From Neorhizobium alkalisoli (lineage in GTDB: Bacteria > Pseudomonadota > Alphaproteobacteria > Rhizobiales > Rhizobiaceae), in NCBI RefSeq assembly GCF_007829835.1, contig NZ_VIWP01000002.1, positions 186,001 to 250,000 on the forward strand: a DNA stretch of 64,000 nucleotides. The letters are read 5' to 3'. Positions 1-64,000 of this stretch are shown here, one piece after another. The position numbers and the translations under genes are program-made. How positions within the stretch are numbered: the stretch's first letter is position 1; every line of letters starts with the position of its first letter. Under the pieces are notes generated by a model. It saw nothing but the letters and a program-made list of their open reading frames with translations, made no database searches and was not told where the DNA came from.

Positions 1-8
1 TTTTCCAA

Positions 9-1211
9 ATGCAGAGCAAGTCTTCGCATCATGCGCTCGTGCTCGGCCTGCTTTCGGCCGTCGGTCTGTTTGCCCTCGACATGTATCTCCCCGCTTTGCC
101 GACCATCAGCGAAAACCTGAAGGCCGACAGCCATGCCGTCCAGGCGAGCCTGATCTCCTTTTTTGCCGCCATGGCGGTGTCGCAGATCGTTTACGGTCCG
201 CTGTCGGACATGTTCGGCCGCAAGCGCCCGCTTTATGTCGGCCTTTGCCTTTATCTGATCGGCTCGATCGGCTGCGCGCTGTCGCCGTCGATCGAATGGC
301 TGGTCGCCTTCCGCTTTCTGCAGGGCATGGGCGCCTGTGCCGGTGTCGTCATTTCCCGCGCCGTCGTGCGTGACCTGCATACCGGCCCGGCTGCGGCGGA
401 ACTGATGTCGCGGCTGATGCTGGTCTTCAGTGTGTCGCCCATTCTGGCACCGCTTGCCGGCAGTATCGTCACACTGTTCGGCGACTGGCGGCTGATCTTT
501 GCCGTCATGGCGATTGCCGGCGTCGCCGGTCTGGCCGTTGCCCTCTTCGGTCTGGAAGAAACCCGGCCGCAAGCGGCCCGCAGTGAAAGCTCGATCGCAG
601 GCGCCCTGCGCTCCTATGGCATGCTGCTGCGCGATCCCTATTATCTCGGCCTTGTCTTCATCGCCTCGTTCGGCATGTCGAGCTACATGATCTATGTCGC
701 CAACTCGTCCTTCGTGCTGATCGAGCATTACGGCCTGTCGCCGACCTTCTACAGCATCGTCTTTTCGATGAATGCCGTCGGTTTCATCGGCATGTCGCAG
801 CTGAACGGCTGGCTTTCGCGCAAGATCGGCCTGCGCAAGGTCATCCGCGGAGCGGTGCTCGGTTATGTCACGATGATGGTGGCGCTGGCGCTCGTCATGC
901 ATACCGGTTTCGACCGGCTGGAAATCATGGCCGCCTTCCTGTTCGGCGGTTACGCCTTCCTCGGCATGATCGTGCCGACGGCAGCCGTCCTTGCGCTCGA
1001 ACACCATGGGCGCATCGCCGGCACCGCGTCGGCGCTGATGGGCACGATCCAGTTCTGCACGTCGGCCGTGGTGATCGGCGTCGGCGGCCTGTTCGTCGAT
1101 GGCACGGCGCTGCCGATGGTGACCATCATCGCGATCTGCTCGCTTGTCGTCTGCGGCCTGTCGCTCTTCGTACTGCGCAGTTCGCGCGGTGCGATGGCGG
1201 CGGCCGAATAA
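9..1211 (+). CDS. Bcr/CflA-type MFS drug efflux transporter
   Basis: This is a 400-residue inner-membrane transporter with about twelve hydrophobic segments, probably exporting drugs or metabolites by proton antiport. The first membrane helix carries DMYLPALP (residues 24-31), typical of the Bcr/CflA group. The loop after helix 2 carries the MFS motif GPLSDMFGRKRP (residues 63-74). The ATG lies only eight bases into the window, so an upstream start cannot be excluded, although the length is normal for the family. It converges on prfB across a shared terminator. The substrate cannot be inferred from sequence. Confidence 0.9.
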   Translation: MQSKSSHHALVLGLLSAVGLFALDMYLPALPTISENLKADSHAVQASLISFFAAMAVSQIVYGPLSDMFGRKRPLYVGLCLYLIGSIGCALSPSIEWLVAFRFLQGMGACAGVVISRAVVRDLHTGPAAAELMSRLMLVFSVSPILAPLAGSIVTLFGDWRLIFAVMAIAGVAGLAVALFGLEETRPQAARSESSIAGALRSYGMLLRDPYYLGLVFIASFGMSSYMIYVANSSFVLIEHYGLSPTFYSIVFSMNAVGFIGMSQLNGWLSRKIGLRKVIRGAVLGYVTMMVALALVMHTGFDRLEIMAAFLFGGYAFLGMIVPTAAVLALEHHGRIAGTASALMGTIQFCTSAVVIGVGGLFVDGTALPMVTIIAICSLVVCGLSLFVLRSSRGAMAAAE

Positions 1212-1231
1212 CAAAACCATCATTGCAAACG

Positions 1232-1265
1232 AAAACGGCCGGATCGTAAGATCCGGCCGTTTTTT
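1232..1265. terminator. bidirectional intrinsic terminator between the MFS gene and prfB
   Basis: A perfect 14-bp stem (AAAACGGCCGGATC, loop GTAA, then its complement) is flanked by A and T runs on both sides. It can therefore end transcription of both convergent genes. Confidence 0.9.
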
Positions 1266-1286
1266 GTTGTCCGATGAAATCGAAGA

Positions 1287-2415
1287 TCAGTCGATGTCGG
1301 CTGCGACGTCGGCGGCACCGCTGATGCGGTGCGCGAGTGCGGCTTCCATGAACTCGTCCAGATCGCCATCCAGAACATCGTCCGGCGCCGTGCTGGAAAC
1401 ACCCGTGCGCAGGTCCTTGACCAGCTGGTAGGGCTGCAGAACGTAGGAGCGGATCTGGTGACCCCAGCCGATATCGGTCTTCGAGGCCGCTTCGGCATTG
1501 GCCGCGTCTTCGCGCTTCTTCAGTTCCGCTTCGTAGAGACGGGCACGCAGCATGTCCCAGGCCTTGGCGCGGTTCTTGTGCTGCGAACGTTCCTGCTGGC
1601 ACTGCACGACGATGCCGGACGGCATATGCGTGATACGCACGGCCGAGTCGGTCGTGTTGACGTGCTGGCCACCGGCGCCCGACGAGCGGTAGGTGTCGAT
1701 GCGGCAATCGCTCTCGTTGATGTCGATCTGAATCGAGTCATCGACGACCGGGTAGACCCAGATCGAGGAAAACGAGGTGTGACGGCGCGCATTGCTGTCA
1801 TAGGGAGAAATACGAACGAGGCGGTGAACGCCCGATTCGGTCTTCAACCAGCCATAGGCATTGTGGCCCTTGACGAGGATCGTCGCGGACTTGATGCCGG
1901 CTTCTTCGCCGTCATGCACTTCGAGAAGCTCGACCTTGAACTTCGAACGTTCGGCCCAGCGGGTATACATGCGCAGAAGCATGTTGGCCCAGTCCTGGCT
2001 TTCCGTGCCGCCGGCGCCGGAATGCACTTCGACATAGGTGTCGTTGCTGTCGGCTTCGCCCGAAAGCATGGCTTCCACCTGGCGGCGGCCTGCCTCTGCC
2101 TTCAGCGCCTTCAGCGCATCCTCGGCTTCCTTGACGATTGCCTCGTCTTTTTCTTCCTCGCCCATGGCAATCAGCTCGATATTGTCGTTGAGCTGCTGTT
2201 CCATGGCCCGGACGCCACTGATGCCGTCATCCAGCTGCTGGCGCTCGCGCATCAGCTTCTGGGCTTCGGTGGCATCGTTCCAGAGGTTGGGATCCTCGGA
2301 TTTGTTATTCAACCAGTCCAGTCGTCTTACCGCCTGATCCCAGTCAAAGATGCCTCCTCAGCAGGCTTATGGCCTGCTTGATTTCGTCGACTACGTTCTC
2401 GATTTCCGCGCGCAT
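1287..2415 (-). CDS. prfB: peptide chain release factor 2, expressed by programmed +1 frameshift
   Basis: RF2 releases finished proteins at UGA and UAA codons. The main reading frame begins in mid-protein. Translation from the ATG at 2415 gives 23 residues ([14 protein letters not shown]..., ending SLLRRHL) and then meets an in-frame TGA at 2346-2344. Skipping one base at CTT-TGA joins this to [12 protein letters not shown] and the rest, for a total of about 375 residues, normal for RF2. The catalytic GGQ lies near residues 248-250. The stop-recognition tripeptide reads SPY rather than the SPF of E. coli (near residues 203-205), within [15 protein letters not shown]. The TTG at 2312 is therefore an artefactual start. 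Confidence 0.97.
2343..2358 (-). promoter_or_regulatory. prfB programmed +1 frameshift site
   Basis: Read on the minus strand the site is AGGAGG, CAT, CTT, TGA, C. It has an internal Shine-Dalgarno, a 3-nt gap, the slippery CTT codon, and the UGA stop followed by C. Spacing and slippery codon match the classic E. coli prfB site. When RF2 is scarce, termination at UGA is slow and ribosomes slip forward, so the factor controls its own synthesis. Confidence 0.95.
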
Positions 2416-2522
2416 GGCGTTCTGCTTCTCGCTTTCAGATTTATCGGATTTCGGATTGCCGTGGACATAGTTGCGCCGGCCGCGGATGTAAAGGCCCGCG
2501 CCCGGCTCACGCCCAAGACGGA

Positions 2523-4979
2523 TCAGAAGAGGCCGGGCATGCCGGACGTGACGGCCTGCTGGGCCTGCGGCGAGGATTCCAGGATCTGGTCCTGGCTCAT
2601 GTATTCGCCGTCGCCGATGACGTGGAAGCTGTCGGCCGGGCCGGTGCCGGGCTTGAAGGCTTCCATGATCGTGTCGGGATCGCCTTCCGCAGCCGCCATG
2701 CCGGTCTTGCGGTTGACGGCCATGACCGTCATGCCTTCCGGCACGTGGAAGCGCTCAGCCGGCATGTGCTTTGCCGCACCCTCGAGGAATTCGTTGAAGA
2801 TCGGCGCGGCAAGCGTGCCGCCGCTGACCCGGCCAAGCGGTGACGGGGTGTCGAAGCCGATATAGAGGCCGGCGACGAGGTTCGGGGTGAAGCCCACGAA
2901 CCAGGCATCCTTTTCGTCGTTGGTGGTGCCGGTCTTGCCGGCGACGTCGCGATCCTTGACGGTGATCTTGCCGGCGGCGGTGCCGCGCTGGACGACGCCC
3001 TGCATCATCGAGGTGATCTGGTAGGAAGTCATCGGGTCGAGAACCTGCTCGCGGTTGTCGACGACGGTCGGCTCTTCCTGGTTCGCCCAGTCATTGGCGT
3101 TGCAGCCTTCGCAGGTGCGCTCCTCATGACGGAAGATCGTCTTGCCGTAACGGTCCTGGATGCGGTCGATGACGGTCGGCTTGATCTGCTTGCCGCCATT
3201 GGCGATGACCGCATAGGCCGAGACCATACGCATGACCGTGGTTTCGCCGGCGCCGAGCGACATGGCGAGAACCGGCAGCATCTTGTCATAGATGCCGAAA
3301 CGCTCTGCATATTCGGCAACCAGTTCCATGCCCATGTCCTGCGCAAGGCGGACGGTCATCTGGTTCCGCGAATGCTCGATACCGAAGCGCAGGGTCGAGG
3401 GACCGTTGCTGCCTTCATTGCCGTAATTGTCCGGCTTCCAGACCTGGCCGCCGGAAACGACCTCGATCGGTGCATCGAGAATGACCGAAGCCGGCGTATA
3501 GCCGTTGTCGAGTGCGGCCGAATACACGAAAGGCTTGAAGGACGAGCCGGGCTGGCGCATCGCCTGGGTGGCGCGGTTGAATTCCGACTGCGCATAAGAG
3601 AAGCCGCCGACCATGGCGAGAACGCGGCCGGTATTCGGGTCCATGGCAACGAAACCGCCCTGTACCTTAGGCGGCTGGCGCAGCCTGTAGGTCTTGGCCT
3701 GTTCGTTGATCGTCTCGACGTAAACGACATCGCCGGACTTCAGCACGCCGTCGGGAGACTTGGCTGTCTTGCGGTCGCCGGTGGCATCGCGATAGGCCCA
3801 TTTCATGTCGTCGGCAGCGATCGTACCGGTGACGCGGTCAGCTACAGGCTTGCCGGCACCATCGGTGTCGGGCTGCAGGCCAACGGTCACCGACTTGGCG
3901 GAGACGTCTGTCACGACGGCGAGCTTCCATTCCGGAATGTCGCCGAGCGCCTTCAGCTTTGCCAGTGCCGGACCCCAATCACCGCTCGGCGGGATCTGCG
4001 TGACCGGACCACGGTAACCGCGGCGCTCGTCGTAATCGATCAGGCCATCCTGCAGCGCATGACGGGCAAGAGCCTGCAGATCGGGATCAAGCGAGGTGCG
4101 GACCGAAAGGCCGCCCTCATACAGAACCTTGTCGCCGTAGCGTTCGATCAGCTGGCGGCGGACTTCCTCGGAGAAGAATTCCGAAGCGAAGACCTGGCCG
4201 CCGCCGCGGCGCAGATTGACGCCCAGCGGCTGCTTCTTGGCATCGTCGGCATCGCTCTGGGTGATGTAGCCATTCTCGGCCATACGGTCGATGACCCAGT
4301 TGCGGCGGTCCAGTGCTGCCTGGGTGTGGCGGAACGGATGATAGTTGTTCGGTCCCTTCGGCAGCGAAGCCAGATAAGCGGCTTCCGCCGTCGTCAGTTC
4401 GGTGACGGACTTGTTGAAATAGGTCAGTGCCGCACCGGCGATGCCGTAGGAGTTCAGGCCGAAGAAGATCTCGTTCAGGTAGAGTTCGAGGATCTTGTCC
4501 TTGGAATAGGTCTGCTCGATGCGGAAGGAGAGGATTGCTTCCTTGACCTTGCGGTCGATCGTCTGGTCGTTGGTCAGAAGAAAATTCTTCGCCACCTGCT
4601 GGGTAATGGTCGAGGCGCCTTCAGGGCGACGACCAGAACCGAAATTCTGCAGGTTGTTGAGAACTGCACGACCGAGACCGGAAATATCAACGCCCGGATG
4701 ATTGTAGAAGTTCTTGTCTTCGGCCGACAGGAAGGCTGCCTTGACGCGGTCCGGAATGGCCTGGATCGGCAGGAACAGGCGGCGCTCGCGGGCATATTCC
4801 GACATCAGCGCGCCGTTGCCGGCATGCACGCGGGTGGCGACGGGCGGCTCGTAGGAAGCCAAGACCTCGTAATTGGGCAGATCCTTGGCAACGCCATTCA
4901 GATAGATGGCGGCTGCAGCGGCGACACCCAGAAACAGGACGCAGCCCATGCCAAAGAAATATCCAATCAGTCTGATCAT
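2523..4979 (-). CDS. mrcA: class A penicillin-binding protein 1A
   Basis: This bifunctional peptidoglycan synthase (818 residues) polymerises glycan strands and cross-links peptides in the periplasm. An N-terminal membrane anchor (residues 4-26) is followed by a glycosyltransferase domain with EDKNFYNHPG (87-96, catalytic Glu87) and GASTITQQVAKN (121-132). The transpeptidase domain has the SxxK active site SSFK (479-482), SRN (537-539) and KTGT (682-685). Length is usual for the family. It lies between amiC and prfB on the same strand, 107 bases from prfB. The cell-wall pair amiC-mrcA is a common rhizobial arrangement. Confidence 0.97.
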   Translation of the reverse strand: MIRLIGYFFGMGCVLFLGVAAAAAIYLNGVAKDLPNYEVLASYEPPVATRVHAGNGALMSEYARERRLFLPIQAIPDRVKAAFLSAEDKNFYNHPGVDISGLGRAVLNNLQNFGSGRRPEGASTITQQVAKNFLLTNDQTIDRKVKEAILSFRIEQTYSKDKILELYLNEIFFGLNSYGIAGAALTYFNKSVTELTTAEAAYLASLPKGPNNYHPFRHTQAALDRRNWVIDRMAENGYITQSDADDAKKQPLGVNLRRGGGQVFASEFFSEEVRRQLIERYGDKVLYEGGLSVRTSLDPDLQALARHALQDGLIDYDERRGYRGPVTQIPPSGDWGPALAKLKALGDIPEWKLAVVTDVSAKSVTVGLQPDTDGAGKPVADRVTGTIAADDMKWAYRDATGDRKTAKSPDGVLKSGDVVYVETINEQAKTYRLRQPPKVQGGFVAMDPNTGRVLAMVGGFSYAQSEFNRATQAMRQPGSSFKPFVYSAALDNGYTPASVILDAPIEVVSGGQVWKPDNYGNEGSNGPSTLRFGIEHSRNQMTVRLAQDMGMELVAEYAERFGIYDKMLPVLAMSLGAGETTVMRMVSAYAVIANGGKQIKPTVIDRIQDRYGKTIFRHEERTCEGCNANDWANQEEPTVVDNREQVLDPMTSYQITSMMQGVVQRGTAAGKITVKDRDVAGKTGTTNDEKDAWFVGFTPNLVAGLYIGFDTPSPLGRVSGGTLAAPIFNEFLEGAAKHMPAERFHVPEGMTVMAVNRKTGMAAAEGDPDTIMEAFKPGTGPADSFHVIGDGEYMSQDQILESSPQAQQAVTSGMPGLF

Positions 4980-5246
4980 GTCCGAGCTACCGTTCAGCTT
5001 TCAGTCGGCGCGCAATGCGCACCATCGCATGGTTCAAGGCGTTTTGCACGGTGATTGCACCGACGCAAGGCTTGGGGCGATAAAACGCACCGTCTCCGCC
5101 GCATTCGGCTGGCCACGAATAATCGTCCGAATGTGAGGAAAATAGGGCTTCGCCCAAGTATTTCCGTGGGTTGTCTGCAAGGTTTACGATATTCGCCTGC
5201 ATCTGTGGCAGGCAGGCCACGTATTCGTGATCAGCAAAGCCCCGCA

Positions 5247-6518
5247 TCAGCCGCCGTTTGCGACGGATCGACCACGATACTGATCGACGGCCGCAGAGAT
5301 CAGGCCAGCGACTTTCTCACGCCATGCTTCATCGAGCAGTTGTCTTTCATCGTCCGGATTGGAGAGGAAACCGAGTTCGAGCAGTACCGACGGAAAATCC
5401 GGGGCGCGCAGAACCTGGAAGCCCGCCTGGCGGTGCGGATTGTTGATGAGGCCCACCTGCCCTTCGAAGGATTTGACCACCTTGTCGGCCAGCGACACCG
5501 AAAAGGCCTGGGTCTCGCGGCGGGTGAGATCGAGCAGGATGTCGGCAACCTCGGACGGACCAGCCTCCGGGCTGACACCGGCGATCTGGTCGGAAAGGTT
5601 TTCACGGGCGGCGAGATTTTCCGCCATGCGGTCGGACGCCTTGTCCGAGAGCGTGTAGACGGTCGCGCCGCGGATATCCTTCTGCGGAACCGTGTCGGCA
5701 TGCAGGGAGATGAACAGGTCGGCATGGTGCTGACGAGCAATCGTCACCCGCTCGGACAGGGACAGGAACGTGTCATCCTCCCGCGTCAGGAAGGCCTTCA
5801 CCCCCTGCAGCTTGTTCAGCTTGTCGGCGAGAAGCTTTGCGAAACCGAGCGTGATCACCTTTTCCGGCGTCTTGCTGGCGAGTGCCGTCGCACCGGCATC
5901 GATACCGCCATGGCCGGCATCGATCGCGACGGTGAAAACGCCATCGTCGGCGGCCAGCGGATTGGGCGCGGCCTCAACCGTCGAACCGTCATTCCAGTCC
6001 TGCCCCTTGAGCAGCGTGGCGAAATCGTCCTTGCTGGTCATCTCGGCATCGAGCACCAGCCGGTAACCGCCATTCTCCTCCTGGCGCGCCTCCGCCTTGA
6101 CCAGCCTGACCGGCTTGACCGAGGTCAGGACGATGCGGGCGCTGGCGCTGCCCATCGTGCCGTAGCGAATATCCTTGAACAGGCCGCGCGGGGAAAGATC
6201 GTCGGCCGGGAAGCCGAAGGCGGTTGCGGGCAGGTCGATGATGATCCGCTCCGGACCGCCGACATAATGAACCGAAAATTCCGGCTTGGCCTCGAAATCG
6301 ATGACGATGCGGGTTCTGGCGGCATCACCGGCGATGCGTGCGCCATAAGCGAGAATCGGCTGCGCCGCGCGGGCGCCCTGCCCCATCAGAACCGCGGCCA
6401 TCAGAAGCGCGACCCGGCAGGCGATTCGCGCCGAGATCCATCGAAATTGCAGCACTGGCGCATGGCCCGTCCCGCTTCGGGACAGGTCGGCGCCTGTCTG
6501 TTTCCGGTGAGCTTTCAA
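5247..6518 (-). CDS. amiC: N-acetylmuramoyl-L-alanine amidase with AMIN domain
   Basis: This periplasmic zinc amidase (423 residues) cuts peptide stems from murein during cell separation. A hydrophobic export signal sits late, at about residues 30-52, so a start downstream of the listed ATG is possible. An AMIN septal-targeting domain (about 55-165) precedes an Amidase_3 domain. Zinc ligands are visible as DAGHGG (His203), TPEK (Glu219) and SLHAD (His273). The likely catalytic glutamate lies in VLLELGFLSN near the C terminus. About 270 bases separate it from mrcA; a short reading frame there looks non-coding. Confidence 0.95.
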   Translation of the reverse strand: MKAHRKQTGADLSRSGTGHAPVLQFRWISARIACRVALLMAAVLMGQGARAAQPILAYGARIAGDAARTRIVIDFEAKPEFSVHYVGGPERIIIDLPATAFGFPADDLSPRGLFKDIRYGTMGSASARIVLTSVKPVRLVKAEARQEENGGYRLVLDAEMTSKDDFATLLKGQDWNDGSTVEAAPNPLAADDGVFTVAIDAGHGGIDAGATALASKTPEKVITLGFAKLLADKLNKLQGVKAFLTREDDTFLSLSERVTIARQHHADLFISLHADTVPQKDIRGATVYTLSDKASDRMAENLAARENLSDQIAGVSPEAGPSEVADILLDLTRRETQAFSVSLADKVVKSFEGQVGLINNPHRQAGFQVLRAPDFPSVLLELGFLSNPDDERQLLDEAWREKVAGLISAAVDQYRGRSVANGG

Positions 6519-7157
6519 CCCCAGTTCCCTACTCGAATACCCGCTTCAAGCCTGTCCCGAATGGAAAATCCCATATGCCAAGCCTGTATTGCAAGGAGTG
6601 ATGCGCGAAAACGCGCGAATCATGCCTTCCCGTCCTGATGTTTCATAAGAGGATCAAATCGATCGACAATATGGCGGATACGGGTTTTCCCTTGCTATTG
6701 TGACAGATAAACCATACAACGCAGGTGAAGGTTAAAGCGTTGACGGGATAGTCTGCCGATAGGCTGGCCAGCCTCTTAACGGGCCTGGCGCCGAGGACCG
6801 CAGTCATCCGCCGTCGCTACGCTTTATCCTGATACACACGATCCGTCCGGCGGTGGCCGGAAAAATACCGGATGGCACGCTATCCGTCGCTCAGTGGAGC
6901 AATTTCATCGGACCCTCAAGGGTCTATGTTTACGTCATTCTCGTTTGGTCTTTGATGTCGCGGCACAGTTTTCAGAACCGGGAGAGAACAAGGAAGCCTC
7001 TGGCTCCGTCTTCTTTCCGGTTGCCGTCACGACAGGTCCACCCGACGGGATCCCCCTTATCCGGCGCAACGACTGTCTCTCATGATCGGTCTGTCCCAGT
7101 TGAAATACTGGTGGCAGGCCTTTTTGCGGATGTGCGGCGCCGAGGAGCAGAACATCA
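6519..7157 (+). other. long non-coding leader upstream of rne
   Basis: About 640 bases lie between divergent amiC and rne with no convincing gene. A possible promoter lies at 6692-6720, which would give rne a leader of roughly 430 bases. The stretch contains several short inverted repeats (for example AAAGCGT near 6734 and ACGCTTT near 6820). Just before rne is the ribosome binding site GAGGAG (7142-7147). Long structured 5' leaders mediate autoregulation of rne in enterobacteria. Whether that applies here is inference. Confidence 0.5.
6692..6720 (+). promoter_or_regulatory. possible sigma-70-type promoter for rne
   Basis: TTGCTA and TACAAC are separated by exactly 17 bases. It is the best -35/-10 pair I can see in the leader, but the match to consensus is moderate. 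Confidence 0.3.
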
Positions 7158-10076
7158 ATGGCAGACAAAATGCTTATCGACGCGTCTCACGAAGAGGAGA
7201 CGCGCGTAGTCGTCGTACGCGGCAATCGCATCGAAGAATTCGATTTCGAATCGCAGCATAAGAAGCAGATACGCGGCAATATCTATCTGGCGAAGGTGAC
7301 ACGGGTCGAACCGTCCCTTCAGGCCGCGTTCGTGGATTACGGCGGCAACCGCCACGGCTTCCTCGCCTTCGCGGAAATCCATCCCGACTATTACCAGATC
7401 CCGCTTGCCGACCGGCAGGCGCTGATGCAGCAGGAAGCGGAAGATCAGCGCAAGATCGCTGAAGCCGACGCCATGGATCCTGTTGTCGATCTCGCCAACG
7501 AGGAACAGCCGGATATCGGCATCGTTCCGGCCGCACCGGTAGAGGCCGCAGCGCCTGAGGCCGTAGCCGAAGTCGTCGAGGCTGTTACCGAGACCACCGC
7601 GGAAGCCGCAGAGCCGGCGCCTGAAGAAAAGAAGACCAAGCCGCGCCGCAGCCGCGCCAAGAAGAAGCCGGAGGCCGCAAAGGCCGAAGAGGCTTCTTCC
7701 GAAGAGACCGCTGACGCCGCGCCTGCCCCGTCCGAGGATCAGGGCAACGACGATTCGACGCCGGACAGCATGGCCGCCATGGTCGATACCGACTCGATCT
7801 CGGAAGACGTCGATTCGCGCCGCCGTCGTGATGACGACGAGGATGACGACGACGATCATCACGAGAAGGAAGAAATCGAATCCGTCGGCGCAGAAGACGC
7901 GATGGAAGAAGTTCCGGATCGCGTCGTGCGCCGCCCGCGCAAGCAGTACCGCATCCAGGAAGTCATCAAGCGCCGACAGATCCTGCTCGTGCAGGTGGCC
8001 AAGGAAGAACGCGGCAACAAGGGCGCAGCGCTGACCACCTATCTGTCGCTTGCAGGCCGTTATTCGGTCCTGATGCCGAACACGGCACGGGGCGGCGGCA
8101 TTTCCCGCAAGATCACCCAGCCGGCCGACCGCAAGCGCCTCAAGGAAGTTGCGCGCGAGCTGGACGTGCCGCAGGGCATGGGTGTCATCCTGCGCACCGC
8201 AGGCGCCAACCGCACTCGCGTCGAGATCAAGCGCGACTTCGAATATCTGATGCGCCTGTGGGAAAACGTCCGCACGCTGACCCTGCAGTCGACCGCGCCG
8301 ACCCTCGTTTATGAAGAAGGCTCGCTGATCAAGCGTTCGATCCGCGACCTGTATAACAAGGACATCAACGAGGTCATCGTCTCCGGCGAAGAAGGCTATC
8401 GTGAAGCGAAAGACTTCATGAAGATGCTGATGCCGAGCCATGCCAAGGTGGTTCAGCCCTATCGCGACCTGCACCCGATCTTCTCGCGTTCCGGCATCGA
8501 AGCGCAGCTCGACCGCATGCTGCAGCCGCAGGTGACGCTGAAGTCCGGTGGCTACCTGATCATCAACCAGACCGAGGCGCTGGTTGCCGTCGACGTCAAC
8601 TCCGGCCGTTCGACCCGCGAGCACTCGATCGAAGACACGGCACTGCAGACCAACCTGGAAGCGGCTGAGGAAGTCGCCCGCCAGCTGCGCCTGCGCGACC
8701 TTGCCGGCCTGATCGTCATCGACTTCATCGACATGGAAGAAAAGCGCAACAACCGCGCTGTCGAGAAGAAGCTGAAGGATTGCCTGAAGAACGACCGTGC
8801 CCGTATCCAGGTTGGCCGCATCTCGCATTTCGGCCTTCTGGAAATGTCGCGCCAGCGTATCCGCGCATCGGTTCTCGAATCGACGACGCAGATCTGCTCG
8901 CATTGCGGCGGTACCGGTCACGTTCGCTCGCAGTCTTCCGTCGGCCTGCATGTCCTGCGCGGCATCGAGGAATACCTGCTCAAGAACACGACGCACGACA
9001 TTACCGTGCGCACGACGCCCGACATCGCGCTCTACCTGCTCAACCACAAGCGCGCGACCGTGGTGGATTACGAAAACCGCTTCGGCGTCTCGATCTTCAT
9101 CGAATCCGACGTCAGCATCGGTTCGAACCATTTTGCGATCGACAAGGGCGAGCCGGTTGAAAACCCGGTCCGCATCGAGAGCCTGATGCAGTTCGCGGCG
9201 ATCCCGGTCGAGGAAGAAGACGATGTCGTCATCGAGATCGACGAGGAAGAAGACGAGGAAGAGCTGAACGCAGCTCCGGCCCAGGCTTCCGGCGAACGCG
9301 CCCAGCAGAGCGATGAAAACGGCCGCAAGCGCAAGCGTCGCCGCCGTCGTCGCAATCGCGGCGGTGAACGCAATGGCGAAGCGCAGGCTTCCGACGCTGA
9401 TGGCCAGGACCTTACAGCCGAAGATGGCGACGAGGACGAGGATGATGCAGCCGAAGGCGCCGTCAGCGCCGAGGGTGCAGAAACCGGCGAAGGCGATGAA
9501 GGTGCGCGCCGCAAACGTCGCCGTCGTGGCAAGCGTGGTGGCCGCCGCAACCGCGGTGACGAGGACGGCAGCGAAATGACGGCTTCCGAAGCCGGCGACG
9601 ACGAAGCATCGTCGGATGAAGCCGGTGCCGAGGCGGAAGATGCGGTTGTCGCAGTCGAAGCTGCCGAGGAAACGACCGCAGCCGTTGTCGAGCCTGTAGC
9701 CGAAGAGGCTCCGGCTGAAGTTGCAGCACCGAAGCCGCGCCGCTCGCGCCGTGGCAAGGCTGCGACTGCAGCAACGGAAGAAGCGCCTGCCGCCGAGGCC
9801 CCTGCTCCGGTCGAAGCCGTTGCGGAACCGGTCAAAGCGGCTCCGGTCGTCGAAACGCCTGTCGTTGCCGAAGAACAGCCCGCAGCGGCTGCAGAAGCGG
9901 AAGCTGAAACGGCTGAAGGCGACGACAAGCCGGCCCGCGCCAACCGCGCCTCCAACATCTCCTCCTCCAGCGAGGCGGTGGTGAAAAGCTCCGACCCGGC
10001 AGCAGCACCGGAAACCGATGGCGAAGCCGGCAAGCCCAAGAAGGCTGGCTGGTGGCAGCGCCGCGGCTTCTTCTGA
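7158..10076 (+). CDS. rne: ribonuclease E
   Basis: RNase E is the main endonuclease of mRNA decay and rRNA/tRNA processing (972 residues here). The split S1 domain starts at about residue 35. It is interrupted by an acidic and Ala/Pro/Glu-rich insert (about 105-265) and resumes at IQEVIKRRQILLVQ. The DNase I-like catalytic core shows Asp479 (VDVNSG) and Asp522 (IDFIDM). The Zn-link is CSHCGG (Cys580, Cys583). These positions are about 176 residues higher than in E. coli RNase E, which measures the insert. The C-terminal half is disordered, with arginine-rich blocks (RKRKRRRRRRNRGG and similar) and a terminal GWWQRRGFF, probably an RNA- and degradosome-binding tail. Confidence 0.97.
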   Translation: MADKMLIDASHEEETRVVVVRGNRIEEFDFESQHKKQIRGNIYLAKVTRVEPSLQAAFVDYGGNRHGFLAFAEIHPDYYQIPLADRQALMQQEAEDQRKIAEADAMDPVVDLANEEQPDIGIVPAAPVEAAAPEAVAEVVEAVTETTAEAAEPAPEEKKTKPRRSRAKKKPEAAKAEEASSEETADAAPAPSEDQGNDDSTPDSMAAMVDTDSISEDVDSRRRRDDDEDDDDDHHEKEEIESVGAEDAMEEVPDRVVRRPRKQYRIQEVIKRRQILLVQVAKEERGNKGAALTTYLSLAGRYSVLMPNTARGGGISRKITQPADRKRLKEVARELDVPQGMGVILRTAGANRTRVEIKRDFEYLMRLWENVRTLTLQSTAPTLVYEEGSLIKRSIRDLYNKDINEVIVSGEEGYREAKDFMKMLMPSHAKVVQPYRDLHPIFSRSGIEAQLDRMLQPQVTLKSGGYLIINQTEALVAVDVNSGRSTREHSIEDTALQTNLEAAEEVARQLRLRDLAGLIVIDFIDMEEKRNNRAVEKKLKDCLKNDRARIQVGRISHFGLLEMSRQRIRASVLESTTQICSHCGGTGHVRSQSSVGLHVLRGIEEYLLKNTTHDITVRTTPDIALYLLNHKRATVVDYENRFGVSIFIESDVSIGSNHFAIDKGEPVENPVRIESLMQFAAIPVEEEDDVVIEIDEEEDEEELNAAPAQASGERAQQSDENGRKRKRRRRRRNRGGERNGEAQASDADGQDLTAEDGDEDEDDAAEGAVSAEGAETGEGDEGARRKRRRRGKRGGRRNRGDEDGSEMTASEAGDDEASSDEAGAEAEDAVVAVEAAEETTAAVVEPVAEEAPAEVAAPKPRRSRRGKAATAATEEAPAAEAPAPVEAVAEPVKAAPVVETPVVAEEQPAAAAEAEAETAEGDDKPARANRASNISSSSEAVVKSSDPAAAPETDGEAGKPKKAGWWQRRGFF

Positions 10077-10101
10077 GCCTGGTCAATATTCTGGATTATC
10101 G

Positions 10102-10130
10102 AAACGGCCGCGTCAGCGGCCGTTTCTCGT
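10102..10130 (+). terminator. probable terminator after rne
   Basis: A perfect 10-bp stem (AAACGGCCGC, loop GTCA, then its complement) is followed by a weak T-rich stretch, 25 bases after the rne stop. Confidence 0.7.
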
Positions 10131-10360
10131 TGGATGACACCGCATCCTCTGTTGAGGATCTGATTCACACGACGGCCGTAAACATCGCTTGGAAAAGGTT
10201 TTTTCGATTCTCGCGGCGCCGGTTTACGCAGTTGTGAAAGTCGAGTTGGCCTCCCCGTTCGTTTTCGGGTTTCCAGACGGTCTTTCCTGACTTAATTTCG
10301 GCCCGAATCGAACTGCTGTTCGGCATTTCTGCATTTCACCTTCTTCGACATGAGGACCGG

Positions 10361-11122
10361 ATGACCTTCTTCAAGAAATTTGCTCTTGCCGGCGTCTTGG
10401 TCGCTGCTGGATTTTCGGCTGCCGCCCCGGCACTCGCACTCGATGACACGCAGAAGAAGGAAATGGGCGAATTCATCCGCCAGTATCTGATCGACAATCC
10501 GGAAGTGCTGATCGAGGCGCAGAACGCGCTTGAAGCCAAGCAGCAGGCCCAGCGCGTCGACCAGTCGACCAAGGCGGTCGCAGCCTACAAGGACACGATC
10601 TTCGCCTCTCCGTCCGACATCACGCTCGGCAATCCGAAGGGCGACGTCACCATCGTCGAATTCTTCGATTACAATTGCGGCTATTGCAAACACGCACTGT
10701 CCGACATGGACGGCATTCTGTCCAAGGACAAGAATGTCCGCTTCATCCTGAAGGAATTCCCGATCCTCGGACCGGATTCGGTTGCTGCGCACCGCGTGGC
10801 GAATGCCGTGCGCCTGGTCGCGCCGACGAAATATCCGGAATTCCATCGCAAGCTCCTCGGCGGCACGGCGCATGCTTCGGAACAGACGGCCCTTGCCGTT
10901 GCAAAGTCGCTTGGCGTCGACGAGGCTGCGATCCGCAAGTCGATGGCCGACAAGCCGAATGACGATCAGGTGCGCGAGACCTACCAGCTGGCCAACGCGA
11001 TCGGCATTACCGGCACGCCGACCTATGTCGTCGGCGACGAGGCCGTATTCGGTGCCGTCGGCGGTGAAACGCTGGAAGAGAAGATCTCCAATGTGCGTTC
11101 CTGCGGCAAGGCAAGCTGCTGA
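10361..11122 (+). CDS. DsbA-family thiol-disulfide oxidoreductase
   Basis: This is a periplasmic thioredoxin-fold protein (253 residues) with a clear signal peptide ending near ALA at residue 27. The redox motif is CGYC (Cys106-Cys109) inside VEFFDYNCGYCK, and the cis-proline loop is GTPTYVV near residue 219. The helical N-terminal segment (about 28-75) resembles the Com1/ScsC-type DsbA relatives, which may oxidise or isomerise exported proteins. No membrane partner of the ScsB/DsbD type is adjacent. It stands alone between rne and aroQ, so its specific substrates are unknown. Confidence 0.9.
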   Translation: MTFFKKFALAGVLVAAGFSAAAPALALDDTQKKEMGEFIRQYLIDNPEVLIEAQNALEAKQQAQRVDQSTKAVAAYKDTIFASPSDITLGNPKGDVTIVEFFDYNCGYCKHALSDMDGILSKDKNVRFILKEFPILGPDSVAAHRVANAVRLVAPTKYPEFHRKLLGGTAHASEQTALAVAKSLGVDEAAIRKSMADKPNDDQVRETYQLANAIGITGTPTYVVGDEAVFGAVGGETLEEKISNVRSCGKASC

Positions 11123-11270
11123 TCTTCCGATCCGAACATCCTCCCCTTTATCGCCCTTGGCCTTGACTTCCGTGGACGGCGGCCTCTTTCGGCCTGCCGG
11201 GGGCTTTTCCTTGCGGTCCTAGCGGTCTATAGGTGGCCGCAGATTTGTGGATGGAACTTCTAAGATTGCG

Positions 11271-11708
11271 ATGAGCAAAACGATCTTCGTTCTCAACGGC
11301 CCCAACCTCAACATGTTGGGGAAGCGGGAACCGGGCATTTATGGCGGCAAGACGCTCGATGATATCGCTGCCGATTGCCGCGCCGCCGGCGACGCTCTTG
11401 GCTTCACCGTCGACTTTCGCCAGAGCAACCACGAAGGCGTGCTGATCGACTGGATCCATGAGGCCGGCGAGAAAGCCGCCGGTGTCGCGTTCAACGCGGG
11501 TGCCTATACCCACACTTCGATTGCGCTGCACGACGCCATTCGTGCGATATCCGTACCAGTCGTGGAAGTTCACATCTCGAATGTGCATGCCCGGGAAGAG
11601 TTCCGGCACCATTCGGCGATAGCGGCGGCCTGCAAGGGCGTCATCTGCGGGTTCGGGCCGACGAGCTACATTCTCGCCCTGCACGCCTTGAAATCCATCA
11701 CTGCCTGA
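11271..11708 (+). CDS. aroQ: type II 3-dehydroquinate dehydratase
   Basis: This enzyme catalyses the third step of the shikimate pathway, 3-dehydroquinate to 3-dehydroshikimate, as a dodecamer. The 145-residue chain contains NGPNLNMLGKREPGIYG (substrate Asn, catalytic Arg/Tyr loop), FRQSNHEG, NAGAYTHTSIALHDA and EVHISNVHAREEFR, all type II hallmarks. I chose the ATG at 11271, giving MSKTIFVLNG and the usual family length. A GTG at 11247 would add eight residues. It is followed 28 bases later by accB, so co-transcription with accB-accC is plausible. Confidence 0.96.
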   Translation: MSKTIFVLNGPNLNMLGKREPGIYGGKTLDDIAADCRAAGDALGFTVDFRQSNHEGVLIDWIHEAGEKAAGVAFNAGAYTHTSIALHDAIRAISVPVVEVHISNVHAREEFRHHSAIAAACKGVICGFGPTSYILALHALKSITA

Positions 11709-11736
11709 CAACATAAACAAAACAATAGGGTTTGCT

Positions 11737-12204
11737 ATGTCTGAGAAGAAAGCCGGTATCGACAAGGGTCTGATCCGCGATCTCGCGAACATCCTGAAGG
11801 ACACCGATCTGACCGAGATCGAAGTCGAACAGGACGATCTCCGTATCCGCGTATCGCGCCAGGGCAATACGCAGTATATCCAGGCTCCGATCGCAGCAGC
11901 ACCGGTTGCCGCCGCTGCACCTGTCGCGGCCGTTGCAGCTGCTCCGGCCGCTGCTGCCGGTCCGGACCTGAAGAATGCCGTCACGGCCCCGATGGTCGGC
12001 ACTGTCTACATGGCACCGGCTCCCGGCTCGCGCGCTTTCATCGAAGTCGGCGCCACCGTCAAGGAAGGCCAGACCCTGCTCATCATCGAAGCCATGAAGA
12101 CGATGAACCAGATCCCGTCGCCGAAGTCCGGCAAGGTCGTGGAAATCCTGGTCAACGACGCGCAGCCTGTCGAATACGGCCAGCCGCTCGTCATCGTCGA
12201 GTAA
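11737..12204 (+). CDS. accB: biotin carboxyl carrier protein of acetyl-CoA carboxylase
   Basis: BCCP carries the biotin that shuttles carboxyl groups in the first step of fatty-acid synthesis (155 residues). The N-terminal helix region is followed by an Ala/Pro-rich mobile linker (about 50-76). The lipoyl-like domain then carries the biotinylation motif EAMKTMNQ, with the modified Lys at residue 121. It is 11 bases upstream of accC, forming the usual accBC operon. BirA, the ligase that attaches the biotin, is encoded at about 61 kb in the same window. Confidence 0.97.
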
Positions 12205-12215
12205 GGCTTGAGCCC

Positions 12216-13562
12216 ATGATTTCCAAGATCCTCATAGCCAACCGCGGTGAAATCGCACTTCGCGTCCTGCGCGCCTGCAAGGAGCTCGGAATTGCGACGG
12301 TTGCGGTTCATTCGACCGCCGATTCCGATGCGATGCATGTGCGCCTGGCAGACGAAAGCGTCTGCATCGGCCCGCCGCCTTCGCGTGACAGCTATCTGAA
12401 CATCCATCAGATCGTTGCCGCCTGCGAGATCACTGGCGCTGACGCCGTGCATCCCGGTTACGGCTTCCTGTCGGAAAATGCCAAGTTCGCCGATATTCTC
12501 GACGCCCATGGCATCACCTTCATCGGACCGACCGCCGACCATATCCGCATCATGGGCGACAAGATCACCGCCAAGCAGACGGCACAGGAACTGGGTATCC
12601 CGGTCGTGCCCGGCTCGGACGGCGAAGTGAAGCCCGAGAACGCGATGGAAATCGCCCGCAAGATCGGCTTCCCGGTTCTCATCAAGGCAACCGCAGGCGG
12701 CGGCGGCCGCGGCATGAAGGTCGCCAAGACCGAAGAAGATCTGGACGAAGCCGTGGCGACCGCCCGGACCGAAGCGTTGAACGCTTTCGGCAATGACGCG
12801 GTCTACATGGAAAAATATCTCGAAAAGCCGCGGCATATCGAGATCCAGGTCGTCGGCGACGGCGCAGGCAATGCGATCCATCTCGGCGAACGTGACTGCT
12901 CGCTGCAGCGCCGTCACCAGAAGGTCTGGGAAGAAGCCAATTCCCCTGCCCTCACCGTCGAGCAGCGGATGAAGATCGGCCAGGTCTGCGCCGATGCGAT
13001 GAAGAAGCTGAAATATCGCGGCGCCGGCACGATCGAGTTCCTCTACGAAAACGGCGAGTTCTATTTCATCGAAATGAACACCCGTCTTCAGGTCGAACAC
13101 CCGATCACCGAAGCGATCACCGGCATCGACCTCGTGCACGAGCAGATCCGCGTCGCTTCCGGCAACGGCCTGTCCGTGACCCAGGACGAGATCGTCTTTC
13201 AGGGCCATGCGATCGAATGCCGTATCAATGCCGAGGATCCGCGCACCTTCGTACCCTCGCCCGGTACGATCACCTATTTCCACGCTCCGGGTGGTCTTGG
13301 CGTTCGCGTCGATTCGGGTGCCTATGCCGGCTACAAGATCCCGCCATACTATGACAGCCTGATCGGCAAACTGATCGTGCATGGTCGCACGCGCAGCGAA
13401 TGCATGATGCGCTTGCGGCGCGTCCTCGACGAATTCGTCGTTGACGGCATCAAGACCACGCTGCCGCTCTTCCAGGAACTTGTCGACAATCCCGATATCG
13501 CAGCCGGCGATTACGACATCCACTGGCTGGAGAAGCATCTGGCGGCAACGTCCGCTCAGTAA
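12216..13562 (+). CDS. accC: biotin carboxylase subunit of acetyl-CoA carboxylase
   Basis: This is an ATP-grasp enzyme (448 residues) that carboxylates biotin on AccB using bicarbonate and ATP. It opens with the characteristic [14 protein letters not shown]. It has the glycine-rich ATP lid GGGGRGMK and the active-site stretch [14 protein letters not shown], followed by the C-terminal biotin carboxylase domain. Length matches the family. It directly follows accB, and the next gene, aat, begins only 8 bases after its stop. Confidence 0.98.
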
Positions 13563-13570
13563 GGAGATCA

Positions 13571-14188
13571 ATGGCAGGGCGTCGCGGCAAATACTATCCG
13601 GCGATTACACCGGAAATTCTGTTGCGCGCCTATTCCATCGGGCTTTTCCCGATGGCCGAAGCCGCGGACGACCCGGAGATTTTCTGGGTCGATCCGGAAA
13701 TGCGCGGCGTGCTGCCGCTCGATACGTTCCACGTTTCGAAAAGCCTTGCCAAGGCAATCCGCCAAAAACCTTTCGACATCCGCTTCGATACCGATTTTCC
13801 CGGTGTCATCGAGATGTGCGCAGAACCCGCGGAAGACAGGCCCAGCACCTGGATCAATGCCACGATCCGAAAGCTCTATTGCGAACTGCATGCCATGGGC
13901 CATGCCCATAGCGTCGAGGCCTTCGACGGCGACGAACTCGTCGGCGGGCTTTATGGCGTTTCGCTCGGCTCCGCCTTCTTCGGCGAAAGCATGTTCTCCC
14001 GCCGCACCAACGCGTCCAAGATTGCCCTCGTGCATCTCGTCGAGCGCCTGAAGCAGCACGGCTTTACGCTGCTCGACACGCAGTTCACCACCGAACACTT
14101 AAAGACGTTCGGCGCGATCGACGTGCCCAAGGACGAATATCTCGCCATGTTGCGGGCCGCCGTCGACGGGCCGCATCTGGTATTCTGA
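13571..14188 (+). CDS. aat: leucyl/phenylalanyl-tRNA--protein transferase
   Basis: Aat adds Leu or Phe to proteins with N-terminal Arg or Lys, marking them for ClpAP degradation by the N-end rule. The 205-residue protein shows the family stretches [63 protein letters not shown] and [16 protein letters not shown]. The ribosome binding site AAGGAG lies just before the ATG, immediately behind accC. It is probably the last gene of the aroQ/accBC unit, because the next gene points the other way. Confidence 0.96.
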
Positions 14189-14209
14189 AATTCAGGAAAT
14201 AGAAGACGC

Positions 14210-14644
14210 TTACTTCGCTGCCTTGGCGGCGGGCGCCGGCACGTCCGAGGTCTGCTTGCAGCCTGTCAGCCAGACGTCATAGATCGGATGCTCGACGGCA
14301 TTGAGGCCGGGGCTGTCTGCGAACATCCAGCCGGAAAAGATGCGGCGGATCTTGCGGTCGAGCGTGATCTCGTCGACCTCGACGAAACCATCGATCTTCT
14401 GCACTTCCGTATCGTCGCGGGAATAACAGACCTTCGGCGTCACCTGCAGGGCGCCGTATTGCACGGTCTCGTTCAGATAGACGTCGAACTTGGTGATGCG
14501 GCCGGTGATCTTGTCGATGCCAGCGAACTCGGCGACGTGGTTCTCGATACGGGCCGCGGACGCCTCGCCTCCCATCAGAACCGGAACGATCGCCAGAAGG
14601 GCGCCGACCGCCAGTTTGCGTGAGATAAGCTTCGTCCGTGTCAT
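14210..14644 (-). CDS. DUF2155 exported protein
   Basis: This 144-residue secreted protein has an N-terminal signal sequence (about 1-31, ending GGEASA). The mature part matches the alphaproteobacterial DUF2155 pattern: KITGRITKFDVYLNETVQYGALQV, VCYSRD and the conserved IFSGWMFADSPGLNAVEHPIYDVWL. The function is unknown. I used the second of two adjacent ATGs because GGGA is then six bases upstream. It sits with NDUFA12 on the same strand, but an intergenic palindrome separates them. Two cysteines (in VCYSRD and LTGCK) could form a disulfide. Confidence 0.85.
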   Translation of the reverse strand: MTRTKLISRKLAVGALLAIVPVLMGGEASAARIENHVAEFAGIDKITGRITKFDVYLNETVQYGALQVTPKVCYSRDDTEVQKIDGFVEVDEITLDRKIRRIFSGWMFADSPGLNAVEHPIYDVWLTGCKQTSDVPAPAAKAAK

Positions 14645-14680
14645 CATTCATCCCGTCTCGACAGATTTTGTCCGCCGAGG

Positions 14681-14785
14681 ACTAAAGCGTGTCGCGATCT
14701 TTCAGATTCGCTCCGTACGCTTTAGTGTTTTGTTGGAGCATGTCGTTTTCGCAAAACCGCGGCACACTTTTGCGCGACATGCTTT
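14681..14785. repeat. rhizobial intergenic palindromic element
   Basis: There are two palindromes in tandem. ACTAAAGCGT (14681-14690) pairs with ACGCTTTAGT (14717-14726). GCATGTCG (14738-14745) pairs with CGACATGC (14775-14782), with a nested TTTTCGCAAAA. I recognise this layout as a multi-copy element of Rhizobium/Agrobacterium intergenic regions. The family assignment is from memory. Confidence 0.7.
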
Positions 14786-14832
14786 AAAAGTGGATTATGG
14801 CCAAAACAGGTGTCGGCCTCGAAAGGGCAGGA

Positions 14833-15231
14833 TCAGTTTCCTGGCGTCCAGGCGTCGTAATCGCCCGTGACGCGGGCGCGTTCACCGCCGGTCGCAAGCG
14901 AGCCCTTCGGGTGGTAGGCAAGCGGCGTACCGGTCATGTTGGCCTTGTGCGGCTTCTGCCATTCGCGGGCCTTGTAGTCTTCCTGCGACGGCGGAACGTC
15001 GGTGCGGTAGTGCATCCAGCCATGCCAGCCCGGCGCAATCGCCGAAGCCTCAGCATAACCCTTGTAAACGACCCAGCGCTTCGGCTTGCCCCACGAGGTC
15101 ATCGGACCTTCGTAATAGACATTGCCCATTTCATCCTCGCCAACCTTCTTGCCGTGGCGCCAGGTGAAGACCCTGGTCCCCATCGTCTGTCCGTTCCACC
15201 AAGTGAAGATCTGCAGCAGGAGGTTTTTCAT
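14833..15231 (-). CDS. NDUFA12-type NADH:ubiquinone oxidoreductase accessory subunit
   Basis: This is a 132-residue homologue of mitochondrial complex I subunit NDUFA12 (B17.2), found in alphaproteobacteria. Visible family features are the N-terminal FTWWNGQTMGTRVFTWRHG, the core GEDEMGNVYYEG followed by RWVVYKGYAEASAIAPGWHGWMHY, and the C-terminal YDAWTPGN. I chose the ATG at 15231, which follows a GGAA ribosome binding site; the longer frame adds non-family sequence. It probably assists assembly or stability of complex I at the inner membrane. The main nuo genes appear at 61-64 kb. Confidence 0.93.
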   Translation of the reverse strand: MKNLLLQIFTWWNGQTMGTRVFTWRHGKKVGEDEMGNVYYEGPMTSWGKPKRWVVYKGYAEASAIAPGWHGWMHYRTDVPPSQEDYKAREWQKPHKANMTGTPLAYHPKGSLATGGERARVTGDYDAWTPGN

Positions 15232-15370
15232 GGATGTTCCGTCGGCTTTGAAAGCAGGTTGGAAATACAATCTGATCGTAGGCTGGTCATTGGCTGGCCA
15301 ATGGCACCGCACTGCTTCGCTTATGCCGCTTGGCAGCGTGCGTGTCCAGTGATTCCGGCTTTTGGCACCT

Positions 15371-15832
15371 TTATTTGAGCTCCATCTTGAAGCCGAAATG
15401 GCCCTTGGAGAAACCCAGTCGCTCGTAGAAACGATGCGCGTCGATGCGCTTCATATTCGATGTCAGCCGCACGACCCGGCAGTCATGGCGCCGCGCTTCT
15501 TCGATGGCGTAAGCAATCATCTGGGCGCCGATACCGCGCCCGCGCATGTCGGCGCGGGTCTGGACGGCCTCGATGATCATCGTCAGCGAGCCGCGGCCGG
15601 TCAGGGTGCGATTGAAGACGATCTGGAACGTGCCGACGACCTCGCCATCAAGCTCGGCTGCAAACAGCTGCTCGTTCTGGGAGGCGTCGATGACATGAAA
15701 GGCACGCAGGTAATCGTCGAAGGCGGCAGCGTCCGTCGTATCGCCGTGACCGCCGACATCGTCGTCGGCGAAGAGAGCTATCAGGGCCGGCAGATCCGCC
15801 TCCCTTGCCCGGCGGATGATGATCTCGACCAT
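15371..15832 (-). CDS. GNAT family N-acetyltransferase
   Basis: This 153-residue protein has a single GNAT fold. The acetyl-CoA loop is visible as VQTRADMRGRGIGAQMIAYAIEEARR, and the C-terminal part is the typical AHRFYERLGFSKGHFGFKMEL. The start MVEIIIRRA at 15832 has the strong site GGGAGG upstream and places the gene 29 bases after the preceding GNAT gene. Together with gatB they form a three-gene unit. The substrate is unknown. Confidence 0.88.
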   Translation of the reverse strand: MVEIIIRRAREADLPALIALFADDDVGGHGDTTDAAAFDDYLRAFHVIDASQNEQLFAAELDGEVVGTFQIVFNRTLTGRGSLTMIIEAVQTRADMRGRGIGAQMIAYAIEEARRHDCRVVRLTSNMKRIDAHRFYERLGFSKGHFGFKMELK

Positions 15833-15861
15833 GTCATGCCCTCCCTGGTGCGTCTTTGCCT

Positions 15862-16368
15862 CTAATGCGAGGCCAGCCGCTTTTCCATGATGATCGCCGG
15901 CAGGCCGGAATTGGGGGCGCCCCACTCCTCCATGCGGTCGACCTCGACAAATCCGAGCCGCTCATAAAACGAAAAGGCCCGGACATTCTGCAACGCCACT
16001 TCCACCCGCATGATTTCGGCATCGGGGAAGCAGGTTTCGAGTTCGGCAAAGATATCGCGGCCGACACCCTCTCCCTGCGCCGAGGGGCGCACGTAGAGCT
16101 GATGCAGCATCACCGTCTTGTCCATCTTCGGATATTTGGCGGCATAACCGATGCCGCCGATCGAACGGCCGTCATCGGCGACGAGGAACTCGCCATCCTT
16201 CTTCAGGATGCGTGCCTTGATCGCGCCTGCCGAATGCCAGCTGCCGACCATGCGCGCCACCTGTTCGGGCCCGTAGAACGGGTCGTAGGAGGCATGGAAG
16301 GTTTCGGTGAGGACGGAGCGGATCTTTTCCACATCCTCCTCACCTGCGGTGCGAACGAAGTAGACCAT
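15862..16368 (-). CDS. GNAT family N-acetyltransferase
   Basis: This is a 168-residue single-domain acetyltransferase. It starts MVYFVRTAGEEDVEKIRSVL and has the acetyl-CoA binding segment YVRPSAQGEGVGRDIFAELE, ending with SFYERLGFVEVDRMEEWG. Its ribosome binding site GAGGAG overlaps the end of gatB, and its ATG is only four bases after the gatB stop. The two are almost certainly translationally coupled. Its substrate cannot be told. It is distinct from the neighbouring GNAT gene, with low visible similarity apart from the fold motifs. Confidence 0.88.
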   Translation of the reverse strand: MVYFVRTAGEEDVEKIRSVLTETFHASYDPFYGPEQVARMVGSWHSAGAIKARILKKDGEFLVADDGRSIGGIGYAAKYPKMDKTVMLHQLYVRPSAQGEGVGRDIFAELETCFPDAEIMRVEVALQNVRAFSFYERLGFVEVDRMEEWGAPNSGLPAIIMEKRLASH

Positions 16369-16372
16369 AAGC

Positions 16373-17875
16373 CTACTCCTCGATCCCCAGCTTTGCCTTG
16401 ACCAACGCCTGGACGGCCTGCGGATTGGCCTTGCCGCCGGTGGACTTCATGACCTGACCGACGAACCAGCCGGCCAGCGTCGGCTTCGCCTTGACCTTCT
16501 CGACCTGATCCGGATTGGCGGCGATGATCTCGTCGACGGCCTTTTCGATGGCGCCGGTATCGGTGACCTGTTTCATACCGCGGGCTTCGACGATCTCGGC
16601 CGGATCACCGCCTTCGGTGAGCACGATTTCGAACAGGTCCTTGGCGATCTTGCCGGAAATGGTCTCGGCCTTGATCAGGTCGATGATGGCACCGAGCTGA
16701 GCGGCGGAAACCGGAGTCTCTTCAATGTCTTTGCCGGTTCTGTTCAAGGCGCCAAGCAAGTCGTTGATGACCCAGTTGGCAGCCATCTTGCCGTCACGGC
16801 CTTCGGCCACGGCCTCGAAATAATCGGCGATCGCCTTTTCCGAAGTCAGGACAGAAGCGTCATAGATGGACAGGCCGAGTTCGGCGACGAAACGGGCCTT
16901 CTTGTCGTCCGGCAGTTCCGGCAGGTCCTTTGCCATGGCGGCGATGAAGGCATCATCGAATTCGAGCGGCAGCAGGTCCGGGTCCGGGAAATAGCGATAG
17001 TCGTGCGCGTCTTCCTTGGAGCGCATCGAACGCGTCTCGCCCTTGCCCGGATCGAACAGACGGGTTTCCTGATCGATCGAGCCGCCATCCTCGAGGATGG
17101 CGATCTGGCGGCGTGCCTCGTATTCGATCGCCTGGCCGATGAAGCGGATGGAGTTGACGTTCTTGATTTCGCAACGCGTGCCAAAACCTTCGCCCGGACG
17201 ACGGACGGAGACGTTGACGTCGGCGCGCATCGAGCCTTCATCCATGTTGCCGTCGCAAGTGCCGAGATAACGGACGATCGAGCGGAGCTTGGTCATATAG
17301 GCCTTGGCTTCGTCCGAAGACCGCATGTCGGGCTTGGAGACGATTTCCATCAGCGCCACGCCGGAGCGGTTCAGGTCGACATAGGACATGGTCGGATGCT
17401 GGTCGTGCATCGACTTGCCGGCGTCCTGTTCTAGGTGCAGGCGCTCGATGCCGATCTCGATATCCTCGAACTGGCCCTGTCGGTCGGGGCCGAGCGAGAT
17501 GACGATCTGGCCTTCACCGACGATCGGATCCTTGAACTGCGAGATCTGGTAGCCCTGCGGCAGGTCGGGATAAAAATAGTTCTTGCGGTCGAAGATCGAA
17601 CGCTTGTTGATCTGGGCTTTCAGGCCGAGACCGGTGCGCACGGCCTGGGCCACGCATTCCTCGTTGATGACGGGCAGCATGCCGGGCATCGCCGCATCGA
17701 CGAGCGAGACGTTGGAATTGGCAGGCTTGCCGAATTCGGTCGAGGCGCCGGAGAAAAGCTTCGAATTGGAAAGGACCTGAGCGTGCACCTCCATGCCGAT
17801 GATCACTTCCCAGTCGCCTGTGGCGCCGGGAATGAAGCGTTTCGGATCGGGCGTGCGAACGTCGACTAGGGTCAT
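16373..17875 (-). CDS. gatB: Asp-tRNA(Asn)/Glu-tRNA(Gln) amidotransferase subunit B
   Basis: GatB binds misacylated Glu-tRNA(Gln) or Asp-tRNA(Asn) and activates it for amidation by ammonia from GatA. The 500-residue protein has the N-terminal signature [13 protein letters not shown] and KLFSGAS. The kinase-like core contains [33 protein letters not shown] and RADVNVS, and a helical tail/YqeY domain follows (about 350-500). GatC and gatA lie about 2.3 kb away, so the three genes are split into two loci. A GNAT gene follows within four bases. Confidence 0.97.
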
Positions 17876-17999
17876 CTTATGCTCGTCTCATAGGTGAATT
17901 CTTTAAGCTGGTGAGGTAGAACAAATGCCATTGTGGCGCAAGGCTTGAAGCCTCCTCCGAGCCTTTAAGCGCCCATGTGCATTGCCCCGGAGGCATTTG

Positions 18000-18320
18000 T
18001 TGTCGCTCGATACGATCCTCATACTCGCGACAACCGCCTTCCTCTACAACACCGTCGTCTTTTGCGTCTATTGGCGCGACAAGCAGGCGGCGCGCGACGG
18101 CAATTGGCGCGTCAAGGAATCGACGCTTCTGCTTCTCGCCTTTGCCGGCGGCGGACCGGGCGCTTTTACCGCTCAAAAACTGCTGCGGCACAAGACGCGG
18201 AAACCGCCCTTCCCGGTTGCCCTGCCGTTCTTTGTTGTCCTGCAGATCGCGATTGTGATCGTCCTGATCACAACTCCGGAGAGCTTCGTTGCAATCTGGC
18301 GTTCCATCGCCCTGTGGTGA
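18000..18320 (+). CDS. DUF1294 membrane protein
   Basis: This is a small inner-membrane protein of about 106 residues. It shows LYNTVVFCVYWRDKQAA, the basic/hydrophobic LLLLAFAGGGPGAFTAQKLLRHKTRKPPF (typical of DUF1294) and a C-terminal hydrophobic helix. I chose the TTG at 18000 because GGAGG lies seven bases upstream; a TTG at 17982 has no such site. It is divergent from gatB. The function is unknown. Confidence 0.8.
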   Translation: MSLDTILILATTAFLYNTVVFCVYWRDKQAARDGNWRVKESTLLLLAFAGGGPGAFTAQKLLRHKTRKPPFPVALPFFVVLQIAIVIVLITTPESFVAIWRSIALW

Positions 18321-18415
18321 ACGGCAAAAACTCCGCTTTTCCCGCGGACTTGCCGCTTGCCGGTCGCGATGTTACCGATTGAGGACCGTCATCGGAAAAA
18401 AGCCCAGGGAGCATC

Positions 18416-18994
18416 ATGACCCGTCGCCCGATCCTTTTCATCGCAGCCTTTTCGATCCTCGCCGGCTCTGCCCTTCCCCTTCTTGCGCAGCAGATCACCG
18501 TCAAGGATCAGGTCAAGCTGATGGAGGAGATGAAAAGCCAGGGCAAGACCGGGACAGCGAAGAAGACGAAGCAAGTCGATGCCCGCCCCGCCAATCTCGG
18601 CGAGATCGTCATCACGATGATCAAGGGCGAAGGCGTGGAAACGAAATCGAAGCCGGCCGAAGATGGCGACTGGGTGGTGCGCAACCGCTGCCCTGAAACC
18701 GGCAATGAGGAAATCCTCGTAAAGTCGGCAAAGTTTCCCGACCGTTACGGCAAGCCGCTCGGCGAGGCAGATTCGCGCGGCTATCGTCCCTTCCAGCCGA
18801 AGGGCAGCGAAATGAACTATTTCATCGTTCCCGCGACCATGGGAGGCTTCTCCTTCACCGCGCCCTGGGGTGAAAAGATGATCGCCAAGCCGGGCGACGC
18901 CATCGTGCAGATCCCGAGCGATCCGTCGGATACCTACCGCATCGCCGCCGCATCCTTCGCCTGCACCTACGAAATCACCAAGCCGGCCCCCTGA
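18416..18994 (+). CDS. hypothetical exported protein
   Basis: This 192-residue protein has a clear signal peptide (about 1-24, ending LLAQ). The mature part starts with a lysine-rich stretch (KLMEEMKSQGKTGTAKKTKQ) and continues with mixed strand-forming sequence containing two cysteines (in VVRNRCPETG and FACTYEI), possibly a disulfide. I do not recognise a family. Codon use matches the neighbours and the gene follows DUF1294 by about 95 bases on the same strand. It looks like a rhizobial conserved periplasmic protein, without a functional clue. Confidence 0.7.
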   Translation: MTRRPILFIAAFSILAGSALPLLAQQITVKDQVKLMEEMKSQGKTGTAKKTKQVDARPANLGEIVITMIKGEGVETKSKPAEDGDWVVRNRCPETGNEEILVKSAKFPDRYGKPLGEADSRGYRPFQPKGSEMNYFIVPATMGGFSFTAPWGEKMIAKPGDAIVQIPSDPSDTYRIAAASFACTYEITKPAP

Positions 18995-18999
18995 CCGGT

Positions 19000-19509
19000 T
19001 CAGAATTTCGGCCCGTAGGTGCCATCCCAGTCTTCAACGAGGCGCTTTGACAGCCCCACCGACTGCACGTCCCGGTCGATCCTCGGCGAATAGGCGATCG
19101 ACAGCCAGTGGACGGTATAACCATGCCTTTCGAAAAAGCCGACCGCCTCGGCATTGCGGGCATGGGTCTCGATCCTGGCGATCTCGAACCCCTGATGGAC
19201 GATCTCTGCCTCGACTTCCTTGAGCAGCGCCTTGCCGAGCCCCTGCCCCTGATGGGCGGGATCAACCCAGAAGTCAGTAATCAGCTCATCCAGCTTTTCA
19301 CGCGCGGACCAGCCGGCGACAGTGCCATGCAGCTCGACGACATTGACCGTCAGCCAGTAATCACGGGCAAAGGTGCGAAAGGCACGACGCGCATTGTCGC
19401 GCATATCGGTCATCTCACCGATCGCGACCATCGCCTTTTCCCAGGCGCGGAAGCCGATTTCGGAGATGATTTCCGCCTCATCTTCACGCGCGTTGCGAAC
19501 GATTGCCAT
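19000..19509 (-). CDS. GNAT family N-acetyltransferase
   Basis: This 169-residue acetyltransferase has the acetyl-CoA binding segment FWVDPAHQGQGLGKALLKEVEAE and the C-terminal NAEAVGFFERHGYTVHWLS. It converges on the preceding exported-protein gene, with five bases between stops. It is divergent from the toxin-antitoxin operon. Length and motif spacing are typical of ribosomal-protein-like or small-molecule N-acetyltransferases. The substrate is not predictable. Confidence 0.88.
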   Translation of the reverse strand: MAIVRNAREDEAEIISEIGFRAWEKAMVAIGEMTDMRDNARRAFRTFARDYWLTVNVVELHGTVAGWSAREKLDELITDFWVDPAHQGQGLGKALLKEVEAEIVHQGFEIARIETHARNAEAVGFFERHGYTVHWLSIAYSPRIDRDVQSVGLSKRLVEDWDGTYGPKF

Positions 19510-19610
19510 ATGCTCTCTCTATCTCACCTGTGAGTAGAACAAAGAGTTCCGGTTTTGACCAGCAATCCGGATGGAGTTGGTTAAGGCAAACTGGGGAAAA
19601 GCCGTGACGA

Positions 19611-19639
19611 TTGGCGCGACCTCGATTTCACGCTATAGT
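19611..19639 (+). promoter_or_regulatory. promoter of the toxin-antitoxin operon
   Basis: TTGGCG (19611-19616) and TATAGT (19634-19639) are exactly 17 bases apart. The predicted transcription start falls on or next to the antitoxin ATG at 19646, so the mRNA may be leaderless. Confidence 0.55.
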
Positions 19640-19645
19640 GCGGGC

Positions 19646-19831
19646 ATGAGCGAGACCAAGGGAAAAATCAGCTTCAAAGACCTGACGGCCCCCGCCGAAG
19701 GCCAATCGACCGATGCCGATTATCTTGCGTGGAAAGAGGCGAAAATCCGCAAGGCCCTGAAACAGGCGGAAGACCGCTCGCTGATGGTTCCTGCGGAAGA
19801 GGTCTGGAAACGATTTGGCTTTGAACGTTGA
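19646..19831 (+). CDS. antitoxin of a type II toxin-antitoxin pair
   Basis: This is a 61-residue, highly charged protein. It reads MSETKGKISFKDLTAPAEGQ, then a helical segment YLAWKEAKIRKALKQAEDR and a C-terminal VPAEEVWKRFGFER. Size and position immediately before a ParE/RelE-like toxin, with overlapping ends, make it the cognate antitoxin, which should neutralise the toxin and repress the operon. The ATG at 19646 has no Shine-Dalgarno and sits at the predicted transcription start. The frame could be read further upstream, but the promoter rules that out. Confidence 0.75.
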   Translation: MSETKGKISFKDLTAPAEGQSTDADYLAWKEAKIRKALKQAEDRSLMVPAEEVWKRFGFER

Positions 19832-20108
19832 GTTCACCCCGGAAGCCGTATCAGACCTGCGTGACATTCACGCCTATATCGCCGAATTCGACCCAGGAAC
19901 TGCAGACCGCGTCATTTCCCGTATCAGGCAGACGACCGATATGTTCGGGCATTTTCCCATGCTCGGCAGAGAAGGTAGCCTAAGCGATACGCGGGAATTT
20001 GCCATACCCGGCCTTCCCTACACGATCGTCTACCGGATCAGCAGCAAGACCAGTCTCGATATCCTGACGATCGTCCATCAGCGCAAACGATACCCTCCCG
20101 AAACGTGA
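19815..20108 (+). CDS. RelE/ParE family toxin
   Basis: This is a 97-residue member of the ParE/RelE fold, shown by FTPEAVSDLRDIHAYIAEFDPGTADRVISRIRQ, the middle GREGSLSDTREFAIPGLPYTIVYRI and the terminal TIVHQRKRYPPE. ParE members poison DNA gyrase and RelE members cleave ribosome-bound mRNA; the sequence looks closer to ParE. It starts at a TTG (19815, or 19821) inside the end of the antitoxin gene, so its translation is probably coupled and kept low. Confidence 0.85.
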   Translation: MALNVEFTPEAVSDLRDIHAYIAEFDPGTADRVISRIRQTTDMFGHFPMLGREGSLSDTREFAIPGLPYTIVYRISSKTSLDILTIVHQRKRYPPET

Positions 20109-20176
20109 GCTGAAGCATCACCTGCTTCGCCGGCCAAAAAATCGGTCGGCGAAGACAATTCATGGGAAGCGCTTGC

Positions 20177-21658
20177 TTACCACCACTTCGCCGGCGTGAA
20201 TTTGCCAGCTGCCTGTTCGATGACATGCGCCGTCTTGAACAGCGTTTCTTCCTCGAACGGCTTGCCGATCAGCTGCAGGCCGAGCGGCAGGCCCTTCCGG
20301 TCGAGGCCGGCGGGGACTGCGATGCCCGGCAGGCCGGCCATGTTGACCGTCACCGTGAAGATGTCGTTCAGGTACATGGCAACCGGATCGGCGGCGAGAT
20401 CCTCGTCGGCAATGCCGAAGGCCGAGGACGGTGTGGCCGGCGTCAGGATGGCATCGACACCGGCATGGAACACGATCTCGAAATCGCGCTTGATCAGCGT
20501 GCGCACCTTCTGGGCCTGCAGATAATAGGCGTCGTAATAACCGGCCGAAAGAACATAGGTGCCGATCATGATGCGGCGCTTGACCTCGGTGCCGAAGCCG
20601 GCAGCGCGGGTCTTTTCATACATGTCGGCAATGTCCTTGCCGTCGACGCGCAGGCCGTAACGGACGCCGTCATAACGGGCGAGGTTCGACGAGGCTTCGG
20701 CGGGCGCGACGATGTAATAAGCCGGCAGCGCGTATTTCGTGTGCGGCAGCGAGATATCGACGATCTCCGCACCGGCATCCTTCAGGAAGGCGATACCCTG
20801 CTGCCAGAGCTTTTCGATCTCTTCCGGCATGCCGTCGACGCGATATTCCTTCGGAATGCCGATCTTCATGCCCTTCAGCGACTGGCCGAGAACCTTTTCG
20901 TAATCCGGCACCGGCAGATCGACCGAGGTGGTGTCCTTGGCATCGACCGAGGCCATCGACTTCAACAGGATCGCCGCATCGCGCACGTCGCGAGCGATCG
21001 GGCCAGCCTGGTCGAGAGAGGATGCGAAGGCAACCGTACCCCAGCGCGAGCAGCGGCCATAGGTCGGCTTGATGCCAACGGTGCCGGTGAAGGCGGCCGG
21101 CTGGCGGATCGAGCCGCCGGTATCGGTCGCGGTGGCACCGGCGCAGAGATGCGCGGCAACGGCTGCGGCCGAACCACCGGAAGAACCGCCGGGAACGAGC
21201 TGCTGGTTGGAACCTTCAGCCTTCCACGGATTGATGACCGGGCCGTAGAACGAGGTTTCGTTGGACGAGCCCATGGCGAATTCGTCCATGTTCAGCTTGC
21301 CGAGCATCACGGCGCCATCGTCCCAGAGGTTCTGGGTGACGGTCGATTCGTATTTCGGCTTGAAACCGTCGAGAATGTGGCTGCAGGCCTGGGTATGGAC
21401 GCCTTCGGTGGCAAACAGGTCCTTGATGCCGAGCGGGACCCCTTCGAGCGCGCCTGCCTTGCCGACGGCATAACGCTCGTCGGAAGCCTTGGCCATGGCG
21501 ATCGCCTTGTCCGACGTTACCGTCACATAGGCGTTGATGACCGGATTGGCGGCCTCGATCGCCGACACATAGGCCTGTGTCAGTTCGACGGCGGTGATTT
21601 CCTTCGAGACCAGCTTTTCGCGGGCTTCGGCAATGGTCAGGCTGGTCAGTTCGGTCAT
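20177..21658 (-). CDS. gatA: Asp-tRNA(Asn)/Glu-tRNA(Gln) amidotransferase subunit A
   Basis: GatA is the amidase subunit, releasing ammonia from glutamine and passing it to GatB. The 493-residue protein has the Ser-cis-Ser-Lys triad: Lys79 (GIKDLF), Ser159 ([11 protein letters not shown]) and Ser183 ([11 protein letters not shown]). The ATG at 21658, followed by [16 protein letters not shown], gives the family length; the frame extends upstream into gatC without similarity. gatC lies 58 bases upstream on the same strand. Together with the separate gatB this supplies Gln-tRNA and probably Asn-tRNA by the indirect route. Confidence 0.97.
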
Positions 21659-21716
21659 GATCTTTTTCGGCTCGTTCGAATGCGGGAAACGGTCGGCAGC
21701 GCTTGGGTTAAGCAGC

Positions 21717-22004
21717 TTATTCGACGACCTTCGGAACCAGGAAGAAATTGCGGTCGGTGGCCGGCGCATTGGCGACGACATCGTCGGCCTTGTTGCCGTC
21801 GGTGACGTCGTCATGGCGCTTGCGCATGTCCATCGGGGTCACCGAGGTCATCGGCTCGACACCGGTCACATCCACTTCGGACAGCTGCTCGACGAAATTG
21901 ATGATGCCATTGAGCTCGCCAACCATGCGATTGGCATCTTCCTCGGTGACCGCAAGGCGGGCAAGGCGCGCAACGCGCTTCACTGTGGCGAGATCGACGG
22001 ACAT
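21717..22004 (-). CDS. gatC: Asp-tRNA(Asn)/Glu-tRNA(Gln) amidotransferase subunit C
   Basis: GatC is a small belt-like subunit that stabilises the GatA-GatB contact. The 95-residue protein reads [19 protein letters not shown], with the typical [16 protein letters not shown] and the terminal [14 protein letters not shown]. The ATG at 22004 has a GGAG site nine bases upstream; longer frames add unrelated sequence. It is first in the gatC-gatA unit. A TATAAT-like stretch lies about 40 bases upstream, but no clean -35 is obvious. Confidence 0.95.
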
Positions 22005-22260
22005 GGCTTTACTCCGGGCAAGATAATTCCTCCCCGCTATAATGGCGACGCACCAGCTGCGCAACGGGGTAAGGCCGCGCTCTTCAGCAAAACCGCCGCG
22101 AAAGCGCAGCTTGTCGCCACGATAGAGCACCATCACGCAGCGTTGCAGGAATGCAACGTCCGCGCGTCCAGTGCATTAGGCGGTTTGCCTTGCCCGCCGA
22201 TGCCCTATGTCCCGCCTCGCCACCATTTGAACATAATCTTTATTGCGAGAGGGAATATCC

Positions 22261-23121
22261 ATGGAATTCAAGATTTCAAGAGTCCGGCATCCGAAGGAGA
22301 AGTTCTACGGATCACTGATGCTGGTGATCGGATCTCTGATCTGGCTGATTGCCGTTGGTGCGATTGTCGCCGCCGTCATGCTGGCGCCGGAAGGCATCGC
22401 AATCATCTTCGTCGTCGCTTTTTATATCGCTCTTCTTTGGTTCATGAGCTTCGTCGCCCGTGCCCTGACGCGCGCCTACATGATCGGCCATTACGTGATG
22501 GTCAGCGAGCAGCAGTTTCCGCAGCTGCACAAGATGGTTCAGGACGGCGCCCGGGCGCTTGGTCTGAAAGAGGCGCCGCAGGCCTTCGTCTACAATTCCA
22601 GCGGCGTGATGAATGCCATGGCGCTGACGCTGGTCGGCCGCACGCGTTACATCTGGCTGACGTCGCAGCTGATCGATGCCGACAATGAAGAGCAGGTGAA
22701 ATTCGTCATCGGCCACGAGCTCGGCCACCATGTTGCCGGCCATCTCGACACGGTCCCGAGCCTGCTGCACCTGCCGGCCTATATCGTGCCCTTCCTCGGC
22801 CAGGCCTATTCGCGTGGCCGCGAACTCACCTGCGACCGCGTCGGTCTCGTCGTCTCCCGCAACATCCAGGCATCGCGCACGGCATTGCAGATGCTGGCCT
22901 GCGGCAGCGCCAAGCTGAATGCCCAGATGAACCCGACGGCCTTCGAGGCGCAGGAACGCATGGTGCCGTCGATCGCCGGCTTTTTCCTGCACATCTTCTC
23001 GTTCTATCCGCGCCTGACGCGCCGGGTCGAGGCGATCAGCCAGTTCGCCCAGTCGGCCAATCAGAGCCCTGCCCCGCAGGTGCGCGAGCAGGCCGGCCGG
23101 GTCGAACCGCAGATGGCCTGA
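22261..23121 (+). CDS. M48 family zinc metalloprotease, membrane anchored
   Basis: This 286-residue protein has two N-terminal membrane segments (about 16-42 and 46-68) followed by an M48 peptidase domain. The zinc motif HELGHH is at residues 152-157, preceded by IWLTSQLIDADNEEQVKFVIG. A second acidic ligand probably lies in GRELTCDRVG. It resembles HtpX-like proteases that remove misfolded membrane proteins, but it is not a canonical htpX by length and order. The ATG at 22261 gives MEFKISRVRHPKEKF. It is divergent from gatC. Confidence 0.88.
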   Translation: MEFKISRVRHPKEKFYGSLMLVIGSLIWLIAVGAIVAAVMLAPEGIAIIFVVAFYIALLWFMSFVARALTRAYMIGHYVMVSEQQFPQLHKMVQDGARALGLKEAPQAFVYNSSGVMNAMALTLVGRTRYIWLTSQLIDADNEEQVKFVIGHELGHHVAGHLDTVPSLLHLPAYIVPFLGQAYSRGRELTCDRVGLVVSRNIQASRTALQMLACGSAKLNAQMNPTAFEAQERMVPSIAGFFLHIFSFYPRLTRRVEAISQFAQSANQSPAPQVREQAGRVEPQMA

Positions 23122-23138
23122 AGCCTGTGCCAGAAACA

Positions 23139-23173
23139 CGATATGCCGGGAGGGCCCGGCATATCGCTTTTAT
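23139..23173. terminator. bidirectional terminator
   Basis: A perfect 12-bp stem (CGATATGCCGGG, loop AGGG, then its complement) is followed by CTTTTATT. It lies between the convergent M48 protease and UPF0173 genes. Confidence 0.88.
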
Positions 23174-23185
23174 TCAAGGTTTTGC

Positions 23186-23896
23186 TCAGTAGCTGAGCAC
23201 GGTGCCGGGCGCCGGCGCCTCGACGCGGGTCTTCAGGCCTTCCATGCCCTTGATGAACTTTTCCGGCGTCTGTTCGATGATCGGGAAAGTGCCGTAATGG
23301 CAGGGAATGGCGTGCTTGAAATCGAAGAAGCGCTGGCAGGCGAGCGCTGCCACGGCACCGCCCATGGTGAAGCGATCGCCGACCGGCACGAGGCCGATAT
23401 CCGGCTGGTGCAGTTCGTTGATCAGGCCCATGTCGGTGAAGATGTCGGTATCGCCCATGTGCAGGACCGACATTTCGTCTTCAAAATGCATCATCAGACC
23501 GTTGGCCGAGCCGAGCGAATGGGCAACGCCCATCTCGTCGACCTGGCCGGAGGAATGCAGCGCCTGGGTGAAGGTGACGGAAAAACCATCAAAACCGACG
23601 GTGCCGCCGGTATTGCCCATTTCCAGCTTCTCGACGCCCTTGGTGCCGAGCCAGGAGGCGAGATCGGCATTGGCGAGAACGACGGCGCCCTTTTCCTTGG
23701 CGATCGCGGCCGTGTCGCCGACATGGTCGGCATGGCCGTGGGTGAGCAGGATATGAGTAATGCCGTCGGTAACATCCTTGATGTTCAGGCCGGCATCCGC
23801 AAACGGCTGGTTATAGGTCAGGAATGGGTCGATCAGGATCTTTGCCTTGGCGGTTTCGATCCGGAATGCGGCATGGCCGAGCCAGGTGATCTTCAT
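23186..23896 (-). CDS. UPF0173 metal-dependent hydrolase
   Basis: This 236-residue metallo-beta-lactamase-fold hydrolase starts [19 protein letters not shown]. The metal-binding motif is [10 protein letters not shown], with further ligands in FTQALHSS and [14 protein letters not shown], and the C-terminal [15 protein letters not shown] is typical of the UPF0173 group. The ATG at 23896 is preceded by a GGAG-type site, and the longer frame upstream is unrelated. The substrate is unknown; cytoplasmic location is inferred from the absence of a signal. It is divergent from ruvX. Confidence 0.93.
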
Positions 23897-24003
23897 GGAA
23901 GTTCTCCGTCGATGGATGATGTAAAAACTTTTGGGAGTGTTAAAGACTGCTTTTCCGCCTGAGGAATATAGGCGAGCTGATACAAGGACGAGATGTATAG
24001 CGC

Positions 24004-24498
24004 ATGACCGTGATGACGATAGAGGAATTCGCAGAAATCCTGACGCCGGGTCAGTGCGTCGCAGGGCTCGATCTCGGCACCAAGACGATCGGGCTTTCGC
24101 TCTCGGATCTCGGTTGGCGATTCGCATCCCCTCGCCCCGTCATCAAGCGCGTGAAGTTCACGCTCGATGCCGAAGTGCTGCTGAGCTTTGCGGAAAAGGA
24201 CAAGGTCGGCGGTTTCGTCATCGGCCTGCCGATGAATATGGACGGCTCGGCCGGGCCGCGTGTTCAGGCAACCCGCGCCTTCGTGCGGTCGATGAGCGAA
24301 AAGACCGACATCCCTTTCATCTTCTGGGATGAGAGGCTGTCGACGGTTGCTGCCGAACGGGCACTGCTGGAAATGGACGTTTCAAGGGCGAAGCGGAAGG
24401 AGCGGATCGATTCGGCCGCTGCCAGCTTCATTCTTCAGGGTGCGCTGGACAGGCTTTCGTCGCTGCGCAGGGAAAGTGCAGCCGCGCGGGACAGCTGA
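24004..24498 (+). CDS. ruvX: Holliday junction resolvase-like / pre-16S rRNA nuclease YqgF
   Basis: This is a 164-residue RNase H-fold protein of the YqgF/RuvX family, linked to 5' maturation of 16S rRNA and once proposed as a resolvase. The first catalytic aspartate lies in [15 protein letters not shown]. The middle [25 protein letters not shown] and the terminal [17 protein letters not shown] are family signatures. Its 3' end overlaps the convergent gene at 24435 by 64 bases, which is long for an opposed gene pair. Confidence 0.93.
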
Positions 24499-24767
24499 CG
24501 GCGGCGCCACCAGGCCATGATCTGCTTGCGCTTGCGCAGGCCGATGATCGCGAAGACGACAAAACTGTCGAACACCATGGCGCGCGCGACGAGCGGCGGG
24601 ATGGTTTCCGGCGGAATGCCGAGAATATTGCCATAGACCTGGAAAACGAGGTCATGCGTTTGGCGGGTCAGCATGAAAAAGCCGAAGCTCATGTCATAAT
24701 AGGAGAACCCGTACCAGCTGGTGAGCAGGAGTACGGGGCCGGCCCAGAGAATCAGAAACCACTTCAT
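24435..24767 (-). CDS. small membrane protein of unknown function
   Basis: This 110-residue protein has two hydrophobic helices: [20 protein letters not shown] at the N terminus and [12 protein letters not shown] after residue 70. A conserved-looking loop, [22 protein letters not shown], lies between them, and the C-terminal tail is basic ([13 protein letters not shown]). I know similar proteins from rhizobial genomes but no function. Its ATG overlaps the stop of the upstream small gene by ATGA, so the two are coupled. Its last 64 bases run over the end of ruvX. A CtrA-like box precedes the pair. Confidence 0.8.
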
Positions 24768-24940
24768 GCGGTCTCGCCTTTCGGTTCGACTGGATAAAAG
24801 TCCAGCACTACCACCCATCTTGACAGGGCCATGAGGCTCAAGACAAGCGCGGGTACCGAAATATCCAGGGCCAGCACCGCGAAGATCGTCGTCATGACGA
24901 CCAGCAATGCACGATCCCAGAACAAGGTTCCCATTGTCAT
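24764..24940 (-). CDS. small hydrophobic membrane protein
   Basis: This 58-residue protein reads MTMGTLFWDRALLVVMTT and is mostly two hydrophobic stretches, ending [11 protein letters not shown]. The evidence that it is real is its 4-base ATGA overlap with the next gene and its position just behind a CtrA-like box. ATGs at 24940 and 24934 are both possible. The longer frame from a TTG at 24967 would run into the CtrA box and is unlikely. No family is recognised. Confidence 0.65.
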   Translation of the reverse strand: MTMGTLFWDRALLVVMTTIFAVLALDISVPALVLSLMALSRWVVVLDFYPVEPKGETA

Positions 24941-24960
24941 GACGCCCGGTACAAACTTGG

Positions 24961-24975
24961 TTAACAATCGGTTAA
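24961..24975 (-). promoter_or_regulatory. CtrA-like binding site
   Basis: TTAA-CAATCGG-TTAA matches the CtrA consensus TTAA-N7-TTAA exactly and sits 21-35 bases upstream of the ATG at 24940. CtrA is the alphaproteobacterial cell-cycle regulator, itself controlled through DivK, which is encoded at 43.3 kb. I found no other full match in the window. Confidence 0.6.
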
Positions 24976-25066
24976 CCTGAATTTAGGCGCCAAGGATTTT
25001 CGTGCAACGCAAACCGATGGATATGGTTAATTTCCGTTGGCCGTCTGTGGACAGGCGTCGCGCGGA

Positions 25067-25711
25067 TCAGCCGTAAATGGCGCGAACAAGGCGCTTTACG
25101 GCTGCCTCCACCTTCTCCCAGTCTTTCTTCGTCTTCAACGCGACGCCGGCGAACTGGCCGCTGACCGAAGCCGAAATGACGAGATGCTGGATGGAAGCGA
25201 ATATGAGGGCGTTGGTGGTCACCGTGTCGACGCCCTTCGGCGGTGTCAGAGAGCCACGCATGTGCTCCAGCCATTTGCCGAGCGCCTTCATGCGCGCTTC
25301 CGAAAGGCGGCGGACCTGCGGCGTATCCTGCGAGACTTCCCAGGCGACGATCTTGCAGACCAGCGGGTCGTCACGCAGCGCTTCCATGAAATAGATGGAG
25401 AGCTTTTCCATCAGGTCGCCATAGGTGAGCAGGAACATGCCGCCGGTATCCTGCGGAATGCGATCCTGGACCCAGGAGCCGAGATCGGTACCGATCGCCT
25501 CGACCAGACCGTCGAGACCACCGTAATAGCGATAGATCAACTGCTTGTCGCAGCCGGCGCGGCGCGCGACGGCGTTGATGCCGAAACCCTGAAAGCCCTC
25601 TTCCGCAAGCAGGTCGCGCGCTGCGACAAAAATCGCCCGCTCGGTGCCGGCACGGTTGCGCGGCTTCGGCACCGCCCCTTGCGTTTGCGTCGTCTCAGCG
25701 ATTTGCAGCAT
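25067..25711 (-). CDS. TetR family transcriptional regulator
   Basis: This 214-residue regulator has an N-terminal TetR helix-turn-helix: TERAIFVAARDLLAEEGFQGFGINAVARRAGCDKQLIYRYYGGLDGLVEAI (about residues 22-73). The C-terminal ligand-binding part is helical and not family specific. It is divergent from the AEC transporter at 25901, with about 190 bases between them, so it may control that gene as well as itself; this is inference from layout. A GGTTAACC palindrome lies downstream of it and belongs to the CtrA-like site instead. Confidence 0.92.
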   Translation of the reverse strand: MLQIAETTQTQGAVPKPRNRAGTERAIFVAARDLLAEEGFQGFGINAVARRAGCDKQLIYRYYGGLDGLVEAIGTDLGSWVQDRIPQDTGGMFLLTYGDLMEKLSIYFMEALRDDPLVCKIVAWEVSQDTPQVRRLSEARMKALGKWLEHMRGSLTPPKGVDTVTTNALIFASIQHLVISASVSGQFAGVALKTKKDWEKVEAAVKRLVRAIYG

Positions 25712-25900
25712 GCGCTTGTCCGTATCTCAAAAGTCTATCCTCCGCGATAAAGCGCGGATTTCGCCCCGACAAGCGGATCGGCAGGCGTTTGCGCGGTGAT
25801 GCACAGGATTGCGCCATTGCAATCGGATCTTTTCCATGCAGAAGTCCTAAAGGGGGAGGACAGACGACAAGATCAATCAGCCACCAGTCTCCTCCGCTTC

Positions 25901-26836
25901 ATGCTCGCCATATTCGAAAGCATCCTGCCGATCTTCCTTCTCGTCCTGCTCGGCGTCGGGTTGAAACGCACCTCCGTCATCGACAAGACCTTCTGGGACG
26001 GCATGGAGCAGTGCAGCTACTATGTCCTTTTCCCGGCGCTGCTGTTCGAGACCATGGTCAAGGCCAATTTCAGCGATACGAGCAGCATCAGCGTCAGCCT
26101 GATCGCCGTCGTCTCCTTCATGACCATGTCGCTTCTGGTCCTGTCGCTATGGCCGCTCCTGCAACGGCTGAACGTCACCCCTTCCTCCTATACGTCGCTT
26201 TACCAGACGGCGACGCGGTGGAACGGGTTCATGGCGCTCGCCATCGCCGCCAAGACTTTTGGCCCGCACGGGCTGGCCGTGGTTGGCTTGGTGATGGCGG
26301 TGGTGATCGTGCCGGTCAATATCGGGACGATCCTGGTGCTTTCGTGGTTTTCAGGCTCACGGCCAAGCATCCGCGGACTGATCATACGGATCGTGACCAA
26401 TCCGATGATCCTTGCGACGATCGTCGGCATTCTCATCAACCTTGTCGGCATACCGATCTACCAGCCCGTCATGGGCGCGGTCGAACTTCTGTCGCAGGCT
26501 TCGCTCAGCCTCGGCCTGATCACGGTTGGCGCCGGGCTTCGGGTGCAGGATGCACTGAAGCCGAGCGCGGGCGTGATTGCTGCCGTCGTGCTGAAACTGG
26601 TCTTCTTCCCGCTCCTGGCGCTGGGTGTCGGCATTGCCTGCGGGCTTTCCGGCATCAACTTGGCCTTGCTCGCCCTCAGCGCTGCCGTGCCGACCGCGAT
26701 GAACGGCTATGTTCTGGCCAAGCAGATGGGCGGCGATACCGAATTCTACGCCGCGGCGGCAACGGTGCAGACGGCGTGCGCCTTCTTCACCATTCCCGCC
26801 GTGCTGCTGTTTTCGAATTACGTCGCCGGCGGATAA
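25901..26836 (+). CDS. AEC family transporter (auxin efflux carrier-like permease)
   Basis: This 311-residue permease has about ten hydrophobic helices. It starts MLAIFESILPIFLLVLLGVGLKR, followed by SVIDKTFWDGMEQCSYYVLFPALLF and, in the second half, the repeat-like GLITVGAGLRVQDALKPSAGVIAAVVLK and AVPTAMNGYVLAKQMGGD. These fit the AEC/MdcF-type exporters of organic acids. The ATG at 25901 was chosen because upstream sequence lacks family character. Its last 19 bases overlap the convergent acyl-CoA dehydrogenase gene. A divergent TetR gene is its likely regulator. Confidence 0.9.
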   Translation: MLAIFESILPIFLLVLLGVGLKRTSVIDKTFWDGMEQCSYYVLFPALLFETMVKANFSDTSSISVSLIAVVSFMTMSLLVLSLWPLLQRLNVTPSSYTSLYQTATRWNGFMALAIAAKTFGPHGLAVVGLVMAVVIVPVNIGTILVLSWFSGSRPSIRGLIIRIVTNPMILATIVGILINLVGIPIYQPVMGAVELLSQASLSLGLITVGAGLRVQDALKPSAGVIAAVVLKLVFFPLLALGVGIACGLSGINLALLALSAAVPTAMNGYVLAKQMGGDTEFYAAAATVQTACAFFTIPAVLLFSNYVAGG

Positions 26837-28470
26837 AGCAGGTCGACGATGTAGCGCGCGTCGAAACGGGCATCAAGCATGCCGTAGGTCGAGCGCCATC
26901 CGCCCGCAAGCCGGGTTTCCAGAAATGCATCGGCGATTTTGCCGGCGCCAAGACGAGCCAGTTCCGCGGCACCGGCGGCAAGCGCCAGCTGTTCGACGAG
27001 AAGCCTTGCGGCGCCCTCATCGCTTTCGCAGAGCGCCATTGCGGCCCTCAGCACTTCAACGGTTCGCTTGCCCGAGGCGCCAAGATCGCGCTCGAAACCC
27101 GACAGCACGAGCTCGAACAGATCACGGCCACGGGACAGGACGCGCAGCACGTCGAGCGCCATGACATTGCCCGACCCTTCCCAGATCGCATTGACCGGGG
27201 CCTCGCGATAATGCCGGGCGATCGGACGCTCCTCGACATAACCGTTGCCGCCAAGGCATTCCATCGCCTCATAGATCAGCGACGGGGCGATCTTGCAGTT
27301 CCAGTATTTGACGACCGGCGTCATGACGCGGGCAAAGGCGGCATCGACCGGATTGCCACCGGCACGGTCGAAGGCCGTTGCGAGACGGAAGCCGAGTGCA
27401 GTCGCAGCGGCCACGTCGAGCGCCATGTCGGCCAGAACGCGCGTCATCAGCGGCTGGTCGATCAGTTTTCGGCCGAACACGCTGCGGCCGCGGGTATGAT
27501 GCACGGCCTCGGCAAGCGAAGCACGCATGATACCGGCAGAGGCCATGGCGCAATCGAGGCGGGTCAACGTCACCATGTCGAGAATGGTGCGGATGCCGCC
27601 ACCGGGCTCGCCCAAAAGATAACCGAAGGCATCGGTGAACTCGACTTCGGAGGACGCATTCGAGCGGTTGCCGAGCTTGTCCTTGAGGCGCTGGAACTGC
27701 AGGCCGTTGGCCGATCCGTCTTCCAGCAGCCGCGGCACGAGGAAACAGCCCATCGAATCGCCGGTCTTTGCCAGCATGATGAAACCGTCGCTCATCGGCG
27801 CCGACATGAACCATTTATGGCCGGAAAGACGATAGACGCCCTCGCCCACCCGCTCCGCCGTCGAGCGGTTGGCACGCACATCCGTGCCACCCTGCTTTTC
27901 CGTCATGCCCATGCCGAGCGTGATGGCGGATTTCTGCAGGGCCGGCCTGTTGGTCGAATCATATTTGCGCGACAGAACTTTTGGCGCCCACTCCTTATGA
28001 ACGCGCGGCGAGGCCATCATCGCGGCAAGCGAGGCGCTGGTCATCGTCAGCGGGCAGAGATGGCCGCATTCGAGCTGCGCCGTCAGGTAAAAGCGCGTCG
28101 CACGGGCACGATGCTCGTTGCCGCGAGCTTCCGGAATGTTTTCCCAGATCGACGAATGCAGGCCGGTCTGCATCGAGCGGCGCATCAGTGCGTGCCAAGC
28201 CGGATGAAACTCGACCGTATCGAGCCTTTCACCGCGCGGACCATGGGTCTTGAGTTTTGGCGGATTTTCATTCGCCATCCGCGCCAGTTCCTGCGCTTCC
28301 GGCGACGTCACGTAATTGCCGAGCTGATCGTATTCGTCGCGGATCGCCCGGTTGAGGTCGCCGGTCAGGTCGACGACCAAAGGGTCGGACCGATAGGCAT
28401 TGATGCCGGACCAGGGTTTTGGCTGGTTGAGCTCGGCGAGTTTCTGTTCTTCGTGCGACATGTCGTTCAT
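26818..28470 (-). CDS. acyl-CoA dehydrogenase, AidB-like
   Basis: This 550-residue flavoprotein belongs to the large AidB-type branch of acyl-CoA dehydrogenases. The middle domain shows [19 protein letters not shown] and [20 protein letters not shown]. The C-terminal FAD domain shows [27 protein letters not shown] and the family's [18 protein letters not shown]. coli AidB is induced by alkylation damage and binds DNA; metabolic relatives oxidise branched acyl-CoAs. I cannot tell which role applies here. It converges with the AEC transporter and is divergent from pyrB. Confidence 0.92.
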
Positions 28471-28652
28471 GCGCCGGTTCTAGCGGAAGTTACAGAGCGT
28501 GGAAACGGCTCCCGTTCAGGAAATACCGTCTTCTCAACAAAAGCGACATCCCTGTTCAAAAGCCGCTTACCGGACGGGATATCGCCCCTATCGACTTGCA
28601 GGTCGTTTTCCCAAACCTTATAGACCGCCGAACGCAAGCGGAGACACGCCTC

Positions 28653-29594
28653 ATGGTCTTCTTCCCCCACCGACATCTGATCGGCATCAAGGGTCTCACC
28701 GAACAGGACATCACCTATCTTCTCGACAAGGCCGACGAGGCTGTGAAGATATCCCGGCAACGGGAGAAAAAGACGTCCACGCTCCGGGGCCTCACCCAAA
28801 TCAACCTCTTCTTCGAAGCCTCGACCCGGACGCAATCGTCCTTCGAGCTTGCAGGCAAACGGCTTGGCGCCGACGTGATGAACATGTCGGTCGGCAATTC
28901 GTCGGTGAAGAAGGGCGAAACGCTGATCGATACGGCGATGACGCTGAACGCCATGCGGCCGGACGTGCTGGTGCTGCGGCATTCTTCCGCGGGCGCTGCG
29001 GCACTTCTCGCCCAGAAGGTTGCCTGCTCGGTGGTCAATGCCGGCGATGGCCAGCATGAACATCCGACCCAGGCGCTGCTCGACGCGCTGACCATCCGCC
29101 GCGCCAAGGGCAAGCTTTCTGGCATCATCGTCGCCATCTGCGGCGATGTTCTGCATTCGCGCGTTGCCCGGTCCAACATCATTCTCCTCAACGCCATGGG
29201 CGCCCGCGTCCGTGTCGTGGCGCCTGCGACGCTTCTGCCCTCGGGCATCCGCGACATGAGCGTCGAGGTTTTCCACTCGATGGAGGAAGGCCTCAAGGAT
29301 GCGGACGTCGTCATGATGCTGCGCCTGCAGCGCGAGCGCATGGCCGGCGCCTTCGTGCCGTCGGTGCGCGAATATTTTCACTTCTACGGTCTCGATGCGG
29401 AAAAGCTGAAAGCCGCCAAAGAAGATGCGCTCGTCATGCATCCCGGCCCGATGAACCGCGGCGTCGAGATCGCTTCCGAAGTTGCCGACGGTCCGCAGAG
29501 CGTCATCGAACAACAGGTCGAAATGGGGGTCGCCGTGCGCATGGCTGTCATGGAAACGCTGCTTGTTTCCCAGAACAATGGAGAACGCGCATGA
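28653..29594 (+). CDS. pyrB: aspartate carbamoyltransferase catalytic subunit
   Basis: ATCase makes carbamoyl-aspartate, the committed step of pyrimidine synthesis. The 313-residue chain has the carbamoyl-phosphate loop [20 protein letters not shown], with Gln where E. coli has Arg, as is common in alphaproteobacteria. It also has [12 protein letters not shown], the aspartate-binding [10 protein letters not shown] and [11 protein letters not shown]. The ATG at 28653 follows a GGAG site. It overlaps the next gene by ATGA. No pyrI is adjacent; instead the partner is a dihydroorotase-like protein lacking metal ligands. Confidence 0.97.
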
Positions 29595-30880
29595 CCGTGA
29601 CCGTTCTCAAAAACCTGCGCATCCTCGATCCCTCGCGCAATCTCGACGAAACCGGCACTGTTATCATCGGTGACGACGGCCGTATTCTGGCCTCCGGCAA
29701 GGACGCCCAGAACCAGGGCGCGCCGGAAGGCGCCACCGTCAAGGATTGCAAGGGCCTCGTCGCGACGCCCGGCCTCGTCGATGCCCGCGTCTATGTCGGC
29801 GAGCCCGGCGCGGAACATACCGAAACCATCGAATCGGCCAGCCGCGCGGCAGCAGCCGGCGGCGTTACCTCCTTCATCATGATGCCCGATACGGATCCGG
29901 TGCTGGACGATATCGCCCTTATCGAATTCGTGCAGAAGACGGCGCGCGACAAGGCGGTCGTCAACGTGCATCCGGCTGCAGCGCTAACCCGCGGGCTTGA
30001 AGGCAAGGAGATGACCGAGATCGGTCTCCTGCAGCAGTCCGGCGCCGTCGCCTTCACCAATGGACGCCATGGTCTTTCCGATACGCTGCTGCTGCGCCGC
30101 GCGATGACTTATGCGCGCGAGTTCGGCGCAGTGATCTCGCTGGAACTCAAGGAAAAATATCTCGGCAACGGGGTGATGAACGAAGGCCTGTTTGCCAGCT
30201 GGCTCGGCCTTTCCGGCGTGCCGAAAGAGGCAGAAATCATTCCGCTGGAGCGGGATCTTCGGATCGCCGCGCTGACCCAGGCGAAATACCACGCCGCAAA
30301 AATCTCGACGGCCGAATCGGCGCGCGTGCTGCGTGAGGCCCGCGAACGCGGCGCCAACGTCACCTGCGGCGTGTCGATCAACCATCTGTCGCTCAACGAG
30401 AACGACATCGGCGAATATCGCACCTTCTTCAAACTGTCGCCGCCGCTGCGCTCGGAAGAAGACCGTGTCTCCATGGCGGATGCGCTGGCCAACGGCACGA
30501 TCGACATCATCGTCTCCTCGCATGATCCGCAGGATGTCGACACCAAGCGCCTGCCGTTTGCCGATGCCGCCGATGGCGCGATCGGGCTCGAGACGATGCT
30601 GGCTGCCGCCCTCCGCCTGCATCACGACGGCCGCGTGCCGCTGATGCGCCTGATCGATGCCATGTCCACCCGCCCCGCCCAGATTTTCGGGCTCGATGCC
30701 GGCACGCTGAAGCCGGGCGCGAAGGCCGATATCACGCTGATCGATCTGGAAGAGCCTTGGATCGTGTCGAAGGATATGCTTCTCTCACGTTCGAAGAACA
30801 CGCCGTTCGATGACGCGCGTTTCTCCGGCCGCGCGGTCGCGACCTATGTCGCGGGCAAGTGCGTTTACAGCCTGAACTAG
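29591..30880 (+). CDS. pyrC: dihydroorotase-like protein lacking metal ligands (PyrC'-type)
   Basis: This 429-residue amidohydrolase-fold protein is annotated as dihydroorotase by similarity, but the HxH metal motif is gone. Where active enzymes read HVHLREPG, this one reads RVYVGEPG, after GLVDA. The late Asp/His motif (TDHAPH in active enzymes) reads SSHDPQ. Overlap of four bases with pyrB matches the Pseudomonas pyrB-pyrC' arrangement, where the inactive PyrC' is needed to assemble ATCase. I infer the same scaffold role here, with a true dihydroorotase encoded elsewhere in the genome. Confidence 0.88.
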
Positions 30881-30913
30881 AAATTCGGTCGGACCAAAAT
30901 TCGCTTGGTGCTT

Positions 30914-31044
30914 GCCCCTCATCCGCCTGCCGGCACCTTCTCCCCGTTCTGACGGGGAGAAGGATACAAGCGGCACACTCCCTGCCTCGATCGGGGCACG
31001 TCCCCTCTCCCCGTCAAAACGGGGAGAGGGTTAGGGTGAGGGGC
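30914..31044. repeat. RIME-like intergenic palindromic element
   Basis: This is a 131-base element bounded by GCCCCTCATCC and AGGGTGAGGGGC. It contains two hairpins, CCTTCTCCCCGT with ACGGGGAGAAGG and CCCTCTCCCCGT with ACGGGGAGAGGG. It matches two other copies in this window, at 52772 and 58819, and the rhizobial mosaic elements known as RIME. It lies between pyrC and plsY. Confidence 0.85.
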
Positions 31045-31076
31045 AAGGCCGACATCAGATCCTCGGGGGGAACAAG

Positions 31077-31694
31077 ATGGCAGACCTCTTCAACTGGCAG
31101 ATCACGCTGCCAATCGCAGCCGGGGCGCTGGTTCTCGGCTATCTTCTCGGCTCGATCCCGTTCGGCCTGCTGCTGACACGGGCGGCCGGGCTTGGCGATA
31201 TCCGCTCGATCGGCTCGGGCAATATCGGCGCGACCAATGTTCTGCGCACCGGCAACAAGAAGCTTGCCGCCGCGACGCTGTTGCTCGACGCGCTGAAAGC
31301 GACGGTTGCCGCCCTGGTCGGATATTATTTCTTCGGCCCGGAGGCGGGCCTGCTTGCAGGCTTTGCGGCCTTCATGGGCCACCTCTTCCCGGTCTGGCTT
31401 GGCTTCAAGGGCGGCAAGGGTGTGGCGACCTATATCGGCACCCTGCTTGGCGTCGCACCCTGGATGGTGCTGGTCTTTGCCGTGATCTGGCTGTCGGTCG
31501 CCAAGATCAGCAAATATTCGTCTCTATCCGCTCTGGTTGCAACTCTTGTCATTCCGGTTGTGCTGTGGTTCATAAACGAACCGAAGATCGCATTGGTCAT
31601 GGCCATCATGACGGTGATCTCCTGGATCAAGCACGAAGCCAATATCAAGCGGCTGATTGCCGGCACCGAAGGCAAGATCGGCCAGAAGGGGTAA
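31077..31694 (+). CDS. plsY: acyl-phosphate:glycerol-3-phosphate acyltransferase
   Basis: PlsY is an inner-membrane enzyme that makes lysophosphatidic acid from acyl-phosphate, starting phospholipid synthesis (205 residues). Five hydrophobic helices are visible. Signature motifs are [33 protein letters not shown], the second-loop [21 protein letters not shown] and the basic C-terminal tail. The ATG is closely preceded by GGGGGGAAC. Another gene, dprA, starts 21 bases after the stop on the same strand. Confidence 0.96.
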
Positions 31695-31715
31695 AGGCCC
31701 CGAGGGGGTGGCGGA

Positions 31716-32861
31716 ATGGAGACTGTCGGCGCAAGACGAACCGGGATTGCGCTGACGGAAAGACAGAGGATCGCCTGGCTGAGGCTGATCCGCTCCGACA
31801 ATGTCGGCCCGGTTACCTTTCGCGATCTCATCAATCATTGCGGCTCGGCGGAAAACGCGCTTGCCATGCTGCCGGAGCTTTCGGCTCGCGGCGGAGCCTT
31901 GCGGGCGATCCGCATCGCATCTGTTGAAGAGGCCGAACGGGAGCTGGAGGCGGTACGCCGCTTTGGTGCACGCTTCATCGGCATCGGCGAGCCGGACTAT
32001 CCCCCTGCCCTGCGCCAGATCGATGGCGCGCCGCCGCTGATCAGTGTGAAAGGCGACCTCTCCATCGCGACGCGCCCCTCTGTCGGCATCGTTGGATCGC
32101 GCAATGCCTCGATCGCCGGTGCCAAGTTTGCCGCGATGATCGCACGGGACTGCGGGAGGGCCGGTTATTCGATCACCTCGGGCCTTGCCCGTGGCATCGA
32201 TGCTGCCGCCCACCGTGCCAGTCTCGACACGGGAACGATCGCCGTGCTGGCCGGCGGTCTCGACCAGCCCTATCCGCCGGAAAATATTCCCCTGCTTGAC
32301 GAGATCACCGAGGGCGCTGGCCTTGCAATCAGCGAAATGCCCTTCGGCTGGGAGCCGCGTGCGCGGGATTTTCCCCGGCGCAACCGGCTGATCGCCGGCA
32401 TTTCACTTGGGGTCGTGGTCGTCGAAGCCGCCGAGCGCTCCGGCTCGCTGATCACCGCCCGGCTTGCCACCGAATTCGGCCGGCTGGTCTTTGCCGTCCC
32501 TGGCTCGCCGCTCGACCCGCGCTGCCACGGTACCAATGGATTGTTGAAACAAGGGGCGATCGTCACCACCTCATCTGCCGATGTGCTCGACATGCTGTCG
32601 CCGATCTCGCAAATCGATCCGTCGCAGGATTTCGTCGTCGAGGAACCGGACAAATCTGCCGCCCCTCTTCCGCCCCCTGATGACGACGACCGAGATCGGA
32701 TCATTTCCTCGCTCGGCCCAACGCCTGTCGATATCGATGACATCATCCGCCACACGGGCCTGCCAGCCCAATGGGTCTATCTCGTGCTTCTGGAACTCGA
32801 TCTTGCGGGACGGCTCTATCGCCATCCGGGCGGAATGGTCTCACTCGTGATGCAGGATTGA
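31716..32861 (+). CDS. dprA: DNA processing protein DprA
   Basis: DprA binds incoming single-stranded DNA and loads RecA during transformation; in non-competent species it is retained with unclear use. The 381-residue protein has an N-terminal helical region, then the Rossmann core VGIVGSRNASIAGAKFA, SITSGLARGIDAAAH, AVLAGGLDQPYPPEN, FPRRNRLIAGIS and EAAERSGSLITARLA. A C-terminal winged-helix domain is present (about 320-375). It follows plsY closely. Its last 21 bases overlap a small opposed gene. Confidence 0.95.
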   Translation: METVGARRTGIALTERQRIAWLRLIRSDNVGPVTFRDLINHCGSAENALAMLPELSARGGALRAIRIASVEEAERELEAVRRFGARFIGIGEPDYPPALRQIDGAPPLISVKGDLSIATRPSVGIVGSRNASIAGAKFAAMIARDCGRAGYSITSGLARGIDAAAHRASLDTGTIAVLAGGLDQPYPPENIPLLDEITEGAGLAISEMPFGWEPRARDFPRRNRLIAGISLGVVVVEAAERSGSLITARLATEFGRLVFAVPGSPLDPRCHGTNGLLKQGAIVTTSSADVLDMLSPISQIDPSQDFVVEEPDKSAAPLPPPDDDDRDRIISSLGPTPVDIDDIIRHTGLPAQWVYLVLLELDLAGRLYRHPGGMVSLVMQD

Positions 32862-33044
32862 ACGCTTGCGACGCCCCGCCTGAAGATCACCGGCCTCCAC
32901 ATAGGCCATCTCGATCAGATAGCAGAGCATCTCGGCTCCTTCGGCATAGGCAACCTGTCGCAACTCACCCAGCATCTGCCTTATATAGGCAATGCTGTCT
33001 CCGGTCTCCTCGCCGCGGCCTGTCGTGTCACTTTGGGGAACCAT
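32841..33044 (-). CDS. small conserved hypothetical protein
   Basis: This 67-residue protein starts MVPQSDTTGRGEETGDSIAY, has a central amphipathic helix (IRQMLGELRQVAYAEGAEML) and ends with a basic tail. I recognise the pattern from rhizobial genomes but no function. AGGA lies eight bases upstream of the ATG at 33044, and that site is formed by the outermost of five tandem repeats (33051-33133). Longer frames reading through those repeats are unlikely to be translated. It overlaps the end of dprA by 21 bases on the opposite strand. Confidence 0.68.
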   Translation of the reverse strand: MVPQSDTTGRGEETGDSIAYIRQMLGELRQVAYAEGAEMLCYLIEMAYVEAGDLQAGRRKRSILHHE

Positions 33045-33050
33045 ATCGCA

Positions 33051-33133
33051 TTCCTGTTTAAGGGCCGGCCTGTTCAAGAGCGCGGCCTGTTCAAGAGCCG
33101 GCCTATTGAAAACGACGACCTGTTGAAAACCCC
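33051..33133. repeat. five tandem 16-17 bp direct repeats in the topA upstream region
   Basis: Degenerate units around CCTGTTCAAGAGC begin at 33053, 33069, 33086, 33102 and 33119, so spacing alternates 16, 17, 16 and 17. Units 2 and 3 are nearly identical. The array lies in the 327-base gap between the divergent small gene (33044) and topA (33372). The remainder of the gap (33134-33371) is AT-rich with no gene seen and probably contains the topA promoter. Confidence 0.8.
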
Positions 33134-33371
33134 GGTTGCAGGGCTGCCATATAATGCGGTGTTGAAGCGGGATTGTTATTGTTGCAAGAACCATACAAGC
33201 GTTTATTTAAGATTGCAACAAATTGTAAATCTCGTTTTGGTTGCATTCCGTTGTGATGCTTAAATTGACGCCACCTCTTGACCGCGGGCCAATCGCCCTC
33301 CATGTCGGGAGGTCAAAGTTTCCGCCTGGATCGCAAGATGCCGGGCAATGCTCTATTCCAGAGAAACAAAG

Positions 33372-36074
33372 ATGAATGTTGTTGTTGTAGAATCTCCCGC
33401 CAAGGCCAAGACGATCAATAAGTATCTCGGGTCGGGCTACAAGGTTCTCGCGTCTTTCGGCCACGTCCGCGATCTTCCGGCCAAGGATGGCTCGGTTCTG
33501 CCTGACCAGGACTTTGAAATGTCCTGGGAAGTCGATCCCGCATCGCAGAAGCGCATGAAAGATATTTCGGATGCCGTGAAGGGTTCCGATGCCGTCTTCC
33601 TCGCAACCGACCCGGATCGCGAAGGTGAGGCCATTTCCTGGCACGTGCTCGATCTGTTGAAGAAGAAGAAGGTGATCGGCGACAAGCCGGTCAAGCGCGT
33701 CGTCTTCAACGCGATCACCAAGAAGGCCGTGCTCGACGCGATGGCCAATCCGCGCGATATCGACGTGCCGCTGGTCGACGCCTATCTCGCCCGCCGCGCA
33801 CTGGACTATCTCGTCGGCTTCAACCTGTCTCCGGTCCTGTGGCGCAAGCTGCCGGGCGCCCGGTCGGCCGGCCGCGTCCAGTCCGTCGCGTTGCGCCTCG
33901 TCTGCGACCGCGAAAACGAGATCGAGCGCTTTGTCGCCGAAGAATACTGGAACCTCTCGGCACTGCTGAAGACGCCCCGTGGCGACGAGTTCGAAGCAAA
34001 GCTCGTTTCGGCGGACGGCAAGCGCCTGCCGCCGCGCGGCGTCAAGAACGGCGAAGATGCCAACCGGCTGAAGACGCTGCTCGACGGCGCCGCCTTTGCG
34101 GTCGAAAGCGTCGAGGCAAAGCCGGTCAAGCGTAATCCAGGCCCTCCGTTCACCACGTCGACGCTGCAGCAGGCCGCCTCCTCCAATATCGGCTTCAATG
34201 CCTCTCGCACCATGCAGGTGGCGCAAAAGCTGTATGAAGGTGTCGATATCGGCGGCGAGACGGTCGGTCTCATCACCTATATGCGTACCGACGGCGTGCA
34301 GATGGCACCGGAGGCGATCGAGGCTGCCCGTGCGGCCATCGTCGACCAGTTCGGCAATCGCTACCTGCCGGAAAAGCCGCGCTTCTATTCCACCAAGGCC
34401 AAGAACGCCCAGGAAGCGCACGAAGCGATCCGCCCGACCGATTTCAACCGCACCCCGGATCAGGTCCGCAAATTCCTCGATGCCGACCAGGCGCGTCTTT
34501 ATGAGCTGATCTGGAAGCGCGGCATCGCCAGCCAGATGGCATCCGCCGAAATGGAACGCACGACGGTCGAGATCCTCGCCAGCAATGGTGCGGAAAAGGC
34601 CGGCCTGCGCGCCGTCGGTTCGGTCGTGCGTTTCGACGGCTTCCTTGGCGCCTATATGGACCGCCGCGACGAGGACGACAAATCCGAGGACGATGAAGAA
34701 GATGGCCGTCTGCCGGAAATCATTGCCCGCGAAAAGCTCGACAAACAGAAGGTGAATGCCAGCCAGCACTTCACCGAGCCGCCGCCGCGTTATTCGGAAG
34801 CATCGCTGATCAAGAAGATGGAAGAGCTCGGCATCGGCCGTCCTTCCACTTATGCCGCAACGCTGAAGACGCTGTCCGACCGCGAATATGTTGTGACCGA
34901 GAAGCGCAAGCTGATCCCGCATTCCAAGGGGCGGCTGGTAACGGCCTTCCTCGAAAACTTCTTCACGAAGTATGTGGAATACGATTTCACCGCCGATCTC
35001 GAGGAAAAGCTCGACCGGATTTCCGCCGGCGAACTCGACTGGAAACAGGTTCTGCGCGATTTCTGGCAGGATTTCTTTGCCCAGATCGAGGACACGAAGG
35101 AACTGCGGGTCACCAATGTTCTCGACGCCCTCAACGAAGCTCTGGCGCCGCTCGTCTTCCCGAAGCGCGAGGACGGTTCGGATCCGCGCATCTGCCAGGT
35201 CTGCGGCACCGGCAACCTGTCGCTGAAGCTCGGCAAATATGGCGCCTTTGTCGGCTGCTCGAACTATCCGGAATGCAACTTTACCCGCCAACTGTCGTCC
35301 GAAGGCGGCGCGGATGCGGAAGCATCCGGTCTCAGCGAACCGAAGGCGCTCGGCAACGATCCGCATACGGGCGAGCCGCTGACGCTGCGGTCGGGCCGTT
35401 TCGGACCCTATATCCAGCGCGGCGACGGCAAGGATGCAAAACGCTCCTCGCTGCCGAAGGGCTGGAAGCCGGAAGATATCGACCATGAAAAGGCGCTGGC
35501 TCTGATCAGTCTGCCGCGCGATGTCGGCCAGCATCCGGAGACGGGCAAGATGATTTCGGCAGGGCTTGGCCGTTACGGACCCTTCCTGCTGCATGACGGC
35601 TCCTACGCCAATCTGGAATCGATCGAGGACGTGTTTTCGATCGGTCTCAACCGCGCCGTGACCGTGCTTGCCGAAAAGAAGGAAAAGGGTGCCGCAGGCG
35701 GTCGTGGCCGCGGCACGCCGGCAGCCCTCAAGGATCTTGGCGAGCATCCGGATGGCGGCTCGATCACCGTGCGTGACGGCCGTTATGGTCCCTATGTCAA
35801 CTGGGGCAAGATCAACGCGACGCTGCCCAAGGGCATGGATCCGCAGGGCGTGACCATGGAACAGGCGATGGCGCTGATCATCGAAAAGGGTGGCAAGACG
35901 CCGGCCAAGGCAGCTAAGGCCAAGTCTTCCGCGGCAAAGACCAAAAAGGCTGCCGCCAAGTCGGATGACGATACGACGGCATCCGCTCCCAAAAAGGCTG
36001 CGGCAAAGAAGGCTGCACCGAAGAAAGCTGCGGCCAAGAAGCCGGCCGCCAAGGCGAAGAAGACGGACACGTGA
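33372..36074 (+). CDS. topA: DNA topoisomerase I
   Basis: Type IA topoisomerase relaxes negative supercoils (900 residues). The N-terminal Toprim domain shows VVESPAKAKTI and DPDREGEAISWH. The active-site tyrosine is Tyr303 in TYMRTDGVQM. A C-terminal zinc finger (CQVCGTGNLSLKLGKYGAF, then two more Cys) is followed by topoisomerase repeats and a Lys/Ala-rich tail of about 60 residues that should bind DNA. The ATG at 33372 gives MNVVVVES; a start eight codons earlier is not needed. It overlaps rnr by four bases and heads a long co-directional cluster. Confidence 0.97.
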   Translation: MNVVVVESPAKAKTINKYLGSGYKVLASFGHVRDLPAKDGSVLPDQDFEMSWEVDPASQKRMKDISDAVKGSDAVFLATDPDREGEAISWHVLDLLKKKKVIGDKPVKRVVFNAITKKAVLDAMANPRDIDVPLVDAYLARRALDYLVGFNLSPVLWRKLPGARSAGRVQSVALRLVCDRENEIERFVAEEYWNLSALLKTPRGDEFEAKLVSADGKRLPPRGVKNGEDANRLKTLLDGAAFAVESVEAKPVKRNPGPPFTTSTLQQAASSNIGFNASRTMQVAQKLYEGVDIGGETVGLITYMRTDGVQMAPEAIEAARAAIVDQFGNRYLPEKPRFYSTKAKNAQEAHEAIRPTDFNRTPDQVRKFLDADQARLYELIWKRGIASQMASAEMERTTVEILASNGAEKAGLRAVGSVVRFDGFLGAYMDRRDEDDKSEDDEEDGRLPEIIAREKLDKQKVNASQHFTEPPPRYSEASLIKKMEELGIGRPSTYAATLKTLSDREYVVTEKRKLIPHSKGRLVTAFLENFFTKYVEYDFTADLEEKLDRISAGELDWKQVLRDFWQDFFAQIEDTKELRVTNVLDALNEALAPLVFPKREDGSDPRICQVCGTGNLSLKLGKYGAFVGCSNYPECNFTRQLSSEGGADAEASGLSEPKALGNDPHTGEPLTLRSGRFGPYIQRGDGKDAKRSSLPKGWKPEDIDHEKALALISLPRDVGQHPETGKMISAGLGRYGPFLLHDGSYANLESIEDVFSIGLNRAVTVLAEKKEKGAAGGRGRGTPAALKDLGEHPDGGSITVRDGRYGPYVNWGKINATLPKGMDPQGVTMEQAMALIIEKGGKTPAKAAKAKSSAAKTKKAAAKSDDDTTASAPKKAAAKKAAPKKAAAKKPAAKAKKTDT

Positions 36075-38422
36075 GAGAAACGCGCGAAAGATCGGGACGT
36101 CAGCAGAAGCGGGCTGAAAGAGCCGAACGTGGCGGCAAGATCGCCGGCGACAAGCCGGTGATCGTCCAGGGTGTGGTGCCGCCGCGCGACGTGCTGCTCG
36201 CTTTCATTGCCGACAATCCCGACAAGGGTTCGAAGCGCGAGATCGCCAAGGCTTTCGGCCTGAAGGGTGAAGCGCGCGTCGAACTCAAGGATCTTTTGCG
36301 CACTCTGGAAGAAGACGGGCTCTTGAAGAAGAGCCGCAAGTCGCTGACGCGGCCGGGCGCTCTTCCCCCTGTCACGGTTCTCGACATTACCACCCGCGAC
36401 AAGGATGGCGACCTGATCGGCCGTCCGGCGGAATGGCCGGATGATGCCGGCGCGGCACCGGCCGTGCTGATCCGCCAGAATTCCGACAACCGGTCGAAGA
36501 GCAAGGCGCCTTCCGCCGGCATCAACGACCGGATCCTGGCAAAGATTTTTCCGAACAAGGATCGCTCCGGTCCCGCCTATACGGCGCGTGTGCTGAAAGT
36601 TCTCGACAAGCGCCAGAATTCCTCGCTCGGCGTGATCAAAACGATCGCCAACGGAGAAATCCGTCTTCTACCGACCGACCGGCGCGGCGAGGAAATGGTG
36701 ATCGAGCCCACCGATATCGGCGAGGCCAAGGACGGCGACCTGGTCGAGACGGAAATCGTCCGTTCCGGCCGTTACGGTCTGCCGCGGGCCAAGGTTCTGT
36801 CGGTCGTCGGTTCGGTTGCCTCCGAAAAGGCGATCTCGATGATCGCCATCTATGCCCACGGCATTCCGCACATCTTCCCGAAGGACGTGATGGAGGCTGC
36901 GGAAGCGGCCAAGCCCGCGACGATGTCGCATCGCGAGGACTGGCGCAAAATACCGCTGATCACCATCGATCCGGCCGATGCGAAAGACCATGACGACGCG
37001 GTTTATGCCGAACTCGACCCCTCGCCCGACAATCCGGATGGCGTCATCGTCACCGTCGCGATTGCCGATGTCTCCTGGTATATCCGGCCGGGTGCTGCAC
37101 TCGACCGCGAAGCCCTGAAGCGCGGCAATTCCGTCTATTTCCCCGACCGCGTCGTGCCGATGCTGCCGGAGCGGATTTCCAACGATCTCTGCTCGCTGCG
37201 CGAGCGCGAAGACCGCCCGGCGCTTGCCGTGCGCATGGTGTTTTCCAAGGAAGGCCGCAAGGTCGGCCACACGTTTCATCGCGTCATGATGAAGAGTGCC
37301 GCAAAGCTCTCCTACCAGCAGGCGCAGGCGGCGATCGACGGCAAGACCGACGACAAGACCGGACCGCTGCTCGAACCGATCCTGAAGCCGCTCTGGCATG
37401 CCTATGCGGTGATGAAGATCGGTCGCGACCGTCGCCAGCCGCTCGAGCTCGACATGCCGGAGCGCAAGATCCTTTTGAAGTCCGACGGCACCGTCGACCG
37501 GGTTTTCGTGCCGGATCGGCTCGATGCCCACAAGCTCATCGAAGAGATGATGATCCAGGCGAACGTTGCTGCCGCAGAGACGCTGGAAAAGAAGCGCCAG
37601 CCGCTGATCTACCGCATCCACGATGCACCGTCGCTTGCCAAGCAGGAGACCTTGCGCGAATTCCTGTCGACGCTCGGCATTCCGCTTGCCAAGGGTGGCC
37701 AAGTGCGCGCCAATTCGTTCAACGGCATTCTGGCCAAGGCGCATGGCACCGCGCATCAGGTCATGGTCAACGAGATGGTGCTGCGTTCGCAGAGCCAGGC
37801 GATCTACAGCCCGGAAAATATCGGCCATTTCGGCCTCAACCTGATGAAATACGCGCATTTCACCTCGCCGATCCGCCGTTATGCCGACCTGATCGTGCAT
37901 CGCGCACTGGTCGGTTCGCTGGGTCTCGGCGAAGGCGGCATCAAGCCGGAGGAAGAGGCGCAGCTCGACGATATCGCAGCGGAAATCTCGACCTTCGAAC
38001 GCCGCGCCATGGCAGCCGAGCGCGATACGATCAACCGCCTGATCGCGCATCATCTGGCAGGCCGCATCGGCGAGGAATTCCAGGGCCGCATTTCCGGCGT
38101 CACCAAGGCCGGCCTCTTCGTGCAGCTGCCGACCTATGGCGCCGACGGCTTCATTCCGGTCTCGACGATCGGCAATGACTATTACATCTATGACGAGGCG
38201 CATCAGGCGCTGTCGGGCGAAAAGACCGGACTTGGCTTCCAGATCGGCGATTCGGTGGAGGTGCGGCTGAAGGATGCCGTGCCGCTGGCCGGCGCCCTGC
38301 TGTTCGAAATGCTGAGCGAGGGCAAGAAATTGCCGACCGCGACCCGCTCCTTCCACAAGGCGGGGCGGCGTGGCCGCTCGACACCGGGCACAAGGCCACC
38401 GCGCGGCAACCGCAGGAGATAG
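36071..38422 (+). CDS. rnr: ribonuclease R
   Basis: RNase R is a processive 3'-5' exonuclease that degrades structured RNA, with cold-shock, RNB and S1 domains in order (783 residues). The RNB catalytic aspartates are in ITIDPADAKDHDDAVY. The substrate-channel motif is YAHFTSPIRRYADLIVHR, and the C-terminal S1 starts near GRISGVTKAGLFVQL. A basic tail closes the protein. The start overlaps the topA stop (ATGA-type coupling), and DUF983 follows two bases after its stop. RNase E and RNase J are also encoded in this window. Confidence 0.96.
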   Translation: MRETRERSGRQQKRAERAERGGKIAGDKPVIVQGVVPPRDVLLAFIADNPDKGSKREIAKAFGLKGEARVELKDLLRTLEEDGLLKKSRKSLTRPGALPPVTVLDITTRDKDGDLIGRPAEWPDDAGAAPAVLIRQNSDNRSKSKAPSAGINDRILAKIFPNKDRSGPAYTARVLKVLDKRQNSSLGVIKTIANGEIRLLPTDRRGEEMVIEPTDIGEAKDGDLVETEIVRSGRYGLPRAKVLSVVGSVASEKAISMIAIYAHGIPHIFPKDVMEAAEAAKPATMSHREDWRKIPLITIDPADAKDHDDAVYAELDPSPDNPDGVIVTVAIADVSWYIRPGAALDREALKRGNSVYFPDRVVPMLPERISNDLCSLREREDRPALAVRMVFSKEGRKVGHTFHRVMMKSAAKLSYQQAQAAIDGKTDDKTGPLLEPILKPLWHAYAVMKIGRDRRQPLELDMPERKILLKSDGTVDRVFVPDRLDAHKLIEEMMIQANVAAAETLEKKRQPLIYRIHDAPSLAKQETLREFLSTLGIPLAKGGQVRANSFNGILAKAHGTAHQVMVNEMVLRSQSQAIYSPENIGHFGLNLMKYAHFTSPIRRYADLIVHRALVGSLGLGEGGIKPEEEAQLDDIAAEISTFERRAMAAERDTINRLIAHHLAGRIGEEFQGRISGVTKAGLFVQLPTYGADGFIPVSTIGNDYYIYDEAHQALSGEKTGLGFQIGDSVEVRLKDAVPLAGALLFEMLSEGKKLPTATRSFHKAGRRGRSTPGTRPPRGNRRR

Positions 38423-38424
38423 GC

Positions 38425-38886
38425 ATGCGAAGCGATGCGGGCGAGACGGTTTCCTATGGCGGCTCTCCGCAGGCGGAGCGTCCGCTTGGCCGTTCTATCC
38501 AGCGCGGTCTTCTCTGCCGCTGCCCGAATTGCGGCACCGGAAAGCTGTTCCGGGCCTTTCTGAAACCGGTCGATCATTGCGCCGCCTGCGGCGAGGATTT
38601 TTCGCACCAGCGCGCCGACGACCTGCCGGCCTATCTCGTCATCGTCGTGGTCGGCCATGTGCTGATGGGCGGCTATATGCTGACCGACATGGTCTGGCGA
38701 GTGTCTCCGTGGATCCATCTGGCCATCTGGGCACCGCTTGCGGTTCTGGCCGCCATCCTCACCATCCAGCCGATCAAGGGCGGCGTGATCGGCCTGCAAT
38801 GGGCGACCCGCATGCATGGTTTTGGCGGCGAGGACGATACGTTCGATCCCAAGAATGATCCCGGTCGAGGTGGCCCGATCGCATGA
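38425..38886 (+). CDS. DUF983 membrane protein
   Basis: This 153-residue protein has an N-terminal zinc-ribbon-like segment (CRCPNCGTGKLFRAFLKPVD, then CAACGEDF), followed by two or three membrane helices (about 72-112). The pattern is DUF983, a family often found near cytochrome oxidase assembly or housekeeping genes, with unknown function. It is embedded in the topA-rnr cluster, and its stop overlaps the NUDIX start by four bases. Confidence 0.88.
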   Translation: MRSDAGETVSYGGSPQAERPLGRSIQRGLLCRCPNCGTGKLFRAFLKPVDHCAACGEDFSHQRADDLPAYLVIVVVGHVLMGGYMLTDMVWRVSPWIHLAIWAPLAVLAAILTIQPIKGGVIGLQWATRMHGFGGEDDTFDPKNDPGRGGPIA

Positions 38887-39578
38887 CCTTGGCCGACGAG
38901 AAAGACGCCACCTCCGCTCTCGATGCGAAGGCACATCGGCCCGTCACGGGTATCAGGCCACGGGATGCCGCTTCGATCATCCTGATCGACTGTTCCGGCG
39001 GCACGCCGAAGGTGCTGATGGGCCGGCGCGGCAGCGGCCATGTCTTCATGCCTGACGTCTATGTCTTTCCCGGCGGCAAGCGTGACGCGCGCGACCATGC
39101 CCTGCCCTTTGCCGCCGATCTCGATCCGGCCGTGATGGAAAGGCTGTGCCTCGGCCCCGCCGCGCCGATCGCCCCCAGCCGTGCAAGAGCGCTGGCGCTC
39201 GCGGCCATGCGCGAACTCTGCGAGGAGACCGGCGCAACCTTCGGCGGAGCGGACGGGCTGCCCGACCTTTCGCGACTGCGCTATGTGGCCCGCGCCATCA
39301 CGCCGCCCGGCAATGTGCGGCGTTACGATACACGGTTCTTTCTTGCCTTTTGTCAGGAAACCCCCATCGACCTGACGCATTTGGCAGATACGCAGGAACT
39401 TCAGGACATTCGCTGGCTTGACATCGGTGCGCTTTCAGGTCTGAAACTGCCGCGCATCACGCAGACGGTGCTGGAGGACGTGAGCGAACTAATGGCTGCT
39501 TATCCGGACTTACCTTTCGGAACCCCTGTCTCCTTCTATCTCATGCGTCATGGACGTTTCGTCCGCAGCCGACTGTAA
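38883..39578 (+). CDS. NUDIX hydrolase
   Basis: This 231-residue NUDIX protein has the core catalytic helix AAMRELCEETGATFG (REx2EExG) near residues 105-119. An earlier strand-loop, HVFMPDVYVFPGGKRDARDH, contains the conserved Pro-Gly-Gly before the box. The extra length around the box suggests a CoA/ADP-ribose or alcohol-phosphate type substrate rather than MutT, but I cannot assign it. Translation is probably coupled to DUF983 through the ATGA overlap. Confidence 0.9.
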   Translation: MTLADEKDATSALDAKAHRPVTGIRPRDAASIILIDCSGGTPKVLMGRRGSGHVFMPDVYVFPGGKRDARDHALPFAADLDPAVMERLCLGPAAPIAPSRARALALAAMRELCEETGATFGGADGLPDLSRLRYVARAITPPGNVRRYDTRFFLAFCQETPIDLTHLADTQELQDIRWLDIGALSGLKLPRITQTVLEDVSELMAAYPDLPFGTPVSFYLMRHGRFVRSRL

Positions 39579-39588
39579 GGAATTTGGA

Positions 39589-40773
39589 ATGCCTCAGCCG
39601 ACGACAGACGCCAACGGCCATGTTGAAGAGATACATTGGCCGTCGCTGATCGCCGCGATTTCCGCAATCAGTGCCGTCGGGATAGCGATGGGCCTCGGCC
39701 TGCCACTTCTCAGCATCATTCTTGAAAAACGGGGCATAGCCTCGACGCTGATCGGTCTCAATGCCGCCATGGCCGGCGTCGCATCGATGATCGCAGCCCC
39801 CGTGACGACCATGATCGCCCATCGGTTCGGCGTTGCCAGGACGATGATGCTGGCGATCGTCGTCGCTGCTGCCAGCGCCATCTGCTTCTATTACGCGACC
39901 GACTTCTGGATGTGGTTCCCGCTGCGCTTCACCTTCCATGGCGCAACGACGACGATGTTCATCCTGTCGGAATTCTGGATCAACGAGGCAGCACCACCGC
40001 GTCGCCGCGGGCTGGTACTGGGCATCTATGCAACGGTTCTGGCGATCGGCTTTGCCATGGGACCGCTGCTCTTTTCCGCGCTCGGCAGCGATGGCATCCT
40101 GCCCTTCCTGGTCGGCGCAGCCATCATTCTGCTGGCGATCATCCCGATCTTTATCGCCCGCAACGAAAGCCCGGCGCTGGACGAAAAGCCGGACCGGCAT
40201 TTCTTCCATTATATCTTTCTCGTGCCGACCGCGACGGCAGCCGTCTTCGCCTTCGGCGCCGTTTCTGCCGGCGGCCTGTCGCTATTTCCGATCTATGCCT
40301 TGCGTTCGGCCCTCAGCGAGGCGCAGGCGGCCATTCTGCTCACCGTCATGGGTTTCGGCAACATGGCCTTCCAAATCCCGCTCGGCATGATCTCCGACCG
40401 GATGCATGACCGCAGGCCGCTTCTGACAGGCATGGCGGTACTGGGCGTCATCGGTTCGCTCACCCTGCCCTTCCTGGTGCAGAACTGGATGATGATGGCG
40501 GTGGTGCTGTTCTTCTGGGGCGGCTGCGTCTCCGGTCTCTACACGATCGGGCTTGCGCATCTCGGCGCGCGACTCAGCGGCGCCGACCTTGCGGCGGCCA
40601 ATGCAGCCTTCATCTTCTGTTATGCGGTCGGCACGGTTGCCGGTCCACAGGGGATCGGGGCTGCCATCGACATTGCCGGCAATGACGGTTTTGCCTGGGC
40701 ATTGGCCGGATTCTTTGCATTCTATGTGCTTGTTTCGGCCGCTCGCGTGCTTTTCCGTTCGAAACAGAGTTGA
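39589..40773 (+). CDS. MFS transporter
   Basis: This 394-residue major facilitator has about twelve hydrophobic segments. Visible features include IAMGLGLPLLSIILEKRGIASTLIG at helix 1, the RF-xxxR region after helix 4 and MGFGNMAFQIPLGMISDRMHDRRPL in the second half (motif A-like). It resembles YcaD/Bcr-like sugar or drug permeases. The ATG at 39589 follows GGA; an earlier ATG at 39550 lies inside the NUDIX gene. The stop overlaps a good promoter for rpmG. The substrate is unknown. Confidence 0.9.
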   Translation: MPQPTTDANGHVEEIHWPSLIAAISAISAVGIAMGLGLPLLSIILEKRGIASTLIGLNAAMAGVASMIAAPVTTMIAHRFGVARTMMLAIVVAAASAICFYYATDFWMWFPLRFTFHGATTTMFILSEFWINEAAPPRRRGLVLGIYATVLAIGFAMGPLLFSALGSDGILPFLVGAAIILLAIIPIFIARNESPALDEKPDRHFFHYIFLVPTATAAVFAFGAVSAGGLSLFPIYALRSALSEAQAAILLTVMGFGNMAFQIPLGMISDRMHDRRPLLTGMAVLGVIGSLTLPFLVQNWMMMAVVLFFWGGCVSGLYTIGLAHLGARLSGADLAAANAAFIFCYAVGTVAGPQGIGAAIDIAGNDGFAWALAGFFAFYVLVSAARVLFRSKQS

Positions 40774-40797
40774 CATTTTGATCGCGATTTGTAATTT
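40770..40797 (+). promoter_or_regulatory. rpmG promoter
   Basis: TTGACA (40770-40775) and TAATTT (40792-40797) are 16 bases apart. The -35 is a perfect consensus and lies across the MFS stop codon, so rpmG probably has its own promoter. Confidence 0.6.
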
Positions 40798-40862
40798 CGC
40801 GCCAGATTTTGCCGTGGGCCCTCCGCGTCCGCGGCTTCATTTTTCTTAGAGGCAGAACAACC

Positions 40863-41030
40863 ATGGCGAAAGCTACGACCATCAAGATCAAGCTGCTGTC
40901 GACGGCTGACACCGGTTTCTTCTACGTCACGACGAAGAACAGCCGCACGATGACCGACAAGATGACCAAGACCAAGTACGACCCGGTCGCGAAGAAGCAT
41001 GTCGAATTCAAGGAAACCAAGATCAAGTAA
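40863..41030 (+). CDS. rpmG: 50S ribosomal protein L33
   Basis: L33 is a small subunit of the large ribosomal particle, here 55 residues: [20 protein letters not shown], then [10 protein letters not shown] and a C-terminal [11 protein letters not shown]. It contains no cysteines, so it is the zinc-free form. The ATG at 40863 has AGAGGC upstream. It is followed by a strong intrinsic terminator and has its own promoter, so it is separable from the topA cluster. Confidence 0.97.
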
Positions 41031-41052
41031 GATCTGGTTTTCTGTCTATCAG

Positions 41053-41090
41053 AAGGGCGCCGGCCTCATAGGTCAGGCGCCCTTTCTTTT
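41053..41090 (+). terminator. rpmG terminator
   Basis: The stem AAGGGCGCC pairs with GGCGCCCTT, with a further inner pairing (GGCCT with AGGTC). It is followed directly by TTTCTTTT. It lies 22 bases after the rpmG stop. Confidence 0.9.
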
Positions 41091-41902
41091 GCCCGCGATT
41101 CAACGGCGATCGCACTGGACGATCCCGGCTCGGCGGTTTTCACTTTTGTGGAATAAGGCTCAAAACGAAAAGCGCCACCGCCCTGTCCGGACGATGGCGC
41201 TTCGCAATTGGGGGTCGATCGGCTTGCAATCACGGCACGAGGAACCGCTTTGGCATGCTTGCCGATCGACCGACCCCACGACCCAGGAGATGCGGCGGAC
41301 CTGAGCATCATGGGGTATCGGCGTCCCTTGCGGGAACCTTTGTTTTCGTTGAGGCCAAAATTGCGCAAAACGAAAAGAAAATCAACACATTCTTAACCGG
41401 AGCCACAACTCCACTTGTTTATTGGTTAAAATTCGCCACGAAAGCATTCGCGTTCTCTTCTTTTTCAATGTTGTTTTTAAAGAACTCCCTCATCAAAGGG
41501 ATTTTCAACTTGCCAAAACGCAATTTTACGCCAAGAAACGCGAAATAATATTTGCGGACATCGCCCGATCACGGCACCGACGAAGCTGACTTAGCTTCAC
41601 CTTCAACTCACATGCGCCCTGCAAGTAACCGCATTCGACTTCCGACTTGTTTGCAAGATTTGCCAGGAAAGGCTGTCATGGAACTTTTTTATTTCGGATC
41701 ACCACAAAATCATACCTGTGAAAAGTGATCCTGCGGTGTCAGAAATGAATGGGTGCACAGGCATGCAAGGCGCTCCGCAGCCAAAAATCCCGACACAATA
41801 TTAGAAATCTTAAATGATTCTTTTTTACGTCACTCGGGCGAAGAGCCCGGAACGTTGCGAAAACCAACAATCCGCCAACTTGGTTTCGATGCCGGACAGC
41901 AC
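41091..41902. other. gene-poor, partly AT-rich gap between rpmG and pleD
   Basis: About 810 bases hold no convincing gene. The first part (41160-41300) has strong inverted repeats and a candidate small RNA on the minus strand. From about 41340 to 41830 the sequence is markedly AT-rich compared with all neighbours. It contains small hairpins (for example GAAGCT with AGCTTC near 41582, and CGGGC with GCCCG near 41840) and only short spurious frames. Confidence 0.6.
41162..41300 (-). ncRNA. candidate small RNA ending in an intrinsic terminator
   Basis: On the minus strand, AAGCGCCA pairs with TGGCGCTT (41202-41170) and is followed by TTTTCGTTTT, a good terminator. Upstream on the same strand, GGGGTCG...CGATCGGC (41277-41261) pairs with GCCGATCGACCCC (41223-41211), a second long stem. 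Two strong stems plus a terminator suggest a small RNA of roughly 140-190 bases. The 5' end is unknown. Alternatively it is the terminator of a long pleD 3' tail. Confidence 0.4.
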
Positions 41903-43273
41903 TCAGGCCGCGGCGGCAACGACCTTGTTGCGCCCGCTGTTCTTCGCTTCGTAAAGCGCCCTGTCCGCCTGCTTTAGCAACTGTTCGGGAGTCTCGGCGC
42001 CGGCAAGGTTGCAGGCGATACCAAGCGAGGCAGTGATGCTTAGCTTGGCGCCCGTGCTTTTGATCAGGAAGGGCGTGCGCTCGATGATGTCGCGCAGGCG
42101 CTCGGCAATGGCTGCGGCCTGTTCTGCATCCGTATCCGGCATGACAACGACGAATTCCTCGCCGCCGAAACGGCAGGCGAGATCGGCACCGCGCACCGTC
42201 GAGCGGATGCGCATGGCGAATTCCTTCAGCACTTCGTCGCCGGCGTCATGGCCATAGGTATCGTTGACCGCCTTGAAGCGATCGATATCGGTGATGCAGA
42301 CCGAAAGCGGCCGACCGCGGGCGGCGGCGCGGTTGAACAGGACTTTCAGGTGATTGTCGAGATAACGGCGGTTGCTGAGGCCGGTCAGGCCATCGGTGAC
42401 CGCAAGTTCGATTGTCTGGCGCATGCTGAGCCGCAGACGGTCGTTGTAACGCTTGCGCTTGATCTGGGTCAGGACGCGGGCAACCAGCTCGTTCGGATCG
42501 ATGGGGCGGATGATATAGTCGTTGACGCCGAGATCGAGCGCCCGGACGATGATCTCGTCATCACCGAGTTCCGTCACCAGAAGCACCGGCAGGAAACGGG
42601 TGCGCTCCAGCGAGCGCAGCTGCGAGCAGAGACGCAGCGGATCGTAATCGTCGAAATTGGCGTTGACGATGACGAGGTCGAATGTGTTTTCGGCCGCCTC
42701 GAACAGGGCTGCCTGCGGATCGGAGATGGCATTGACCTCGGCGATCGGCTTCAGCGCCTTGATGATGCGCTCCTGAGAGCTTCCGCGTCCATCGACTAGC
42801 AGAACCTGGCCGATATCCTCCTGCCCTTCCACGCCCTTCAGCATGTCCTGCAGGGCAAGGTTATGGGCGGTGTCGGCGCGGATGCGTAGCTCGTCGCTCA
42901 ACGTCTTCAGCCGGACGAGGCTTTTGACACGCGAGATCAGCTGCAGGTCGTTGACCGGCTTGGTCAGAAAATCGTCGGCACCGGCTTTCAGGCCTCGGAC
43001 GCGGTCGGACGGCTGGTCGAGCGCGGTGACCATGACGACCGGAATATGGGCGGTGCGCGGATTGGCCTTCAGGCGCTCGCAGACTTCGAAACCGTCGATG
43101 CCGGGCATCATGATATCGAGCAGGATGACATCGACATGGTGGCTGTTACAGATGTCCAGCGCCTTGTAACCGTCATCGGCGGTGAGCACGTCGAAATATT
43201 CGGCGAGCAACCGTGCCTCGAGCAATTTCACATTGGCGGGGATATCGTCGACGACAAGGATACGCGCTGTCAT
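41903..43273 (-). CDS. pleD: PleD-type response regulator and diguanylate cyclase
   Basis: PleD makes cyclic di-GMP to drive the motile-to-attached transition (456 residues). The first receiver domain (about 1-120) has VILLDIMMPGIDG with its phospho-acceptor Asp and the Lys of FLTKPVND. The second receiver (about 155-270) looks degenerate, with VIVNANFDDYD in place of the Asp site, as in Caulobacter PleD. The GGDEF domain has the active site RFGGEEF and an RxxD inhibitory site (RGAD) five residues before it. It sits 15 bases behind divK, so the two are one operon. Confidence 0.96.
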   Translation of the reverse strand: MTARILVVDDIPANVKLLEARLLAEYFDVLTADDGYKALDICNSHHVDVILLDIMMPGIDGFEVCERLKANPRTAHIPVVMVTALDQPSDRVRGLKAGADDFLTKPVNDLQLISRVKSLVRLKTLSDELRIRADTAHNLALQDMLKGVEGQEDIGQVLLVDGRGSSQERIIKALKPIAEVNAISDPQAALFEAAENTFDLVIVNANFDDYDPLRLCSQLRSLERTRFLPVLLVTELGDDEIIVRALDLGVNDYIIRPIDPNELVARVLTQIKRKRYNDRLRLSMRQTIELAVTDGLTGLSNRRYLDNHLKVLFNRAAARGRPLSVCITDIDRFKAVNDTYGHDAGDEVLKEFAMRIRSTVRGADLACRFGGEEFVVVMPDTDAEQAAAIAERLRDIIERTPFLIKSTGAKLSITASLGIACNLAGAETPEQLLKQADRALYEAKNSGRNKVVAAAA

Positions 43274-43288
43274 GGCTGGGTTCCGATC

Positions 43289-43660
43289 CTATGCATCGCC
43301 GAGATAGGTCTTGATCGTCTCGATGAATTTCGGCACCGAAATGGGTTTCGAGACATAGGCTTCGCAGCCTCCCTGGCGAATGCGTTCCTCATCGCCCTTC
43401 ATGGCGAAGGCGGTCACCGCAATGACCGGAATAATATGCAGCTCATCGTCTTCCTTGAGCCAGCGGGTGACTTCCAGGCCAGAGACTTCCGGCAGCTGGA
43501 TATCCATCAGAATGAGATCCGGACGATGCTTGCGGGCGAGATCGAGCGCTTCCATGCCGTTGCGCGTCTGAATGGTCTCATAGCCCGAGGCCTCGATCAG
43601 ATCGCGGAAGAGCTTCATGTTCAGCTCATTGTCTTCGACAATCATGACCCGTTTGGGCAT
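43289..43660 (-). CDS. divK: single-domain response regulator DivK
   Basis: DivK is a 123-residue stand-alone receiver that, when phosphorylated, lowers CtrA activity through the CckA pathway. Visible are [19 protein letters not shown] at the start, the phosphorylation site [26 protein letters not shown] and the Lys of YVSKPISV. It is the first gene of the divK-pleD operon, the same order as in Caulobacter. The window also holds a CtrA-like box at 24961. Confidence 0.96.
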
Positions 43661-43792
43661 TGCGATCCGTTCCTTAAATCGCGCCTTGCAAGCGTGTTTT
43701 CGGTATATAAGCTCCCGGGAAAGTCGATTCCCCGGGGCGTCATCCGGTTACGGTAAGGCGATTTGGTTGAAAAAGAGGTAACTTAGCTGGAA

Positions 43793-44101
43793 ATGCAGAG
43801 AGATGGCAGAATTGGCAAAGTAGATGCAGGCCAGGCGGAGCAGACCGCGGCTGCAATCCTCGGCTGGCTGGCCGGCGAGCCGGATATGCTCGGCCGTTTC
43901 CTGGCACTCTCCGGCCTGCAGGCAGACCAGCTGCGGCACGCGGTAAATGACTCCGGCTTTCTGGCCGGCATGGTGGATTTCCTGATGAGCCACGAGCCGA
44001 CGCTGATGGCCTTTTGCGAGGCGACCGGCACCAAGCCGGAAACCGTGGCCGCGGTCTCGCTTTATTACACGAGGCCCGGCCTCGATTCGGGCCAGTATTA
44101 A
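43793..44101 (+). CDS. DUF3572 protein
   Basis: This is a 102-residue, all-helical protein with the family segments AEQTAAAILGWLAGEPDMLGRFL, GLQADQLRHAVNDSGFLAGMVDFLMSHE and FCEATGTKPETV. It is alphaproteobacterial, with no known function and no signal peptide. It is divergent from divK by about 130 bases, and the HAD-like gene follows 18 bases after its stop, probably as one transcript. Confidence 0.87.
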   Translation: MQRDGRIGKVDAGQAEQTAAAILGWLAGEPDMLGRFLALSGLQADQLRHAVNDSGFLAGMVDFLMSHEPTLMAFCEATGTKPETVAAVSLYYTRPGLDSGQY

Positions 44102-44119
44102 ATTCGGAGCAGTTTTGCG

Positions 44120-44773
44120 ATGAGCGAGATCCTCGACCTTTCCCATGTCACCCTCTCCGACCGGCCGCTGATCGTCTGCGACGTCGATGATGTCGTTCTC
44201 AACTTCGCCGCACCCTTCCAGGATTTTTTGCGCGAAAGCGGGCATGAGCTTTTGCCACGCTCGTTCCGGCTGACCGGCAATATCGTCTCGATCGCCACGC
44301 AGGAGGCCATGGCCGAACTCGAGGTGAAGCGGACGATCGGCGCCTTTTTCGAGGCGCAGGAGACCTGGCAGACGCCATTCGACCGTGTTGGCGAGACGCT
44401 GGAAAGCCTTGCCGAGGATGCCGACGTGCTCTTCCTCACCGCCATGCCGCCACGGTTTCAGGAGGCAAGACGCCGTCTTCTCGACCGGCTCGGCCTCACC
44501 TTTCCGCTGATCGCCAGCGAAGCGCCGAAGGGGCCGATCATGAAGCGGCTGCATGCCGAGCGCGCCCTGCCCTCGGTCTTTATCGACGACATGGCGCATA
44601 ATCTTCACTCGGTGCGTGACCATGTGAGCGACAGCCTGATCATACACATGATGCCCGATTCGCCGCTGCACCTGCTTGCGCCGAAACCGGACGACAGCAT
44701 CGTGCGCGCCATGGACTGGCCACATGCAGGCGAGCTTATCAACACCCATATCGGCCGTGCCTCTTCACGCTAA
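44120..44773 (+). CDS. HAD-superfamily-like phosphatase
   Basis: This 217-residue protein has the HAD nucleophile motif LIVCDVDDVVLNF (about residues 17-29), a threonine in LFLTAMPP that fits HAD motif 2, a lysine in EAPKGPIM and a motif-3-like SVFIDDMAHNL with paired acidic residues. No signal peptide is visible. It follows DUF3572 and its last nine bases overlap the opposed GNAT gene. The substrate is unknown. Confidence 0.82.
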   Translation: MSEILDLSHVTLSDRPLIVCDVDDVVLNFAAPFQDFLRESGHELLPRSFRLTGNIVSIATQEAMAELEVKRTIGAFFEAQETWQTPFDRVGETLESLAEDADVLFLTAMPPRFQEARRRLLDRLGLTFPLIASEAPKGPIMKRLHAERALPSVFIDDMAHNLHSVRDHVSDSLIIHMMPDSPLHLLAPKPDDSIVRAMDWPHAGELINTHIGRASSR

Positions 44774-45370
44774 AACTCCTTCCGGAGCCAGAGACAGACG
44801 CATGAGCGGCCGTCCCGCCTTGCGAAGCGCAACTTCGACAAACCCCGCCGCCTTGAAGACCGCCGCAGAGCCGACATAGAGGCCAAGTGACTGGGATGTT
44901 TTGGCATTTTCGATGGGACAGCCTTCGATGAGCCTCGCGCCGGAGGCGCGGGCAAAATCCACTGCGGCGGCCAGGATGCGATGGCTATTGCCCTTGCCGC
45001 GATGGCGCCGGCCGATGAAAAAGCAGCTGACGCCCCAGACGCCATCGTCACCCGCATCCTCCGGCTCAAGCGGGCGCGAAACGGTGCGCGGGGAATTCCA
45101 TTGCGGCACATCGGAACGCGGGCCGACCTGAACCCAAGCGGCCGGCTGGCCTTCGACATAACCGATAATACCGGGCGGCGGACCTGCCTCTATTCTCTTG
45201 CGGATATGGTCTTTCTTTTCGCCGGCATCGAGCAGGTCGCGCTCGGCGCGCGGCAAGCGAAAATAGGTGCACCAGCAGCCATAACAGGCGCCCGACGGAC
45301 CGAATAGCGTGACGAAGTCGTCCCAGCGATCCGGTGTCAGTGGATAGGCTTCGAACTCCCTCATCGGCAT
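44765..45370 (-). CDS. GNAT family N-acetyltransferase
   Basis: This 201-residue protein has the GNAT acetyl-CoA segment VSCFFIGRRHRGKGNSHRILAAAVDFARASG and the later YVGSAAVFKAAGFVEVALRK. The N-terminal half has an unusual cysteine-rich stretch, GACYGCWCTYFRLPR, seen in a sub-branch of this family. It is divergent from dinB, with the dinB promoter and LexA box in the 66-base gap. The substrate is unknown. Confidence 0.88.
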   Translation of the reverse strand: MPMREFEAYPLTPDRWDDFVTLFGPSGACYGCWCTYFRLPRAERDLLDAGEKKDHIRKRIEAGPPPGIIGYVEGQPAAWVQVGPRSDVPQWNSPRTVSRPLEPEDAGDDGVWGVSCFFIGRRHRGKGNSHRILAAAVDFARASGARLIEGCPIENAKTSQSLGLYVGSAAVFKAAGFVEVALRKAGRPLMRLSLAPEGVLA

Positions 45371-45381
45371 GCCCCCAGCTC

Positions 45382-45431
45382 TTGAGATGAACGAGCTTAG
45401 GGCTTATTGTTCCGATGTTCAACCTTTGTTC
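45382..45431 (+). promoter_or_regulatory. dinB promoter with LexA (SOS) box
   Basis: TTGAGA (45382-45387) and TATTGT (45405-45410) are 17 bases apart. A perfect alphaproteobacterial LexA operator, GTTC-N7-GTTC (45417-45431), covers the predicted transcription start. LexA bound there would block initiation, so dinB should be SOS-induced. Confidence 0.82.
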
Positions 45432-45436
45432 CTGAG

Positions 45437-46726
45437 ATGACAGCTGTATCTGACAAGACATCCGGTTTCTGCCGCGACTGCCTGACGGAGCAGAAGGCAG
45501 GTTCGCGCCGTTGCCGCGCCTGCGGCAGCCCGCGCCTACTCTATCACGATGAGCTTTATGACCTGACGTTGGCGCATATCGACTGCGACGCGTTTTATGC
45601 GACCATCGAGAAACGCGACAATCCGGAACTGGCCGACAAGCCTGTGATTATCGGTGGCGGCAAACGCGGGGTCGTCTCGACTGCCTGTTATATCGCCCGC
45701 ATCAGCGGTGTGCGCTCCGCCATGCCCATGTTCAAGGCGCTGGAACTCTGCCCCGACGCGATTGTCATTCCGCCGAATATGGAAAAATATGTCAGTGTCG
45801 GGCGGCAGATGCGTCAGATGATGATGGAGCTGACGCCACTGGTGCAGCCGCTGTCGATCGACGAAGCCTTTCTCGAACTCGCCGGCACAGAGAAGCTGCA
45901 CAACGACCCGCCGGCACGCATTCTGGCAAAATTCGCCAACCGGGTGCAGAAGGAACTCGGCATCAGCATCTCGGTCGGGCTTTCCTATTGCAAATTCCTG
46001 GCCAAGGTGGCGTCCGACCTGCAGAAGCCCCGCGGTTTTTCGGTGATTGGACAGGCGGAAGCGCTGTCCTTTCTGGCACAGCGGCCGGTGACGACCATCT
46101 GGGGCGTCGGCAAGGCGTTCAACGCGACGCTGGAGGCGGATGGCATCCGCATGATCAGCCAGTTGCAGACCATGGAAGAGAGCGACCTGATGCGGCGCTA
46201 TGGCACGATGGGCCAGCGCCTCTATCGCCTCGCCCGCGGCATTGACGATCGCGAGGTGCATCTCAACGACCCGGCAAAAAGCGTTTCCGCCGAGACCACG
46301 TTTTTCGACGATATTTCCCGTTATGACGATCTCGTGCCGATCCTGCGCAGGCTTTCGGAAAAAGTGTCGGCCCGACTGAAGAAACAGGGCGTTGCTGGCC
46401 ATACGGTCGTGTTGAAAATGAAGACCGCCGACTTCAAGAGCCGCACCCGCAACAAGAAGCTGGAAGACCCGACGCAGCTTGCCGACCGGATTTTTCGCAC
46501 CGGCCTGTCGCTGATGGAGCGCGAGACGGATGGCGCGAAATTCCGCCTGCTCGGCATCGGCGTCACCGATCTCTGTGACCCACAACGTGCCGATCCGCCG
46601 GATCTGGTCGACCACCAGGCCGGACGCCGGGCGGCGGCGGAAGCGGCGATGGACAAGCTGCGCGACAAGTTCGGTAAGGCGGCGGTCGAGACCGGTTATA
46701 CGTTCGGCAACAAGCGGCGCGACTGA
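45437..46726 (+). CDS. dinB: DNA polymerase IV with N-terminal zinc ribbon
   Basis: This error-prone Y-family polymerase (429 residues) copies damaged templates. The catalytic acids lie in [15 protein letters not shown] and [11 protein letters not shown]. Helix-hairpin-helix elements ([19 protein letters not shown]) and a little-finger domain follow. Unlike E. coli DinB, it starts with about 40 extra residues forming a four-cysteine zinc ribbon (Cys12, Cys15, Cys26, Cys29). I chose the ATG at 45437; the TTG at 45407 would lie before the transcription start. No strong Shine-Dalgarno is visible. Regulation by LexA is supported by a perfect operator just upstream. Confidence 0.95.
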
Positions 46727-46867
46727 CGACCGGAACCGCTGACCTGCATCAATGAAACGTGATGATTTTTGTCCATCACGCGAAATCGATTCGCCCTCTG
46801 GCAAATCTTCCTTAAACCTCATTCGCGAAAATGCGCATCAAATGTATTGCGTATAAGAGGTCGGTGA

Positions 46868-48256
46868 ATGTTGCGTCGCCTGGTTGTTGGTTTGGGTCTT
46901 CTGTCGGCGACGATGCTGTCGCAGACGGTTTTTGCGGCAGACGGCCGCACTCTGCAGATCATTGTCTCCAAGGACAAACAGCAGATGGTCGTTTACGACG
47001 GTGAAGCCGTTGTCGCGACCACCAGGATTTCCAGCGGCAAGGCCGGCCATACGACGCCGAGCGGCATCTTCTCCATTCTGGAGAAGGAAAAATATCACGA
47101 ATCGAACATCTATTCGAACGCGCCCATGCCCTGGATGCAGCGGATCACCTGGTCCGGTATCGCGCTGCATGAAGGCGTCGTGCCGAATCACCCCGCCTCG
47201 CATGGCTGCGTGCGCATGCCGGGCGCTTTTGCGCGCTCGCTCTATGATATGACCGCCAATGGTGCGCATGTGATCATCACCGATGCGCCGGTGACGCCGC
47301 AGCTGATCGACGATGTCGTTCTGTTCAAGCCGCGCAAGAGCGCGCCGACCGGCCCGCTTCTTCCCGATGTCGAACTGCGCACCTCCTCGATCAAGGCCGA
47401 TCCGAAGCCGGTGCAGGTAGCTATGAATGTCGCGCCCGAAAACCCGCTTGGCAGCCCCATCGGCAAGACCAGCAGCGATGCTCCGGCAGCCCAGCCAGGG
47501 ACGCCGGCTGCGACAAAGGCCGATGGTGGAAAGATCCTGCGCATCCTGATCACCCGCCGCGGCGATCGCGAGACGCTGATGGACGCCCAGGTTCTGCTGG
47601 AAAGCATGGGTTTCGAAACCGGCGGTTCCGACGGTTATCTCGGCCCCCTCACCCGCTCCGCCATAACCGGCTTCAAGCGCTGGAAGAACCTTTCCCAGAA
47701 GGGGCCGCTAATCAGCGGCGAATTCCTCGACGCGCTTTATGCAGCCGCAGACAAGCCGAAGCCGCCGGCCGGCCAGATCATGGTGCGCCAGAATTTCGAG
47801 CCGATGTTCGAAGCGCCGGTCGGGATCAAGGCGCCGGAAGTGGCGCTTGGCACACATCTCTTCACCGTCACCGATGTCAACCGCCAGGAAGAGACGGCCG
47901 AATGGCATGCGGTGACGCTGCCGAACCAGCTTTCCGACGCGACGATGAAACGCCTCGGCATCACGCTGCCGAGCGATTCGTCGCTATCGGGTGCCGCCCG
48001 CGCCGCGCTCGATCGGATCGAGATCCCGGACGACATCCGCGAAAAGATCGAGACCGCGATGGCCGATGGCACGTCGATCACCATCAACGATCAGGGCCTT
48101 GGCCCGGATACCGGCAAGGGCACGGATTTCATCACCATCACCCAGCCGGAACAGCAGGTCGCCGAAGCCGATACGAGCTATGACGAGCCGGTGGAACAGC
48201 CGCGCCCGGCCAAGCGCAGCAGCAACAAGCAGTACCGGTCGATCGGGCTTTATTGA
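46868..48256 (+). CDS. L,D-transpeptidase (YkuD) with peptidoglycan-binding-like domain
   Basis: This exported enzyme (462 residues) should form 3-3 cross-links in murein or attach proteins to it. The signal peptide covers about residues 1-24. The YkuD domain shows LQIIVSKDKQQMVVYDGE, TPSGIFSI and the catalytic SHGCVRM with the upstream His in ALHEGV. After a Pro/Ala-rich linker comes a peptidoglycan_binding_1-like segment (about 219-285), MDAQVLLESMGFETGGSDGY. The C-terminal half is low complexity. It is not in an operon; a TATAAG-like -10 lies just upstream. Confidence 0.9.
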   Translation: MLRRLVVGLGLLSATMLSQTVFAADGRTLQIIVSKDKQQMVVYDGEAVVATTRISSGKAGHTTPSGIFSILEKEKYHESNIYSNAPMPWMQRITWSGIALHEGVVPNHPASHGCVRMPGAFARSLYDMTANGAHVIITDAPVTPQLIDDVVLFKPRKSAPTGPLLPDVELRTSSIKADPKPVQVAMNVAPENPLGSPIGKTSSDAPAAQPGTPAATKADGGKILRILITRRGDRETLMDAQVLLESMGFETGGSDGYLGPLTRSAITGFKRWKNLSQKGPLISGEFLDALYAAADKPKPPAGQIMVRQNFEPMFEAPVGIKAPEVALGTHLFTVTDVNRQEETAEWHAVTLPNQLSDATMKRLGITLPSDSSLSGAARAALDRIEIPDDIREKIETAMADGTSITINDQGLGPDTGKGTDFITITQPEQQVAEADTSYDEPVEQPRPAKRSSNKQYRSIGLY

Positions 48257-48312
48257 TTTTCTTGCCGAGTGATTGCCAACGCAGAGGCTGAGGCCGCGCA
48301 GCAGGCTCCCAA

Positions 48313-48450
48313 TAATCTCCCCCCTGTGGGGGAGATGTCACGAAGTGACAGAGGGGGGTGAGCAACAGTGCAGCGAATTCAAGGTGAAACGAGTACTCGG
48401 GGTTAACCCCCTCTGCCCTGCCGGGCATCTCCCCCACAAGGGGGGAGATC
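48313..48450. repeat. nested inverted intergenic repeat
   Basis: Two arms form an inverted repeat: AATCTCCCCCCTGTGGGGGA at the left and TCTCCCCCACAAGGGGGGAG at the right. Each arm is itself a hairpin. The left arm holds TCACGAAGTGA and the right arm CCCTGCCGGGC in the equivalent place. It differs from the three RIME-like copies. It lies between the L,D-transpeptidase and dnaE and may act as a transcript terminator for both. Confidence 0.75.
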
Positions 48451-48498
48451 GATATGCCGCCCGTTCTGTGCTCAAACGGCAGTGGTCAACGACCGCCC

Positions 48499-51400
48499 TC
48501 AGCTCAGAAGCTCGACATCCAGCACCCCGGGTGCCGCCTTCAGCGCCGCAGCAATTTCCGGTGAAAGCCGGTATTTTTCCGTCAGTTCCACCTCGATCTC
48601 GCGCTTGCCGTCATCCTTGATAACGATGAAGGAAACGAGGCCATCGCCGCGGGCGTTCAAGTGGCGGGCGACGGTGCGCATCGGGCCGGAATCCCGCACA
48701 TAGACGCGCAGGGCCTTCTGCATCTGAACCGACTTTTCTTCGAGCGACTGAGCCGTCTGGATGCGCAGGCCGATGCCTTCCGGCCGCTCTTCGGCCTGGA
48801 CGGTGATGACCAGCGATTTGCCGGGCTCGAGCAGATCGCGATATTGCGCGAGACCTTCCGAAAACAGCACCGCCTCGAACTGACCGGAGGAATCGGAGAA
48901 GGCGACGATGCCCATCTTGTTGCCGGTGCGGGTCTTGCGCTCCTGACGGGAGGTCACCGTGCCCGCAAGACGGCCGGCGGTCGCGCCCTTGCGGACAGCG
49001 CCGGAGAAATCGGCAAAAGTCTGGACGCGCAGTTTGGCGAGAAGCGGCGCATAGGTGTCGAGCGGATGCGCCGAGAGATAGAAGCCGAGAACCTGATATT
49101 CGCGCATCAGCTTTTCGGAGGGCATCCAGGGATTGAAGGTCGGGAAGACCAGTGCTTCGGGGCCGGACGCCGAGCCGGAGCCGAACATGTCATGCTGGCC
49201 GCTGACCTTTTCGCCCTGGGCGCGCTGGGCATAACCGATGATGCGGTCGAGACCGGCGCTCATTTCGGCGCGGTCGCGGCCGAAGCAGTCGAAGGCGCCG
49301 GCGGAGATCAGGCTTTCCATGACACGCCGGTTGATCTGCTTCGGATCGATCCTGAGGCAGAAATCCTCGATGCCGGAAAATTCCTTGTCGCCGCGCACTT
49401 CGACAATGTGTTCGACAGCCGATTCGCCGACGCCCTTGATCGCCGCGAGCGCGTAGAAAATGCAGTTGTCGCCCGTCTCGAAACGGCGGAACGAGGTCTG
49501 TACCGAGGGCGGGATGACCTTGATGCCGAGCCGGACCGCATCTTCGCGGAAATCGACCAGCTTTTCCGTATTGGCCATATCGTAGGTCATAGACGCGGCG
49601 AGAAACTCGACCGGGTAATGCGCCTTCATGAAGGCTGTCTGATAGGAGACGATGGCGTAGGCGGCGGCGTGCGACTTGTTGAAGCCGTAGTTGGCGAATT
49701 TTGCCAGAAGGTCAAAAATCAGGTCGGATTGCGGCTTGGAGACGCCGTTCTTGACGGCACCCTCGACGAAGCGGGTGCGCTGCTTGTCCATCTCCTCCTT
49801 GATCTTCTTACCCATGGCGCGGCGCAGAAGATCGGCCTCGCCGAGCGAATACCCAGACAGGACCTGGGCGATCTGCATGACCTGCTCCTGGTAGACGATA
49901 ACGCCCTGGGTTTCCTTCAGCAGGTAATCGATCATCGGATGGATCGATTCGATCTCTTCCTCGCCATGCTTGCGGGCATTGTAGACAGGGATGTTTTCCA
50001 TCGGGCCCGGACGGTAGAGGGCGACGAGCGCGATGATATCCTCGATACAGTCGGGCTTCATGCCGATCAGTGCCTTGCGCATGCCGGCACTTTCCACCTG
50101 GAACACGCCGACCGTCTCGCCGCGCGACAGCATGTCATAGGTCTTCTTGTCGTCCAGCGGGATCTTTGCCAGATCGATCTCGATATCGCGCTTGCGGCAA
50201 TAATCGACGGCGGTCTTCAGCACCGTCAGCGTCTTCAGGCCGAGGAAGTCGAATTTGACGAGGCCTGCCTGTTCCACCCATTTCATGTTGAACTGGGTGA
50301 CCGGCATGTCCGAGCGCGGGTCTCGATACATCGGCACCAGTTTCGACAGCGGCCGGTCGCCGATGACGATGCCGGCGGCGTGGGTCGAGGCGTGGCGGTA
50401 AAGGCCCTCGATCTTCTGGGCAATATCGAGAAGGCGGCCGACGACTGGTTCCTTCTCGACCTCTTCCTGGAACTTTGGTTCTTCCTCGATCGCCTTCGAT
50501 AGAGGTGTCGGATTGGCCGGGTTGTTCGGCACCAGCTTGCAGATACGGTCGACCTGGCCATAGGGCATTTCGAGCACGCGGCCGACGTCGCGCAGGGCCG
50601 CGCGGGCCTGCAGCGAACCGAAGGTGATGATCTGCGCCACCTGCTCGCGACCGTATTTGCGCTGCACGTAACGGATCACCTCTTCGCGGCGATCCTGGCA
50701 GAAGTCGATGTCGAAGTCGGGCATCGACACGCGGTCTGGATTGAGAAAGCGTTCGAACAGGAGCGAGAAACGCAGTGGATCGACGTCGGTAATGGTGAGC
50801 GCATAGGCGACCAGCGAGCCTGCACCCGAACCACGGCCGGGGCCGACCGGAATGTTCTGGATCTTTGCCCATTTGATGAAGTCGGCAACGATCAGGAAGT
50901 AGCCGGGAAACTTCATCTTCTCGATGACGGAAAGCTCGAAATCGAGCCGCTCGCGATAATCCTTTTCGGTAAAGCCGGCGGAAAGGCCAAGCTCGGCCAT
51001 GCGGCTTTCAAGGCCTTCGATCGACTGGCGGCGCAGCTCGTCCGCCTCGGCGCGTTCGGCCTCTTCCGGATCGGCGGTCGCGCCGGTGAAGCGCGGCAGG
51101 ATCGGATTGCGGGTTTTCAGGATGAACGAGCAGCGTTTGGCGATCTCGACAGTGTTTTCCAGCGCTTCGGGAAGATCGGCAAACAGCTTTGCCATTTCGG
51201 CGCGGCTTTTCAGATAATGATCCGGCGTCAGGCGGAAACGGTTGTCATCCGAGACGATGGCATTGTGCGCCACAGCCATCAGGGCGTCATGCGCGTCGTA
51301 ATCGCCCTTGGTCGGGAAAAACGCCTCATTGGTCGCGACCAGCGGCACGTCGTTCGTGTAGGCGAGATCGATCATCTTGCGCTCATGGCGGCGATCCCAG

Positions 51401-51999
51401 GAACCGTGGCGCTGCAGTTCGAGATAAAGGCGATCGCCGAAAAGTTCCTTGAGCGACAGGAGACGGGATTGTGCGAGCGCCGTATTGCCGTCTCTCATCG
51501 GAATATCGACGGGACCGCCGGCTGCACCGGTCAGCGCGATCAGGCCTCCGGTACCCGCCTCCTCCAGCCAGGAGCGACGGATGTGGACGGCGCTATGCCC
51601 CTCGCCGCCGAGATAGGCGCGGCTGACGATATCGACGAGGCGTTCATAGCCGGCCGCATCCGCCGCCAGCACAACGATTGCCGGCAGCTTGGCGAGCTGC
51701 TGGTGGCTGCTGCGGCGTTCGTCGCTCTGGTCTTCCATGTCGATCGACAGCTGGCAGCCGATGATCGGCTGCAATCCGTCACCGATCGCCTTCTGGGCGA
51801 ATTCGAGCGCGATGAAGAGATTGTTCGTATCGGTGACGGCAAGCGCGGGCTGGTCGTCACTCAGGGCCTTGGCCAGGATCTTCTTGAGCGGCAAGGCGCC
51901 CTCAAGAAGCGAATAGGCGGAATGGACACGCAGGTGCACGAATTGCGGCGTCGTGCCAGTTGCCCCTGCCATAGATTTACCGCCCGCAGCGTCTGCCAT
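48499..51999 (-). CDS. dnaE: DNA polymerase III alpha subunit
   Basis: This replicative polymerase is 1166 residues. The N-terminal PHP domain begins FVHLRVHSAYSLLEGALPLKK. The palm contains the catalytic acidic cluster PDFDIDFCQDRREEVIRYV, and GVIVYQEQVMQIAQ and GEADLLRRAMGKK are diagnostic. The OB-fold is near TVTSRQERKTRTGNKMG at the C-terminal side. It is the housekeeping DnaE1, not the SOS-type DnaE2: length and the neighbouring genes (no imuAB) fit. The start near 51999 gives MADAAGGKSMAGATG; a later ATG is possible. Confidence 0.95.
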   Translation of the reverse strand: MADAAGGKSMAGATGTTPQFVHLRVHSAYSLLEGALPLKKILAKALSDDQPALAVTDTNNLFIALEFAQKAIGDGLQPIIGCQLSIDMEDQSDERRSSHQQLAKLPAIVVLAADAAGYERLVDIVSRAYLGGEGHSAVHIRRSWLEEAGTGGLIALTGAAGGPVDIPMRDGNTALAQSRLLSLKELFGDRLYLELQRHGSWDRRHERKMIDLAYTNDVPLVATNEAFFPTKGDYDAHDALMAVAHNAIVSDDNRFRLTPDHYLKSRAEMAKLFADLPEALENTVEIAKRCSFILKTRNPILPRFTGATADPEEAERAEADELRRQSIEGLESRMAELGLSAGFTEKDYRERLDFELSVIEKMKFPGYFLIVADFIKWAKIQNIPVGPGRGSGAGSLVAYALTITDVDPLRFSLLFERFLNPDRVSMPDFDIDFCQDRREEVIRYVQRKYGREQVAQIITFGSLQARAALRDVGRVLEMPYGQVDRICKLVPNNPANPTPLSKAIEEEPKFQEEVEKEPVVGRLLDIAQKIEGLYRHASTHAAGIVIGDRPLSKLVPMYRDPRSDMPVTQFNMKWVEQAGLVKFDFLGLKTLTVLKTAVDYCRKRDIEIDLAKIPLDDKKTYDMLSRGETVGVFQVESAGMRKALIGMKPDCIEDIIALVALYRPGPMENIPVYNARKHGEEEIESIHPMIDYLLKETQGVIVYQEQVMQIAQVLSGYSLGEADLLRRAMGKKIKEEMDKQRTRFVEGAVKNGVSKPQSDLIFDLLAKFANYGFNKSHAAAYAIVSYQTAFMKAHYPVEFLAASMTYDMANTEKLVDFREDAVRLGIKVIPPSVQTSFRRFETGDNCIFYALAAIKGVGESAVEHIVEVRGDKEFSGIEDFCLRIDPKQINRRVMESLISAGAFDCFGRDRAEMSAGLDRIIGYAQRAQGEKVSGQHDMFGSGSASGPEALVFPTFNPWMPSEKLMREYQVLGFYLSAHPLDTYAPLLAKLRVQTFADFSGAVRKGATAGRLAGTVTSRQERKTRTGNKMGIVAFSDSSGQFEAVLFSEGLAQYRDLLEPGKSLVITVQAEERPEGIGLRIQTAQSLEEKSVQMQKALRVYVRDSGPMRTVARHLNARGDGLVSFIVIKDDGKREIEVELTEKYRLSPEIAAALKAAPGVLDVELLS

Positions 52000-52081
52000 A
52001 TCCGCACATTACCCATTTCATGAATCGGGGCATTTTCGGATGTGCGACAAGAGGAGTCCAGTTCGGATTTCCTCTCTCAAC

Positions 52082-52120
52082 GTCTTTCAGGCTTTGAGCC
52101 GTGCCAAAAGCCTGAAAGAC
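52082..52120. repeat. perfect 14-bp hairpin between dnaE and the small membrane gene
   Basis: GTCTTTCAGGCTTT (52082-52095) pairs perfectly with AAAGCCTGAAAGAC (52107-52120). On the plus strand it is followed by a T run; on the minus strand it is not. It lies eight bases downstream of the small gene stop and could act as a 3' hairpin or attenuator. Confidence 0.7.
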
Positions 52121-52128
52121 AAGGGTTT

Positions 52129-52215
52129 TTACATGACCAGCATGATCATCGAAAGGCTGGCAACAAAGGTCGCGATGGAAGCGAATGCGGCAATATCACG
52201 AAGAAGGTCAGTCAT
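52129..52215 (-). CDS. 28-residue membrane peptide behind a LexA-like operator (SidA-like candidate)
   Basis: A tiny frame encodes MTDLLRDIAAFASIATFVAS plus eight more residues (LSMIMLVM), with TAA as stop. After three charged residues the rest is one predicted membrane helix. GGGAG lies six bases before the ATG at 52215. A promoter (TTGACT, 17 bases, CAAATT) contains a LexA-like box. This size, topology and regulation match Caulobacter SidA, a 29-residue SOS-induced division inhibitor acting on FtsW/FtsN. Homology is not shown; the match is by design. Confidence 0.7.
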   Translation of the reverse strand: MTDLLRDIAAFASIATFVASLSMIMLVM

Positions 52216-52244
52216 CGTCGTCTCCCGTGTTCTCTTGTGTTTTT

Positions 52245-52273
52245 AATTTGTTCTCTTTTTGTACGAGAGTCAA
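52245..52273 (-). promoter_or_regulatory. promoter with LexA-like box for the 28-residue peptide gene
   Basis: On the minus strand, TTGACT (52273-52268) and CAAATT (52250-52245) are 17 bases apart. In the spacer, GTACAAAAAGAGAAC (52264-52250) differs by one base from the strong alphaproteobacterial LexA box GAACAAAAAGAGAAC. Predicted transcription starts near 52238, leaving about 23 bases before the ATG. A second half-box lies upstream (AAGAGAAC, 52274-52282). Confidence 0.68.
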
Positions 52274-53059
52274 CAAGAGAACGAAACAAGAATACAGGAA
52301 GCCGCAGGATGGTTAACCGCGTGCCTTTTGCGGCACGGATGTCTCCCTTGGCGATCGTAAGATTTTCAGTTTCGGCCGGGACACGTCGGGTGCCTCGAAT
52401 TGATTTTTTATAGGTGACACGCGACGTGCCCCGTTCGGTGGTTTTTCCGCGCAACTCCGGTCCGTCTGCGGCGATCCAAGCCTCTTTCGAGACCAGCTAT
52501 CGCATGTGTGCGACACACGCACGTCCCTCCTTGTTCAGGCGAGAGGCAGACCATTTTCTGCGCAGCCCCCGGTTCCGCGCCTGCATCACAGCGCTCGACC
52601 GGATCACCGGTCCCACCTCGCCGGCGATGCGTGCCGGTGTAGCCGAAGCGGGACGAGGAGGATTTTAGGGGGGGCGGGAATGAGGTGAAGGTAAAATCGT
52701 GCAAGGTGTTGGTTTTGCTGGATGGGGTGTTCTGAACTTCCCCATATTTGCGCACCTCTGTGTGTGCGTCTGCCCCTCACCCTAGCCCTCTCCCCGCTTG
52801 CGGGGAGAGGGGACCTGCCCTGCGCTGGCTGGTGGGAAGGTCATCGTCGCGCTTTAAATGAGGATCGAGCGGGCGCGGCATACCCTTCTCCCCGCGAGCG
52901 GGGAGAAGGTGGCGGCAGCCGGATGAGGGGCCGTCGCATGAGAGATGCGTGGCAGCAGAATAAAGGACGACAAGCCATCCCCGCCACCTCAGTTGCAAAT
53001 GCCTCTCAATACCATAACAAACTGTTTTTATTGACTTATTTCGAACGACTCGCTATCTG
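52274..53059. other. non-coding stretch between the small peptide gene and the mntP riboswitch
   Basis: About 790 bases contain no supported gene. Frames such as 52408-52755 (minus) have no recognisable features. The part 52320-52440 has an AT-rich promoter-like stretch (TATAGG) of uncertain use. A RIME-like repeat occupies 52772-52931, and the segment up to 53059 is AT-rich leader sequence. Confidence 0.5.
52772..52931. repeat. RIME-like intergenic palindromic element (inverted copy)
   Basis: This is a 160-base copy of the element at 30914 and 58819, in inverted orientation: GCCCCTCACCCTAGCCCTC at the left and GGCAGCCGGATGAGGGGCC at the right. The hairpins are CTCTCCCCGC with GCGGGGAGAG, and CTTCTCCCCGC with GCGGGGAGAAG. 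Confidence 0.85.
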
Positions 53060-53200
53060 GACCGCATCGGGGAGTAGCAACCGCCTGTTCGGCGGGACTG
53101 CGTCAACATGATCGCGATCTCTTTCGCGTGGCGCCGTCAGCCTGAAAAGGCCATGCGAGACCGTTGGTGGCAGCGTCCTTGGGGCAAGGGCGTGGTCATG
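53060..53200 (+). promoter_or_regulatory. yybP-ykoY manganese riboswitch
   Basis: The three conserved blocks occur in order: GGGGAGTAGC (53069-53078), GTCAACATG (53102-53110) and CTTGGGGCAAGG (53178-53189). They define the Mn2+-sensing yybP-ykoY aptamer. It lies directly upstream of mntP and its presence fixes the mntP start at 53234. In this arrangement Mn2+ binding turns on mntP expression, probably through translation because no terminator is seen before the gene. Confidence 0.9.
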
Positions 53201-53233
53201 CCATCCAACCAGAGCCCGAACACGAGTTATGCC

Positions 53234-53800
53234 ATGTCTCCGTTCACGATTGCCGCGCTTGCCGTCGGCATGTCCATCGATGCGTTTGTCGCCTCCGTCA
53301 GCCGCGGTGCTGCCTTCAAACGCCCTCCCCTGAAAGAAGCGCTGCGCACCGGCATCGTCTTCGGCGTCGTCGAGATGATCACGCCGCTGATCGGCTGGCT
53401 CGCCGGCATCGTCGCCAGCCAGTATGTCCAGACCGTCGATCACTGGATCGCCTTCATCCTGCTCGCCATCGTCGGCGGCCGCATGGCGATGGAAGGTTTT
53501 TCGCGTAGCGAGACGGAAGAGGTTTCGGCCGATAGCCGCTCGCTGGTCATTCTGATGGCGACCGCGATCGGCACCAGCATCGATGCCATGGCGGTTGGCG
53601 TTTCGCTTGCCTTCCTGCAGGTGAATATCGTCATCGTGGCGATCGCCATCGGCTTTGCCACCTTCGCCATGTCGACCGGCGGCATGCTTCTGTCGCGCCT
53701 GATCGGCCCGCGTTTCGGCAAATGGGCCGAAGTGGTCGGCGGCGTCGGGTTGTTCTGCCTGGGCACCTCGATCCTGGTGGATCATCTGACGGCCGGATAA
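53234..53800 (+). CDS. mntP: manganese efflux pump MntP
   Basis: MntP exports excess Mn2+ across the inner membrane (188 residues, six helices). Two repeat halves are visible: [20 protein letters not shown] in the first and [19 protein letters not shown] in the second, each with the conserved Asp that binds the ion. I chose the ATG at 53234 ([12 protein letters not shown]); the longer frame from 53108 lies in the riboswitch. A terminator follows the gene. Confidence 0.95.
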
Positions 53801-53820
53801 TTTCGAACCAACTGCAATAA

Positions 53821-53860
53821 AAAAGGCCTGCGGCCAACACAAAGGCCGCAGGGCTTTTTT
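53821..53860. terminator. bidirectional terminator between mntP and lolD
   Basis: The stem AAGGCCTGCGGCC pairs with GGCCGCAGGGCTT, with A and T runs on either side. It lies between the two convergent genes. Confidence 0.9.
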
Positions 53861-53883
53861 GTCTGAAGCGAAATCAGCGGAGT

Positions 53884-54567
53884 TTAGAACTCCACCACCT
53901 TGCCGCCCTCGATCGTCACGCGACGGTCCATGCGGGCGGCGAGTTCGTGGTTGTGGGTGGCGATCAGCGCAGCCAGGCCCGACTGGCGCACCAGCGCTTC
54001 CAGCGCATCAAAAACGTAGGATGCGGTTTTCGGGTCGAGATTGCCGGTCGGTTCGTCGGCCAGCAGCACGCGCGGTGCATTGGCGACGGCGCGGGCGATG
54101 GCGACGCGTTGTTGCTCACCGCCGGAAAGCTCTGCCGGACGATGTTCGCCACGATGGCCGATCCGCATGTAATCGAGAAGCTGGCTTGCCCGCTCGCGGG
54201 CATCGGCCTTGGACAGGCCACCGATCAGCTGCGGCATCATGATGTTCTCTACCGCCGAGAATTCCGGCAGGAGATGATGGAACTGATAGACGAAGCCGAC
54301 TTCGGAACGGCGGATCGACGTGCGCTCCTCGTCCGACAGGCCATTGCAGGAACGGCCGCCGATCGAGACGTCACCGCCATCGGGATGTTCCAGCAGGCCG
54401 GCGAGATGAAGAAGGGTCGATTTGCCGGTGCCCGAAGGGGCGACGAGCGCGACGATCTCGCCGCTCGACAGCGAAAAATCGGCGCCTTTCAGGATCGAGA
54501 GCGTCGTCTCGCCCTGGCCATAATGCCTCTCGACGCCGGAAAGCTGCAGGACGGGTTTGCGTGCCAT
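53884..54567 (-). CDS. lolD: lipoprotein-releasing system ATP-binding protein
   Basis: LolD is the ATPase that powers extraction of lipoproteins from the inner membrane and hand-over to LolA (227 residues). Walker A is [10 protein letters not shown], the signature is [14 protein letters not shown] and Walker B is [12 protein letters not shown]. The His switch is in [11 protein letters not shown]. It follows the membrane subunit lolC by 12 bases on the same strand, as in most alphaproteobacteria. It sits at the 3' end of the proS-lolC-lolD unit. Confidence 0.95.
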
Positions 54568-54579
54568 GAATTCTGCCGA

Positions 54580-55887
54580 TTACTCGTAACGGAGGGCCTG
54601 GACGGGGTCGAGCCTGGAGGCCCGCCACGCCGGGAAAATGGTGGCGATGAAGGAAAGGACCAGCGCCATGATGACGACCGTAAAGGTCTCGCCAAAACTC
54701 ATCTCGGCCGGAAGCTGGCTGAGGAAATAGAGTTCCGGGTCGAACAGGATCGTGCCGGAAACCCAGGAAAAGAACTGGCGGATCGATTCGATATTGAGAC
54801 AGACAAGGACGCCGAGCAGGACGCCGGCAATCGTGCCGACAATGCCGATCGCAGCCCCGGTCATGAAAAAGATGCGCATGATCGCGCCGGAGCTGGCGCC
54901 CATCGTCCGCAGGATGGCGATATCCGAGCCCTTGTCCTTCACCAGCATGATCAGGCCGGAAATGATGTTGAGCGCGGCGACAAGCACGATCAGCGTCAGG
55001 ATCATGAACATCACGTTGCGTTCCACCTGCAGCGCCGAGAAGAAGGTCTGGTTGCGCTGGCGCCAGTCGGTGATGAAGATTTGGCGCCCGGCGGCCGCCT
55101 CGATCTTCGGCCTCAGCTCATCGACATTGTCGGGATTGTCGATGAACAGCTCGATCGACTGGACGATGCCTTCGGCATTGAAATAGAGCTGAGATTCCTC
55201 GAGCGGCATGTAGATGATCGTCGCATCATATTCCGACATGCCGATCTCGAATATGCCGGAGATCGTGTAGGACTTGACGCGCGGGTTGACGCCCATGGGG
55301 GTCACGTCGCCTTCCGGCGAAATCAGCGTGATCTGGTCGCCGGCCGAAAGGCCGAGCTGGTTTGCAAGCCGCGAGCCGACAAGGACGCCCTGCCCCGAGG
55401 CAAAACCGACGATATCGCCGGATTTGATATTGCCGGCGACTTCCGTCAGCTTTTCGAGATCTTCCGGGCGCACGCCGCGCACCAGCGCCCCGGAACCGGC
55501 GCCGCCCTTGCCCGAGGCCAGCGTCTGGCCCTCGACCAGCGGCAGCGCCATCTTGACGCCGGGCACGGCTGCGAACTTCTTCGTGAGTTCGGCGTAATCG
55601 TTGAGCGGCGAATCGATCGGCTGGACGATCATGTGGCCGTTAATGCCGAGAATGCGGGAGATCAGCTCGGTGCGAAAACCGTTCATGACAGCCATGACGA
55701 TAATCAGCGTCGCGACGCCGAGCATGATGCCGATGAAGGAAAAGCCGGCGATGACGGAAATGAAGGCTTCCTTGCGCCGCGAGCGCAGGTAACGCCAGGC
55801 GACCATGCGCTCGAAGGCCGAAAACGCGCCGGCCTTTGGCGACCGTTCCGCTTTTTCCGCCTTGTCCTCTGCCGCGACGCTCGCCAT
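54580..55887 (-). CDS. lolC: lipoprotein-releasing system membrane subunit LolC/E
   Basis: This 435-residue inner-membrane protein is a fused-type LolC/E subunit. One N-terminal helix (about residues 38-60) precedes a periplasmic MacB-like domain (about 60-265), and three C-terminal helices form the FtsX-like permease. Visible motifs are RRKEAFISVIAGFSFIGIMLGVATLIIVMAVMNGFR and the C-terminal PAWRASRLDPVQALRYE. Alphaproteobacteria often have a single such subunit acting as a homodimer. The ATG at 55887 gives MASVAAEDKAEKA; longer frames are unrelated. It lies 174 bases downstream of proS. Confidence 0.93.
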   Translation of the reverse strand: MASVAAEDKAEKAERSPKAGAFSAFERMVAWRYLRSRRKEAFISVIAGFSFIGIMLGVATLIIVMAVMNGFRTELISRILGINGHMIVQPIDSPLNDYAELTKKFAAVPGVKMALPLVEGQTLASGKGGAGSGALVRGVRPEDLEKLTEVAGNIKSGDIVGFASGQGVLVGSRLANQLGLSAGDQITLISPEGDVTPMGVNPRVKSYTISGIFEIGMSEYDATIIYMPLEESQLYFNAEGIVQSIELFIDNPDNVDELRPKIEAAAGRQIFITDWRQRNQTFFSALQVERNVMFMILTLIVLVAALNIISGLIMLVKDKGSDIAILRTMGASSGAIMRIFFMTGAAIGIVGTIAGVLLGVLVCLNIESIRQFFSWVSGTILFDPELYFLSQLPAEMSFGETFTVVIMALVLSFIATIFPAWRASRLDPVQALRYE

Positions 55888-55980
55888 CCGCAATTTTCCC
55901 TGAATGCTAAGTCCGCCGCGGAAGATTTCCCGCGGCGGTGTTCCGATATGCCTGACGGACCTGTCGCGAGGCTCGCCTTT

Positions 55981-56055
55981 CAGCATCGCGCTTTCAAGCA
56001 CGATGCTGAAACTTCAAAAGATTAGCGCGTCCTTTGTGCGTCCGAACGGACGCAC
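55981..56055. repeat. pair of intergenic hairpins between proS and lolC
   Basis: CAGCATCG (55981-55988) pairs with CGATGCTG (56001-56008). GTGCGTCC (56036-56043) pairs with GGACGCAC (56048-56055), with loop GAAC. They may act as an attenuator or RNA stabiliser between co-directional genes. Confidence 0.55.
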
Positions 56056-56061
56056 GGCGCG

Positions 56062-57384
56062 CTAGCCGGTGATGCGGTTCATGGCGGCTTCCACCGTCAT
56101 GACTTCGCGGGCACCGGTCTTGCGGTCCTTGACTTCCACTTCGCCGTTTGCGGCGGAGCGGGGTCCGACGATCACCTGGACCGGCACGCCGATCAGGTCG
56201 GCCGTGGCGAACTTGGTGCCGGCGCGGTCGTCCGTGTCGTCATAGAGCACGTCCTTGCCTGCCTTGCCGAGATCGCCATAGAGGCCTTCCGAAATGCGGT
56301 CGCAGGCCTCGTCGCCGGGCTTCATGTTGATGACCACGACATCGAAGGGCGCAACCGAGGCCGGCCAGATGATTCCGTTCTCGTCATGCGATGCTTCGAT
56401 GATGGCGGGAACAAGGCGGGTCGGGCCGATGCCGTAGGATCCCATGTGGACAAGGTGTTCCTTGCCGTCCGGTCCCTGCACCTTGGCGCCCATCGGCTCG
56501 GAATATTTGGTGCCGAAATAGAAGATATGGCCGACTTCGATGCCACGGGCCGAGAGGCGGTCGCTTTCCGGGATCGCGTCGAAAGCGGCTTCGTCGTGCA
56601 TTTCGGAGGTTGCGGCGTAGACCGACGTCCACTTGTCGAAGATCGCCTGCATGCCGGCAACATCGTCGAAATCGACGTCTGCAGCGGGAATGTCGAAATT
56701 CACGAAGTCACGGTGCGAAAACACTTCCGACTCGCCGGTTTCGGCCAGAATGATGAATTCATGGCTGTGATTGCCGCCGATCGGGCCGGTATCGGCGCGC
56801 ATCGGAATGGCACGCAGGCCAAGCCGATCGAAAGTGCGCAGATAGGCCGCGAACATCTTGTTATAGGAATGGACGGCGTCTTCCTTGTTCAGATCGAAGG
56901 AATAGGCGTCCTTCATCATGAACTCGCGCGAGCGCATGGTGCCGAAACGCGGACGGATCTCGTCGCGGAACTTCAGCTGGATATGGTAGAGGTTGAGCGG
57001 CAGGTTCTTGTAGGACTTGACGTAGGACCGGAAAATATCGGTCACCATTTCCTCATTGGTGGGGCCGTAGAGCATCGGACGCTCCTGGCGGTCCTTGATG
57101 CGCAGCATTTCCTTGCCATAGGCGTCGTAACGACCGCTTTCCTGCCAGAGCTCGGCCGACTGCAGGGTCGGCATGGAAAGCTCGATGGCGCCGGAGCGGT
57201 TCTGCTCCTCGCGGATGATCGCATTGACCTTGTCAAGCACACGCTTTCCAAGCGGCAGCCAGGAATAAATGCCCTGGCTCTGCTGCTTGATCATGCCGGT
57301 GCGCAGCATCAGCCGGTGGGAAACGATTTCCGCTTCCTTGGGGTTTTCCTTGAGGATGGGCATGAAATAGCGGGAGAGACGCAT
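56062..57384 (-). CDS. proS: prolyl-tRNA synthetase
   Basis: ProS charges tRNA(Pro). It is 440 residues, the short form lacking the bacterial editing insertion, as is usual in alphaproteobacteria. Class II motifs are visible: [20 protein letters not shown] (motif 1 region), the motif 2 loop around [26 protein letters not shown] and the motif 3 region near [12 protein letters not shown]. The C-terminal anticodon domain follows. The ATG at 57384 gives [20 protein letters not shown]; the longer frame adds unrelated residues. Confidence 0.96.
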
Positions 57385-57965
57385 GGACTTTTCCGGGGTT
57401 GACGGCCGTATCCGCGTGAGGTGTCTCAAAGGGATTCGGCCGGTAAAGCTTCAGGTTTGCGAGCGTTCATAGCCGTTCAGGCCGTATAAGGGAACCCACC
57501 AGAGAACCCATCGGCGCAAGCTCGCCAACAACCAGATACAGCTGGGTGCCATGCTGCACTGCAATAGACTCTGGCGCGCGCAACCGGCTGGAAATGCTGG
57601 GATCTCGAGGCAAGCCTGCGACATTTTCGTCAACAGGATTTTTTTATCAAACTGTGACGAAATTGCAAAAAAACTGAGTGACAAAGCCCATCTGGTGGGC
57701 TACGTTCAGCTCACAAAAGAGGCAAGGAGTTCAAATTCTTGCCAATTCGCGGTCAAGTCTTGGGAGGATCAGATCTTAGGCGCGCTCAGTCGCTGCCCCG
57801 GCAACGGTTAAGGATCACGCGAAACTGAAAAACAAGGCTTAACCGCCTTGTTTTTTTTTGCCTTTATGGTGGCCACCGTTGCGGGGCTCTTCTACTCCGG
57901 CACTCATGACAGGATCATGACTGTTTTATCCGGCCGCAGCGCTTCACGATCTTTTCAGTCAAAAT
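57385..57965. other. 581-base gap between proS and DUF1467
   Basis: No protein-coding gene is convincing. The region contains AT-rich sequence (about 57600-57680) and a candidate small RNA on the plus strand (57680-57860), ending in a strong terminator. Short frames on both strands have no family similarity. The last 100 bases hold the far ends of the neighbouring gene and GC-rich spacer. Confidence 0.6.
57680..57860 (+). ncRNA. candidate small RNA with three hairpins
   Basis: The plus strand shows AGCCCA pairing with TGGGCT (57685-57701), then GGCAAG with CTTGCC (57721-57743), then a terminator in which AACAAGGC pairs with GCCTTGTT followed by TTTTTTT (57831-57859). Both flanking genes are on the minus strand, so the terminator serves no known gene. 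Three-hairpin small RNAs in this genomic position are known from Sinorhizobium relatives; I recall one in the proS region (the alpha-r22 type), but I cannot verify that. No clean promoter is visible. Confidence 0.55.
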
Positions 57966-58238
57966 TCAGTTGCCGAAATCCGGCAGAATGTTCGGAATAT
58001 CGGCAATGCCGAAGCCGAAATAGGTCGTTACGCCGTAATAACCAAGATGGATGGCGATCGAGATCACGGTCGTCATCAGAAGCACGCGGCCGCCGCGAAA
58101 TGCTTTTGGCGCACTTTCGACCGTGCCCAGCATCACTTCTCCATCCTCCTCCTGGCTGCGGTAACCGAGCGGCAAGACGATGAACAGAACCGTCCACCAG
58201 ATGATGAAGAAGACGGCGGCGACGGTCAGCAGCGACAT
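57966..58238 (-). CDS. DUF1467 membrane protein
   Basis: This 90-residue protein has two membrane helices: MSLLTVAAVFFIIWWTVLFI at the N terminus and a second near VLLMTTVISIAIHLGYYG. The conserved LPLGYRSQEEDGEVMLGTVESAPK lies between them. The function is unknown. The ATG at 58238 follows a GGGAAAA stretch; the longer frame upstream is unrelated. It lies downstream of the epimerase gene in the nuo-rnj-proS direction. Confidence 0.9.
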   Translation of the reverse strand: MSLLTVAAVFFIIWWTVLFIVLPLGYRSQEEDGEVMLGTVESAPKAFRGGRVLLMTTVISIAIHLGYYGVTTYFGFGIADIPNILPDFGN

Positions 58239-58368
58239 GCGACTTTTCCCAGTTCTGCGGCAATTGTGAGCAAGGGGTGGCAGATGCCCGTTGAGACGGG
58301 GCTGGAAGTGTCTGCCAGAATGATTCCGGAAAACCGGCCAAGCGCATGAAATTGAATCGCTTCCGGGA

Positions 58369-58776
58369 TCAAGGCACCTGCTCCAGCTCAAGCAGGACGC
58401 CGTTGAAATCCTTGGGGTGCAGGAAAAGCACGGGGTAACCGTGGGCACCAGTCTTCGGATTGCCGTCACCCAGCACGCGCGCTCCAGCCGAGGTAAGACG
58501 GTCACGCGCAGCAAGAATGTCGGCGACTTCGTAGCAGATGTGGTGCATGCCGCCGGACGGGTTCTTTTCGAGAAAGGCTGCGATCGGCGAGGCCTCGCCG
58601 TAAGGCTCCAGCAGTTCGACCTTGGTGTTCGGCAGCTCCACGAAAACGACCGTCACGCCGTGATCGGGCAAGATTTGTGGCTGGGAGACGGCGGCGCCCA
58701 GCGTGTCGCGATAGGTCGCGACCGCTGCCGAAAGGTTCGGCACGGCGATGGCGATGTGATTGACCCTACCGAGCAT
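58369..58776 (-). CDS. mce: methylmalonyl-CoA epimerase
   Basis: This 135-residue VOC-fold enzyme interconverts (R)- and (S)-methylmalonyl-CoA, linking propionyl-CoA breakdown to succinyl-CoA. It starts MLGRVNHIAIAVPNLSAAVATYRDTLGA, with metal ligands expected in the two His (VNHIAI and GGMHHICYEV) and two Glu positions (including LLELEQV at the end). Length and order match the family. It lies between the rnj gene and DUF1467 on the same strand, with a RIME element upstream. Confidence 0.93.
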   Translation of the reverse strand: MLGRVNHIAIAVPNLSAAVATYRDTLGAAVSQPQILPDHGVTVVFVELPNTKVELLEPYGEASPIAAFLEKNPSGGMHHICYEVADILAARDRLTSAGARVLGDGNPKTGAHGYPVLFLHPKDFNGVLLELEQVP

Positions 58777-58818
58777 GGCTCCTCCTCCGTGCGCGTATTT
58801 TTAGTCGGTGGCCCCCAG

Positions 58819-58953
58819 GCCCCTCATCCGGCTGCCGCCACCTTCTCCCCCCTTGCGGGGCGAAGGGTATGCCGGTCTCGCTCGCTTCCCCTCGGCCGTT
58901 CTTGGGGCAAGTCCCCTCTCCCCGCCTGCGGGGAGAGGGTTAGGGTGAGGGGC
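58819..58953. repeat. RIME-like intergenic palindromic element
   Basis: This 135-base copy is bounded by GCCCCTCATCC and AGGGTGAGGGGC. Its hairpins are CCTTCTCCCCCC with GCGGGGCGAAGG, and CCCTCTCCCCGC with GCGGGGAGAGGG. It has the same orientation as the copy at 30914. Confidence 0.85.
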
Positions 58954-58984
58954 TACCACCCCAAACACCCGCCCCCAAAAAAAC

Positions 58985-60652
58985 TCAGACCTTCGTCACA
59001 AACACCGTAACAACCGGCTTCTTGCCCCAAGCCTGGTTGGCGGCCGAGCGCACCGCGCGGCGGACAGACTCTCGCAAAACGTCGAGATCCTTGCGGCGGG
59101 CGCGCGGAATGCTTTCGACGGCGCCGAGGATGGCGTCATAGAGCGTATCCTCCATATCCTCGCCCTCCTCGTCGAATTCCGGCAGGCCGAAAGCGACGAC
59201 GTCAGGGTCGTTGAGGAAATCGTAGCGGCTGTCGAGCACGACGTTGACCGAGACATGGCCGGCAAAGGACAGTTTGCGGCGGTCGCCGATGCCCATTTCC
59301 TCGAAATCGCCGATCAGCTTGCCGTCCTTGAAGACGCGGCCATGCGGCGCATCGTCGATGACTTCGGCCGGGCCGGGAGCGAGACGCAGGATATTGCCGT
59401 TGCGGACACGCGGGATGGACTTGATGCCGGCAGAGGCACCGAGGGCGGCCTGGGCCGTCAGGTGCGCGGCCTCGCCATGGACGGGCACGAGAATTTCCGG
59501 CCGGGTCCATTCGTACATTTTCAGAAGTTCGTTGCGGCGCGGGTGGCCGGAAACATGCACCAGCGCATCGCCATCACCGACAATCTTGACGCCCTGTTCG
59601 ATCAGGGCGTTCTTGATATCGAGGATTGCCTTTTCGTTGCCGGGAATGGTGCGTGAGGAAAACACGACCGTATCGCCAGCGGTGAAGGCAACGTTGCGCA
59701 TCTCGTCGCGCGAAATCTTTGCGAGTGCTGCGCGGGGCTCGCCCTGGCTGCCGGTCAGGATGACGACGACCTTGTCGCGCGGTATATAACCGAATTCGTC
59801 TTCGGCGATGAACGGCTTGATGCCTTCCATGATGCCGATATCGCGAGCGACGGCCACAACGCGCTTCAGCGAGGAGCCGAGCAGCAGGACTTCGCGGCCG
59901 GCAGCGTCGGCCGCCTGGGCGATCGAGCGGATACGGCCGACATTCGACGAGAAGGTGGTGATCGCCACCCTGCCCTCAGCCTCCTCGATGACCTTGCGCA
60001 GGCCTTCGGAGACTTCCTCTTCCGACGGCGAGACACCTTCGCGCATGGCGTTCGTGCTGTCGCACATCAGCGCCAGCACGCCTTCGTTGCCGATCGCCTT
60101 GAAGCGGCTTTCATCGGTGAGCGGCCCGAGCGACGGTGCCTGGTCGATCTTCCAGTCGCCGGTATGGACGACATTGCCGAGCGGCGTGCGGATGACGAGC
60201 GACATCGGCTCGGGAATGGAGTGGTTGACGCCGACCGCCTCGACTTCGAACGGACCGATATTCACCCGGTCGCCAGCCTTGAAGATGGTGATCGGAATTT
60301 CCGCCCGCGTGCCTTCGTAATTGCGTTTGGCTTCCAGCATGCCGGCCGTAAACGGCGAGGCATAGACCGGAACGTTGAGGCCCGGCCAGAGATCATTCAT
60401 CGCGCCATAATGGTCTTCGTGCGCGTGGGTGATGATCATCGCCTTGATGTTGTTCTTCTGGGTGGCGAGATAGCTGATATCGGGCAGGACGAGATCGACG
60501 CCCGGCAGTTCCGGGCCGGCGAAGGTGACGCCGCAATCGACCATGATCCACTGGCGCTTCTCCGGCGTACCATAGCCGTAGAGAGCGAGGTTCATGCCGA
60601 TCTCGCCCACGCCGCCAAGCGGCAGAAACACCAGTTCTTCCTGTTTAGCCAT
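58985..60652 (-). CDS. rnj: ribonuclease J
   Basis: RNase J is a beta-lactamase-fold ribonuclease with endonuclease and 5'-3' exonuclease activity (555 residues). The metal motif THAHEDHYGAM lies near residue 80, with the beta-CASP domain and the beta-lactamase end motif (VSGHPRRNEL). The C-terminal domain of about 100 residues is present. It follows birA by eight bases. In Sinorhizobium, RNase J matures 16S and 23S rRNA 5' ends. It is co-encoded in this window with RNase E and RNase R. Confidence 0.95.
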   Translation of the reverse strand: MAKQEELVFLPLGGVGEIGMNLALYGYGTPEKRQWIMVDCGVTFAGPELPGVDLVLPDISYLATQKNNIKAMIITHAHEDHYGAMNDLWPGLNVPVYASPFTAGMLEAKRNYEGTRAEIPITIFKAGDRVNIGPFEVEAVGVNHSIPEPMSLVIRTPLGNVVHTGDWKIDQAPSLGPLTDESRFKAIGNEGVLALMCDSTNAMREGVSPSEEEVSEGLRKVIEEAEGRVAITTFSSNVGRIRSIAQAADAAGREVLLLGSSLKRVVAVARDIGIMEGIKPFIAEDEFGYIPRDKVVVILTGSQGEPRAALAKISRDEMRNVAFTAGDTVVFSSRTIPGNEKAILDIKNALIEQGVKIVGDGDALVHVSGHPRRNELLKMYEWTRPEILVPVHGEAAHLTAQAALGASAGIKSIPRVRNGNILRLAPGPAEVIDDAPHGRVFKDGKLIGDFEEMGIGDRRKLSFAGHVSVNVVLDSRYDFLNDPDVVAFGLPEFDEEGEDMEDTLYDAILGAVESIPRARRKDLDVLRESVRRAVRSAANQAWGKKPVVTVFVTKV

Positions 60653-60660
60653 ATTTCTTC

Positions 60661-61431
60661 TTATTCCGTCCTTGCAAAGAATACATCACCGGCTGCGATC
60701 GGCTTCAAAACGCCGTCCCCGCTGTCGAGTTGCAGAAATCCGCCTTCATCGATACCTGCGAATGTTCCAACAAGCGAGCGGTCAGGAAGGTTCACGGTGA
60801 TTTTCTCACCGATTCCGCATGCGACATTCCGCCAGCGCCGGACGATCTCGGTTGTGCCACGGCCCTCATCAAAGGATTCCAGAACCTCCGCCATCTCTCT
60901 GAAAAGATGCGCGAAAAGTTCTTCCGGCGACACTGCGGCGCCGTGATCCGCCAGCCTTGTGACACCATAAGGGGCGCTATCGGGCATATGGCGGATGTTG
61001 ATGCCGATGCCGATCACCAGCGCCCGGCGACCATCCGGCAACCCCTCGCCTTCGAGAAGAATGCCGCAGGTCTTTGCCCGGCCGATCAGGATATCGTTCG
61101 GCCACTTGACCTCGAGCGGCGCGGATCCCGGCGGCAGAACCGAGCGAATTGCGGCATGCACGGCAACGGCGACGCCAAGCGGCAGAGCACCCAGTTTTTC
61201 CGGCGGCGCCGGGTCGATCAGAAGCAGCGAGGCATAAAGATTGCCCGGTTCGGAGGTCCAGGCGCGACCGCGCCTGCCACGTCCGGCCGTCTGGCGGCCG
61301 GCTGTTACCCATAACAAACCGGAATCGCCCGCGCGAGCGCGGGCGAGACATTCGGTATTCGTCGATCCGGTTTCGGCCAGCGCCTCATGCCGGAATTCAT
61401 CCAGCGTCAGACGCCTCTTTGCAGCGGCCAT
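60661..61431 (-). CDS. birA: biotin--[acetyl-CoA carboxylase] ligase
   Basis: BirA attaches biotin to AccB. The 256-residue protein is catalytic only: it lacks the N-terminal helix-turn-helix of E. coli BirA, so it cannot act as a repressor. Motifs are TGSTNTECLARARAGD, the biotin loop GRGRRGRAWTSEPGNLYASL and VKWPNDILIG. A C-terminal SH3-like domain is present near NLPDRSLVGTFAGIDEGGF. It is two bases downstream of nuoN and eight bases upstream of rnj, so it is coupled to complex I genes. Confidence 0.95.
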   Translation of the reverse strand: MAAAKRRLTLDEFRHEALAETGSTNTECLARARAGDSGLLWVTAGRQTAGRGRRGRAWTSEPGNLYASLLLIDPAPPEKLGALPLGVAVAVHAAIRSVLPPGSAPLEVKWPNDILIGRAKTCGILLEGEGLPDGRRALVIGIGINIRHMPDSAPYGVTRLADHGAAVSPEELFAHLFREMAEVLESFDEGRGTTEIVRRWRNVACGIGEKITVNLPDRSLVGTFAGIDEGGFLQLDSGDGVLKPIAAGDVFFARTE

Positions 61432-61433
61432 CC

Positions 61434-62876
61434 TCAGAAGAAGGATTTGGCAGCGGCATCCGCAGCAGCGCCGAGCGAGCCGCCGATCAGCACATAACCG
61501 AGGATGAAGAGACCGGAGAGGCCGACGACGAGACGCAGCTCACCGGACACCGTGGCGAATTCGCGCTTGGCCGGATCGAACCACATCAGCTTGACGATAC
61601 GCAGGTAATAATAGGCACCGACGACCGAGGCGAGAACGCCGATGACCGAAAGCGCATAGAGCTTGGCTTCCATCGCAGCGGCGAAAACAAAATACTTCGC
61701 GAAGAAGCCGGCGAGCGGCGGGATGCCGGCCATCGAGAACATCATCGCCGACAGGATCAGCGACATGAACGGCTTGGTCGTGGAAAGGCCGGCGAGATCG
61801 TCGATCTCCTCGACCATCGTGCCATCGGGAAGGCGCATCGCCATGATGCAGGCGAAGGTGCCGAGCGTCATGGCCATGTAGATCGTCATGTAGAGGACGA
61901 CGCTCGATACGCCTGCCTGGGTACCGGCAGCAAGACCAACCAGCGCATAACCCATGTTACCGATCGAGGAATAGGCCATCAGGCGCTTGATGTTCTTCTG
62001 ACCGATTGCCGCGAACGAACCGAGCAGCATGGAAGCGATCGACACGAAGACGATGATCTGCTGCCAGTCGTGGACGATCGGCTGAAAGGCATCGGAAACG
62101 ACGCGTACGAGGATTGCCATGGCGGCAATCTTCGGACCGGAGGCGAAGAAGGCGGTGACCGGGGTCGGTGCACCTTCGTAAACGTCCGGCGTCCACATGT
62201 GGAACGGAACGGCCGAGATCTTGAAGCAGGCGCCGGCCAGAACAAAAACCATGCCGAAGACAAGGCCGAGGCCGCGCGGCTGCGACGAGAGAACCGAGGC
62301 GATCTCGTCGAAACCTGTATTGCCGGTGAAGCCGTAGACCAGCGACATGCCGTAAAGCATCATGCCGGAAGACAGCGCGCCGAGAACGAAATATTTCAGA
62401 CCCGCTTCCGTCGAGCGGATGCTGTCGCGGTTGAAGGCCGCGACGACATAGAGCGCCAGCGACATCAGTTCGAGGCCGAGATAGAAGGCGATCAGGTCGT
62501 TGGCCGAGATCAGCAGCATCATGCCGAGCGTCGCCAGAACCATCAGCACCGGAAACTCGAACTTGTTGAGTTCGTAACCCCGGGCGCTGGTGATGGACAT
62601 GACGATCGCCGTCAGCGAACCGATCAGCGCCACGACCTTCATGAAGCGTGCGAAACTGTCGAGCTTGAAGGCGCCGCCAAAGGCTTCACCCTCTCCGGTC
62701 CCGAAGATCAGAACGAGGCCGGCGACCGCGATCAAGGCGATCGCAAGGCCGGTGACCAGCGAGGAAGACTTCTCGCCCGAGAAGACGCCGACCATCAGGA
62801 GAGCAAGCGCTCCCAGGGCCAGGATGATCTCCGGCAGTACGAAAGACAGACTTTGAGACAAGATTTCAGCGGTCAT
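61434..62876 (-). CDS. nuoN: NADH-quinone oxidoreductase subunit N
   Basis: NuoN is one of the antiporter-like subunits of complex I that carry out proton translocation (480 residues, about 14 helices). The key residues of the family are in the segment [22 protein letters not shown] (conserved Glu) and [15 protein letters not shown], with a Lys in the [10 protein letters not shown] region. It follows nuoM by 18 bases and ends the nuo cluster. The accessory subunit NDUFA12 at 14.8 kb should bind the same complex. Confidence 0.97.
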
Positions 62877-62894
62877 ATCGAAAAAGTCCTGTCG

Positions 62895-64000
62895 TCAGTT
62901 CGAAGGCGTCGCGGGATCGACCGTCGAGGAGACGGCTGCACGATACTTGGTGATAAGCTGGTCAACCGAGGCTGCGGAAGCATCGAAAACCGGCGCGGGG
63001 TAAATGCCGAAGAAGATGGTCACGAAAATCATCGGCCAGACGATGAACTTTTCGCGCAGGTCCAGATCTTCGAGCGCCAGCATGGCCGGCTTCACGGCCT
63101 TGCCGAACACAACCCGGCGATACAGCCAGAGCATATAGGCGGCAGAGAGGATGACGCCGGTGGCGGCAACCAGGGCAACCCAGGTATTGACGCGGAAGAT
63201 ACCGACCGTGGTCAGGAATTCGCCGACGAAGCCGGACGTGCCGGGCAGACCGACATTGGCCATGGTGAAGATCATCAGCGCGAGGGCATATTTCGGCATC
63301 GTGTTGACGACACCGCCATAGTTGGAGATCTCACGCGTGTGGGTGCGTTCGTAGACGATACCGACGCAGAGGAAGAGCGCGCCCGAGATGACGCCGTGCG
63401 ACAGCATCTGGAAGATCGCGCCGTGGATACCCTGCTGGTTGACCGCGTAGATACCCATCGTCACGTAGCCCATGTGGGCGACCGAGGAATAGGCGATCAT
63501 CTTCTTGATGTCGGTCTGCATCAGCGCCACGATCGAGGCGTAGACGATGGCGATGACCGACAGGGTGAGGATGAGCGGCGTAAAGTAGTCGGATGCCAGC
63601 GGGAACATCGGCAGCGAGAAGCGCAGGAAGCCGTAACCACCGAACTTCAGGAGCAGAGCCGCAAGGTCCATCGAGCCAGCCGTCGGTGCTTCGACGTGGG
63701 CGTCGGGAAGCCAGGTGTGGAAGGGCCACATCGGAACCTTCACCGCGAACGAGACGAAGAAGGCGAGCCAGAGCCACATCTGCATTCCCGGCGAGAACTG
63801 GTGTGCCAGAAGGGCCGGAATGGAGGTCGTGCCGACTTCGACATAGCAGGCGATGATGGCAATCAGCATCAGCACCGAGCCGGCCAGCGTATAGAGGAAG
63901 AACTTGAACGAGGCATAGATGCGCCGCGGTCCGCCCCAGACACCGATCATCAGGAACATCGGGATCAGGCTTGCTTCGAAGAAGACGTAGAAGAGCACGA
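62895..64000 (-). CDS. nuoM: NADH-quinone oxidoreductase subunit M (5' end outside window)
   Basis: Only the C-terminal 368 residues or so are in the window; the coding frame continues past base 64000. Visible motifs are [44 protein letters not shown] (conserved Pro/His helix) and [18 protein letters not shown]. The apparent start at 63998 is an internal GTG (Val). NuoM is an antiporter-like subunit working with NuoL and NuoN. The gene is intact as far as seen. Confidence 0.97.

Follow-up and report, generated by a model that had tools for sequence, protein, structure and literature searches.

A SidA-like, predicted membrane peptide upstream of dnaE in Neorhizobium alkalisoli, with a LexA-type promoter box in its relatives and copies in phages

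We found that a 28-codon frame upstream of dnaE, in the 64,000-nucleotide stretch of Neorhizobium alkalisoli DNA analyzed here (the window), likely encodes the orthologue of SidA in rhizobia, an inner-membrane peptide with a single helix that LexA would repress and that would inhibit the divisome during the SOS response. In Caulobacter, SidA is described as a 29-residue inner-membrane SOS division inhibitor that interacts with FtsW (PMC4211646), and the filamentation of cells without lexA is attributed to it (PMC12700426, PMC13384398). A sequence-only reading of the window had already proposed the frame as an SOS-controlled SidA counterpart. This proposal is supported, because the rhizobial gene has the same place before dnaE, an ungapped profile match to SidA, and the same promoter box in relatives. 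The features of the locus are collected in Table 1.

Table 1. Features of the peptide locus in the window
Feature	Position	Strand	Evidence
SidA-like membrane peptide frame, 28 codons, ATG to TAA, MTDLLRDIAAFASIATFVASLSMIMLVM	52129..52215	minus	ORF translation and conservation
GGGAG, Shine-Dalgarno-like, six bases 5' of ATG	52222..52226	minus	letters checked; kept in genus alignment
Overlapping second LexA-like spacing GAACAAATTAAAAAC; central GAAC shared, AAAC 11 bases on	52239..52253	minus	
Weak -10-like CAAATT, 17 bases after the -35	52245..52250	minus	inspection only
LexA-like box GTACAAAAAGAGAAC, one mismatch to GAACN7GAAC	52250..52264	minus	letters checked
-35 hexamer TTGACT	52268..52273	minus	inspection; TTGAC kept in genus alignment and most printed family loci
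Extra GTTC 5' of the -35, kept in most genus loci	52279..52282	minus	
dnaE, DNA polymerase III alpha, downstream neighbor	48499..51999	minus	NCBIfam NF004226 over cut-off
mntP-like gene, upstream	53108-53800	plus	
lolD, frequent upstream neighbor	53884..54567	minus	best NCBIfam match LolD, below its cut-off

The letters at these positions agree with the earlier description of a 28-codon frame preceded by GGGAG, and of a predicted membrane helix after three charged residues: D3, R6, and D7 lie N-terminal to a hydrophobic stretch with a mean Kyte-Doolittle value of 2.14 (best 19 residues). Among the 115 ATG-starting frames of 24 to 34 amino acids in the window, 3 reach a hydropathy of at least 1.6. 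With 28 residues and one predicted helix, the peptide is of SidA-like size. A DNA search with 401 bases around the frame found matches in 48 of 57 genus genomes (window genome counted), and all 48 have an unbroken frame of 28 codons. A protein search detected the peptide in each of the remaining nine (worst E value, 4.5e-4), so that it is retained in 57 of 57 genus genomes; the stop codons or frameshifts in close relatives that the sequence-only reading had named as counter-evidence were absent. Across 42 distinct genus frames, mean pN/pS was 0.20 (mean pS, 0.48; mean pN, 0.10). The genus locus L040 was left out for an ambiguous base. The peptide frame is under purifying selection. For 29 of 47 relatives, the DNA match stops no more than 3 bases from the stop codon; it continues to dnaE in 14 and stops earlier in 4. 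Short frames are common, as the 115 in the window illustrate, and we considered on that ground that this one arose by chance; its retention throughout the genus and the pN/pS value led us to reject that reading as vanishingly improbable.

The frame adjoins dnaE in each of the 48 genus loci; the same is true of all 30 long-flank loci from the family search (three of them from the window's genus). We also read 72 loci outside the genus from named genome records (Shinella, Sinorhizobium, Ensifer, Pararhizobium, Ciceribacter, Agrobacterium, Martelella, Ahrensia, Rhizobium species, and others). All 72 have dnaE downstream on the same strand, about 100 to 401 bases from the peptide, and 59 have lolD inside the fetched flank. 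Forty further family-search loci had a flank of about 300 bases, which contained dnaE in 21, lolD only in 4, and neither in 15. The frame had earlier been placed between dnaE and unrelated sequence; this is true locally, but an mntP-like gene and then lolD follow further upstream. Palindromic repeats of the CTCCCCGC..GCGGGGAG type occupy window positions 52777-52930, between the peptide and the mntP-like gene. The window also contains a DNA polymerase IV gene (45407-46726) with a LexA-type box, GAACAAAGGTTGAAC, at its 5' end (45417-45431); roughly 3 kb separate this box from the 3' end of dnaE. Between this gene and dnaE lies a frame with an L,D-transpeptidase (YkuD) domain (46868-48256), which also has a peptidoglycan-binding match just under cut-off.

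The box in the window promoter is one base from the strong LexA box, as had been noticed from the letters, and lies directly 3' of the -35, where a bound repressor would block polymerase. The -35/-10 pair described with it fared less well: both hexamers are present by inspection, but the -10 is weak and a sigma-70 consensus scan of positions 51900-52450 found no promoter. This putative LexA site, with its one mismatch in the window, is perfect in the promoters of 71 of the 72 named-record loci; only L375, a metagenome bin that bears the title Arenimonas, deviates. A family search listed 78 matches, of which 70 were read (three from the window's genus) and 8 left out. Of these 70, 62 have a perfect GAACN7GAAC no more than 75 bases from the start. 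The eight exceptions are the three window-genus loci, two loci not linked to dnaE (L134 and L139), and three ordinary loci with at least one mismatch (L069, L120, and L148). Across the window's genome, A-rich boxes (GAACAWANNNNGAAC) number 13, against 1 for the reversed pattern. The downstream gene was named at three of the 13 loci: uvrA at one, read as far as the locus extends, DNA polymerase IV at another, and an ogt-type gene at the third.

Within the window's genus, the second half-site, GAAC, is in the expected position in all 48 loci (the pattern was anchored on GAAC, and the alignment agrees). The first half-site is imperfect in 41 of the 48, most often GTAC (20) or AAAC (15), and is a perfect GAAC in 7 only; LexA control may therefore be weaker here. 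Carried further, this would mean that the gene has escaped LexA control in the genus and is constitutive or under another regulator. The contrast with the other family loci, 57 of 65 of which have a perfect first half-site (5 not scored), favors such an escape, as does the extra GTTC ahead of the -35 in most genus loci. Against it stand the unbroken conservation of the second GAAC, a third half-site, AAAC, in 43 of 48 loci (46 scored), and a perfect box in 5 of 7 further genus loci printed (L292 and L293, from the nine extra loci, were left out of the box reading). We consider escape unlikely, with a small but appreciable chance of being right. In Sinorhizobium meliloti 4H41 (L391), GAAC occurs three times at 11-base spacing in the peptide promoter. 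The window promoter matches the frame of this array with one base changed on each side, and may be a weakened relic of a triple array of the L391 type.

The curated NCBIfam model for SidA, NF033228 (div_inhib_SidA), matched neither the window peptide nor the window genome. Among 13 family peptides, the best two gave E values of 0.038 and 0.026, with scores of 13.9 and 14.5 bits against a cut-off of 35. Two family peptides having matched weakly, we therefore used the model to find SidA genes. Over 385 class genomes, one passed the cut-off and 27 had any match at E ≤ 0.1; as a caution, E. coli, B. subtilis, and a Bacteroides also gave weak matches. The passing genome belongs to a family that would be the Caulobacteraceae; of 80 genomes surveyed there, 67 match at E ≤ 0.05 and 49 exceed the cut-off. 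NF033228 is thus a narrow model, passed by 49 of 80 genomes of the very family surveyed for SidA. Pfam, run on four relatives of the peptide, gave only a LacI match, for one of them (E value, 0.097).

We read 33 SidA loci, 30 from the surveyed family and three from the class scan. All 33 contain dnaE, and 16 have lolD inside the flank. The SidA peptide stands directly before dnaE in all 31 resolved loci, and in 24 of these 31 a perfect GAACN7GAAC lies within 110 bases of the peptide; L305 and L319, where the wrong frames had been picked, were left out of the box count. Because the dnaE position and the box counts agree, SidA and the rhizobial peptide share the same place and the same box.

The sequences themselves can also be aligned. 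Profiles of 81 rhizobial and 25 SidA peptides align without gaps from residue 1 (MTDLLRDIAAFASIATFVAS versus MIRLARESLALASVAGFVWM). Four rhizobial peptides of a length other than 28 were left out of this ungapped test, and L134 and L139, which have no box and lie in prophage-like regions, were left out of the peptide sets. The profile score is 25.3 at register 0 and at most 1.9 at every other register from -6 to +6. None of 20,000 column permutations scored as well as register 0, and 2 of 20,000 did when columns were permuted within segments. Comparison of the two profiles by hhalign gave a P value of 1.4e-6 and a probability of 90.4 (with 18 of 85 rhizobial and 11 of 25 SidA sequences), and none of 200 scrambled-column controls was as good. 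S13 is constant in both sets, F17 is conserved at 97% in the rhizobial and 100% in the SidA peptides, and R6 at 84% and 100%; residue 7 is mostly D in one set and E or D in the other. Judged by these profiles, the rhizobial peptide is homologous to SidA in sequence. The sequence-only reading had left this homology unestablished; the profile match now argues for it, but the curated model does not recognize the peptide.

Like SidA of Caulobacter, the peptide has 28 to 29 residues and one hydrophobic stretch, agrees without gaps at R6, D/E7, A10, S13, F17, and V18, is encoded directly before dnaE, and has the GAACN7GAAC box in relatives. Unlike SidA, the rhizobial peptide has no W19-M20 and carries an acidic D3 where SidA mostly has R3. 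The window peptide differs further in falling below the curated cut-off, and its genus in the degenerate first half-site.

To cover the order and the class, dnaE was located in 119 of 120 order genomes and 166 of 172 class genomes, and 69 dnaE-upstream regions from each, chosen largely among the higher scorers, were scanned for a LexA box together with a ribosome site and a hydrophobic frame of 24 to 45 residues. The box-plus-peptide unit precedes dnaE in 28 of 69 order regions (three of the 69 are from the window's own family, one of them positive) and in 9 of 69 class regions. Nearly every region with the box also had such a frame (28 of 29 in the order; 9 of 10 in the class). As controls, six other 4-base repeats gave 0 of 69 in order and class alike, and GAAC repeats at other spacings gave 0 to 2 regions. 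A first-round orientation control found GTTCN7GTTC in 5 of 98 dnaE-upstream regions versus 33 of 98 for GAACN7GAAC. Many order frames are alignable and share a (R/K/E)(D/E)xAA(F/L) start, and the peptides of some class loci (L413, L427, and L435, for example) look unlike these. A family profile search matched 186 of 199 genomes at E ≤ 0.5, counting weak matches of any genomic place and using a profile that includes members from some of the searched genomes; 8 of the 13 genomes without a match are 2.0 Mb or less.

Copies of the peptide also occur in phage DNA. In four genomes, a prophage-like region carries an additional copy that lacks a LexA box (L331:3438, L332:3278, L333:3184, and L334:3238), and the dnaE-linked copy was also read in three of these four (L335 to L337). 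The L331 copy adjoins a PDDEXK protein (exonuclease VIII by PHROGs) and RecT, the L332 copy adjoins two proteins assigned as exonucleases by PHROGs, and a CI-like S24 repressor lies in the same stretch as the L334 copy. Relatives of the peptide are encoded on 12 IMG/VR contigs (L453 to L464), which are not all independent: L453 is as long as the contig of L331, and two pairs have identical peptides. All 12 stretches have an exonuclease VIII-type tblastn match, several near 25% identity, and 8 have a RecT-type match. A LexA box was found in the 100 bases upstream of the peptide in 0 of the 12, and dnaE or lolD in the fetched stretch in 0 of the 12. A profile of seven phage peptides matched the rhizobial profile with a P value of 2.1e-10, and none of 200 scrambled controls did as well. 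When compared with only the SidA set, the phage profile was not significant (P value, 0.027; 15 of 200 scrambled controls as good), so the link from phage to SidA runs via the rhizobial profile. A search of INPHARED phage records with one phage peptide gave no match, and a scan of two phage peptides against PHROGs assigned them to no family. Further SidA-like frames lie away from dnaE at L338:2532 and L339:2328, among neighbor genes that look phage-like or unknown by eye. The phage copies are a possible phage division inhibitor. Kil of phage lambda is a small protein of the early recombination region, as the phage copies are; it acts on FtsZ, and the likeness to it is one of description.

Two other functions could be proposed for a small peptide in this place. 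Its translation could tune dnaE, which would make it a leader peptide or upstream open reading frame, the kind of role that Hadjeras et al. suggested in general for sORFs located in Sinorhizobium 5'-UTRs, with sORF25 at dnaE1 as a named case (PMC10117765). There, sORF25 is a translated frame in the 5'-UTR of dnaE1, listed as noteworthy among possible upstream frames; the main text of that paper contains no SidA, LexA, or SOS and proposes no SOS or division role for it. In the 600 bases read in L391, only two frames are preceded by a ribosome site, the 28-residue one at L391:1501-1584 and a GTG frame of 23 residues, and sORF25 is probably the same gene as the rhizobial SidA-like peptide. A leader would also fit the place before dnaE in the 72 named-record loci and the strong hairpin after the window stop codon (-25.4 kcal/mol; 52083-52121, ahead of dnaE; on the sense strand no T-run follows it). 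However, what is kept is the amino-acid sequence rather than a codon run, and none was found when a regulatory codon run was looked for in the window frame. The gap to dnaE varies, reaching roughly 550 bases in the order locus L262, the 12 phage contigs carry a copy with no dnaE nearby, and the peptide in the same place in Caulobacter, SidA, is a division inhibitor (PMC4211646). We regard a leader function as very unlikely.

An SOS-induced membrane peptide could also have another target and, for example, depolarize the membrane. TisB of E. coli is such a peptide, with 29 residues, LexA control, and a depolarizing action, and is a type I toxin with an antisense RNA; it is set beside the rhizobial peptide by description. 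Size, the single hydrophobic stretch, and the LexA box fit a TisB-like peptide equally well. Sequence and genomic place nevertheless favor SidA, and a gene present in 57 of 57 genus genomes belongs to the core genome and is not a scattered toxin. An Rfam scan of 51800-52600 likewise gave four matches, none of them near its gathering score, although an RNA of no described family could escape such a scan. This alternative we hold to be improbable. DidA of Caulobacter, compared likewise by description, is another small, single-helix, damage-induced division inhibitor, but it is longer (71 residues), controlled by DriD, and independent of the SOS response (PMC4211646).

Under the SidA orthologue reading, DNA damage would cause RecA to trigger LexA self-cleavage, and the peptide promoter would open. 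The peptide would then insert in the inner membrane and keep the late divisome inactive until repair is done, acting on FtsW or a partner as SidA does through FtsW in Caulobacter. The conserved residues R6, D/E7, S13, and F17 are natural candidates for the contact with the divisome. Among the open-access papers listed in our searches, none reported a rhizobial SidA, which is weak evidence of absence, and none named an effector of the post-damage division stop in rhizobia and their kin. The one Bradyrhizobium match to SidA was "Holm-Sidak."

We think it rather probable that SidA is an ancestral alphaproteobacterial damage-checkpoint peptide, fixed before dnaE, that temperate rhizobial phages have captured. 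In the phages, the gene would have dropped its LexA box, come to lie beside the exonuclease and RecT genes of the early region, and served to halt host division in lytic growth, comparable to Kil of lambda. Two surprises are the wide spread upstream of dnaE and this proposed phage capture, and the degenerate half-site in the window's genus is a puzzle. This counterpart of SidA in position, sequence, and control site suggests an emergency division brake that is common to many alphaproteobacteria and was acquired by some of their phages. If this is true, SidA would be a widespread checkpoint concealed by gene-size cut-offs. The family would provide a natural alignment for mapping the contact between SidA and the divisome, with phage-borne versions available for comparison, and the stop in division after DNA damage in rhizobia would become a testable question.
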